This document shows, piece by piece, positions 1 to 39,348 of a DNA stretch of 39,348 bases. Source of the DNA: an uncultured Eubacterium sp. (GTDB taxonomy: Bacteria; Bacillota; Clostridia; Oscillospirales; Acutalibacteraceae); assembly GCA_905234995.1 (NCBI GenBank), contig CAJOJV010000010.1, positions 1 to 39,348 on the forward strand, given 5' to 3'. The stretch's first letter is position 1; every line of letters starts with the position of its first letter. Position numbers and translations under genes: made by a program. The notes below the pieces were generated by a model that was not told the origin of the DNA, did no database searches, and saw only the letters and a program-made list of their open reading frames with translations.

Positions 1-20
1 ACTTCCTTGGCATAAATATA

Positions 21-67
21 CCCCCCTATGGTAGTTTCTTTTATTCTACCATAGGGGGGCTGTTTTT
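21..67 (+). terminator. Rho-independent terminator of an upstream gene
   Basis: A perfect 14-bp inverted repeat (21-34 with 46-59, six G-C pairs at the base) encloses an 11-nt loop and is followed by a T-rich run at 61-68. It should stop a plus-strand transcript entering from left of the window and so insulates the polysaccharide operon. The gene it serves lies outside the window. Confidence 0.9.
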
Positions 68-226
68 TCTATTGTCTACTTTTTACGGTTCTGTGCATTT
101 CAGCGGACAGTTTTTTATTTTTGTCAAAAAATGCCGTTTTTTCGGGATACTGTTAATTTATTTCGTCAAGTTCCATGTTTTTTTCGGCAAATATTTACGC
201 ACTATTAACAAAATTAAAGATTAGTG

Positions 227-255
227 TTGAATTGTTCTTTTTAATCTGTTATTAT
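227..255 (+). promoter_or_regulatory. Sigma-A-like promoter of the polysaccharide operon
   Basis: TTGAAT at 227-232 and TATTAT at 250-255 are separated by exactly 17 bp in a very AT-rich stretch, about 75 bp before the first gene. The leader between them and the start holds a short hairpin (ATAAAT/ATTTAT near 280-297). Between the terminator and this promoter (70-226) I see only AT-rich sequence. Other TATA-like hexamers around 255-275 could also serve as -10 elements. Confidence 0.6.
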
Positions 256-331
256 ATTTTATATTATATTATATAACTATAAATCTGCGTATTTATAAGT
301 AAACCTTAAAGAAAAGAGGTAATTGTTTCGG

Positions 332-1174
332 ATGAGCGAATTAAAAAAGACAAGCGTTAATACTTCCGGCGCTAAAAAAAGCGAAGTCAATGAAATTGAT
401 CTGATTCCGCTTTTTATGGCATTGCTGAAAAAAGCGTGGCTGATTATATTGGCGGCTTTAATCGTCGGCGCAGGATTTTTTGCAGGCACAAAAACCCTGG
501 TTACTCCGACCTACAGAGCAAGCTTCACAGCTTATGTTAATAACCGAAGCCAGTATTATAATGAGGACACTAACCGTCTCACAAGCTCAGACCTTTCTGC
601 TGCTCAGGAGCTTGTGCGCGCATATTCAAAAATCATAACAAGCCGCACCGTGCTCACAACCGCGGCACAGTCAATCAGCTATGATGTTTCTTACAGCACG
701 CTTTCCGGAATGGTTTCAACAAGCGTTGAAAGCGAAACGGGGATTATCACGGTTTATGTCGTTGCCGCAACCCCCGAGGAGGCTTATGAGCTTGCCTGTG
801 CAACTGCCGAGGTTTCGCCGAGCCAGATTGCAAATATTATCGAAGGCAGCTCAATGAAAATAATTGATTCTCCGAGAACTCCTTCAAGCATATATAAACC
901 GAGCTATCTTAAAAACACGGCTCTCGGTATGCTTTTAGGCGCAGCCGTTGCGGCACTTTACGTTATTATCAGATATCTCGTTGATGATAAGATTAAATCA
1001 GAGGATGAGCTTGAAGCTAAATTCTCAATTCCCGTTGTAGGCGTTATTCCGGATCTTAATTCCGGCTCAAAGCATTACGGCGGATATTACAAGGGCTATT
1101 ATTCATACGGCTACGGTTACGGATATGGTTACGGCTCAAGAGGAAGGGGAGACAGTGATGGCGAAAAAAAGTAA
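332..1174 (+). CDS. cpsC: Wzz/CpsC-type chain-length regulator and kinase adaptor
   Basis: This is a 280-residue membrane protein of the Wzz/CpsC family, which sets polysaccharide chain length and activates the partner tyrosine kinase. Two membrane segments, about residues 36-53 and 195-217, flank an extracytoplasmic domain of about 140 residues. I chose the ATG at 332 over the TTG at 323 because the TTG would sit only 3 nt from the AGAGG site at 315-319; the ATG is 12 nt away, slightly long. The cytoplasmic tail (244-280) is odd: it is rich in Gly and Tyr with five Tyr-Gly pairs, whereas Tyr clusters usually sit on the kinase. The gene overlaps the kinase gene by 17 nt, so the two are translationally coupled. 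Family assignment is firm; the tail's role is unknown. Confidence 0.9.
   Translation: MSELKKTSVNTSGAKKSEVNEIDLIPLFMALLKKAWLIILAALIVGAGFFAGTKTLVTPTYRASFTAYVNNRSQYYNEDTNRLTSSDLSAAQELVRAYSKIITSRTVLTTAAQSISYDVSYSTLSGMVSTSVESETGIITVYVVAATPEEAYELACATAEVSPSQIANIIEGSSMKIIDSPRTPSSIYKPSYLKNTALGMLLGAAVAALYVIIRYLVDDKIKSEDELEAKFSIPVVGVIPDLNSGSKHYGGYYKGYYSYGYGYGYGYGSRGRGDSDGEKK
1106..1135 (+). repeat. Tyr-Gly hexanucleotide repeat in the cpsC tail
   Basis: Five consecutive Tyr-Gly codon pairs (TAY GGN) form a near-perfect 6-nt repeat just before the overlap with the kinase gene. Loss or gain of a unit would keep the frame and change the tail by two residues, so the tract could vary in length among strains. 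Confidence 0.75.
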
Positions 1175-1898
1175 AACAGGCACGGTTGATGCCAATAAAG
1201 TGCTTTTAACGGATAATTCACCGTTCTCCGTTAAGGAAGCTTATAAAACCTTAAGAACCAATATTTCATTCTCATTGCCGGGCGGCGGATGCAAATGCAT
1301 CGGCGTAACCAGTGCAAACAGGGGAGACGGCAAAAGCTCCGTTGCAGTTAATCTCGGCATTTCCTTTGCTCAAATTAATAAAAAGGTTGTTGTTGTGGAT
1401 TGCGATATGCGTCTGCCAACCGTTGCCGCAAAAATCGGCATCCCGTCGAAGCCGGGTCTTTCAAATTTCCTGATCGGCGATAACGGGGTTGATGATCTCG
1501 TTATCCGCAGGGTTGAGGATATGGGCATTGACGTCGTTCCCGCAGGAAACATTCCTCCGGATCCCACAAAGCTTCTGGAATCTGCATATATGAGCAATCT
1601 TATGGACGTGCTCAGGAAGCATTATGATATCATCGTAATTGACCTTCCTCCGCTTATGCCTGTTTCGGACGCGGCTATTCTTTCAAAGTATATTGACGGC
1701 TATCTGATTATCGTTAAGCATAATAATTCCGAATATGCCAAGGTTGAGGATACTCTGCATCAGCTTGAATTTGCAAATGCAAAAATAATCGGCTTCGTTT
1801 ATAACGGCAAGGCTTTTGAAAATCGTTATTACAAAAAAGGCAGAAAAGGCTATTATTACGATTATTACACGAAGGACAGAAAGGAAGCCAAAAAATAA
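1158..1898 (+). CDS. cpsD: Bacterial tyrosine kinase CpsD/CapB family
   Basis: This 246-residue cytoplasmic BY-kinase phosphorylates its own C-terminal tyrosines and controls polysaccharide polymerisation and export with the preceding membrane adaptor. Visible motifs are a Walker A (GDGKSS, about 56-61), a Walker A' (VVVVDCDMRLP, 77-87) and a Walker B (IIVIDLPP, 158-165). The C-terminus carries the expected Tyr cluster (Tyr224, 225, 232-234, 236, 237). I placed the start at the ATG at 1158, behind a purine-rich ribosome site at 1141-1150; an in-frame ATG at 1125 lies inside the Tyr-Gly repeat and has no such site. No PHP-type CpsB phosphatase is seen beside it; a different phosphatase closes the operon at 21516. 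Confidence 0.93.
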   Translation: MAKKSKTGTVDANKVLLTDNSPFSVKEAYKTLRTNISFSLPGGGCKCIGVTSANRGDGKSSVAVNLGISFAQINKKVVVVDCDMRLPTVAAKIGIPSKPGLSNFLIGDNGVDDLVIRRVEDMGIDVVPAGNIPPDPTKLLESAYMSNLMDVLRKHYDIIVIDLPPLMPVSDAAILSKYIDGYLIIVKHNNSEYAKVEDTLHQLEFANAKIIGFVYNGKAFENRYYKKGRKGYYYDYYTKDRKEAKK

Positions 1899-1934
1899 TC
1901 AAACTAAACTACAGAAAATCAGAGGCAAGATTTA

Positions 1935-3071
1935 ATGAATAGATTAATCCCACTTGCAACTCCGACGATGCACGGTGAGGAACAGTTATATATCAAAGAA
2001 GCGTTTGACAGAAATTGGATTGCTCCGCTCGGCTTTAACTGCGATAATTTTGAAAAAAAGCTCAGCGATTATGTGAATGAAAATTCAGGCAAAAAATTTC
2101 ACGCGCTTTTGCTTGCATCGTGCACTGCGGCAATTCATATTGCGGTTAAGCTTGCAAATATCGGAAAGGGCGATATCGTGCTTTGCAGCGATATGACCTT
2201 CGTTGCATCGGTGAATCCCGTGCTCTATGAGGGCGCAACTCCGGTGCTCATAGATTCGGAAAGAGAAACCTGGAATATGGATCCCGCGGCGCTTGAAAAA
2301 GCACTTGAAAAATATCCGAATGCAAAGGCGGTAATCCTCGTTCATCTTTACGGCACGCCCGCAAAGCTTGATGAAATAACTTCAATCTGCGAAAAGCACG
2401 GCGTTGTTCTTATTGAGGATGCTGCGGAAGCGCTTTCGTCAACTTACAGAGGCAGGGCTTGCGGCACCTTCGGTAAGTTTAACACGGTTTCCTTTAACGG
2501 TAATAAGATCATCACAACCTCCTCAGGCGGCGTTCTGTTTGCCGAGGATGAAAAGGATCTTGAAAGAGGCTTGTTCCTCGCAACTCAGGCAAAGGATGAG
2601 GCTCCGTGGTATCAGCATAGCGAAATCGGCTATAACTACAGGCTCAGCAATATTCTTGCCGGCGTTGGTATCGGGCAGCTCATTCATCTTGAAGAGCACA
2701 GGGCGTTGAAAGAAAGAATTTATAAAGCGTATAAAGAGGGCTTAAAGGATTTGCCCATTCAGATTAACCCCCATCTTGATTATACGGCGCCGAATTACTG
2801 GCTTTCCTGCATAATCGTTAATGAGGGCAGCAGCGTTAAGGCTTCGGATATTGCAAAGAAGCTTAAGGAAAACAATATGGAATCACGCCCGCTCTGGAAG
2901 CCGATGCATATGCAGCCGCTTTTCAGCGAAACGGATTTCATTTTCACGGGCGAAAAGCCTGTTGATGAGGATTTATTCTCAAGGGGCTTGTGCCTTCCGT
3001 CTGATATTAAGATGACGGAGGAAGAGCAGCAGGCTGTTATTGATGTTATTAAAAGCTGTTTTGAAGGGTGA
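1935..3071 (+). CDS. DegT/DnrJ/EryC1 sugar aminotransferase (EpsN/PglE-like)
   Basis: This 378-residue PLP-dependent enzyme belongs to the DegT/DnrJ/EryC1/StrS family, which transfers an amino group to a keto-sugar nucleotide. The start resembles EpsN/PglE enzymes that make UDP-4-amino-4,6-dideoxy-GlcNAc (NWIAPLG at 27-33). The PLP lysine is probably Lys191 in SFNGNK, and the phosphate/cofactor region EDAAEA is at 161-166. It overlaps the next gene by 4 nt (GTGA). The pathway also needs a 4,6-dehydratase (EpsC/PglF type) and normally an acetyltransferase (EpsM/PglD type); no dehydratase is in this window and the slot of the acetyltransferase is taken by an ATP-grasp gene. Family certain; exact sugar inferred. 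Confidence 0.88.
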   Translation: MNRLIPLATPTMHGEEQLYIKEAFDRNWIAPLGFNCDNFEKKLSDYVNENSGKKFHALLLASCTAAIHIAVKLANIGKGDIVLCSDMTFVASVNPVLYEGATPVLIDSERETWNMDPAALEKALEKYPNAKAVILVHLYGTPAKLDEITSICEKHGVVLIEDAAEALSSTYRGRACGTFGKFNTVSFNGNKIITTSSGGVLFAEDEKDLERGLFLATQAKDEAPWYQHSEIGYNYRLSNILAGVGIGQLIHLEEHRALKERIYKAYKEGLKDLPIQINPHLDYTAPNYWLSCIIVNEGSSVKASDIAKKLKENNMESRPLWKPMHMQPLFSETDFIFTGEKPVDEDLFSRGLCLPSDIKMTEEEQQAVIDVIKSCFEG

Positions 3072-3700
3072 AAGGCTTGTACATAAAATTTTTTAAAAGG
3101 TTTTTTGATTTTGCCCTGTCGCTGATTGCTCTGGCGATTTTATCCCCGCTACTTCTGGCGCTCACGTTAATCGGCGCAATTGCAATGGGGGGCAATCCGT
3201 TCTTCGTTCAGGAGCGTCCCGGGCTGAATGAGAAAATCTTTAAACTGATAAAATTCCGCACAATGAATAACCGCAAGGATGAAAACGGCGAATTGCTTCC
3301 GAGCGAGGAAAGGCTGACCTCTTACGGCAGGTTTTTAAGAAAAACCTCGCTGGATGAGCTGCCTGAGCTGATTAACATTCTTATCGGGGATATGGCAATC
3401 GTCGGCCCGAGGCCGCTCCTCGTCAAATATCTTCCGCTTTACAGTGAGCATCAGCATCATCGCCATGACGTCAGGCCGGGGCTTACGGGCTATGCTCAGA
3501 TTAACGGGCGCAATGCCTTGTCCTGGGAAGAGAAATTTGAATTTGACGTTGAATATGCCGGCAGCGTTTCATTAAAAACAGATTTGTCCATTATTTTTAA
3601 AACGGTTTCATTAGTATTAAAACGAGAAGGAATCGGCGCAGAAGGTTCTGAAATAATGCCGGAATTCATCGGCAGCGCGGAGCTGATTGCCGATAGGTAA
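3068..3700 (+). CDS. Initiating phosphoglycosyl transferase (bacterial sugar transferase)
   Basis: This 210-residue monotopic phosphoglycosyl transferase of the PglC/EpsL type moves a sugar-1-phosphate from a nucleotide sugar to undecaprenyl phosphate, the first committed step of repeat-unit assembly at the inner membrane face. An N-terminal hydrophobic hairpin spans about residues 13-40. The hallmark motifs follow: KFRTM (62-66), the catalytic Asp-Glu dyad in LDELPE (95-100), VGPRPLL (112-118) and RPGLTGYAQINGR (136-148). The short form lacks the five-helix N-terminal part of WbaP/CpsE, which fits PglC-like UDP-bacillosamine-type donors. The GTG start overlaps the stop of the aminotransferase gene, pointing to tight coupling of the two products. 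Confidence 0.93.
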   Translation: MKGLYIKFFKRFFDFALSLIALAILSPLLLALTLIGAIAMGGNPFFVQERPGLNEKIFKLIKFRTMNNRKDENGELLPSEERLTSYGRFLRKTSLDELPELINILIGDMAIVGPRPLLVKYLPLYSEHQHHRHDVRPGLTGYAQINGRNALSWEEKFEFDVEYAGSVSLKTDLSIIFKTVSLVLKREGIGAEGSEIMPEFIGSAELIADR

Positions 3701-3705
3701 AGCTT

Positions 3706-4659
3706 ATGAATATTTTGTTTACTTGTGTCGGCCGCAGAGTGGAGCTTGTGCAATGCTTCAGAAATGCGGGCAGGTTAAATGCATATGATCTTAAAATAAT
3801 TGCAACGGATTGCTCGGAGGCTGCGCCCGCGCTTCATTTTTGCGATGGGTGGTATATCGTTCCGCGAATCAGGGATGAGGGCTATATTCCCGCGCTTCTT
3901 GATGTTTGCAAAAAAGAGAATATTGATTTGCTTATTCCAACTATTGATACGGATTTGCCGCTGCTTGCGGAAAATGCGGAAAAGTTTAAAGCCTGCGGCA
4001 CGTTCGTTATGGTAAGCTCGCCGGATATTATTGAAAAGTGCGGCAATAAGCTTTTAACCTATCAGCTGTTTTCCTCTCTCGGGCTCAGCACGCCGAAGCC
4101 CTGCACCGATGCCAATGAGTATAACGGAGGCTTCCCCGCCTTCGTTAAGCCCTTTGACGGCAGCGGCAGCGTGAATTCATACAGAGTTAATGAGCAAAAG
4201 GATTTGCTTTCAATTGCAGAAAGGGTTAATCAGTATATCGTTCAGCCCTTCGTCGGCGGGGAGGAATACTCGGTTGACGTTATGTGCGATTTTAACGGCA
4301 ATCCTATTTACATAACCCCGAGAAGAAGGCTTGAAGTCAGGGGCGGAGAGGTTTCAAAATCCGTTATCGTTCAGGATGAAACCATCATTGAAGAGGCTAA
4401 AAGGCTCGTTGAATGTATGAAGCCCTGCGGCCCGATAACAATTCAGTTAATCAGGGATAAAGCAACCAGAAAGGATTGCTATATTGAAATCAATCCCCGC
4501 TTCGGAGGCGGCGCGCCGATGTCTGTTTATGCAGGCGCGGATTCTCCGTCGGCAGTTCTTAAGCTTTTGAATAATGAAAAGGTTGAGCCAAAGCTTGATG
4601 CTGCGGAAAACGGCGCAATGTATGCACGTTATGATCAAAGCCTCCGCGTTGATAAATAA
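3706..4659 (+). CDS. ATP-grasp ligase of the PylC/carbamoyl-phosphate-synthase-like group
   Basis: This 317-residue ATP-grasp enzyme should join a carboxylic acid to an amine via an acyl phosphate. It starts with a Rossmann-like pre-ATP-grasp part (MNILFTCVGRR), then FVKPFDGSGS (146-154, ATP lysine Lys148), EEYSVDV (186-192) and the metal-binding EINPRFGGG (261-269, Glu261 and Asn263). It starts 5 bp after the phosphoglycosyl transferase gene. Because it follows an aminotransferase, a plausible job is attaching an amino acid or other acid to the new 4-amino group, in place of the usual N-acetyltransferase. That substrate is inference only; the ATP-grasp fold is clear. Confidence 0.85.
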   Translation: MNILFTCVGRRVELVQCFRNAGRLNAYDLKIIATDCSEAAPALHFCDGWYIVPRIRDEGYIPALLDVCKKENIDLLIPTIDTDLPLLAENAEKFKACGTFVMVSSPDIIEKCGNKLLTYQLFSSLGLSTPKPCTDANEYNGGFPAFVKPFDGSGSVNSYRVNEQKDLLSIAERVNQYIVQPFVGGEEYSVDVMCDFNGNPIYITPRRRLEVRGGEVSKSVIVQDETIIEEAKRLVECMKPCGPITIQLIRDKATRKDCYIEINPRFGGGAPMSVYAGADSPSAVLKLLNNEKVEPKLDAAENGAMYARYDQSLRVDK

Positions 4660-4714
4660 TTATTTCGTTTTTTGATTGTTATGTTCATCAAATATATATG
4701 AAAGGAGTAAAAAG

Positions 4715-7700
4715 ATGAAACATTCAACAAAAAGACTGTTAGCAGTCGTTTTGGCAATTATGATGGTGGTCACCTCTGCACCGCTCACCGCTCTTGCCTC
4801 TTACGATGCAAGCTATCAGTCAACCACACACACCGTGTTTAAACACACGGAGCAGACACTCGCACCGGGCGTAAGCCAGTACACAAACTATGCTTACACT
4901 ACGGCAGACAACAAGCAGATGGTTTATTACGTAACCGAAGCTGATGTTAATCGCGATGATGTTATGCTTCAGGTTGCATACAAGGATATGCAGTATGAAA
5001 ACTACGGTATGGATAAGCTTACAAATATCGTTGCTTGCGCAAATGATAAGTATTCTGATCCTACCAACCCTGAATACATCAGCGATTATTATTCAGTTGT
5101 TTCCGCAACAAACGGTAACGGTTATAATATGACCACCGGCCAGCCTTCAGGCGTATGGGCAATGGGCGGCACTGTTATTCAGGAATATACAGGCAGCACC
5201 GCTTTCTTTGCTATTCTTAAGGATGGCAGAGCAGTAATGGGTAAAACCGTTGCAGAATGGAATGCTTATAAGGCAGACCCCGGTATTCAGGAAGCTATCA
5301 ACGCTTTCGGTTCAATCCTCGTTTGGGATGGTGCAGTTTCTGTAAGCGCAACGGGCTCTTATTACACTGACCGTGCATCCCGCACAATGATGGGTGTAAC
5401 CGAGGACGGTAAGGTTCTTCTTATCGTTGTTGACGGCCGTCAGGAGCCGTTCTCATGCGGTGCATCAATGGCAGAGCTTGCTCAGATTATGATGGAAGCA
5501 GGCGCTAAGTACGCTATCAATCTTGATGGCGGTGGTTCAACCACATATATGGCAAAGAACGAAGGAACTAACGATTGCGTTATCACAAACCGTCCTTCAG
5601 ACGGTTCCGAGCGTGCAATCTCAAACGGTTTAATTATTGCTTCTCTTGCAGCTCCTTCAGATGTATTTGACCATGCTTCAATCTCAGTAGAGAATGATTA
5701 CGTTATGCCGGGCGCTTCAGTTGCAATTTCAGCAACAGGCGTTAGCCCTGCAGGCACAGCTGCAGATATTCCGGAAGGCGTAACTTATACTGCAAAATAC
5801 GGTACAGTTGAAAATGGCGTTTATACCGCAGGAAACACAGCAGGTGTAGATACAATTTCAATGATTTATAACGGCGATGTTATTGGCACTTGTGATGTTA
5901 ATGTTGTAATTCCTGATTCAATCAGCTTTGCAACAGCTTCTATTGCTTGCCCTTATGGCAAAACAGCTAAACTTGACGTTGTTCCAATGTATGGTCTTTA
6001 TGAGGTTGCTTACAGTGCTTCCAACGTGAACTTTACTATCGGTAACGCTTCCTTTGGTACAATTGATGCTGAAAATATGACGTTTTCCGCAACAAGCAAT
6101 ACTTTGAGCACAACAACCTCAACAATTACAGTTGCAACTACTTGCACGCCAAGCGTTAGCGCTACCGCTGAACTTCAGGTTGGTAAAGGCTCTGAAGTAA
6201 TTTGGGATTTTGAAGATCAGTCAACCGAGAATATGAGCCTGTTTGATTATTATAATTCAGGCGTTCAGTCCAGCCTTGAGATTGTTGATTCAACAACCGG
6301 TAAGGTTCATAACGGTGATTACGCGCTTGCTATTAATTATGACTTTACTCAGCTTACTTATTATGAAGATTACCTTGATGTAATGTTCTGCTATAATGCT
6401 GACCAGATTAAGGCACACGGTAATAATACAGATGCTACGGGCGCTTCCATTGGCGGCTTACCTGAGGATTATATTGATATTACAGGTGCAACCGGTATTG
6501 GTATGTGGATTTATGTTCCTGATGAAATTGATGCAAAGGGTCTTAATCCCCGCTTCTTCTTCGGTCATAAGAAAACAAATTCTACTGCTAAATGGACTCG
6601 TGGTACAAGCGGTATGAAACTGCTTGTTGATGTTCAGCACATTCCTACAGATAACTGGTATTACTATTATGCAGACCTTTCTGCATATTCATCTTATGCA
6701 GGCCTTACACTTCAGTCTTCAAGACCTCTTAATGAAAACGGCACAACAAAGAACGGAATGAAGGGCTATCCGACTGATTATTATGCAGGCCCATGCTTTG
6801 AATTCTATGTAGAGGATTCAGCTTGGAAATCATATCAGAACAAGTCTTATAACTCCAAGTTCACTCTTTATATTGACAATTACACCGTTGATTATTCTTC
6901 TGTTGTTGATGATAGAGAAGCACCTGAATTTAGCTCAGCAGTTTATGCATGCACAGGTATGTGGGAGGCTGAATCATTCACAGACGGCAAGGTTATCAAC
7001 GGCAATGATATTGACTTCACAATTAACGTTGCTGATGCAACAAGAAAGCTTGCCGGCGGTGTAACAACTTATACTGCAACAAATAATGCAACCGGTATTG
7101 ACGCTGATTCTGCAAAGGTTTATATTGATGGCGTTCAGGTTGATGCTACTTATAAGAACGGAAAGCTTGCTCTTGATAAGGCTGTTGTTTTGGCAGACGG
7201 CGCTCATAAGGTTATGTTTGAAATTGCCGATAATATGGGTAATGTTGCAAAGAAGACAATGAGCTTTACCGTAAATGCAGGAACAAATTATGATACAATC
7301 AGCATTGTTCCTCATGACACTACACTTACGGAAACTCCGGTTGGTTCACTCTATTATATTGACCTTGTTGCAACCGATATCTCAAAGATTAATTCAGTTA
7401 CAACAACTCTCAAGGTTAATAATCACAACGATTGGGAACCGCAGGGTATGGTTCTTGCAGATGGCTTCACTGCCGAGTATTCATTTGAGCCCGGCGATGC
7501 AGGCGAAATGACCTTAACCATTACCCGCACGGGCGATGTTGCTGCGTCAGGCGAGACAGTACTTGCTTCTGTTCCGATTCGTGCTTGGTATCCGCACAAT
7601 GCTCTTGGCATGAATTCCAACTGGATTATTACTAACAAAAAGTGCGTATTCCCAACTGATATTCAGCTTGTAACAAAGGCTGGTTCAATTGAATTTACAG

Positions 7701-9484
7701 ATTCAACAAATTATCTTGGTGCTTTCTCCGCTGATAAGATTCAGATTGATTCCGAAGCTATGTGCGAATATGGCTACATCGGCGTAAATAAGGGCAACGA
7801 GCAGGGCACAATTGTTGTTACCTCATGGCATGAGCATAATGCTACTGCTATGGCAGACGTTGCTGCAACCTGCACAACTGACGGTTATGAAGGCAGAACC
7901 TTCTGCGAAGAGTGTAATTCAGTTGTAGATTGGGGCACAACTCTTCCTGCAACAGGCCATAAGTATCTGGTAGTTGACGGCGTAGCTAAGTGCGCATACT
8001 GCGGCGAGCTTTACACAGGCGAAATCAACGGCGTATATTACGTTGACGGCAATGCTGCAAACGGTTGGGTTGGCGATTACTACTATGTAAACGGCGTTAA
8101 GACCACGGGTATCGCTCTCGTTGACGGCTTCTATTATGACTTCGGCGACGACGGCGTAAGCCAGGGCAAATACACCGGCCTTATCAACGAAGGCGGCAAG
8201 TATTATTATGCTAAGCTCGGCGTTCTCGCTACCGGTTGGGTAGACGTTGACGGCGAATGGTATTACTTCAGAACAACAACCAAGTTTGCTGCAACCGGCA
8301 CTTACACGGTAAGCGGCGTTGCATTTGAGTTCGGCGAAAACGGCGCGCTCCTTCACGGCACTTGGGTTGATTATCAGGGCGGCAAGCGTTATTATTACGG
8401 CCCGAGCTTCTATAAGCCGGGCAGTGCGGCTTTGTCTGTATGGGCAACAATTGATGGCGAGCTTTATGCGTTTGACACCAAGGGTATTGCTTACACCGGC
8501 ATTAATAAGATCGTTGAATCCAACTCTAAGAACGTTGACGTTTATGAGTTTGATGAGAACGGCGTACTTATCGGCAAGGTTAACACTCCGGAATTCACCG
8601 GCGTTGTTATTACCAAGAATGCAGGCATCCTGTATTTTGAGAACGGCTCCGTAAACTATGCAGGTCTTGTAAAGATCGGCGATGATTATTATTACGTTAA
8701 GCACTACGGCGTAGTTGCAACAGGCACCTACAACGTAACGAAGACCAATGATCTCGTTCCGGCAGGCGAATATGAATTCGGCGAGGACGGCAAGATGCTC
8801 AATCCTCCGGTAATCACAGAGCCTGAAACTCCCGAGGTTAAGAACGGCATCGTTGACGGCGTATACTATGAAAACGATGAAGCTGTATATGCAGGCTTAA
8901 TCCAGATCGGTGAAGATTATTATTACATCAAGCATTACGGAAAGGTTGCAACAGGCACTTATTACGTAACCAAGAACAACGATATCTTCCCGTGCGGCAA
9001 CTATGAGTTCGATGCAGACGGTAAGATGATTAATCCTCCGATAGCTGAACCCGAACCCGAAATTAAGAACGGAATCGTAAACGGTAAGTATTATGAAAAC
9101 GATGAAGCTGTATATGCAGGCTTAATCCAGATCGGCGACGATTTCTATTATGTTAAGCATTACGGCGTAATCGCAACCGGCGTTTACTATGTAACAAAGA
9201 CTAACGGTCTCGTTACTGCAGGCAACTATGAGTTCGATGCAGACGGTAAGATGATTAATCCTCCGACTAACGAAGTTAAGAACGGCATCGTTGACGGCAA
9301 GTATTATGAAAACGATGAAGCTGTATATGCAGGCTTAATCCAGATCGGTGATGATTTCTATTACGTTAAGCATTACGGTGTAATCGCAACAGGCGTTTAC
9401 TATGTAACCAAGACCAATGGCCTCGTTAAGGCAGGTAACTATGAATTTGGTGCTGACGGCAAGATGGTAAATCCTCCTGCATAA
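4715..9484 (+). CDS. Secreted multidomain phosphodiester glycosidase (NAGPA) with wall-binding repeats
   Basis: This 1,589-residue exported protein starts at the ATG at 4715 after GGAG at 4703-4706; residues 1-29 form a signal peptide. Residues about 125-310 match the phosphodiester glycosidase (NAGPA, PF09992) family: RTMMGV (222-227), VVDGRQ (238-243), NLDGGGSTT (269-277) and SERAISNGL (298-306). Next come an Ig-like stretch (about 311-480), a jelly-roll carbohydrate-binding-like region (about 494-729), another Ig-like part, a weak cohesin-like domain (about 862-989) and a Cys-pair segment (CEEC, CAYC; about 1038-1095). From about 1103 on there are aromatic cell-wall-binding repeats, ending in four near-identical 67-83-residue units. 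NAGPA enzymes cleave sugar-phosphodiester bonds, so wall teichoic acid or the polysaccharide-wall link are likely targets (inference). Lysine codons here are mostly AAG, unlike the neighbouring glycosyltransferases, which hints at high expression. Confidence 0.85.
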   Translation: MKHSTKRLLAVVLAIMMVVTSAPLTALASYDASYQSTTHTVFKHTEQTLAPGVSQYTNYAYTTADNKQMVYYVTEADVNRDDVMLQVAYKDMQYENYGMDKLTNIVACANDKYSDPTNPEYISDYYSVVSATNGNGYNMTTGQPSGVWAMGGTVIQEYTGSTAFFAILKDGRAVMGKTVAEWNAYKADPGIQEAINAFGSILVWDGAVSVSATGSYYTDRASRTMMGVTEDGKVLLIVVDGRQEPFSCGASMAELAQIMMEAGAKYAINLDGGGSTTYMAKNEGTNDCVITNRPSDGSERAISNGLIIASLAAPSDVFDHASISVENDYVMPGASVAISATGVSPAGTAADIPEGVTYTAKYGTVENGVYTAGNTAGVDTISMIYNGDVIGTCDVNVVIPDSISFATASIACPYGKTAKLDVVPMYGLYEVAYSASNVNFTIGNASFGTIDAENMTFSATSNTLSTTTSTITVATTCTPSVSATAELQVGKGSEVIWDFEDQSTENMSLFDYYNSGVQSSLEIVDSTTGKVHNGDYALAINYDFTQLTYYEDYLDVMFCYNADQIKAHGNNTDATGASIGGLPEDYIDITGATGIGMWIYVPDEIDAKGLNPRFFFGHKKTNSTAKWTRGTSGMKLLVDVQHIPTDNWYYYYADLSAYSSYAGLTLQSSRPLNENGTTKNGMKGYPTDYYAGPCFEFYVEDSAWKSYQNKSYNSKFTLYIDNYTVDYSSVVDDREAPEFSSAVYACTGMWEAESFTDGKVINGNDIDFTINVADATRKLAGGVTTYTATNNATGIDADSAKVYIDGVQVDATYKNGKLALDKAVVLADGAHKVMFEIADNMGNVAKKTMSFTVNAGTNYDTISIVPHDTTLTETPVGSLYYIDLVATDISKINSVTTTLKVNNHNDWEPQGMVLADGFTAEYSFEPGDAGEMTLTITRTGDVAASGETVLASVPIRAWYPHNALGMNSNWIITNKKCVFPTDIQLVTKAGSIEFTDSTNYLGAFSADKIQIDSEAMCEYGYIGVNKGNEQGTIVVTSWHEHNATAMADVAATCTTDGYEGRTFCEECNSVVDWGTTLPATGHKYLVVDGVAKCAYCGELYTGEINGVYYVDGNAANGWVGDYYYVNGVKTTGIALVDGFYYDFGDDGVSQGKYTGLINEGGKYYYAKLGVLATGWVDVDGEWYYFRTTTKFAATGTYTVSGVAFEFGENGALLHGTWVDYQGGKRYYYGPSFYKPGSAALSVWATIDGELYAFDTKGIAYTGINKIVESNSKNVDVYEFDENGVLIGKVNTPEFTGVVITKNAGILYFENGSVNYAGLVKIGDDYYYVKHYGVVATGTYNVTKTNDLVPAGEYEFGEDGKMLNPPVITEPETPEVKNGIVDGVYYENDEAVYAGLIQIGEDYYYIKHYGKVATGTYYVTKNNDIFPCGNYEFDADGKMINPPIAEPEPEIKNGIVNGKYYENDEAVYAGLIQIGDDFYYVKHYGVIATGVYYVTKTNGLVTAGNYEFDADGKMINPPTNEVKNGIVDGKYYENDEAVYAGLIQIGDDFYYVKHYGVIATGVYYVTKTNGLVKAGNYEFGADGKMVNPPA
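8594..9481 (+). repeat. Four C-terminal wall-binding repeats
   Basis: Four tandem units lie at 8594-8842, 8843-9067, 9068-9280 and 9281-9481. Each encodes YENDEAVYAGLIQIG-like sequence, a YYYVKHYG core, a TYYVTK segment and a closing EF-x-x-DGK-x-x-NPP. Units 3 and 4 are almost identical at the protein and DNA level; unit 1 is the most diverged. Proline-rich linkers of varying length separate them. The pattern suggests recent expansion by unequal recombination. Confidence 0.88.
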
Positions 9485-9521
9485 TTTAATGCCAATTAAG
9501 TAAAAATTAAATTATTTTTCG

Positions 9522-9611
9522 CCATCTGCCCGAAAGGGCGGATGGTTGCCGCACATAATCAAAGCCTCCGCGCGGCGTGCGGCGGACAACGGTTTTCCGG
9601 CTGATTTGATT
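9522..9611 (+). ncRNA. Candidate structured RNA element in the mid-operon gap
   Basis: The 150-bp gap between the NAGPA gene and the next start holds two foldable parts. A 10-bp hairpin (9522-9531 with 9536-9545, one G-U pair) has a GAAA tetraloop and no T-run behind it, so it is not a normal terminator. A second element has an outer stem AATCAAA/TTTGATT (9557-9563 with 9605-9611) around a GC-rich core with two small inner stems (TCCGC/GCGG near 9567-9586, CGG/CCG near 9590-9599). It may be a leader for processive antitermination, an attenuator or a processing site; no known family was recognised. Confidence 0.35.
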
Positions 9612-9634
9612 ATTTGAAAAACAACGGAGTTATA

Positions 9635-10843
9635 ATGAATATTCTTTTTTTAACCCTGACTAATATTACTTCCGTAAACCAAAAGGGTATATATACGGAT
9701 TTAATTCGGGCGCTTGCAAAAAAGCATTCGGTTTATGCCATAAGTATGGGCGCTTCCGAAAACGGCAGCTCTGAAAAAGCGCCGCTCAGGGACGGCAATA
9801 TAACAATCGTTTTTCCCGACGGCATCAGCGCAAGAGGGGAAACGAATATAATCAAAAAGGGCGTTAATCTAATAAGAATGCCCAATATGCTGAAAAAGAG
9901 CTTAATCAAAGCGCTTGGCGATGTTAAGTTTGATTTGATTGTTTATGCAACCCCGCCCATAACCTTTTACGGCGTTGTTAAATATTTCAGGAAAAAGAAC
10001 GGTGCCCGCACTTATTTAATGCTTAAGGATATTTTTCCTCAGAATGCGGTTGATATCGGAATGCTCAGGAAAAGCGGCATTAAAGGGCTGATATATCGCT
10101 TTTTCCGTTTCAGGGAAAAGCAGCTTTATAAGATATCGGATTATATCGGCTGTATGTCGCCTGCAAACGTTGAATATATGGCAGAGCATAATCCTTCGGT
10201 TAAGCATAAGCTTGAAATCTGCCCGAACAGCGTTGAGCCTGAAACAGCGTCAGATATTGATGCAGAAAGAAACGAAATCAGGGAAAAATACGGCTTGCCG
10301 ATTGATAAGAAAATTTTCATATACGGCGGAAATCTTGGCAAGCCTCAGGGCATTCCCTTCATTCAGAATTGCCTGAAAACGCAGATAAAAAGGGAAGATG
10401 CGTATTTCGTTATTGTGGGCGACGGAACGGAGTTTCAGAAGCTCAGGGCTTTTTTTGATTCCTCCTCCGGTAATATGGAATTGCTTTCAAAGCTTCCCAG
10501 GGATGAATATGAAAGGCTCGTTTCAGCCTGCGATGTGGGCTTGCTGTTTCTTGATTACAGGTTCACTATTCCTAATTTTCCGTCTCGTCTGCTTTCTTAT
10601 ATGCAGGCGGGGATTCCCGTTCTTGCCTGCACGGATACGGTTTCGGATATCAAAGCGGCAATTGAAGAGGCAAATTGCGGCCTGTGGTGCGAAAGCAATA
10701 ATGCAGCCGCATTTGATGAATGTGTTGAGCAGCTGTGCAATTCGCTTGATTGCAGGGAATTAGGTAAAAACGGCAATCGCTATTTGCTGGAAAACTATAC
10801 CGTTGATAAAAGCTATAATGCAATAATGCGCCATTTTGAATAG
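9635..10843 (+). CDS. Glycosyltransferase family 4 (WbuB-like)
   Basis: This is a 402-residue GT-B glycosyltransferase that should add one sugar to the lipid-linked repeat unit on the cytoplasmic face of the membrane. The start at the ATG at 9635 has GGAG at 9626-9629; a TTG at 9614 is less likely. The C-terminal donor-binding half shows IYGGNLGKPQGI, a VIVGDGTE strand and an ACDVGLLFLD to YMQAGIPVLAC segment typical of GT4 enzymes. It opens the second half of the operon after the structured gap. Donor and acceptor cannot be read from sequence. Confidence 0.85.
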   Translation: MNILFLTLTNITSVNQKGIYTDLIRALAKKHSVYAISMGASENGSSEKAPLRDGNITIVFPDGISARGETNIIKKGVNLIRMPNMLKKSLIKALGDVKFDLIVYATPPITFYGVVKYFRKKNGARTYLMLKDIFPQNAVDIGMLRKSGIKGLIYRFFRFREKQLYKISDYIGCMSPANVEYMAEHNPSVKHKLEICPNSVEPETASDIDAERNEIREKYGLPIDKKIFIYGGNLGKPQGIPFIQNCLKTQIKREDAYFVIVGDGTEFQKLRAFFDSSSGNMELLSKLPRDEYERLVSACDVGLLFLDYRFTIPNFPSRLLSYMQAGIPVLACTDTVSDIKAAIEEANCGLWCESNNAAAFDECVEQLCNSLDCRELGKNGNRYLLENYTVDKSYNAIMRHFE

Positions 10844-10871
10844 CTTTAAATTAAGTCTGGGATGAAGAATT

Positions 10872-11870
10872 GTGAAGATTTTAGTGGTTGATGTTGCTGC
10901 CGAGCACGGCGGCGCGTTAACAATATTAAATGTTTTTCGTGAAAAATGCGAAGCGGATTTGGCTAATCAGTATGTTTTCGTTTTAAGCACTCCACATTTT
11001 GAAGACACGGAAAACACCCGTTATTTGAATTATCGTTGGATAAAAAAATCCTTTATCCACCGCTCATTGTTTGATGCATTTTTCATCAAAAGAATAATTC
11101 GCAGGGAAAAGCCGGATAAGCTTTTGTCCCTGCAGAATAAGGCGGTTGCCGTTTCGGGCATTCCGCAGGATGTTTATTTTCACAACGTCCTTTTGATTTC
11201 GGATTATAAATTCGGCTTCGGTCAGTCAAAAAAGCTTTGGGTTTATCAGCACATAATTGCCCCGATTGTGAAAAGAAGCCTGAAAAAGGCTGATAGAATA
11301 ATCGTTCAGGCAGAATGGATAAAAGAGCAGCTGCATAATAAATGGGGCATTGACAGGGCGTTAATTGAGGTTCAGCGCCCTGAAATATCTATCGTAAAAA
11401 CAACCGCCAAATCAGGCGAAAATAATTCGTGCGAATTGTTTTATCCTGCGGGCGGCGAGATTTATAAAAATCATTCGGTGCTGTTAAAGGCGTGCTCTGC
11501 AATATGGAATGAGCGCGGCGCGGATTGCGGGCTGAAATTAATTCTGACCTGCGAAAAAAGCAGCTTGAGCAGCGAATGCAGGGCGTTAACGGAGCAGGGG
11601 GATTACCCGATTTCCTTCGTCGGCAGATTAAGCGAAGCTCAGATGGCTGAAAAATATCAAAGCACGATTCTGGTGTTTCCGTCCGTATTGGAGACGATGG
11701 GCCTGCCTCTTCTGGAGGCTGAGAAATACGGCGCTACCGTTATCGCGGCAGACCTTGAATATGCCCATGAAGCTTTAGGAGATTATTCTGATGCCGTTTA
11801 TTTTAATCCGTCTGATTATAACGAATTAAAAAGCATCATTGAAAAATTTTTGGATAAATTATCGGGATAG
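10872..11870 (+). CDS. Glycosyltransferase, GT4-like
   Basis: A 332-residue GT-B type glycosyltransferase with a GTG start; an ATG at 10862 is in another frame. The N-terminus has EHGGALTILN, a sugar-transferase entry motif. The C-terminal half has YPAGGEIYKNH (the usual first strand of the donor domain), FVGRLSE, and FPSVLETMGLPLLEAEKYG, which holds the E-x7-E-like signature of GT4. It is somewhat short for the family. Five bases separate it from the next glycosyltransferase. Linkage specificity is unknown. Confidence 0.82.
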   Translation: MKILVVDVAAEHGGALTILNVFREKCEADLANQYVFVLSTPHFEDTENTRYLNYRWIKKSFIHRSLFDAFFIKRIIRREKPDKLLSLQNKAVAVSGIPQDVYFHNVLLISDYKFGFGQSKKLWVYQHIIAPIVKRSLKKADRIIVQAEWIKEQLHNKWGIDRALIEVQRPEISIVKTTAKSGENNSCELFYPAGGEIYKNHSVLLKACSAIWNERGADCGLKLILTCEKSSLSSECRALTEQGDYPISFVGRLSEAQMAEKYQSTILVFPSVLETMGLPLLEAEKYGATVIAADLEYAHEALGDYSDAVYFNPSDYNELKSIIEKFLDKLSG

Positions 11871-11875
11871 TTTTT

Positions 11876-12967
11876 ATGCGATTATTATTTATTACGAATA
11901 TACCGTCTCCTTATCGCGTGGATTTTTTTAATGAGCTTGGAAAGCATTGCGATTTAACGGTTATATTTGAAACGGGCTTTTCGGATGAAAGGGATTCAAG
12001 CTGGAAAAGCAATCGGTTTGAGAGTTTCAGGGCAGTCGTTTTAAACGGCAAAAAAGTTGCAACGGACCGCGCTTTTTCCCCCGCAGTATTAAAGCATCTG
12101 AAAAAGAAAGGCTTTGATAAGATTATAGTTTCAAATATCGCTTCTCCGACGGGGATACTTGCGGTGCTCTATATGCGCCTTTTGCGCATCAGCTATTGGG
12201 TTGAGGGCGACGGCGCATTATCAAAAACCGCTTCAAATAAACTGAAAGCCTTTATTAAAAGATTTATTATTTCAAATGCTCAGGGCTGCTTCAGCACTTC
12301 CAAGCTGCACGATGAATATTATCTTGATAACGGTGCAGAGCAGGGCAGGATTTTCAGATATCCTTTCACTTCGGTGTTTGAAAAGGAGGTTTTGGAAAAG
12401 CCTTTGTCCTTCAAAGAAAAAGCCGAAATCAAAAATAAGCTTTCAATCAGCGAAAAATATGCCGTGCTGGCAGTCGGCCAGTTCATTCCCAGAAAGGGCT
12501 TTGATATTCTCGTTGAGGCGGCAAAGGGCTTTGATGACATTGGCTTTTATATAGTCGGCGGAACGCCGCCGGAGGAATATATTAATCTGGCAAATGGCAG
12601 GAATAATATTCATTTTCTGGGCTTTATGCAAAAGGAGCAGCTGAGTGATTATTATCTCGCTGCAGATTTGTTCGTTCTTCCCACGAGGGAGGATATCTGG
12701 GGCTTGGTTATTAATGAGGCAATGGCAAAGGGCTTGCCGATAATAACAACCGATAAATGCGGGGCAGGCGTTGAATTGGTAAACGATTCAAACGGCAGGC
12801 TGATTCCTGCGGATTCGGCAGAAGCTCTTGAAAATGCAATCAGGGATATTCTCGGCTCTGAGGATGGCCTGATGCAAATGTCAACTGCGTCTGTTGAGCG
12901 TATCAGGGCATACACGATAGAGCAGATGGCGATTGAACATATAAACGTTTTAAACAAAATGGTATGA
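11876..12967 (+). CDS. Glycosyltransferase family 4
   Basis: A 363-residue GT4 enzyme. The N-terminus, ITNIPSPYRVDFFNEL, is typical of GT4 proteins in exopolysaccharide loci. The donor domain has VGQFIPRKGFDIL, FYIVGG and the signature PTREDIWGLVINEAMAKGLP, giving a clear E-x7-E spacing. It sits between another GT4 and the polymerase and is clearly part of the same transcript. The sugar transferred cannot be predicted. Confidence 0.88.
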   Translation: MRLLFITNIPSPYRVDFFNELGKHCDLTVIFETGFSDERDSSWKSNRFESFRAVVLNGKKVATDRAFSPAVLKHLKKKGFDKIIVSNIASPTGILAVLYMRLLRISYWVEGDGALSKTASNKLKAFIKRFIISNAQGCFSTSKLHDEYYLDNGAEQGRIFRYPFTSVFEKEVLEKPLSFKEKAEIKNKLSISEKYAVLAVGQFIPRKGFDILVEAAKGFDDIGFYIVGGTPPEEYINLANGRNNIHFLGFMQKEQLSDYYLAADLFVLPTREDIWGLVINEAMAKGLPIITTDKCGAGVELVNDSNGRLIPADSAEALENAIRDILGSEDGLMQMSTASVERIRAYTIEQMAIEHINVLNKMV

Positions 12968-12970
12968 TGA

Positions 12971-14266
12971 ATGGAACACAAGAAGCTACTAATTTCTAAA
13001 GATCTCGGTCTTGATATCCTGGCGATTTCTCTTTTTTTTATAAGCTTTGTTAATGTTTATTTTGTGCTTGTTTTTTATGTTTTCATAATGTTTTCAAGCT
13101 TTTACGGCGTAGATAAATGTTTAAAAACTCTGGTGCTTATAACGGTAAGGGGATTAATGAGCGATGCCGTCGCGGTATCAACGTCAAGATTTTATTTAGT
13201 AAAGTGGATAATTATTTTCGGCACGAGCGGGCTAATCTTTTTGTTTGCATTTCTGAATTCGGATGTTGATTTCAGGAAAGCGAACAAGGTTGTTATAGCC
13301 ATTTCCGTTTTTGCGGTTTATTGCGGCGCTTCGGCGTTTATCACAAGCTCTTTTCCGCTTACGGCGGCTTTTAAGGTTTTTTCATTCGTCGTTCCGTTTA
13401 TAGCCGTTATTCTGGCTATGGCGTTCGTTGAAGATGTGAAAAGCATTATTGATTATATGGTTTTGCTGCTGTCGTTTTTGTTTGCAGTCAGCTTTTTAAT
13501 TATCCCGTTTTCCCGCTTCAGAATAACGAACGGTAATTTTCAGGGCGTGTTCAACCACGTTAATATGTTCGGCGTAATGGCGGCAATGTATGTGGCAGTG
13601 CTTCTCGCATCCGACGTTTTAAAAAACAGAAAGTATCTCAGGCCGCTCATCGTTTTAAGCGTGATCGTAATGACTTATCTTTCCGCTTCAAGAACGGGCT
13701 TGTTTTCGGTGCTCCTGTGTGTAATTCTTTATCTTCTTTTGTATTCCAAAAGGCAGAAAAACACGGTCGTTGCTTTCCTTTCAATACTGTTCATTGCGGT
13801 GTTCGTAATATTCGTTCTCGATAATCTCGGCTATGTAAATCTCATGCTGCTTAAAGCAAATGATTTCATATTCAAGGGCAGAGTTTCCATTCTTTCAACA
13901 AGAGAAAGTCAGCTTGATGAGTATAAATCCGTCTTCCTTTCTTCTCCCGTATTCGGCAGGGGCTTTATGGTGCCTTATGTCAGGGGCGCGAAGAATTACA
14001 GCTTAAGCTTCAGCCTCGTTGTTGAGCCGGGAAATATTATTCTGGCGCTTCTTGCTTTCAGCGGAATTATCGGTCTGGTGCTGTTTTTAATTGCATTAAT
14101 CGTAATTATTGCAAACGGCGATCTGAAAAAGGTTTATCTCATCTTTGCTCTGCTTTTAATCAATATGGGCGAGATGGTATTTTTCAGCACGAATAATATG
14201 GCGTTGCTGATATATATAGTTATCGGATATTATCTGTTTGCTTCACGGGAACAAAGCAGTGAATAG
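12971..14266 (+). CDS. Wzy-type polysaccharide polymerase (O-antigen ligase/polymerase family)
   Basis: A 431-residue integral membrane protein with roughly ten to twelve hydrophobic helices. A conserved block, FNHVNMFGVMAAM followed by TYLSASRTGL, matches the O-antigen polymerase/ligase family (Wzy_C). Wzy joins lipid-linked repeat units on the outer membrane face after flipping. A larger outside loop around 13880-14020 contains the Arg-rich catalytic region expected of the family. The start at 12971 has a poor ribosome site and follows the previous stop by 3 bp, so translation is probably coupled. This is the only polymerase candidate in the operon. Confidence 0.85.
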   Translation: MEHKKLLISKDLGLDILAISLFFISFVNVYFVLVFYVFIMFSSFYGVDKCLKTLVLITVRGLMSDAVAVSTSRFYLVKWIIIFGTSGLIFLFAFLNSDVDFRKANKVVIAISVFAVYCGASAFITSSFPLTAAFKVFSFVVPFIAVILAMAFVEDVKSIIDYMVLLLSFLFAVSFLIIPFSRFRITNGNFQGVFNHVNMFGVMAAMYVAVLLASDVLKNRKYLRPLIVLSVIVMTYLSASRTGLFSVLLCVILYLLLYSKRQKNTVVAFLSILFIAVFVIFVLDNLGYVNLMLLKANDFIFKGRVSILSTRESQLDEYKSVFLSSPVFGRGFMVPYVRGAKNYSLSFSLVVEPGNIILALLAFSGIIGLVLFLIALIVIIANGDLKKVYLIFALLLINMGEMVFFSTNNMALLIYIVIGYYLFASREQSSE

Positions 14267-14313
14267 GCTTGCCGTAAAGCAATGCTCCGATTGTCTGTAA
14301 CTTAGGAATTAAT

Positions 14314-15396
14314 ATGAAAATTGTTTTTTTTACTCCGAGCCTGAATATCGGCGGTTATGAAAAGGTTGTTATAAATTATGCAAATGCATTTTGCAGCAAT
14401 CATCAGGTAACGATTGCCTGCGGTAAAAAGGAGGGGCCTTTGCTCAGCCTGATTAATCCAAGGGTTAAAGTGGTTGATTTGAATTGCAGAATGAGAACGC
14501 TTTTTATAAAACTGCTCATATGGATAAAATCAGAGGAAATAGACCTTCTGTATATTCCGTTTATAACCAACACGGCAATAGCCGTTGCGGTAAAAAAAAT
14601 ACTGCACCGTGATTTTGCGGTGTATTCAGCGCAGCACGGTTATTGCGAGGCGCCGAAGCTTCCGATATTAAGAAATATCATTATCAGGCTGTTTGAAAGT
14701 GCAGATGTCTATACCTTCGTCAGCAATGAATTAAAGCAGCATTTCGTTTCGGAATATAACATCGGCAATTGCTATGTAATGAATAACCCCGTGTTTTGCT
14801 CTTCGGGTGAGAATGCTGCAGATAACGCTTCGGCTTTGCCGGAGGCTTCAATCCCTGCCTTTGCAATCTCGGGCAGGCTGGCAAAGGATAAACACGTTGA
14901 GCTTGCAATAAGGATTATTGCCGAGGTTAATAAATCAACCCCCGCAAGGCTCCTCGTTCTGGGAGACGGTCCTTTAATGCCGGAATTGCGTGAATTGGCA
15001 AAGCAGCTTGGCATTGAAAAGCTTGTGGAATTCAAGGGCTTTTGCAATAATCCCGCGGATATGATGAAGGGCTGCAAAGGCGTTCTGGTCACTTCAGAGG
15101 TGGAATCCTTCGGCAACAGCGTCATAGAGGCGTTTATAAATAACGCGCCCGCAATCGTAACAAGCTGCGGGGGTCCCGTGCAGCTGATTGAAAACGGCAG
15201 GTACGGCATTGAAATAGGCGCTTTTGATTCTGAGGATGTTGTTGAAAACGGCAGGGCTGCCGTTATGGATATAATTGATGGTAAAGCTGCTTTTGCGGAT
15301 TGCAGAGAAAAAGCAAAGCTTTATGATGCGTCATTAATAGAAGATTCTTTTTTAGAACCCTACAGGCTGTTAAAGTCTGATAATAAAGGTGATTAA
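14314..15396 (+). CDS. Glycosyltransferase family 4
   Basis: A 360-residue GT4 enzyme with a TAGGA ribosome site before the ATG. The N-terminus FTPSLNIGGYEKVVINYA carries the GGxE-type loop common in GT4 proteins. The donor domain has ISGRLAKDKHVELAI, LLVLGDGPL, and VTSEVESFGNSVIEAFINNAP, which gives the E-x7-E signature. It resembles CapM/PimA-like transferases of capsule clusters. Its end overlaps the longest possible frame of the next gene but not the start chosen there. Confidence 0.88.
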   Translation: MKIVFFTPSLNIGGYEKVVINYANAFCSNHQVTIACGKKEGPLLSLINPRVKVVDLNCRMRTLFIKLLIWIKSEEIDLLYIPFITNTAIAVAVKKILHRDFAVYSAQHGYCEAPKLPILRNIIIRLFESADVYTFVSNELKQHFVSEYNIGNCYVMNNPVFCSSGENAADNASALPEASIPAFAISGRLAKDKHVELAIRIIAEVNKSTPARLLVLGDGPLMPELRELAKQLGIEKLVEFKGFCNNPADMMKGCKGVLVTSEVESFGNSVIEAFINNAPAIVTSCGGPVQLIENGRYGIEIGAFDSEDVVENGRAAVMDIIDGKAAFADCREKAKLYDASLIEDSFLEPYRLLKSDNKGD

Positions 15397-15397
15397 G

Positions 15398-16330
15398 GTG
15401 AAAATCAGCGTTGTTATTCCTTTATATAATAAAGAAAATCAAATAGAAAACTCGCTGAATCACGTGCTCAATCAGAGCTTTCGCGATTTTGAAATAATTA
15501 TTATTGACGATGGCTCAACGGATTCAAGCCTTGAAAAGGTTAAGGCGTATTCAAATCCCGAAATCAGGGTTTTCACTCAGGAAAACCACGGTGCTTCTTA
15601 CACCCGCAACAGGGGCGCAGAGCTGGCAGCTTCGGATTTAATTGCTTTTCTTGATGCGGATGATGAATGGGCGGATGATTATCTGGAATGCCTTTATAAT
15701 CTTTATGAGCGGTTTCCCGATGCGGTTGCTTACGGCTCCAATTACTATATAAACGAAAACGGAAAAAGCTATGTGCTGGATTTCCCGGGAATTGAGCAAA
15801 AAGTCGGCTTAATTGAAAATTATTTCGTTTCGGGGCGTTCTTATACTCCGCTCTGGACCTCTGCAATAATGATAAAAAAAGCTGCGTTTCTGCAGGCAAA
15901 GGGCTTTCCGACGGGCGTAAAGCTGTGTGAGGATATTGATTTATGGTGCAGGCTTGCGTGCCTCGGCAGGATTGCTTATCTTAACGAGCCGCATGCAACG
16001 TATTTCAGAAACTCGCAGGATTCCCTTTCAAGAGCAACGGACAGCAATATGTTTTTCCCGTTTCTCAGGGATTACGTTAATTACAGGGATATGGTTGATG
16101 AGGCGTTCTTTTCATCCATAGAGGATTATGTTGAGCACAGAAAGATGATGGCTGCGTCCTACGCCCTGATGATTGCGAAAAATCCGAAGCAGGCGCGGGA
16201 AATATTAAAAAGCATTAATCCTGCTTTGGTAAGCAGAAAAAAATATTTCGGCTATAAAATGCTGGCGCAAATGCCAACGGGTATGTTGCGGATTTTTGTT
16301 AACATGCGGTTAAAACGAAAGGGCTTATGA
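15398..16330 (+). CDS. Glycosyltransferase family 2
   Basis: A 310-residue GT-A glycosyltransferase, the only GT2 in the operon. Motifs are VVIPLYNKE at the start, IIDDGSTDSS (nucleotide binding) and the DxD-type LDADDEW; LCEDIDLW is the ED motif that supplies the catalytic base. I chose the GTG at 15398, which has AAAGG eight bases upstream, over the in-frame GTG at 15389, which has no site. With this start the coding region begins one base after the previous stop codon. It overlaps the next gene by 4 nt. Confidence 0.88.
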   Translation: MKISVVIPLYNKENQIENSLNHVLNQSFRDFEIIIIDDGSTDSSLEKVKAYSNPEIRVFTQENHGASYTRNRGAELAASDLIAFLDADDEWADDYLECLYNLYERFPDAVAYGSNYYINENGKSYVLDFPGIEQKVGLIENYFVSGRSYTPLWTSAIMIKKAAFLQAKGFPTGVKLCEDIDLWCRLACLGRIAYLNEPHATYFRNSQDSLSRATDSNMFFPFLRDYVNYRDMVDEAFFSSIEDYVEHRKMMAASYALMIAKNPKQAREILKSINPALVSRKKYFGYKMLAQMPTGMLRIFVNMRLKRKGL

Positions 16331-16839
16331 TGCAGTTTGTCAGAATAATTAAAAGAATATGGTTTCGTTTTATTCAGGGATTAATCAATTCCTTTTTTGC
16401 GGGCACGCATTTTTTCAAAATAAAAAGCGCTCTGTTAAAGCATCTGGGGCTTGGTATAGGGGAAAACGTCCGCATAGTCGGCCCGGTATATTTTGATTCG
16501 GAAAAGGTAACCATCGGGGATAATTGCTGGATAGGAAGAAATTTTTCGGTTTACGGCAACGGCAGCGTAACAATCGGCAGTAATTGCGATTTCGCACCCG
16601 ATATCGTTTTTGAAACGGGCAGCCATAAGCCCGGCACTCCTCAGCGCAGAGCGGGCGAGGGCTATTGCGGCGATATCGCCGTCGGCAACGGGTGTTGGCT
16701 CGGCGTGCGCGCAACGGTGCTTTCGGGCGTAACAATCGGCAACGGCAGTGTTATCGGCGCAGGCTCACTGGTGAATAAAAGCATTGAAGAAAATCTGCTT
16801 GTGGGCGGCGTTCCGTGCAAGGAAATAAAAAGTCTTTAA
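16327..16839 (+). CDS. Left-handed beta-helix O-acetyltransferase (LacA/WcaF type)
   Basis: This 170-residue protein is built of hexapeptide repeats: VTIGDN, WIGRNF, VTIGSN, IAVGNG, WLGVRA, VTIGNG and VIGAGS. The catalytic His is probably His100 in TGSHKPG. Such enzymes use acetyl-CoA to acetylate a sugar hydroxyl. The ATG overlaps the stop of the GT2 gene (ATGA). Next to a pyruvyltransferase, it probably decorates the repeat unit. It is less likely to be the missing N-acetyltransferase of the 4-amino sugar, since those enzymes have a different N-terminal Rossmann part, but this cannot be excluded. Confidence 0.85.
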   Translation: MMQFVRIIKRIWFRFIQGLINSFFAGTHFFKIKSALLKHLGLGIGENVRIVGPVYFDSEKVTIGDNCWIGRNFSVYGNGSVTIGSNCDFAPDIVFETGSHKPGTPQRRAGEGYCGDIAVGNGCWLGVRATVLSGVTIGNGSVIGAGSLVNKSIEENLLVGGVPCKEIKSL

Positions 16840-16860
16840 TTAGTTTTAGTTTTTGGGTTT

Positions 16861-18027
16861 ATGAATAAGTATATCTTATATCAGCATGCAGGCAGCGGCA
16901 ATCACGGCTGCGAAGCTTTAATCAGAACTGTAACTCAGACGGTGCGCGAGGCAGAGTCCGGCAACTGCGAGTTTTTATTAATCAGCTCAAACGTTGAGGC
17001 GGATCGGAAATACGGCTTGGATAAAATTGAAAATCTGAGCCTTCGCCCTTTGAATAAGCCCTTTCACCGTTTCTGCTTTAACTGGTTTTTATATCAGCTC
17101 GGTAAATTGACCGGCAATAAAAAACTGCAGATGAAATCGCGTTATTATACTGATTGGCTGGATGAAAACGCGGTGTATATTGCTGTCGGCGGAGATAATT
17201 ATTGCTATGGCAAGGGCGCTGCCTTTAATGACGTTGATAATGAAATAAAAGGCAAAAAAATCCTGTGGGGCTGCTCCGTTGAGCCGTCCGACCTTGATGA
17301 GGATTTGTGCAAAAGGCTTAAGGGCTTTTCATATATCACGGCGCGCGAAAGCATAACGTATAATGCCCTCACCGAAAAGGGCTTTAAAAACGTTTCGCTC
17401 GTTGCGGACACGGCTTTTATGCTGCCCGCCGAGCGCCCCGCATTGAATAACGATAAATATGTCGGCATAAATATCAGCCCGATGATTATGAAATATGCCG
17501 CAGATTCTAAAGCGGTTTTTGATAATTATAAAAATTTGATTGAAAGCATTCTTAATCAGACGGATTATAAGATAATGTTCGTTCCGCATGTTTATGAAAG
17601 CGGCAATAATGATGCAGACACGATTAAAAGCTTGCTGCAGGATATTGATATTGATGATGAAAGGCTTGTGCTTCTGCCCGATATGAACTGTATGCAGCTT
17701 AAGGGGTATATAAGCAGGTGCGATTTCTTCATCGGCGCAAGAACTCATTCAACGATTGCCGCATATTCAACCGGGGTTCCCACAATCGTCGTGGGCTATT
17801 CCGTTAAGGCAAGAGGAATAGCAACGGATATTTTCGGCTCCTTTGAAAACTACGTTATCCCCGTTGAAAAAATGGAAAGCGGAAGCGAGCTGCCTGATGC
17901 TTATAACCTGTTAAGCAGTCAGGCTGATGATATGAAAGCAAAGCAGTCGGCTTACACTGAAAATGCCGTTAACAAAATCAGAAGTGAATACAGCTTGGTT
18001 TTGAAAAAAGTCTCAGAGGAGAAATAA
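16861..18027 (+). CDS. Polysaccharide pyruvyl transferase
   Basis: A 388-residue member of the PF04230 family (CsaB, WcaK, AmsJ), which moves pyruvate from phosphoenolpyruvate to a sugar to make a ketal. Motifs are NHGCEALI at the start, VGGDNYCYG (109-117), ITARES, and GARTHSTIAAYSTGVP with Arg294 and His296, the residues that bind PEP in this family. The product would give the polymer negative charge and possible docking sites for SLH-type proteins. Its stop codon overlaps the start of the next gene by one base (TAATG). Confidence 0.9.
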   Translation: MNKYILYQHAGSGNHGCEALIRTVTQTVREAESGNCEFLLISSNVEADRKYGLDKIENLSLRPLNKPFHRFCFNWFLYQLGKLTGNKKLQMKSRYYTDWLDENAVYIAVGGDNYCYGKGAAFNDVDNEIKGKKILWGCSVEPSDLDEDLCKRLKGFSYITARESITYNALTEKGFKNVSLVADTAFMLPAERPALNNDKYVGINISPMIMKYAADSKAVFDNYKNLIESILNQTDYKIMFVPHVYESGNNDADTIKSLLQDIDIDDERLVLLPDMNCMQLKGYISRCDFFIGARTHSTIAAYSTGVPTIVVGYSVKARGIATDIFGSFENYVIPVEKMESGSELPDAYNLLSSQADDMKAKQSAYTENAVNKIRSEYSLVLKKVSEEK

Positions 18028-19190
18028 TGGGCAAAATTATTTTGGCTTTGATATGTTTGTTTTTTACTGCCGTCGGGGTTTTTGCACTTGCAGTTGCTTT
18101 TACCGACGTTTTTGTAAAATTCAGACGCCGTAAAAACAAACGCAGAATAGTCGGCTTTCGGGATATTAACTCCTGGAAGCAGGCGCTTCTCGGCTGTGCA
18201 AAGGGCTGGAGCAAAAAAATGCCCACCGTTCCTTTAACGGATAACAGCAGGTTTGTTTTGCTGGATATGTTAAAAAAGCAATATAAGCACAGCTCCGTGC
18301 AGGGGTGGCAGTATGCGCAGCTTTTATATGGCTTGAAAGCCGCCGAGCCTGATTTCGTTCCGGGCAGCATCAATGATTTTTCAATCAGCGAAATTGATGA
18401 GGGCTTTCTGATTTATAAGCTCCGGAAAGCCGGCTTTCTGAATGATGCTCAGGTTGAGGAAAAGATGCAGGCATATTTGCCTTTGCTGAGTTCAAAAACC
18501 CGTGAAAACGGTCTTGTTGAATACCGCAAGGGTTATGGCGATATCTGCCTTGTGGATACGCTCGCGTTCGTTTGCCCGCTGATGTTCAGCTACGGCGTGC
18601 AGAAAAAAGATGAGCGGCTTATCAAAAACGCATTCCTTCAGATTGAAAGCTATCACAATTCGGCATATATAAAGGAATTCGGTTTATATGCACACGGCTA
18701 TGATTCGGTTAAGAAAACTCCTTGCGAATCAATCGGCTGGGGCAGGGGAACGGGCTGGTATCTGTTCGGCATACTTGATTCTTATAATGAGCTTACCGCT
18801 GATTATGAGGAAAAGAAGCTCCTGCTTGAATATATTAAAGAAGCTCTGGAAAACATCGTTTCTTTCAGGCGCGAAGACGGCGGCTGGAGCACGCAGCTGG
18901 TTTCAAAAAGTAATTATGACAGCTCTGCAACGGCAATGTTTGCTCTGTTCATCCTGAAAGCCTCAGTGCTTCTGAATGTTTGGGATGATTACAGGGATAT
19001 CGTGCTCGGAGCAATTAAAAAGCTGATGTCCGTAACCACGCCTGACGGGCAGCTTGAATACTGCGAGGGCGATTGCCACGGTATCGGCAGATATTCAAAG
19101 CTCTATTCCGTAAGCCCGTTTGCACAGGGCGCGGCGCTTGAGCTGATATCTGCTTACGAAAAAGCAATGGAACAGGATAATAATGGATAA
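18027..19190 (+). CDS. Membrane-anchored GH88/GH105-like (alpha/alpha)6-barrel protein
   Basis: A 387-residue protein with an N-terminal membrane anchor (4-27), a basic stop-transfer stretch (31-40) and a barrel domain resembling GH88/GH105 unsaturated uronyl hydrolases. Matching points are CLVDTLAF with Asp177 in the place of the catalytic Asp, YAHGYD (221-226), WGRGTGWYLFGILD (238-251) and SATAMFALFIL. Members of these families remove 4,5-unsaturated uronic acids left by lyases. The basic stretch lies C-terminal to the anchor, so by the positive-inside rule the barrel may stay in the cytoplasm (inference). A hydrolase of this kind inside a biosynthetic operon is unusual; it could edit the chain or be a non-catalytic or new-function relative. 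It overlaps the flippase gene by 8 nt. Confidence 0.72.
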   Translation: MGKIILALICLFFTAVGVFALAVAFTDVFVKFRRRKNKRRIVGFRDINSWKQALLGCAKGWSKKMPTVPLTDNSRFVLLDMLKKQYKHSSVQGWQYAQLLYGLKAAEPDFVPGSINDFSISEIDEGFLIYKLRKAGFLNDAQVEEKMQAYLPLLSSKTRENGLVEYRKGYGDICLVDTLAFVCPLMFSYGVQKKDERLIKNAFLQIESYHNSAYIKEFGLYAHGYDSVKKTPCESIGWGRGTGWYLFGILDSYNELTADYEEKKLLLEYIKEALENIVSFRREDGGWSTQLVSKSNYDSSATAMFALFILKASVLLNVWDDYRDIVLGAIKKLMSVTTPDGQLEYCEGDCHGIGRYSKLYSVSPFAQGAALELISAYEKAMEQDNNG

Positions 19191-20724
19191 AATTAAGGGA
19201 AGAACAAATAAAGCGTTAACCAATATTGCTTTTAACGTCGGCAATCAGGTTTTATCGCTTGTTTTGGCGTTTGTGTCAAGAACGGTTTTCATCAACGTTC
19301 TGGGTGTAACCTATCTTGGCATCAGCGGTTTGTTTGCGGATATATTGAATATGCTGTCCCTGGCAGATCTGGGCTTTAACACCGCTATGGTTTACAGCCT
19401 GTATCAGCCCTTGAAGGACAGCGATTATAATAAAATTGCCGCGCTGATATCGTTTTATCGCAAAATCTATATATGCGTTGCGGGCACCGTGTTGGTTCTG
19501 GGGCTTGCCTGTATTCCGTTTTTACCCTATATAGTTAATACGGAAACGGAAATCCCTCATTTAACGCTGTATTATCTTATTTCGCTTGCAAATGTTGTGG
19601 CGTCATATCTGTGCGTTTATAAAACCTCGGTTTTATATGCAGACCAGAAGCAGTATGTAATCACAAGCGTAACGATGGTGGTCAGCATTTTGCGAACGGT
19701 TTGCCAGATTCTGGCGGTTTACTTTTTAAAAAGCTATGTTGCATATCTCATTTTAGGATGTGCGGGAGCGGTTTTAACAAATGTTATCGCCTCAGTAATT
19801 GCTGTTAAAAAGTATCCGTTTTTAAAGCAGAAAATTGCCCTCGGCAGCGCCGAGAAAAAGGATATTTTTAATAATATCGGTTCAGTGTTCATTTATAAGC
19901 TTTCAACCGTGCTTATAACCGCAACCGATAATATACTGATTTCCGTTTTAATCAGCACCATAGCCGTCGGATATTATTCCAACTATCTTTTGCTGCAAAA
20001 CAAAATCAGTATGTTTTATGTGATTATCTTTTCATCGGTAACCGCAAGCATCGGTAATTTAATAGTCAGCGAGAAGAAAGAAAAAGGATTTGAGATTTTT
20101 CAGTGCGAGCAATCAGTCAGCGCGATTATCTGTTGCGTTGTCGTTCCGTGCTTCACGGTTCTGGTAAACGATTTCATCCGCATCTGGCTTGGCGATGATT
20201 ATACTTTTGCCGGAGCCACGGTTCTTGCAATCGGGCTCAATATGTTTTTAACCTGCGTGCTGCAGCCTCTGTGGTCATTCAGGGAAGCAACGGGGCTTTA
20301 CAGAAAAACCAAATGGGCAATGATGATATGCGCGGTTTTGAATATTGCGCTTTCTGTAATTCTCGGCAAATTAATAGGTATTACGGGCGTCCTGCTTGCA
20401 ACCAGTATTTCCAAGCTGAGCACATATATTCTCTATGAGCCGAAATTATTGTTCAATGAATATTTCGGCAAGCCTGCAAAGCTTTATTATTTTGATTTGA
20501 TTAAAAGCTTTGCGGTGATTTCAGTGCTCGTCGCTGCTAATTATTTCATTTTCAGGTCGTTTGAAATAACCTCCTGGGCATTATGGATTGTTAAGGCGCT
20601 GGCAGTCGGCGCAATATCGCTTCTGTGCTCATATTGCGTTTATTTCAAATCCCCGGGTTATAAGATGATTAAAAATAAATTTCTCAGCCTGCTTAAAAGG
20701 GCTGATGCAAATAATAAAGGATAA
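19183..20724 (+). CDS. Wzx-type repeat-unit flippase (MOP superfamily)
   Basis: A 513-residue membrane protein with about 14 hydrophobic helices and the N-terminal NIAFNVGNQVLSLVLAFVSRTVF segment of the polysaccharide biosynthesis (PST/MOP) family. Wzx moves the undecaprenyl-diphosphate-linked repeat unit across the membrane for Wzy to polymerise. It overlaps the upstream gene by 8 nt, and the lipoprotein gene follows within 26 bp. It is the only flippase in the cluster, so it probably serves all the transferases here. Confidence 0.88.
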   Translation: MDKIKGRTNKALTNIAFNVGNQVLSLVLAFVSRTVFINVLGVTYLGISGLFADILNMLSLADLGFNTAMVYSLYQPLKDSDYNKIAALISFYRKIYICVAGTVLVLGLACIPFLPYIVNTETEIPHLTLYYLISLANVVASYLCVYKTSVLYADQKQYVITSVTMVVSILRTVCQILAVYFLKSYVAYLILGCAGAVLTNVIASVIAVKKYPFLKQKIALGSAEKKDIFNNIGSVFIYKLSTVLITATDNILISVLISTIAVGYYSNYLLLQNKISMFYVIIFSSVTASIGNLIVSEKKEKGFEIFQCEQSVSAIICCVVVPCFTVLVNDFIRIWLGDDYTFAGATVLAIGLNMFLTCVLQPLWSFREATGLYRKTKWAMMICAVLNIALSVILGKLIGITGVLLATSISKLSTYILYEPKLLFNEYFGKPAKLYYFDLIKSFAVISVLVAANYFIFRSFEITSWALWIVKALAVGAISLLCSYCVYFKSPGYKMIKNKFLSLLKRADANNKG

Positions 20725-20750
20725 ACTCTTAAGGATAAGGAGTTGAGCTT

Positions 20751-21491
20751 TTGAAGCGTTTTGTTATTGTGCCTTTAAGCATATTGTTATGCTTAATTCT
20801 GGCAGCTTGTTCGTCATCGGGTGCAAATGATTCATCTGCCCCTGATGCCGATATCAGGGTTGAAACACCATATACGGATATTGTCGTTCCGGAAATATAT
20901 AAAGATGCAGTTGAAAACGAGGTCGTTTCCGAGGACCCTTATACTCTGCTTTTCAAAACTAAGGATGACGGCACTGAGCTTTATTCCGTCGTTTTCGGAG
21001 ACAGTGGCGATTTCCTTCTGGGAACATTGGATGACGGCACGTCGGTTTATATAAACGTTTATGACCTGGATTCTTCAAGCGGTGATTATGATAGCAATGC
21101 AATGTATCAGGAAGGGCTTTACGGAGTTCTGGAAAATCTGTGCCAGAACAGCTCTTTCAAAATAAACAATGCGCTGAACACGGATGAAATGCTGACCTTC
21201 GGCATAAAAACGGATGTCGTAACCCTTAAGTATCCGAGAAAATGGAAAAATAAGGTTAAGGTTGACGTTGATGGGGATACGGTTCGCTTCTCCTGCAGTG
21301 AAACGGAATTGTTTGATTTCTGTTTTTTTGAGGTTGAAAACGGCACCCTTATCGGAACGTATAAGAATAATCCAATCTATATCGTGAATTATGAAGTTGA
21401 GAACGACGAATATTTGCAAATGGTTGAGGATTTAAACGTTATTATTAAAAACCTTATGAAGGATGAAAATTTTGTTGTTTATGTGCAATAA
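20751..21491 (+). CDS. Lipoprotein with two tandem copies of an unknown domain
   Basis: I do not recognise this 246-residue protein. It has a lipoprotein signal (LAAC, lipidated Cys20) and a TTG start eight bases after AAGGAG at 20737-20742. It is internally duplicated: about residues 37-132 and 150-238 share the same order of a TPYTDIVVPEIY-like strand, a hydrophobic strand pair around LYSVVFG / LFDFCFF, a LLGTLDDG / LIGTYKNN turn and a closing Leu-rich helix. The family pattern seems to be short strands followed by one helix, as in small outer-leaflet binding domains. Its place between the flippase and the phosphatase suggests a role at the outer membrane face in polymer export or attachment. 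Confidence 0.8.
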   Translation: MKRFVIVPLSILLCLILAACSSSGANDSSAPDADIRVETPYTDIVVPEIYKDAVENEVVSEDPYTLLFKTKDDGTELYSVVFGDSGDFLLGTLDDGTSVYINVYDLDSSSGDYDSNAMYQEGLYGVLENLCQNSSFKINNALNTDEMLTFGIKTDVVTLKYPRKWKNKVKVDVDGDTVRFSCSETELFDFCFFEVENGTLIGTYKNNPIYIVNYEVENDEYLQMVEDLNVIIKNLMKDENFVVYVQ

Positions 21492-21515
21492 GTTTTAAAC
21501 AGGCTGGAACAGTAT

Positions 21516-22901
21516 ATGAGTGATTTGAAGAGCGAAGATTTAAAAAATGAAGATTCGGAACAGGCGGAAAAGGATATAGTTCTGTCTATGGAAAAAACCG
21601 AATCCGGCACGGTGGAGCAGCGCACGCGTATTGACGGGCATCACCACCATAAGCACCACAGCAAGCTCTATTATAAATTCAAAAGAACGAAGCATAAAAT
21701 CAAAAAGCATTTTCGCAAAAAGAAAACGCGCAGAATTTATATTGCTGTTGCTTCTCTGCTTGGCATCGTGCTTATTGTTGCAAGCATTAATGCTCAGAAT
21801 ATTTCCAATAAGAATCTCAATAATGAATCAAGCGGCGTCAGCTCCGGAAACGGCGTAAACGAAGGCGCATATATTGAGGTTTTCGGCTTTGAAGAGGAGC
21901 CGGTGCTTGTCAGCAGCGTTATTGAAAAATATATGGATTCCGATAATACGGATTATCTTTATGAAGCTCTTATAAACGCAAATGCCGATGTTCGTTATGA
22001 CATCAGCAAGCCCGTCAGCTTTAAAACGGCTGTATCGGATTTGCCCTCCGGCGTAACGGCAGAAAACACTAAGGTTCTGATTAGCGATGATCCCGAATTC
22101 AAAAACAGCATTTCCGTTAACAGGAATTCAGGCTATGTTGATACTGAGCTGCTTAATCTGAAAACCGGCACGGTTTATTATTACAGCGTTGATACCACTC
22201 TTTCGGACGGCACAACTATTTCCGAAAGCGGAAGCTTTAAAACCGCTTTAACGCCCAGAGTGCTGAGCATCAGCGGAGCGGTAAACGTCCGCGATATAGG
22301 CGGCTGGAGAACTACGGACGGAAAAATAATCAGGCAGGGCTTGCTTTACAGAGGCAGCGAAATTGACGGTGCTTACCGCGCGGATTTCTGCCTTACCGAT
22401 TCGGGCATAGTTTCGCTCACAAAGGATCTCGGGGTTATTTGTGATTTTGATTTGCGCGGCTCTTCAAAATATATTTCAGAGCAAAGCCCGCTCGGGGCAA
22501 GCATTAATCATCTGCAGTTTGCCTCCCCGCAGTACAGTGAAGTGTTCGATGCTTCAGGCGAAAAAGAAATTAAGGCAGTTTTTTCGGCGCTTGCGGATAA
22601 GGATAATTATCCTATGTATATGCACTGCACCTTGGGGCTGGACCGCACGGGCACGGTCTGCTATATTCTTGAGGCGCTCCTCGGAATGTCCGAAGCGGAT
22701 TTGCTTAAGGAATTTGAGCTCTCCAGCCTGTATTACACTAATATCCGCACGAGGGATTCAAACTTTGATTTGATGAAATTCATATATGATTTCGATGCGC
22801 TTGATGGTGCAAGCACTCAGGAAAAGGCGCAGAATTATCTTCTCTCAATCGGCGTAACTCAGGATGAAATCAATTCAATTAAAACCATTTTCTTAGGCTA
22901 A
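21516..22901 (+). CDS. Membrane-anchored extracytoplasmic tyrosine-phosphatase-like protein
   Basis: A 461-residue protein: an acidic N-terminus, a His-rich patch (42-48), a very basic stretch (54-73), a membrane helix (74-92), a fibronectin-III-like domain (about 157-243) and a phosphatase domain (about 246-461). The catalytic loop is HCTLGLDRTG (Cys371, Arg377; C-x5-R), with VNVRDIGGW and YRGSEIDG upstream as in the Y_phosphatase3 / Listeria LipA-like group. The basic patch before the helix predicts that the phosphatase lies outside the cell. It could not then act on the cytoplasmic CpsD kinase; outer phospho-sugar or polyprenyl-phosphate substrates are possible. It is the last gene of the operon. 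Confidence 0.83.
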   Translation: MSDLKSEDLKNEDSEQAEKDIVLSMEKTESGTVEQRTRIDGHHHHKHHSKLYYKFKRTKHKIKKHFRKKKTRRIYIAVASLLGIVLIVASINAQNISNKNLNNESSGVSSGNGVNEGAYIEVFGFEEEPVLVSSVIEKYMDSDNTDYLYEALINANADVRYDISKPVSFKTAVSDLPSGVTAENTKVLISDDPEFKNSISVNRNSGYVDTELLNLKTGTVYYYSVDTTLSDGTTISESGSFKTALTPRVLSISGAVNVRDIGGWRTTDGKIIRQGLLYRGSEIDGAYRADFCLTDSGIVSLTKDLGVICDFDLRGSSKYISEQSPLGASINHLQFASPQYSEVFDASGEKEIKAVFSALADKDNYPMYMHCTLGLDRTGTVCYILEALLGMSEADLLKEFELSSLYYTNIRTRDSNFDLMKFIYDFDALDGASTQEKAQNYLLSIGVTQDEINSIKTIFLG

Positions 22902-22913
22902 TAATTTAGTTTT

Positions 22914-22943
22914 AAAGCAGGTCAATTTTTGGCCTGCTTTTTT
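22914..22943 (+). terminator. Terminator of the polysaccharide operon
   Basis: An 8-bp stem AAAGCAGG/CCTGCTTT (22914-22921 with 22933-22940), extendable by C-G near the loop, is followed at once by more T residues. It starts 12 bp after the phosphatase stop codon and closes the polysaccharide operon. Confidence 0.9.
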
Positions 22944-22944
22944 G

Positions 22945-22973
22945 TTGACATTGGTTGCCGTTTGGGTTATTAT
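22945..22973 (+). promoter_or_regulatory. Near-consensus sigma-A promoter of the TPR-DUF4037-nrdG unit
   Basis: A perfect TTGACA (22945-22950) and TATTAT (22968-22973) are 17 bp apart. The -35 box begins two bases beyond the end of the T-run of the preceding terminator. The start would lie near 22980, giving a leader of about 57 nt before the ATG at 23037. Confidence 0.82.
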
Positions 22974-23036
22974 ATGATAGTAATACACAAGCGATTGTGG
23001 TTATTGAGTTTAATGTTACTATATATGGAGTGTTTT

Positions 23037-23876
23037 ATGAGCAACGATAAAGGTTATTTAACGCCGGAGGATTATGCTGAGCCGCGCTGCCTTTTGTGCG
23101 ATGAGCCTTACGGCGTAACGCCGGAGGTTAAAAGTGTGCCGCAGCAGCGCATTATTCAGAAAATGAATGAATATATGAGCCGCAGGGATTATGCGGGCGC
23201 TGAGCGCCATCTCAAATATTGGCTTGAGGAGGCAAAACTCGGCAATGATAAAAGGGGAGAGCTGCTTATCCGCAATGAGCTTGTCGGCCACTTCCGCAAA
23301 ACGGGGAATAAGGATGGCGCTTTTGAAAGCGCTGCCGAGGCGCTGCGCCTGATTGCTGAGCTGGATTTTGACGGCACCATAAGCTCAGGTACCACCTATA
23401 TCAATATCGCAACCGCATATAACGCCTTCGGCGAGGACGAGCGCGCAATCCCGCTTTTTGAAAAGGCACGTGCGGTTTATGAAGCAAACGAAAGCACCGC
23501 GCCGGAGCTTCTCGGAGGGCTTTACAACAATATGGCGCTCACCTTCACAGCGCTCAAAAAATACGATGACGCGCTTGAGCTTTACGATAAGGCGCTCGGC
23601 GTTATGGCGAATGCGCCCGACGGCGAGCTTGAGCAGGCGATAACCCATCTCAATATGGCGGATGTTTATGATGCGCAGCTCGGCGACGGCGCGGAGAAAA
23701 AGGTTGAAGAGCTGCTCGATAAAGCGTATGATTTGCTGATTAATTCGGATGTTAAAAAGGACGGCTACTATGCCTTCGTCTGCGAAAAATGCGCGCCGGT
23801 GTTTTCACATTACGGCTATTTCCTTGCAGCGGGCGAGCTGAATAAAATTGCGGAGGCTATCTATGAAAGGGATTGA
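23037..23876 (+). CDS. TPR-repeat protein paired with a DUF4037 protein
   Basis: A 279-residue soluble protein. The start at the ATG at 23037 has TGGAG six bases upstream; the longer frame back to 22929 runs into the promoter and terminator. After a short N-terminal part with a CLLC pair (RCLLCDEPYG) it is all helical, with at least four TPR-like units such as YINIATAYNAFGEDERAIPLFEKA and YNNMALTFTALKKYDDALELYDKA. TPR proteins act as binding scaffolds. It overlaps the DUF4037 gene by 14 nt, so the two proteins are probably made in fixed ratio and act together. Its function is not known. Confidence 0.82.
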   Translation: MSNDKGYLTPEDYAEPRCLLCDEPYGVTPEVKSVPQQRIIQKMNEYMSRRDYAGAERHLKYWLEEAKLGNDKRGELLIRNELVGHFRKTGNKDGAFESAAEALRLIAELDFDGTISSGTTYINIATAYNAFGEDERAIPLFEKARAVYEANESTAPELLGGLYNNMALTFTALKKYDDALELYDKALGVMANAPDGELEQAITHLNMADVYDAQLGDGAEKKVEELLDKAYDLLINSDVKKDGYYAFVCEKCAPVFSHYGYFLAAGELNKIAEAIYERD

Positions 23877-24804
23877 GCTTTCAAAGGCGTTTTTTGAGGA
23901 GTACGGCAAGCCGATGCTTAAAGCGGAGTTTGCGGATATAATGCCCTGTCTCTGCGTGGGGCTTTTCGGCAGCGGCTCGGAATGCTTCGGATTTGATGAC
24001 GATGTTTCAACCGACCATGATTTTGAGCCGGGCTTCTGCATCTTTCTTCCGGATGAAAGCGTTGTTGACAGGCGGCAGGCATTTTTGCTTGAAAGAGCGT
24101 ATGCAAAGCTGCCAAAGGAATTTATGGGCTTCAGGCGCTCCCTTATGGCGCCCGTGGGAGGCGCGCGCAAGGGCGTTCTCAGAACGGATGAATTCTTCCT
24201 TGAAAAAATCGGCAGTCCGAACGGCGAGCTTGATTTTCAGCAGTGGCTGACGGTTCCTGAAAATGCGCTTGCAGAGGCAACAAACGGCGAAATTTTTTTT
24301 GATAACTTCGGCGAGGTTACCGAAATTCGCAAGGCGCTTTCAAAGTATCCGGAGGATATCAGGCGCAAAAAGCTTGCGGGCAATCTGCTTTTAATGGCGC
24401 AGTCCGGGCAGTATAATTTTAAGCGCTGCATAGACCATGGCGAAACCGCTGCGGCGCAGCTTGCCGTTAACGAATTCGTCAAAAGCGCGATGAACGTAAT
24501 ATTTTTATTAAATAATAGTTTTAAACCGTATTATAAATGGAGCTTCCGCGCGCTGCGTGCGCTGCCGAAGCTTTCGCTTGAAGCGGAGATTATGGAATTC
24601 CTGCTCACCACGAATAACGACGGCGAAATGGCAGAGGAAAAGTACTATGCCATTGAGGGCATAGCAGCCGATATTATTGATGAGCTTGCAGAGCAGGAGC
24701 TCACAAAGGCGATTTGCGGCGATTTGGAGAAGCACGCCTATTCCGTTAACGACGGGATTGAAAATGCCGAAATCCGCAATCTGCACGTTCTGGCTGCTAT
24801 ATAA
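23863..24804 (+). CDS. DUF4037 protein with nucleotidyltransferase-like motif
   Basis: A 313-residue protein of the DUF4037 group. Near the N-terminus LFGSGSECFGFDDDVSTDHDFE (about 34-54) resembles the GS-x(n)-DxD motif of nucleotidyltransferases, with the carboxylates followed by His. The rest is helical and rich in Leu and Lys. The ATG at 23863 has GGAGG six bases upstream and lies inside the end of the TPR gene. Members are often found in Firmicutes, but no reaction is established to my knowledge; transfer of a nucleotide to a protein, RNA or small molecule is a guess from the fold. Confidence 0.78.
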   Translation: MKGIELSKAFFEEYGKPMLKAEFADIMPCLCVGLFGSGSECFGFDDDVSTDHDFEPGFCIFLPDESVVDRRQAFLLERAYAKLPKEFMGFRRSLMAPVGGARKGVLRTDEFFLEKIGSPNGELDFQQWLTVPENALAEATNGEIFFDNFGEVTEIRKALSKYPEDIRRKKLAGNLLLMAQSGQYNFKRCIDHGETAAAQLAVNEFVKSAMNVIFLLNNSFKPYYKWSFRALRALPKLSLEAEIMEFLLTTNNDGEMAEEKYYAIEGIAADIIDELAEQELTKAICGDLEKHAYSVNDGIENAEIRNLHVLAAI

Positions 24805-24834
24805 TAAAAGGTAATTAATAAAGAGGTAATATAT

Positions 24835-25527
24835 ATGAAACTTCACGGTCTGCAAAAAATGACGCTCTTGGATTTTCCCGGCTGCGTTGCCTGCACTGTC
24901 TTTCTTGGCGGGTGCGATTTCCGCTGCCCGTTCTGCCATAATTTTGAGCTTATTGACGGCACCGCGCAGCCCGTTATGACGGATGGTGATTTAATCGCGT
25001 TTCTTGAAAAAAAGAGAGGGCTTATAGACGGCGTTGCAATCACGGGCGGCGAGCCCTGCCTGCATCCCGATTTGCCTCAGCTTATTGAGCGAATTCACAA
25101 TGCGGGCTTTCGCGTTAAGCTTGATACAAACGGCTATCATCCCGAAATGCTCAAAAGAATTTTGGAGCAGGGGATTGTTGAATACGTTGCAATGGATATT
25201 AAAAACAGCCCCGAAAAATATGCGCTCACCTGCGGCGTTGATGAGATTGATATGGCGCTGATTGCGGAAAGCCGCGATTTGCTTATGAACGGCAATATTG
25301 ATTATGAATTCCGCACCACGGTTATCCGTGAGCTCCACGAAAAAGAGGATTTTGAAAAAATCGGCGAATTCATCAAGGGTGCAAAGCGCTATTTCCTGCA
25401 GAGATTTACGGATAGGGATTCCGTTCCTTACGGCAATTTAACCGCGCCAACCTTTGATGAAATGTACGAATTCGCGGAAATTGCACGTAAATTTGTGCCG
25501 GATACAAAATTGCGCGGAGTAGAATAA
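24835..25527 (+). CDS. nrdG: Radical SAM activase of the anaerobic ribonucleotide reductase (NrdG2 type)
   Basis: This 230-residue radical SAM protein has the cluster motif C-x3-C-x2-C at Cys27, Cys31 and Cys34 (GGCDFRCPFCHN) and the start MTLLDFPGCVACTVF typical of the NrdG2 type. A GGE-like motif (ITGGEPC) for SAM binding follows. It installs the glycyl radical on NrdD, whose gene comes next. It has a good ribosome site (AAAGAGG) but no visible promoter of its own, so it is likely transcribed with the TPR and DUF4037 genes, outside the NrdR-like boxes that precede nrdD. Confidence 0.88.
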   Translation: MKLHGLQKMTLLDFPGCVACTVFLGGCDFRCPFCHNFELIDGTAQPVMTDGDLIAFLEKKRGLIDGVAITGGEPCLHPDLPQLIERIHNAGFRVKLDTNGYHPEMLKRILEQGIVEYVAMDIKNSPEKYALTCGVDEIDMALIAESRDLLMNGNIDYEFRTTVIRELHEKEDFEKIGEFIKGAKRYFLQRFTDRDSVPYGNLTAPTFDEMYEFAEIARKFVPDTKLRGVE

Positions 25528-25528
25528 A

Positions 25529-25575
25529 ACACTACATATTGTGGTTGAAAAAATTTTTAATAATATATATTGACA
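25529..25575 (+). promoter_or_regulatory. Tandem NrdR-like boxes
   Basis: Box 1 (25529-25544, ACACTACATATTGTGG) is close to the NrdR consensus, ACAC with an AT-rich centre and GTGT. Box 2 (25560-25575) is weaker, ATAATATATATTGACA, and matches box 1 at 10 of 16 places. Their centres are 31 bp apart, three helical turns, as usual for NrdR pairs. Box 2 overlaps the -35 hexamer of nrdD. NrdR represses ribonucleotide reductase genes when dATP is high. The nrdR gene is not in the window. Confidence 0.75.
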
Positions 25576-25598
25576 AATGCCTCTCTTAATGATAGAAT
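25570..25598 (+). promoter_or_regulatory. Sigma-A promoter of nrdD
   Basis: A perfect TTGACA (25570-25575) and TAGAAT (25593-25598) are spaced by 17 bp. Transcription should begin near 25605, giving a leader of about 80 nt. The -35 box lies within the second NrdR-like box, so bound NrdR would block polymerase directly. Confidence 0.85.
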
Positions 25599-25610
25599 GA
25601 TTTTTGCAGC

Positions 25611-25652
25611 GTCGAGAAAGAGCTTAACAGCAAAGAAAAAGAGTATCTCGAC
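25611..25652 (+). promoter_or_regulatory. Hairpin in the nrdD leader
   Basis: A perfect 7-bp inverted repeat, GTCGAGA (25611-25617) and TCTCGAC (25646-25652), encloses a 28-nt purine-rich loop directly after the expected start of transcription. It may protect the 5' end of the mRNA or serve as a control element. It ends about 18 nt before the ribosome site (25671-25677) and does not cover it. Confidence 0.5.
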
Positions 25653-25684
25653 TAACAAAAATTATTATTAAGGGAGGAATTTTA

Positions 25685-28066
25685 ATGTACCAGGTCGTTA
25701 AAAGAGACGGCAGCGTCGTTGATTTTGACATCAGCAAAATCAGCGCCGCAATCGCAAAAGCATTCGATGCAGTCGGTAAGCAGTACCACCAAACAATTAT
25801 TGATTTAATCGCGCTTCACGTAACAGCGGATTTTGAAAGCAAAATTCAGGATGATAAGATTTCCGTTGAAGCTATTCAGGATAGCGTTGAAACCGTTCTT
25901 TCTGAATCAGGCTATGCGGATGTTGCAAAGGCTTATATCCTTTATCGCCGCCAGAGGGAGAAGATTCGCAATGTTAATTCCGCACTTCTCAATTATAAGG
26001 AAATCGTTGATAACTATCTTAAGATTAACGACTGGCGCGTTAAGGAAAATGCAACCGTAACATATTCCGTAGGCGGTCTTATTCTTTCAAACTCCGGTGC
26101 AATCACAGCCAACTATTGGCTTTCAGAGGTTTATGATGATGAAATTGCAGAGGCTCACCGCAATGCAGATATTCATCTTCACGATCTTTCAATGCTCACC
26201 GGTTATTGTGCAGGCTGGAGCTTAAAGCAGCTTATTCAGGAGGGTCTCGGCGGCGTAACCGGCAAGATTACCTCTTCTCCTGCAAACCATCTTTCAACCC
26301 TTTGCAATCAGATGGTTAACTTCCTCGGCATTATGCAGAATGAATGGGCAGGCGCTCAGGCATTCTCCTCCTTTGACACATATCTTGCTCCCTTCGTTAA
26401 GGTTGATAATCTCTCTCAGAAAGAGGTTAAGCAGTGCATCCAGAGCTTCGTTTACGGCGTAAACACTCCGAGCCGTTGGGGCACTCAGGCACCGTTCTCC
26501 AATATCACCCTTGACTGGACCGTTCCTAACGACCTTAAAAACCTTCCCGCAATTATCGGCGGCAAGGAGATGGATTTCACTTACGGTGAATGCCAGAAGG
26601 AAATGGATATGGTTAACAAGGCTTTCATCGAGATTATGATTGAGGGCGACGCTAACGGCAGAGGCTTCCAGTATCCTATACCGACCTATTCAATCACCCG
26701 CAATTTTGATTGGAGCGAGAGCGAGAACAATAAGCTTCTCTTTGAAATGACCGCTAAATACGGCACTCCTTATTTCTCAAACTATATCAATTCCGATATG
26801 GAGCCGAGCGACGTTCGTTCAATGTGCTGCCGTCTTCGTCTTGACCTTCGCGAGCTTCGCAAAAAGTCAGGCGGCTTCTTCGGCTCAGGTGAATCAACCG
26901 GTTCTATCGGCGTTGTTACCATCAACCTTCCCAGAATTGCTTATCAGGCAAAGGATGAGGCTGATTTCTATGCAAGGCTTGATCATCTTATGGATATTGC
27001 CGCACGCAGCTTAAAGGTGAAGAGAACGGTTATCACAACCCTTCTTGACCAGGGCCTTTATCCTTACACCAAGAGATATCTCGGCACCTTTGCAAACCAT
27101 TTTTCAACCATCGGTCTTATCGGTATGAACGAGGTTGGTCTTAATGCAAACTGGCTCAGAGCTGATTTAACGGACGCTAAGGTTCAGCGCTTTGCAAGGG
27201 ACGTTCTCAACCATATGCGCGAGCGCCTTTCCGATTATCAGGAGGAATACGGCGATCTTTATAACCTTGAGGCAACTCCTGCCGAATCCACAACTTATCG
27301 CTTTGCTAAGCACGATAAGGAGGATTTCCCGGATATCATCACTGCCAATATGAACGGCACTCCTTATTACACCAACTCTTCACATCTTCCCGTTGGTTAC
27401 ACGGAGGATATCTTCTCCGCTCTTGATATTCAGGATGATTTGCAGACTCTTTATACCTCGGGCACCGTTTTCCACGCATTCCTCGGCGAAAAGCTGCCTG
27501 ATTGGAAGGCTGCCGCAAATCTTGTTCGCAAGATTGCCGAAAACTACAAGCTGCCTTATTACACAATGAGCCCCACTTACTCCGTATGTAAGGACCACGG
27601 CTATCTAACCGGCGAGCAGTTCACCTGCCCGATTTGCGGTGCGAAGACCGAGGTTAACAGCCGTATCACCGGTTATTACAGACCTATTCAGAACTGGAAC
27701 GACGGTAAGGCTCAGGAGTATAAGGACAGAAAGGTTTATAACATCGGTCGCTCTCATTTAACTCATGAGGGTCCGAACCCTGCTCCCGTTGACGATGCTC
27801 CCGCTGAGGTAAACACCACTGCGGATGCTCCAGCAGCAGGCGGCGCAATCCTTTTCAAGACGGCAACCTGCCCTAACTGCAAGGCAGCAGCTGCGCTTCT
27901 TGATAAGGCAGGCGTTCAGTACACCGCTCTTAATGCGGATGAAAATGCAGAGCTTGTTGCTCAGTACGGCATTAAGCAGGCTCCGACCCTTATTATTCCG
28001 AACGGCGATTCTTTTGAAAAGTTCCGCGGCGTTTCGGATATCAAGGGCTGGCTTATGAACAAATAA
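25685..28066 (+). CDS. nrdD: Anaerobic ribonucleoside-triphosphate reductase with fused redoxin domain
   Basis: This 793-residue class III reductase makes dNTPs from NTPs with a glycyl radical. It begins with an ATP-cone (about 3-90, VVKRDGSVVDFDISKI) that senses ATP/dATP, followed by the barrel. The zinc site near the end is Cys635, His638, Cys648 and Cys651, and the radical glycine is Gly663 in RITGYYRP. After a linker rich in Ala and Pro (about 697-717) there is an extra C-terminal thioredoxin/glutaredoxin-like domain (718-793) with Cys-Pro-Asn-Cys at 729-732 and the cis-Pro turn QAPTLI. Formate-using NrdD proteins lack this domain, so this enzyme probably takes electrons from the fused redoxin. 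AGGGAGG seven bases before the ATG sets the start. Confidence 0.95.
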   Translation: MYQVVKRDGSVVDFDISKISAAIAKAFDAVGKQYHQTIIDLIALHVTADFESKIQDDKISVEAIQDSVETVLSESGYADVAKAYILYRRQREKIRNVNSALLNYKEIVDNYLKINDWRVKENATVTYSVGGLILSNSGAITANYWLSEVYDDEIAEAHRNADIHLHDLSMLTGYCAGWSLKQLIQEGLGGVTGKITSSPANHLSTLCNQMVNFLGIMQNEWAGAQAFSSFDTYLAPFVKVDNLSQKEVKQCIQSFVYGVNTPSRWGTQAPFSNITLDWTVPNDLKNLPAIIGGKEMDFTYGECQKEMDMVNKAFIEIMIEGDANGRGFQYPIPTYSITRNFDWSESENNKLLFEMTAKYGTPYFSNYINSDMEPSDVRSMCCRLRLDLRELRKKSGGFFGSGESTGSIGVVTINLPRIAYQAKDEADFYARLDHLMDIAARSLKVKRTVITTLLDQGLYPYTKRYLGTFANHFSTIGLIGMNEVGLNANWLRADLTDAKVQRFARDVLNHMRERLSDYQEEYGDLYNLEATPAESTTYRFAKHDKEDFPDIITANMNGTPYYTNSSHLPVGYTEDIFSALDIQDDLQTLYTSGTVFHAFLGEKLPDWKAAANLVRKIAENYKLPYYTMSPTYSVCKDHGYLTGEQFTCPICGAKTEVNSRITGYYRPIQNWNDGKAQEYKDRKVYNIGRSHLTHEGPNPAPVDDAPAEVNTTADAPAAGGAILFKTATCPNCKAAAALLDKAGVQYTALNADENAELVAQYGIKQAPTLIIPNGDSFEKFRGVSDIKGWLMNK

Positions 28067-28083
28067 GTTTAATAAAAATAACG

Positions 28084-28113
28084 ACGGGGAGGGGCTTGCC
28101 CCTTCCCGTTTTT
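28084..28113 (+). terminator. Terminator between nrdD and trxB
   Basis: An 11-bp stem with one wobble pair (28084-28094 with 28099-28109), loop CTTG, is followed by a T-run. It would lower but not necessarily abolish read-through into trxB, whose ATG is only 15 bp further on; no separate trxB promoter is evident in between. Confidence 0.85.
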
Positions 28114-28127
28114 CATAGGAGTTTATT

Positions 28128-29042
28128 ATGTATGATATAATTGTTGTGGGCGGCGGCCCCGCGGGTATGACTGCGGCGCTCTATGCCCAGCGCAACGGCA
28201 AGCAGGCGCTCGTTATTGAAAAGGCAGGCTTCGGCGGGCAGATTACCAATTCGCCCAAGGTTGAAAATTTCCCCTCAGCCATATCAATCAGCGGCAACGA
28301 GCTTGCGGATAAAATGTTTTCCCAGATTATGGAGCAGGGCGCCGATATTGAGATTGAAACCGTAACCTCCATTGAGGATAGGGGCGATATCAAAATCGTT
28401 AAAACCGAGGAGGGCGGCGCTTATGAGGCGTATGCCGTAATCATCGCAACCGGCGTTAAGCACCGTATGCTCGGGCTTGAGGGCGAGGATGAGCTCGTCG
28501 GCGAGGGCATCTCTTTCTGCGCGGTTTGCGACGGCGATTTTTACACCGATAAGGTCGTTTGCGTTGCGGGCGGCGGCAATTCCGCTTTGCAGGAGGCAAT
28601 CCTCCTTTCCGATAAATGCTCCAAGGTTATTATGCTTCAGGATTTGCCCACCTTTACAGGCGAGGAAAGGCTGCAGCAGGTTCTCTTTTCAAGGGATAAC
28701 GTTGAAAAGCACACGGGCGTAAAAATAACCCGCCTCATCAAAAACGGTGATGAGCTTGCGGGCGTTGAGATAAATGAAAACGGCGAGGTTAAGGAAATCG
28801 CGTGCGACGGGCTTTTTGTTGCAATCGGTCTTATCCCGGAAAATGAGCCGTTTAAGGAGCTTGCGGATTTAAACAGCTTCGGCTATTTTGATTCTGACGA
28901 GCAGTGCACAACCAAAACGAAGGGCATTTTTGTTGCGGGCGATTGCCGCAGCAAATTCGTCCGCCAGGTAACAACCGCTGCGGCGGACGGCACAATCGCC
29001 GCTCTTGCCGCTTGCAGATATATAAATGATATAAAGGCATAA
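28128..29042 (+). CDS. trxB: Thioredoxin reductase
   Basis: A 304-residue flavoprotein that passes electrons from NAD(P)H to a thioredoxin-like partner. The FAD motif is VVGGGPAGMTAA at the N-terminus. The redox pair is Cys131 and Cys134 in FCAVCDGDF, the nucleotide-binding motif is VAGGGNSALQEA, and the FAD C-terminal motif is GDCRSKFVRQVTTAAADG. Length is normal for low-molecular-weight TrxB. No thioredoxin gene is beside it; the nearest redoxin is the domain fused to NrdD just upstream, which is a likely substrate. Confidence 0.93.
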   Translation: MYDIIVVGGGPAGMTAALYAQRNGKQALVIEKAGFGGQITNSPKVENFPSAISISGNELADKMFSQIMEQGADIEIETVTSIEDRGDIKIVKTEEGGAYEAYAVIIATGVKHRMLGLEGEDELVGEGISFCAVCDGDFYTDKVVCVAGGGNSALQEAILLSDKCSKVIMLQDLPTFTGEERLQQVLFSRDNVEKHTGVKITRLIKNGDELAGVEINENGEVKEIACDGLFVAIGLIPENEPFKELADLNSFGYFDSDEQCTTKTKGIFVAGDCRSKFVRQVTTAAADGTIAALAACRYINDIKA

Positions 29043-29056
29043 TGCCTTAAGTGGAC

Positions 29057-29079
29057 AGTGACCAGTGGTTAGTGACCAG
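29057..29079. repeat. Short direct repeat (AGTGACCAG twice)
   Basis: Two copies of the 9-mer AGTGACCAG (29057-29065 and 29071-29079) lie between the trxB stop and the terminator, with ACCAGTGGT between them. The stretch is low in complexity and may belong to a dispersed repeat, but no second copy is visible in the window. Confidence 0.4.
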
Positions 29080-29113
29080 AAAAAAGAAACCTTCTGATGA
29101 AGGTTTCTTTTTT
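29080..29113. terminator. Bidirectional terminator shared by trxB and azlD
   Basis: A perfect 15-bp stem (29080-29094 with 29099-29113) has AAAAAA on one side and TTTTTT on the other and a TGAT loop. It works for trxB on the plus strand and for azlCD on the minus strand; the azlD stop codon overlaps its edge. Confidence 0.93.
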
Positions 29114-29432
29114 ATATTAAATGTTGAATTATCAGTTCAGATATGAAAACTCCTGCCGATGCGCCGATTGCAACCGTCAGCAGCCCGCGCTTGAAATATG
29201 CCAGAATGAGCGCCACTGCAACGCCGATTGCCGCCGTAATAATATGGTTCGTTGCAAAGAAAACTGCGGGTATCGTCATAACGCTTAGTACAGCGTAGGG
29301 CATATAGTGCAGAAATGAAAGAATGAATTTATTCTCAATCTTTTTCTTTATCAGCACGAGCGGTATTGCCCTGACGAGATAGGTCACAAGCGCCATCGTT
29401 GCCAGATAGGGGAGGAAAGCGTTAAACTCCAT
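29112..29432 (-). CDS. azlD: AzlD-type branched-chain amino acid exporter subunit
   Basis: A 106-residue protein with about four hydrophobic helices, the small partner of AzlC in export of branched-chain amino acids. The true start is the ATG at 29432, with GGAGG six bases upstream; the longer frame to 29495 lies inside azlC and is very basic. Motifs MALVTYLVRAIPLVL and YMPYAVLSVMTIPAVFF are typical of the family. It overlaps azlC by 11 nt. Confidence 0.88.
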   Translation of the reverse strand: MEFNAFLPYLATMALVTYLVRAIPLVLIKKKIENKFILSFLHYMPYAVLSVMTIPAVFFATNHIITAAIGVAVALILAYFKRGLLTVAIGASAGVFISELIIQHLI

Positions 29433-30159
29433 TTTCGCCCTCCTTTTCCGTTTCGCCAATAGGGAAAAGCAGCGCCGCAATTGCGCTTGCCGCAACGGCG
29501 CAGATGATTACAACGAAACCGCTGTGCACCTTTGAAAGCAGCGGAATAAAGCGGAATGCGCAGCTCAGCGCAATTGCAATAATCACGCAGAAAAGCACGT
29601 GCTTATTCTCCTTTGCAGGGGGCACGACTATTGCAATAAACATTCCGTAAATCGCAATTCCAAGCGCCGAAATCAGCAGGGCAGGCAGGATGTTGCCCGC
29701 AACAGCGCCAACTATCGTGCCCGCGCTCCAGCCGAGATAAGGCGTTAAAATCAGCCCGAACATATAGCTTTTGCCAACGGATTTTTTGGATGCCGCAACG
29801 GCAAAAACCTCGTCCGTGTTAACGAATGCAATCAAGAAGCGGTCTATCAGTGAAACGCTGCCGTCCAGCTTCTGCGAAAGGGTAACGCTCATCAGCGCAT
29901 AGCGCAGGTTGATTATAAGCTGGCTTGCCGCAAGCTCAAACAGCGTGCCGCCCGAAACGATAATCGGAACCGCCGCAAGCTGCCCTGCGGAGGTAACGTT
30001 CGTCATTGAAATCAGCAGCGCCTCAAGCGAGGTTAACCCGTGCGCAACGGTGAAAATTCCGAATGCAAACGCCACTGAAAAGTAGCCCATGCAAATCGGC
30101 AGCCCGTCAATTATTCCTTTTAAAAACGTGTTTTCTTTAATGTTTTTGGTTTCTTTCAT
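29422..30159 (-). CDS. azlC: AzlC-type branched-chain amino acid exporter subunit
   Basis: A 245-residue membrane protein of the AzlC family. The start GIIDGLPICMGYFSVAFAFGI and the block TSAGQLAAVPII are family hallmarks, as is NLRYALMSVTLS. With AzlD it forms a two-part exporter for leucine-type amino acids and analogues. The ribosome site before the ATG is weak. A hairpin lies just upstream (30176-30197), so transcription may come by read-through from the GH3 gene or from a promoter I could not identify. Confidence 0.88.
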   Translation of the reverse strand: MKETKNIKENTFLKGIIDGLPICMGYFSVAFAFGIFTVAHGLTSLEALLISMTNVTSAGQLAAVPIIVSGGTLFELAASQLIINLRYALMSVTLSQKLDGSVSLIDRFLIAFVNTDEVFAVAASKKSVGKSYMFGLILTPYLGWSAGTIVGAVAGNILPALLISALGIAIYGMFIAIVVPPAKENKHVLFCVIIAIALSCAFRFIPLLSKVHSGFVVIICAVAASAIAALLFPIGETEKEGENGV

Positions 30160-30175
30160 ATTGAACTAAATGTAG

Positions 30176-30197
30176 GGGACGCCGACTTCGGCGTCCC
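30176..30197. terminator. Hairpin between the GH3 gene and azlC
   Basis: A perfect 9-bp GC-rich stem (GGGACGCCG with CGGCGTCCC) has a 4-nt loop. The strong T-run follows on the plus strand (30200-30208), where no gene ends; on the minus strand the tail is only moderately T-rich (CTACATTTAG). It may still end the GH3 transcript, whose stop codon is at 30208-30210. Confidence 0.65.
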
Positions 30198-30207
30198 GCT
30201 TTTTATT

Positions 30208-32634
30208 TTAATATTTTAATTTAAGAGCAAGCTTTAAAACGTTCTTTGCCGTGCGCTCAAGCTCCGCGCGGGTAATGCCGCCCTTCTCGCCGAGCGTCGG
30301 TAATAATGAACCGTCTGAGATATATCTCTTTGCGGTGTGGGTTCCGCCCGGCATAAGCACGTCAACCTGCGAACGAACGCGGTAAGCGTTGTTTTTAATA
30401 TTCGGGAATTCGGGGCTTGCGGATTTCTGCATCCACCAGTCCGTCATAACGTTGCCCTCGTAGCCCCATTCGCCGCGGAGAATAGTTGTAACAAGGTCAT
30501 AGTTATAATGGCTCCAAACGCCGTTAATCTTGTTATAGCTCGTCATTATGTTAAGCGGCTTTGCTTCCTTAACGGTAATCTCAAAGCCCCTGAGGTAGAT
30601 TTCACGCAGCGCTCTCTGGGAAATGCGGGTGTCCGTCTTCGTTCTGTGCGCCTCCTGGTTGTTGCAGGCAAAATGCTTGGGGCAGGCAGAAACGCCGGAG
30701 CTCTGAACGCCCCTAACGTATGCCGCGCCCATCTTGCCGGAAAGCAGCGGATCCTCTGAAAAATATTCAAAGTTTCTGCCGCAAAGCACGTTTCTGTGAA
30801 TGTTCATACCGGGTGCAAGCAAAACGTCGCTCTGAACGGCTTTCATCTCTCTGCCCGTAACGCTGGTCAGCGCCTCAACGAGCTCGCAGTTAAACGTTGC
30901 CGCAAGCGCCGTGCCGCAGGGCAGCAGGGAAGTGTATTGCTTAATGCGTATTCCCGCGGGGCCGTCCGTCGTGATAATCGGCGGCACGCCCTTTTCCTGC
31001 AGCGGCGGGATAATGCCGCCAAAGGCGCCCGCGTTGCCCTCAACGCCGAATTTGCTGTCCATCATACCCTGGCCACGGGTGAGCGCTTCAAGCTCTTTTT
31101 CGTCAAGCTGGCTGATGAATTCGTCAAGCGTGATTTTGCCCTCGGCAACCTCGTTGAATTTGTGCCCGTTATCGCCCTTGAAGCCGATTTCCTCGGGCAG
31201 GTTTTCAAGAATTCTTTCTTTCAGATACGGCTCGCAGGGCTCAACCGGCTCGTAATCGGGCATCAGCTTGCCGTTTTCTTCAATAACGGTCAGTCGTTCA
31301 AAGCCTTTCTTAACTCCGCAAACCTCGTCAAGCTGCTCAATAACGGTGTATTCAAGCCAGGCGTTGCCTGCAAGAATTTCGGTGCGAACGCTGTTGCCTG
31401 CAAAGAAGCGGTATTCGCCCTCCTCAAGCACGTAGGCAAATTTGTTGCCCGTTTTGCCCGTGTCGTCAAAGGAAGCAATGTCATAAAGCGTGCAGGAAAG
31501 CGTGATTTCCTCGCTCTCCTTCGGTGCAAGCTCCTTGGTTTTTGCAAATGCAACAAGGCTCATCTTCGCTTTTTTAAGCTCGCCCTGCGGCGCGCTCAGA
31601 TAAAGCTGCACAACCTCCTTGCCGCTGACCTTGCCGGTGTTTTTAACCTTGATTTTAAACTCAAAACCGTCCTCGGTCTGAGTGAATTTCTTTGGTTTAA
31701 TTTCAAAATCGGTGTAGCTTAAGCCGAAGCCGAAGGGATAAAGCGCCTTTTCGGGGCAGAAGGTTTCAAAATAGCGGTAGCCGACGAAGATATCCTCTTT
31801 GTAATTGTTGAAATCCTTGCCGCCGAAATCAGCGGAGGAGGGGTAATCCTCATATTTTTCCGCAATCTCGCAGGGCAGCTTGCCGCTCGGGCAAGCCTTG
31901 CCGCACAGCACGTTTGCAAGCGCGTTTCCGCTTTCCATTCCGCACTGCCAGGCGCTGACTATTGCTGAAATTCTGCCGCCGTATTTCTTAGTCCACGCCA
32001 TATCAATAATGTTGCCGCAGTTCATAATAACTGCAACGCGGCTGAAATGCGCGGTAACAAGATTAAGCAAATCAAGCTCTGCGGTTGTAAGGTAATAGCT
32101 GCCCTCTTTCAGGATATTCTCCCTGTCCTCACCGGCAGCTCTGCCGATAACAACAAGCGCCAGATCGCTGTTTTTTGCAGCCTCCTCAACGCTGTTAACG
32201 GAGATTTCCATTTCGGGATAATTCATCGGCCAGTGACCCCAGATGCCGTGGCTTACGGGGTTTGCCTTGCTCCATTCGGCATATTCCTCAACGAGGGGCT
32301 CGTAAAGCTTAACGCCGTCGTTTTTAAGCCCGTCAATCAGGCTGATGTTATAAGGGGCGTTAACGTCGCCGCCGCTGCCGTAGCCAACGTAAAACCAATC
32401 GTGCTGGCAGCGGCCGAAAACGGCAACGGTTTCCTCCGCCTTAATCGGAAGCAAATCATTCTCGTTTTTTAGCAAAACGATGCTTTCCTCCGAAGCGGCG
32501 CGCGCTTTCTCAGGCATATCCTCAAAGATAACCTTTTCGCCCTTTGCCGTGTTTTCAAGCTGCATAACGGCGCTCAGCTCAAGCGCTTCGCCGACTTTTG
32601 TTACAACCTTTTCAAGTGCATTATCTAAGCTCAT
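30208..32634 (-). CDS. GH3 beta-glucosidase with reversed domain order
   Basis: An 808-residue cytoplasmic protein (no signal peptide) of glycoside hydrolase family 3. The order of domains is reversed: the GH3 C-terminal alpha/beta domain is first (SIVLLKNENDLLPI near 50-65, LALVVIGR), then a fibronectin-III-like domain (about 300-420), and the TIM barrel is last (RGQGMMDSKFG, DGPAGIR, FEYFSEDPLLSG, KHFACNNQE). The nucleophile is Asp732 in NVMTDWW. This order is known from some Ruminococcus and Butyrivibrio beta-glucosidases. It follows the sugar symporter gene by 21 bp, so the two probably import and hydrolyse a beta-glucoside such as cellobiose (inference). Confidence 0.92.
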   Translation of the reverse strand: MSLDNALEKVVTKVGEALELSAVMQLENTAKGEKVIFEDMPEKARAASEESIVLLKNENDLLPIKAEETVAVFGRCQHDWFYVGYGSGGDVNAPYNISLIDGLKNDGVKLYEPLVEEYAEWSKANPVSHGIWGHWPMNYPEMEISVNSVEEAAKNSDLALVVIGRAAGEDRENILKEGSYYLTTAELDLLNLVTAHFSRVAVIMNCGNIIDMAWTKKYGGRISAIVSAWQCGMESGNALANVLCGKACPSGKLPCEIAEKYEDYPSSADFGGKDFNNYKEDIFVGYRYFETFCPEKALYPFGFGLSYTDFEIKPKKFTQTEDGFEFKIKVKNTGKVSGKEVVQLYLSAPQGELKKAKMSLVAFAKTKELAPKESEEITLSCTLYDIASFDDTGKTGNKFAYVLEEGEYRFFAGNSVRTEILAGNAWLEYTVIEQLDEVCGVKKGFERLTVIEENGKLMPDYEPVEPCEPYLKERILENLPEEIGFKGDNGHKFNEVAEGKITLDEFISQLDEKELEALTRGQGMMDSKFGVEGNAGAFGGIIPPLQEKGVPPIITTDGPAGIRIKQYTSLLPCGTALAATFNCELVEALTSVTGREMKAVQSDVLLAPGMNIHRNVLCGRNFEYFSEDPLLSGKMGAAYVRGVQSSGVSACPKHFACNNQEAHRTKTDTRISQRALREIYLRGFEITVKEAKPLNIMTSYNKINGVWSHYNYDLVTTILRGEWGYEGNVMTDWWMQKSASPEFPNIKNNAYRVRSQVDVLMPGGTHTAKRYISDGSLLPTLGEKGGITRAELERTAKNVLKLALKLKY

Positions 32635-32655
32635 ATTACTTAACCTTTGTTTCTG

Positions 32656-34977
32656 TTATTTTTTGTTTGCCTTGCGTGCTGCAAGCTCAGCCTCTTCCTC
32701 GGCTTTCTTTGCCTCTGCAGCGGCTTCCTTTTCTCTTTCTTCTTCCTCAGCCTTCAGCTTAGCCTCGTCGTAAAGCGCGGCAATCTCGTCAAAGTGGCTG
32801 TAATTCTCCTGCTGGGTAAGAAGCTTCTTAGCATCAATATACGGCTTTGCAGCACGGTTGAATTTTGCAAATTCATCCATAAGCGCTTTAGCCTGCTTCT
32901 GAACTGCTTTCTTTTCAGCCTGCAGCGCCTTTGCCTTTGCTTTATCGCCTGCGGAGGTAACGGCAAAGATTTCCTCGTCAAGAGCGTCTTCCTTGTCAAA
33001 CAGGGCGGTAAGCTCAGCCATATCGGGCTCTTTGAACTCGTTTATCGTGCCGTAATATTTATCAAACGCTTTCTTTGCGGAGATATTTTTCTTTGCAAAT
33101 TCAATCTTAAATTTGCGCAGCTCTTTTTCATCCTCGGTGTTTTTCGGCATTTGCTTAGCCGCTGTAAGCTCTGCTCTTGCGGTGGAAAGGTTAATGTTTC
33201 TGATATGGTCAAGCCCTGCGTCAAACACGCCACGGCTGACCTCAACCTGGTGCTTGTAAAGCGCTGAATCGAATTTGTTGAGCTCCTTGCAAACGAATTG
33301 GGAAATCTCAATTTCCTCGTTATATTCAAGGTCTGCTCTGTATTCTTTTCTGCCCTTGCTCTTGTCGAGCGTTCTCGGCTCTGCAGCTGCCTTTTCTTTA
33401 GCCTCGTTAACAAGGTCAATTGCCTCAACGAGCTGATTGTTTTTAAGCGCGCCGTTTGCATAATCCTCAAACATAGCTCTTACCTGAAGCACGCGGATAA
33501 TGCTCTTCTGCTTCTTTTCCGTGAAATCGTAGAAGAAATAGGGCACAACGTTAAGGAATGCGCCTACTGCACACATAATGATAAGTGCAGGCAGGAATTT
33601 CCAAAGCAAGCCGGGTTCGCCGGTATCAACAAAAAGAATATCAAATGATTTTTCATATCCGTTGCCCTCTTGAATGCCGAATCTGCTCTGAACCGCAGGA
33701 ATAACGGCGGAGGTTGCAAGGGTAACAAGATTGCCTATGGTTGCAACCGCGGCAAACATACCGTCAATTCTTTCGCCTGAGCGGTATTGCTGATAATCGC
33801 GGATATCCGCCTGTATAGCAGGAGTTGTAATCTGCTCAAACGCGCTGAATAAATAGTTCGTCCATATGCAGATAACCAGCCACCAGAAGCTTTTAACGTT
33901 GATGAGCATAAGCAAAATGCACACAACGTTCATCAGGTTAACCGTGATAAGCACGGCTTTTTTGCCGAAGCGCTTAACGAAGAAGGGAGCAGCAATCATA
34001 CCCCAAAGCGATGCGTTGCCTATTATTACCCAGGCAACGCCGTACGTTGCGGGGGAAACGGTTTTGCCGTAGTTCTGGTTGTAGTAAAGAATGTTATAGT
34101 ATGCAAGCTCAAGGAATCCAAGCCAGCCTGCAAGAGAGATAATCCAGAAATACTTGTTTTTGGCAACCTCTTTAAGGGCGTCAATAAATCTGATCTGGAT
34201 TGTGTGCGTTTTAGCCTGAACGATTTTTTCCTTCGTGTTGGCAAATACAATAATGGTTAAGCCGATACCGATAACTGCATAAATCGGATAAGCAATTCTG
34301 TAAATCAGAATATCTGATTGGTCTTTTTGTGTGATTTGAGCGATAAGCGGATTAACGAAGTTCATTATTGACGGTGCAAGTGAATAAACAACCGCTTTTA
34401 TCGCAAGAACATCGGTTCTCTCCTGCGTGTTCGGGGAAAGCACGTGAATAAGATTCTCATAAGCATCCTTGAAGAAGAAGAAGAAAAAGTGCAGCCCGAG
34501 ATTGCAGATGAATACAACGGTGGCTTTAATCAGGTATCCTTTTTCAAGGCCGAACATTTCGCCCGGGAAAATTTTATACATCTGTTCATACGGGAACCAG
34601 ACGTATATCAGCGCCAGAATCGCCGTCGGAATACCCATTGACAGCAGATAGGGTCTGTATTTACCGCCCTTGCCTCGCGTGTTATCTATCATATTTGCCC
34701 TGACGGCTGTCAGCGGCACGTTCAGTATCGTGGCAATGAGATAGATTATGTATGAATGCATGGGGTCAACACCTATTGCCGTGCTGACGATGATGTTTGT
34801 TGTGCTTACTATCAGAGTTGAGCCAAGCTGAATAATGAAATATGCGCCGATACCGCCGAATGCATAGGACGCAATTTCCTTAAAGGACATATATTTGCCC
34901 TTGGGAGGCTCTTTCCAGTAGTATTTGACATTGTTTGCCAAGGTTGTCGCCTTGGCTTTAATATCGTTTACTGCCAT
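32656..34977 (-). CDS. GPH/MFS_2 sugar symporter with long charged C-terminal tail
   Basis: A 773-residue protein. Residues 1 to about 480 are a twelve-helix sugar:cation symporter of the GPH (MelB/LacS) type, with the conserved MIDNTRGKGGKYRPYLL loop and GVAWVIIGNASLWG. After the last helix comes a tail of about 290 residues, almost wholly Lys, Glu and Ala-rich and probably helical or coiled-coil, ending AAEAKKAEEEAELAARK. Such tails in LacS carry an EIIA domain, but no EIIA-type His motif is visible here. An FFFFFF run occurs in the fifth helix region. The ribosome site AAGGGGAG precedes the ATG. Confidence 0.88.
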   Translation of the reverse strand: MAVNDIKAKATTLANNVKYYWKEPPKGKYMSFKEIASYAFGGIGAYFIIQLGSTLIVSTTNIIVSTAIGVDPMHSYIIYLIATILNVPLTAVRANMIDNTRGKGGKYRPYLLSMGIPTAILALIYVWFPYEQMYKIFPGEMFGLEKGYLIKATVVFICNLGLHFFFFFFKDAYENLIHVLSPNTQERTDVLAIKAVVYSLAPSIMNFVNPLIAQITQKDQSDILIYRIAYPIYAVIGIGLTIIVFANTKEKIVQAKTHTIQIRFIDALKEVAKNKYFWIISLAGWLGFLELAYYNILYYNQNYGKTVSPATYGVAWVIIGNASLWGMIAAPFFVKRFGKKAVLITVNLMNVVCILLMLINVKSFWWLVICIWTNYLFSAFEQITTPAIQADIRDYQQYRSGERIDGMFAAVATIGNLVTLATSAVIPAVQSRFGIQEGNGYEKSFDILFVDTGEPGLLWKFLPALIIMCAVGAFLNVVPYFFYDFTEKKQKSIIRVLQVRAMFEDYANGALKNNQLVEAIDLVNEAKEKAAAEPRTLDKSKGRKEYRADLEYNEEIEISQFVCKELNKFDSALYKHQVEVSRGVFDAGLDHIRNINLSTARAELTAAKQMPKNTEDEKELRKFKIEFAKKNISAKKAFDKYYGTINEFKEPDMAELTALFDKEDALDEEIFAVTSAGDKAKAKALQAEKKAVQKQAKALMDEFAKFNRAAKPYIDAKKLLTQQENYSHFDEIAALYDEAKLKAEEEEREKEAAAEAKKAEEEAELAARKANKK

Positions 34978-35014
34978 ATATAAATCTCCCCTTAAAAGAT
35001 TAATAGATATAATA

Positions 35015-35043
35015 ATAATATCATATATGTGACATTACATCAA
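35015..35043 (-). promoter_or_regulatory. Promoter of the symporter-GH3 operon
   Basis: On the minus strand TTGATG (35038-35043) and TATTAT (35015-35020) are 17 bp apart, about 35 bp before the symporter ATG. The spacer holds a partial inverted repeat (ATGT/ACAT) that might be an operator, but this is weak. Confidence 0.65.
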
Positions 35044-35079
35044 CCAAAAAATAATACTATTAATATTCAATTTGCTTTG

Positions 35080-35108
35080 TTGTGCTTTTTTATCGGTTAT
35101 GGTAGAAT
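35080..35108 (+). promoter_or_regulatory. Promoter of the ASCH-MazG-Nudix operon
   Basis: TTGTGC (35080-35085) and TAGAAT (35103-35108) are separated by 17 bp, about 28 bp before the ATG at 35136. It diverges from the symporter promoter, with 36 bp between the two -35 boxes. Confidence 0.7.
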
Positions 35109-35135
35109 AAATATAAATCTTTTTGGCGGTGGAAT

Positions 35136-35474
35136 ATGACTCACAAAATGAATTTAAACGAAGAGCCGTTTGAAAAAATCAAAAGCGGCTCAAAGACGAT
35201 TGAGCTTCGCCTTTATGACGAAAAGCGGCGGAAAATAAAAGCAGGCGATGCGGTTTATTTTAAGTCAAAAACGGGCAGCCTTATGGCAACGGTAAAAGCC
35301 GTTCACGTATTCAAAAGCTTTGAAGAATTGTATGCTGCTTTACCGCTTGTAAAATGCGGTTATTCCGCAGATGAGATTGCAACCGCCTCTCCTGAAGATA
35401 TGCTTACTTATTACACCAAAGAGCAGATTGAAAAATACGGAGTGGCGGGAATTGAAATAGAGGTGAAAAGATGA
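35136..35474 (+). CDS. ASCH/PUA-like domain protein
   Basis: A 112-residue protein made of one ASCH domain (MNLNEEPFEKIKSGSKTIELRLYDEKRR, then KAGDAVYFKS and the VKAVHVFKSFEEL strand-helix). ASCH domains share the PUA fold and are thought to bind RNA or modified nucleotides; some relatives are amidohydrolases acting on acetylated cytidine. It starts a three-gene operon and overlaps the next gene by 4 nt (ATGA). The exact substrate is unknown. Confidence 0.82.
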   Translation: MTHKMNLNEEPFEKIKSGSKTIELRLYDEKRRKIKAGDAVYFKSKTGSLMATVKAVHVFKSFEELYAALPLVKCGYSADEIATASPEDMLTYYTKEQIEKYGVAGIEIEVKR

Positions 35475-35785
35475 TAATTCCTCATAACAAATTAGTAAGA
35501 GATAATATACCCGATATTATTGAGAACAGCGGTCAGACGGCAAACACAGTTATTCTTGACGATAAGAAATACACTGCTGCACTTGAAAAGAAGCTTAAAG
35601 AGGAAACAAAAGAGTATCTGCAAAGCAGAGAATTAGTTGAACTTGCAGATATTCTTGAGGTGGTTGAAGCACTCGCAAAGAATCAGGGTTCGTCCTTTGA
35701 AGAGGTGCTTGAACTGAAAAGGCAGAAGCAAGAGAAAAACGGCGCGTTTGATAAACGGATATTTTTAGTAAGCGTTAAGAGGTAA
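35471..35785 (+). CDS. MazG-like nucleoside triphosphate pyrophosphohydrolase
   Basis: A 104-residue protein with the all-alpha NTP-pyrophosphohydrolase pattern: NKLVRDNIPDII at the start, metal-binding carboxylates in KLKEETKEYL (Glu44, Glu45, Glu48) and in ELADILEV (Glu57, Asp60, Glu63). Relatives include phosphoribosyl-ATP pyrophosphatase and MazG, which remove non-standard or excess nucleotides. It does not sit in a his operon, so a house-cleaning role is more likely than histidine synthesis. It follows the ASCH gene with a 4-nt overlap. Confidence 0.85.
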   Translation: MIIPHNKLVRDNIPDIIENSGQTANTVILDDKKYTAALEKKLKEETKEYLQSRELVELADILEVVEALAKNQGSSFEEVLELKRQKQEKNGAFDKRIFLVSVKR

Positions 35786-35787
35786 CT

Positions 35788-36531
35788 ATGCTTGGTAAAA
35801 GAGTTAAAGTAACGGTTGACAGACCGCTTGGCACCTGTCATCCTCAGCATAAGGATTTATACTATCCGATTAACTACGGATATATTGAGGGCGTTATTGC
35901 GCCGGACGGTGAGGAGCAGGACGCATACATTCTCGGCGTTGATAAGCCTGTTTCGGGATTTGAGGGAATAGTTATAGCCATAATTCACAGGAATAATGAC
36001 GTTGAAGAAAAATGGGTAGTTGCGCCCGAAGGCAAATTGTTTACGAAAGATGAAATCAAAGCTTCCGTTCATTTTCAGGAACAGTTTTTTGATACAGAAA
36101 TCATTATGATGGAAGTGAAATTTTACGAGTCTGTTGACGAAGCTCTTTTGAAATTCGCCGTGATTGCTGCAAAGTCGGACGGTAAATGGGTGTTCTGCAA
36201 GCACAAGCAACGGGATACTTACGAGTTTCCTGGCGGACACAGGGAAGCAGGAGAAAGTATAATGGAAACCGCTTGCCGTGAGCTTTATGAAGAAACGGGT
36301 GCATTGCAATATGACTTAAATCCTGTTTGCTATTATTCCGTTACTTCGCCCGATGCTTTCAACGGAGTAGAAACCTTCGGTTTGCTTTGCTTTGCAGAGA
36401 TAACCGAATTTGAAAGCAATCTGCACAGTGAAATTGAAAAGATTATTCTTACAGATAATTTGCCGAACAACTGGACTTACCCGTTAATTCAGCCGTTACT
36501 GTTAGCAGAATTGAAAAAGACAAATTGTTGA
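35788..36531 (+). CDS. Pyrophosphatase-like / Nudix hydrolase fusion
   Basis: A 247-residue two-domain protein. Residues 1 to about 108 match the small Firmicute inorganic-pyrophosphatase-like family (VTVDRPLGTCHP, YYPINYGYIEG, GEEQDAYILGVDKP, EEKWVVAP). Residues about 120-247 are a Nudix hydrolase with a full Nudix box at 150-172 (G-x5-E-x7-REL-x-EE-x-GA). Nudix enzymes cut NDP-X bonds and release products that may include pyrophosphate, which the first domain could use, so the fusion makes chemical sense (inference). AAGAGG before the ATG and 2 bp from the previous stop point to one operon. Confidence 0.88.
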   Translation: MLGKRVKVTVDRPLGTCHPQHKDLYYPINYGYIEGVIAPDGEEQDAYILGVDKPVSGFEGIVIAIIHRNNDVEEKWVVAPEGKLFTKDEIKASVHFQEQFFDTEIIMMEVKFYESVDEALLKFAVIAAKSDGKWVFCKHKQRDTYEFPGGHREAGESIMETACRELYEETGALQYDLNPVCYYSVTSPDAFNGVETFGLLCFAEITEFESNLHSEIEKIILTDNLPNNWTYPLIQPLLLAELKKTNC

Positions 36532-36549
36532 AAGTTAAAGGAACAGTAA

Positions 36550-36577
36550 AACAGCCTTCGGATTAACGAAGGCTGTT
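36550..36577. terminator. Bidirectional terminator between convergent genes
   Basis: A perfect 11-bp stem (AACAGCCTTCG at 36550-36560 with 36567-36577), loop GATTAA, lies between the stop codons of the Nudix fusion gene and the GH51 gene. The minus-strand tail, GTTTTAC, is the better T-run; the plus-strand tail is ATTATAT. Confidence 0.82.
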
Positions 36578-36592
36578 ATTATATGCGTTTAT

Positions 36593-39025
36593 TTATTCTT
36601 CACCGTTTTCGGGCTTGCGATTGCGGCGTTTTTTGATTGCCTTTGTGATGATAACTGCTGCTGCAATCACGAGGATTACAACTCCGCAGATGCTCGGAAT
36701 TGCAATTCTGAACACAAGCGGGATATAGAATTTTGCAACGGGCGTGTTATCGGGCAGGTGGTAAAATCCGTCGCCGCTGTTGTCGCCGTAAGCAATGCGG
36801 ATAACGTTAACGCTGTATCTTTCAGCCTCAACGCTCACGGTTTCGCCGCTGATTCCCAGCGTTTCCTCAACGGGCGCAATATAAACCGATTTGCCAACCT
36901 CGTTGCAGGCGGAGGGGAATTTTGCCGAAAGGTGCTGAATTGAAGCGGCGTTAATGCCGTCAAAGCCGCTAAAATTAAGGTTAACCGTCTGCGGCTTTCC
37001 GCTTGAATTCACAAGCTTAACGTAGATTGCCTGCTCTCTCTGGTCAACGGTAACGGACTGTGCAAGCTCGCGCAGTGAAACCTCGCCGTCAAATTCAGCG
37101 TTAATATATTCCATTCCCAGATTGTTTGCAAAAAGCATCTGGGTGTAGTAAGCGGGGGAGAGTGCAACGCTCTGCGAATCAAACCAGATTTCGTTAATCG
37201 TCCAGTTCTGCGCGTTAACCTTTGCAAAGGTGGGCGCTATGCAGGTCATCGCAACAACGTCGCCATTGCGCTCAAAGCCCGTCATAAACGTTGCTTCCTC
37301 AACAGCCTCGGTTATATTGCTCTTGGTCTGCATCGTGCCGTAGCCGTCCGCGGTTGCCGCATATTCGCCAACGAACACCTTCGCACCGTCGCGCGTGTAG
37401 TTATCATAGCGGTCATTATGGTCGTAAAGATAGCTCTGCCCCGTGTAATAATGCTCGTCAACGAAGCAGTCCGGGTATTTTTCGTTAGCGGTTTCCCACG
37501 CATAATCAAAGGCGTCGCCCTCAAGCCAGGTGCCTGCAGTTGTGATAATCTGAATATCGGGATATTTTTCCTTAACGGCTTTATAAAGCGCGTCAAAATT
37601 GCGCCAGTAAACCTCGCCCCAGTTCTCGTTTCCGAGCTCAATGTATTTAAGATTATAAGGCTCTTCGTGCCCGTAAGCCGCACGCAGCGCGCCCCAGTAG
37701 GTTGTGGTTTTATCGCCGTTTGCAAACTCAATTAAATCTAAAATATCCTGCACGTAGTTATCCCATTCGGGAGTGCCGGGGGTAAGCGCAATGCTTTCAA
37801 GATACGCTGTCCAGTCTGCCTCGCTTTGATAGCCGAGGTTGTTAACCTCGTTCGTGCGCCATTCAATTCCGCCGTCGTCGTCAGGCCAGTAGCCGCGAAC
37901 GTCAATCAGATATTGCCTGAATTCCTCATCCGTCATTGAAAGCTTTTCGTGCGCGTCAACGTTGAAATCGTAATTGTTGCGCCCCTGGCAGGTTAAGCCA
38001 ACGTTAAGGCAGGGCAGGGGCTCTGCGCCGATATCGTCGCAAAGATTAAAGTATTCGCCGTAGCCCACCTGATTTGAATTTATGTAATAATCCTTTGCAA
38101 CGTCGTTGCGCCAGACATTATAGGTCTGCACCCTTTCCTCAACGGGGCCGATGGTGGCTTTCCAGTCGTAAAGCCGCTCAAGCGAATCGCCCTCGCAGAA
38201 GCAGCCGCCGGGGAAGCGGATGAAGGCGGGGTTAAGGTCAATAAGCGTCTGCGCTAAATCAGTGCGAAGCTGTGCAAACTGCCATTCGGGATTGCCGTAG
38301 CCGTAAGAGGTTTCGGGCACCAGGCTCACAAAGTCAAGGCAAAGGCTGCCCTCGCCCTGAAGAATTATATTAAGCCCTCCGTCCTCAGTTGCGTTTGAAA
38401 TAAGCTCTGCCGAAAGCTTAATCCAGCCTGCGCCAGCCTTGGAAATGTCAAGCTCGGTCAGGTTGTTTTCGTTTGCTTTTGAAGCCAGCCCAACGTAAAG
38501 AGCACCCTCAAAATCGACATTGCTAACGTAGCAGGAAAAGGCGTAAGCCTCCCCCTCCTTGAAGCCCATATCAGCGCTCGATTGCTTGTCGGGATTAGGC
38601 GTCCAGGTCTTGTAATCCCAATCCTCTGTGCAGCCGAGATTAGTGATAATTCCCTTGCCCGAAACCGTCAGCAGCTCATAATTCAGGTTGTTTTTATTCA
38701 TCGGGTTTTCACTCTCAACGGAGTGATTTACGTTGCTGAATTGCCACGCCGTTTCGTTAAGCACAACGCCGTCCTCGGTTGTGTTGCCCTCGGGCAGGTC
38801 GTTGTATTCAAAGCTGTTGTTGTAAACGAGATTTGCAGTCAGTCCGCCGTCGCATGCCTTGGAGATATCCTCAATAAATGCGCCGTAAAGCGTTTGCGAA
38901 ACCTCGTGTGAAATATTATTTGCCGAGATGTTGAGATTAACCGCGCTCTTTGCGTTTGCGGGGAAAGCAAGCGCGCCCGTTGCAAGCAGCGCCAGCACGG
39001 ATAAAACAGAAACCAGCCTTTTCAT
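36593..39025 (-). CDS. Surface-anchored GH51-type alpha-L-arabinofuranosidase
   Basis: An 810-residue exported enzyme: signal peptide (about 1-26, ending PANA), a beta-sandwich part with a CBM4/9-like insertion (about 115-240), the TIM barrel with IRFPGGCFCEGD, the acid/base Glu467 in LGNENWG, the nucleophile Glu554 in FVGEYA, and a C-terminal beta domain. A final membrane helix (about 768-792) followed by KKRRNRK tethers it with the catalytic part outside. It should release arabinose from arabinan or arabinoxylan at the cell surface. Ribosome site AGGAGAGG and a strong promoter (39055-39083) lie upstream. No sugar transporter is next to it. Confidence 0.9.
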   Translation of the reverse strand: MKRLVSVLSVLALLATGALAFPANAKSAVNLNISANNISHEVSQTLYGAFIEDISKACDGGLTANLVYNNSFEYNDLPEGNTTEDGVVLNETAWQFSNVNHSVESENPMNKNNLNYELLTVSGKGIITNLGCTEDWDYKTWTPNPDKQSSADMGFKEGEAYAFSCYVSNVDFEGALYVGLASKANENNLTELDISKAGAGWIKLSAELISNATEDGGLNIILQGEGSLCLDFVSLVPETSYGYGNPEWQFAQLRTDLAQTLIDLNPAFIRFPGGCFCEGDSLERLYDWKATIGPVEERVQTYNVWRNDVAKDYYINSNQVGYGEYFNLCDDIGAEPLPCLNVGLTCQGRNNYDFNVDAHEKLSMTDEEFRQYLIDVRGYWPDDDGGIEWRTNEVNNLGYQSEADWTAYLESIALTPGTPEWDNYVQDILDLIEFANGDKTTTYWGALRAAYGHEEPYNLKYIELGNENWGEVYWRNFDALYKAVKEKYPDIQIITTAGTWLEGDAFDYAWETANEKYPDCFVDEHYYTGQSYLYDHNDRYDNYTRDGAKVFVGEYAATADGYGTMQTKSNITEAVEEATFMTGFERNGDVVAMTCIAPTFAKVNAQNWTINEIWFDSQSVALSPAYYTQMLFANNLGMEYINAEFDGEVSLRELAQSVTVDQREQAIYVKLVNSSGKPQTVNLNFSGFDGINAASIQHLSAKFPSACNEVGKSVYIAPVEETLGISGETVSVEAERYSVNVIRIAYGDNSGDGFYHLPDNTPVAKFYIPLVFRIAIPSICGVVILVIAAAVIITKAIKKRRNRKPENGEE

Positions 39026-39054
39026 AATGCCTCTCCTAATTTGTTTTATGGTCT

Positions 39055-39083
39055 ATTTTAACATATTAATAAGCTCTTGTCAA
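39055..39083 (-). promoter_or_regulatory. Near-consensus promoter of the GH51 gene
   Basis: On the minus strand a perfect TTGACA (39078-39083) and TAAAAT (39055-39060) are 17 bp apart, 29 bp before the ATG. The likely start near 39048 leaves a short leader with the AGGAGAGG site. Confidence 0.85.
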
Positions 39084-39125
39084 AAACGGCAATTTCGGCA
39101 TTTTTAAAATTTGCAAAAATAATTG

Positions 39126-39154
39126 TTGCAAAATGAAATGAAATGTGTAATAAT
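39126..39154 (+). promoter_or_regulatory. Probable promoter of the tRNA gene
   Basis: TTGCAA (39126-39131) is followed after 16-17 bp by TAATAAT (39148-39154), about 27 bp before the tRNA. The match is moderate and the -10 register is uncertain. Confidence 0.5.
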
Positions 39155-39180
39155 ATCAATGCACAAAAAATGCATAGCAC

Positions 39181-39257
39181 CGAGGTGTGGCTCAGTTTGG
39201 TAGAGCACTTCGTTCGGGACGAAGGGGCCGCAGGTTCAAATCCTGTCACCTCGACCA
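39181..39257 (+). tRNA. tRNA-Pro, anticodon CGG
   Basis: A full cloverleaf: acceptor stem CGAGGTG with CACCTCG (39181-39187 with 39247-39253), D arm GCTC/GAGC, anticodon stem CTTCG/CGAAG with loop TTCGGGA, so anticodon CGG reading CCG codons, and T arm with TTCAAAT. The C1-G72 pair is a bacterial tRNA-Pro mark. Discriminator A and the CCA end are encoded. Confidence 0.95.
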
Positions 39258-39293
39258 TTGAAAAAGGGTACCCATACGGGTACCCTTTTTCAA
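39258..39293 (+). terminator. Terminator of the tRNA gene
   Basis: A perfect 16-bp inverted repeat (39258-39273 with 39278-39293), loop ATAC, begins right after the CCA end; the AAAAA/TTTTT parts form the base of the stem. Each arm contains the self-complementary 8-mer GGGTACCC, so other foldings are possible. The last 55 bases of the window hold nothing I can assign. Confidence 0.9.
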
Positions 39294-39348
39294 TCTTTAA
39301 TGAACAGGATTTGAAACAAAACACCGCTTGTCGCAACTGTAGGGCGCG

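Follow-up and report, generated by a model that had tools for sequence, protein, structure and literature searches.

The class III ribonucleotide reductase (RNR) encoded in the window, by which we mean the whole 39,348-nucleotide stretch of uncultured Eubacterium sp. DNA that was analyzed, is probably an NrdD2-like enzyme with a built-in dithiol reductant, which would be recharged by the adjoining thioredoxin reductase (TrxB), most likely with electrons from NADH. Formate may serve too, and this reading therefore overlaps with a dual-fuel one. At the sequence level, comparison with relatives revealed the fusion, its likely single origin, the conservation of its redox and active-site residues, and the linkage, co-divergence, and co-occurrence with TrxB. 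The enzyme core and the activase gene comprise the following features:

24835..25527, + strand: nrdG, radical-SAM activase of the NrdG2 type (TIGR02495 NrdG2, 197 bits, cut-off 131)
25685..28066, + strand: nrdD-redoxin fusion, class III RNR catalytic subunit, 793 aa (PRK08270, 1155 bits, cut-off 548)
25691..25960, + strand: ATP-cone, residues 3-92 (PF03477, 80.7 bits)
26207..26209, + strand: Cys175, predicted β-A active-site cysteine in GYCAGWS (role by analogy with the class III literature)
26822..26833, + strand: Met380-Cys381-Cys382-Arg383 (MCCR) finger-loop motif (110 of 110 loci; 142 of 143 fused rows)
27269..27271, + strand: Glu529, counterpart of the Thermotoga maritima Glu495 proton donor by alignment to 4coi (143 of 143 fused rows)
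27587..27637, + strand: putative zinc-site residues Cys635, His638, Cys648, and Cys651 (columns invariant in 43 rows; function by analogy)
27671..27673, + strand: Gly663, predicted glycyl-radical residue in RITGYY (column invariant in 43 rows)

The match to the NRDD catalytic domain (PF13597; residues 121-685 by Pfam) reached 643.6 bits against a cut-off of 26.2, which places the protein in class III; the RITGYY motif, the invariance of Cys635, Cys648, and Cys651, and the NrdG2 activase nearby point to the same class. At the Cys175 column, cysteine is present in 142 of the 143 fused rows, with a gap in the remaining one. At the viral locus L129, nrdD is in pieces, and only the largest was counted in the residue tallies, as 'lost/other'; this locus is not in the tree. 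NrdD2, the redoxin-using class III type, is marked by a double-cysteine finger loop, found here as MCCR, and by an active-site glutamate corresponding to T. maritima Glu495, found here as Glu529. As far as the alignments tell, the active site thus has the loop and the glutamate of redoxin-capable NrdDs. PMC9669993 assigns the proton-donor role to this glutamate and ties it, together with double-cysteine loops, to thioredoxin use.

The thioredoxin-only NrdD group of PMC9669993 has the glutamate and lacks the finger-loop methionine; the window enzyme, with Met380 present, falls outside it. A finger-loop methionine occurs in some NrdD2 (PMC4493059). Because Met380 is kept, the fused NrdD could still use formate. 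The enzyme might accordingly be dual-fuel, drawing on formate via Met380 and Cys175 when it is present and otherwise on the redoxin tail, a real but lesser possibility that is not exclusive of our preferred reading. Consistent with it, Met-containing double-cysteine enzymes appear equipped for either reductant (PMC9669993), and fused-type genomes occur both with and without pyruvate formate-lyase (PFL). However, MCCR and Glu529 are likewise found in 21 of 21 tail-less sister rows, so both residues are uninformative about the tail, which has the following features:

27743..27838, + strand: Pro/Ala-rich linker, residues 687-718 (pLDDT <50 over 702-718)
27839..28063, + strand: C-terminal redoxin domain, residues 719-793 (PF00462, PF00085, AlphaFold2 model, and Foldseek)
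27869..27880, + strand: Cys729-Pro-Asn-Cys732 (CPNC) redox pair (both cysteines in 146 of 146 fused reading frames)
27983..27985, + strand: Pro767, thioredoxin-fold cis-Pro in QAPTL (146 of 146 fused reading frames)

The sequence-only reading of this DNA had proposed an NrdD with its own fused redoxin domain of 76 residues, a CPNC pair at Cys729 and Cys732, and a cis-Pro turn. The domain was borne out, with matches to Pfam Glutaredoxin (residues 722-771, 31.7 bits, cut-off 22.9) and Thioredoxin (residues 723-785, 26.4 bits, cut-off 23.5), although it measures 75 residues from residue 719 (27839) to the stop. The pair at residues 729-732 and the cis-Pro were confirmed; the tail thus combines a thioredoxin/glutaredoxin fold, CxxC, and cis-Pro on an RNR polypeptide. 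Against the more specific YruB, Grx3, GRX_bact, and NrdH models, the tail alone scored 23.6-27.0 bits, short of cut-offs of 85.75-129. AlphaFold2 modeled the tail alone with a mean pLDDT of 96.3 and the element order b-a-b-a-b-b-a. Foldseek matched it to 74 PDB chains at E<=0.001; among the 50 matches listed, the best was KaiB (2.4e-5) and most of the rest were thioredoxins or domains with the thioredoxin fold (PDI, Grx2); one chain, 9bxs_E, belongs to a B. subtilis RNR complex. The full-length 793-aa model, built from a 43-row alignment, had a mean pLDDT of 70.3 and fell below 50 in the finger loop (368-406) and in the linker (702-718).

Across the 146 fused reading frames, 24 of them from viral contigs, identity to the window's tail goes down to 26%, and no tail columns other than those of Cys729, Cys732, and the cis-Pro are conserved at >=98%. 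These frames were taken without a motif filter, although they were recognized by a tail profile built from Cys-bearing tails; they replace an earlier 78-tail alignment, whose members had been chosen by their CxxC pattern, so that its invariant columns were partly due to selection. The comparison supports the view that the tail is a covalent redoxin under strong constraint. It is very improbable that it represents a decayed or incidental fusion with no redox function: the sequence is divergent, the spacing from residue 686 to CxxC ranges from 27 to 115 residues (110 loci), and the tail is occasionally lost, but the catalytic pair and the cis-Pro alone are kept in every tail, viral ones included, and six viral enzymes that lack the ATP-cone still have the tail.

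The suggested search across relatives demonstrated, with these 146 frames, that the fusion is not a one-off. Members of the fused clade came from several families as well as from viral contigs, and the enzyme, an oxygen-sensitive producer of DNA precursors, occurs in gut Clostridia and some phages. On a 121-row tree (FastTree only, without bootstrap) with tail-less outgroups, the tail label required 5 changes as compared to a shuffled mean of 26; the tail was likely gained once. It has been lost in two genomes (G218 and G276) and two viral contigs (L144 and L146). The tail profile detected no free redoxin downstream of the tail-less L169 and L172 (1.5 kb) or of L144 and L146 (4 kb), which suggests that the tail is dispensable in some settings. 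Neither a free redoxin, by the same profile, nor TrxB was found in the examined flanks of the 21 tail-less sister NrdDs. At sister loci, nrdG, where seen, comes after nrdD. No nrdG was found in the available DNA of L118, L183, L184, L188, and L189.

The gene that follows nrdD is trxB, as had been proposed:

28128..29042, + strand: trxB, thioredoxin-reductase-like flavoprotein, 304 aa (TIGR01292, 293 bits, below the 343-bit cut-off)
28500..28508, + strand: GEG, residues 125-127, replacing the G[R/K]G thioredoxin-docking motif (motif reading)
28518..28529, + strand: CAVC redox pair, residues 131-134 (motif reading)
28569..28586, + strand: GGGNSA, residues 148-153, pyrophosphate-binding motif kept (motif reading)
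28638..28646, + strand: QDL, residues 171-173, in the position of the HRR of NADPH-type enzymes; 7jyp_A, presumably from Thermosipho, is alike here (QNLPYLT)

The docking motif follows the definition in PMC5627308. NADPH-type thioredoxin reductases combine GGGxxA with HRRxxxR, and the window TrxB has only the first of these. Because HRRxxxR is missing and GGGxxA kept, NADH is the likelier donor, and, judging by the motifs, most likely the actual one; the T. maritima thioredoxin reductase (TR) prefers NADH (PMC5627308). HRR is absent in 67 of the 83 nrdD-linked TrxBs, counted at the aligned place (16 rows have it there; 19 have HRR anywhere in the protein). A docking GxG with E, D, or N was found in 61 of the 67 non-HRR copies as compared to 0 of the 16 HRR ones, an association that rests on 4 starred pairs in an independent-pairs comparison, too few for the 0.05 level. 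We rejected charge complementarity between tail and TrxB, for which the means were +1.6 (67 non-HRR) and -0.8 (16 HRR), uncorrected, and independent pairs gave no consistent direction. The loss of HRR is shared with the NADH-type TRs (T. maritima TmTR and D. vulgaris TR3; PMC5627308), from which the window TrxB differs by its place beside nrdD and by the E/D/N that most linked copies carry in the docking GxG. HRR is also absent in FFTR and DvTRi (ferredoxin-type and pyridine-nucleotide-independent TrxRs); in contrast to these, the TrxB linked to nrdD has retained its pyrophosphate motif, and 6gna/6gnc and 5nii match it with lower scores than other TrxR entries do.

At 83 of the 110 loci, trxB lies downstream of nrdD on the same strand; it is absent at 20 with at least 1,150 bases of downstream DNA (9 of these have only 1.2-1.6 kb), while 7 have too little DNA. 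Since 80 loci are the best 80 of at least 592 candidates, their linkage counts lean to near kin, and the 110 include three near-copies. Given the core, the partial correlation between tail and TrxB was 0.63 (79 loci), as compared to 0.20 for tail-NrdG and 0.28 for NrdG-TrxB as controls. Joint transfer of tail and trxB as a block could be part of the cause of this co-divergence; however, the 3' end of the core, though beside the tail, does not track TrxB (0.23 given the core 5' part; 79 loci), so block transfer would need a breakpoint in the linker.

The family sample comprised 150 genomes, 44 fused-type (tail visible in 42, with contig ends truncating G122 and G065) and 106 others. TrxBs scoring >300 bits to the window's were present in 30 of the 44 and in none of the 106, at a threshold set post hoc with the list known and with closeness also reflecting kinship; in four of the 30 (G087, G133, G076, and G146), the close TrxB lies on another contig or 127 kb off. 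A second TrxB match at 1e-50 was found in 11 of the 44, which argues that the special TrxB is not simply the housekeeping copy. Outside the family, 12 of the 13 genomes searched (11 fused, 2 tail-lost) had TrxB matches; of the 13 loci tried, 10 had readable motifs, of which 9 were HRR-type and none carried E/D/N in the docking motif. Among the 11 fused loci, trxB was downstream in 1, absent within ~1.4 kb in 9, and 1 had too little DNA. Thus, the proposed link between fusion and trxB holds at 83 of the 110 loci and is mostly missing outside the family. By these comparisons the fusion is more widespread than the trxB linkage; the tail of fused enzymes outside the family is probably recharged by ordinary TrxBs, and the dedicated TrxB seems to have been added later.

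Sites of possible regulatory significance lie on either side of nrdD:

25529..25544, + strand: NrdR-box-like site 1 (14/16; 2 mismatches; the sole match in the window at <=3)
25560..25575, + strand: NrdR-box-like site 2 (11/16, weak), overlapping the -35, 31 bp from site 1
25570..25598, + strand: promoter-like TTGACA-17-TAGAAT (11/12) upstream of nrdD (consensus match only)
28083..28110, + strand: terminator-like hairpin plus T run in the nrdD-trxB gap

Against the NrdR box consensus, the pair in the window scored 25/32, its second box being weak; in the search for single boxes, 16 of 100 shuffles gave at least one hit. Pairs scoring >=21 were found at 85 of 108 loci as compared to 2 of 108 base-shuffled upstream regions. 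Promoter-like sites in the region numbered 9 against 6.6 expected, and hairpins with a T run 3 against 5.9. The 71-nt nrdD-trxB stretch folds at -23.1 kcal/mol (z -3.0), and a hairpin of <= -12 kcal/mol before a T run occurs at 16 of the 41 loci with a 25-400-nt gap, the window included. The terminator-like hairpin weakens the case for tight co-transcription.

No class I or II RNR large subunit was found in the window's genome, where the fused NrdD is the only RNR found and its tail the only match to PF00462 (glutaredoxin family). The absence of a separate thioredoxin, asserted by the sequence-only reading, holds at the locus but not genome-wide: a 102-aa WCGPC TrxA, the only other PF00085 match, lies beside a second, atypical TrxR (G000:C16:9869-11047). 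The best matches of this C16 TrxR are 5nii and 6gna, presumably DvTRi and FFTR, which it resembles. This C16 TrxA/TrxR pair, or some other reductant of the cell, might recharge the tail and leave the neighboring TrxB to other substrates. Its presence would suit such an arrangement, as would a hairpin that may uncouple trxB and the mostly ordinary TrxB matches read outside the family. We nevertheless regard it as improbable, given the co-divergence of tail and TrxB over weak control correlations, the confinement of close TrxBs to fused-type genomes, and the second TrxB match in a quarter of these.

PFL, scored over the model cut-off, was equally common with and without the fused type among the 150 family genomes (23 of 44 and 61 of 106; Fisher p 0.59; no association), and we rejected the simple idea that the tail replaces formate. 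The same result, the retained Met380, and the tail losses are compatible with formate driving turnover, the role of tail and TrxB being limited to holding the active-site cysteines in reduced form for glycyl-radical installation, or to repairing the enzyme after oxidative stress. This is unlikely, since Glu529 and the double cysteine are residues linked to formate-independent reduction, the window's genome has no match to the PFL model, and the TrxB subtype co-occurs and co-diverges with the fusion.

We thus favor an NrdD2-like enzyme reduced by its own tail. Turnover would leave Cys175 in a disulfide with Cys381 or Cys382 of the finger loop; the flexible linker would let the tethered redoxin (Cys729/Cys732) of the same or of the partner protomer approach and reduce this disulfide; and the oxidized tail would be re-reduced by the TrxB of the adjacent gene, with electrons most likely from NADH. 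We infer that electrons flow from TrxB via the tail to the active site and that this reduction supports turnover, not activation alone. The chain as originally drawn, from NAD(P)H through TrxB and the tail to the active site, is favored by the constraint on the tail, the active-site residues, and the co-divergence and co-occurrence of TrxB; it needs amending toward NADH, and the hairpin and the second Trx/TrxR pair count against it.

The thioredoxin-using NrdD2 of Neisseria bacilliformis and T. maritima have the same double-cysteine loop, Glu529 counterpart, and catalytic and glycyl-radical domains, whereas the window enzyme carries its redoxin in the same polypeptide and has MCCR, not SCCR, in the loop. 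The closest solved NrdDs by sequence (8p23, 4coi, and 4u3e) match the core only. A glutaredoxin-like protein likewise serves as NrdD reductant in the case of the Methanosarcina barkeri NrdH, which is reportedly a free-standing protein that receives its electrons from ferredoxin disulfide reductase. This NrdH reduces an NrdD3 (PMC9176816), and the class III electron routes in print are formate, thioredoxin, and NrdH (PMC9176816). For N. bacilliformis NrdD2, thioredoxin was shown to be the reductant, according to papers citing that work (PMC9669993, PMC4493059). Covalent linkage of a redoxin to an RNR subunit is also known from the RefSeq search of Rozman Grinberg 2018 (PMC6187632), which reports Grx fusions in NrdA, NrdB, NrdD, and NrdJ and lists one grx::nrdD, from Lachnospiraceae bacterium TWA4. 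The case tested there, in which the fused Grx was an efficient reductant, was an N-terminal Grx on a class I NrdB with glutathione, whereas here the redoxin is C-terminal, in class III, widespread, and accompanied by a distinctive TrxB. In the partial texts it covered, our literature search returned no account of an NrdD fusion beyond the PMC6187632 line and none of the trxB link. The listing of a Grx-NrdD fusion dates from 2018; the distinctive neighboring TrxB is new here.

In one large group, the fused NrdD seems to have a dedicated TrxB for its recharging, which probably runs on NADH. We tentatively raise a broader scenario, possible though short of probable, in which class III RNRs of single origin internalized their reductant; one family would then have evolved a private NADH-type TrxB with a tail-fitted docking surface, dNTP synthesis would be independent of formate, NADPH, and general thioredoxin, and phages would have taken the fused enzyme and use the host TrxB. 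A tethered redoxin fixes the partner, so that mixed-disulfide trapping of Cys729 with Cys175, Cys381, or Cys382 becomes practical, and the distinctive TrxB is a natural case in which to examine the evolution of NADH use and of specificity in thioredoxin reductases. In such a system, gut anaerobes, and phages with the gene, would have their DNA synthesis linked to a defined source of electrons.

The nrdD gene lies between nrdG and trxB on the forward strand of the window:

24835-25527, + strand, nrdG
25685-28066, + strand, nrdD (ATP-cone, residues 3-92; NRDD domain, residues 121-685)
28128-29042, + strand, trxB

A DUF4037 protein is encoded immediately 5′ of nrdG (23848-24804), and azlD and azlC (branched-chain amino acid transport; 29112-30159, reverse strand) converge with trxB. 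The C-terminal redoxin of NrdD (residues 719-793) was matched above cut-off by both PF00462 and PF00085, and when modelled alone it gave a confident thioredoxin fold (pLDDT 96.3), with which Foldseek concurred. Because equivalog-level glutaredoxin, NrdH, and thioredoxin models scored far under cut-off, the tail is a diverged redoxin and no plain member of these subfamilies.

The fusion, which the sequence-only reading had suggested looking for in other genomes, proved to be recurrent. Fused-type NrdD was present in 44 of 150 genomes of the family sample (tail seen in 42, contig ends cutting 2) and in 15 of 299 genomes of the phylum sample. In the latter, 99 genomes matched NrdD at 1e-150; the fused-type matches were 69-100% identical (12 with the tail, 2 without, 1 cut), while the remaining NrdDs were 48-55% identical, with the match stopping short of the tail (by residue 712). 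A tail profile detected the tail in 0 of 15 of these 48-55%-identity NrdDs. On a FastTree of 121 core rows, the tail label changed five times, which would most simply represent one gain and four losses, the latter in genomes G218 and G276 and viral contigs L144 and L146; FastTree alone does not discriminate gain from loss, and the outgroup rows are all tail-less. The four fused-clade NrdDs without a tail (L169 in G218, L172 in G276, L144, and L146) have their C terminus directly behind the glycyl-radical domain; the downstream DNA examined yielded no redoxin.

We compared 110 loci, comprising the window, 29 family genomes, and 80 genome contigs (107 after removal of near-copies). Carriers of the fusion beyond the metagenome bins include the Butyrivibrio sp. 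INlla16 and FCS014 records. All 110 shared the finger-loop MCCR, CP[N/K]C, and the cis-Pro, and the linker from residue 686 to CxxC ranged from 27 to 115 residues. Among 146 fused reading frames (24 viral) collected with no motif filter, Cys729, Cys732, and Pro767 were each found in 146 of 146; no other tail column reached 98%, and identity to the window tail fell as low as 26%. An invariant cysteine pair and cis-Pro in a divergent tail on a variable linker is the pattern expected of a tethered redox module. One locus, L171 in genome G172, encodes a fused NrdD with MYCR for MCCR and CVxC in the tail, and G172 has a second, tail-less NrdD.

By sequence alignment, Cys175, Met380-Cys381-Cys382-Arg383, Glu529, and Gly663 are all in place in the window NrdD. 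According to the scheme in PMC9669993, the double cysteine and Glu fit thioredoxin-type reduction, and the finger-loop Met leaves formate use possible. As MCCR and the Glu also occur in 21 of 21 tail-less sister enzymes, the active site alone is no proof of the tail as reductant.

The proposed linkage of nrdD to trxB was borne out in 83 of the 110 loci, where trxB lies downstream on the same strand, but not in 20, where it is absent from at least 1,150 bases examined; 7 loci had too little DNA. The gap between the genes (start-to-stop) is ≤20 nt in 29 and ≤60 nt in 40 of the 83. In the window, it measures 61 nt and contains a stable hairpin followed by T's (28083-28110), and among the 41 loci whose gap spans 25-400 nt, 16 show a hairpin at least as stable as -12 kcal/mol ahead of a T run. 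Given these hairpins, trxB may often be produced in lower amount than nrdD, as if recurrent terminator-like structures attenuated it. Upstream of nrdD, the window carries a promoter-like sequence close to the consensus and two paired NrdR-box-like sites; such pairs scoring at least 21 were found in 85 of 108 loci versus 2 of 108 base-shuffled regions.

Motifs of the linked TrxBs were assessed using definitions from PMC5627308. The pyrophosphate motif is retained, and the NADPH motif HRRxxxR (HRR) is missing in 67 of 83 enzymes. G[E/D/N]G replaces the thioredoxin-docking G[R/K]G in 61 of 67 non-HRR TrxBs versus 0 of 16 HRR ones; with just 4 independent (starred) pairs, this association falls short of significance on its own. 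Retention of GGGxxA without HRR fits the NADH-preferring T. maritima enzyme and 7jyp; thus, NADH would be the likeliest donor. The best PHROG of the window TrxB is phrog_6397 (199 bits), whose label, ribonucleotide reductase large subunit, is perhaps a mislabel or reflects a phage TrxB fusion.

Across 79 loci, the tail-TrxB distance correlation given the core was 0.63 (half-samples 0.53-0.72), as compared to controls of 0.20 for tail-NrdG and 0.28 for NrdG-TrxB; given the 5′ part of the core, the 3′ part and the ATP-cone gave 0.23 and 0.27 with TrxB. For the non-HRR rows alone (n = 64), the values were 0.63 for tail-TrxB, 0.23 for tail-NrdG, and 0.41 for NrdG-TrxB. A TrxB scoring >300 bits to that of the window, a threshold picked post hoc at a gap in the score list, occurred in 30 of 44 fused-type versus 0 of 106 other family genomes, with no correction for kinship. 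It lies away from nrdD in 4 of the 30, on another contig (G087, G133, and G076) or 127 kb off (G146), and 11 of the 44 fused-type genomes gave a second TrxB match. Both same-genus genomes of the sample lack fused-type NrdD as well as a >300-bit TrxB. Outside the family, 12 of 13 genomes searched (11 fused, 2 tail-lost) gave TrxB matches. Motifs were readable in 10 of 13 loci tried, nine being HRR-type and one non-HRR (a second copy in G393), and none of the 10 had E/D/N in the docking motif. Thus, the fusion is broad and the distinctive TrxB narrower.

The window's genome, which is 96.6% complete, has a single NrdD; a class I/II large subunit was sought in it and not found, and a pyruvate formate-lyase (PFL) model gave no match. 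In the 150 family genomes, PFL was neither enriched nor depleted with the fused type (23/44 versus 61/106), and this equal frequency counts against a simple story. The tail is the sole PF00462 match in the genome. The earlier remark that there is no separate thioredoxin does not hold genome-wide, as a TrxA (WCGPC) adjoins an atypical TrxR with neither pyridine-nucleotide motif on another contig (G000:C16:9869-11047; L115 and L112). The nearest PDB entries to this TrxR are 5nii and 6gna, both pyridine-nucleotide-independent enzymes, and the open frame 5′ of the pair, named from sequence, is presumably glutathione-peroxidase-like.

The tail was also present on 24 of 34 viral loci found, and 6 of these 24 tailed NrdDs lack the ATP-cone. 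A PHROGs scan of ten proteins neighbouring viral nrdD placed the fused gene directly 3′ of a terminase large-subunit gene on a 318-kb contig (L148). Other neighbours matched exonuclease- and polymerase-labelled families (L139), helicase- and polymerase-labelled families (L142), RNA ligase (L145), and DNA polymerase (L128). The full fusion is also encoded by an unannotated 57-kb phage sequence recovered from human faeces (L211, MT835493.1; 75.6%, residues 1-792). Three loci from viral_contigs (L156, L158, and L160) have fused NrdD frames of 1,328-1,651 aa with the core in three pieces, as if inteins were present.

A single earlier listing of the fusion itself, from 2018, is in PMC6187632; no description of its extent, likely single origin, phage spread, or TrxB partner was found in the literature searched. 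The chain first proposed, from NAD(P)H through TrxB and the tail to the active site, is the best-supported mechanism once amended: electrons would pass from NADH, the inferred donor, to a distinctive TrxB, probably dedicated to the fused NrdD, and from there through the redoxin tail to the NrdD active site.
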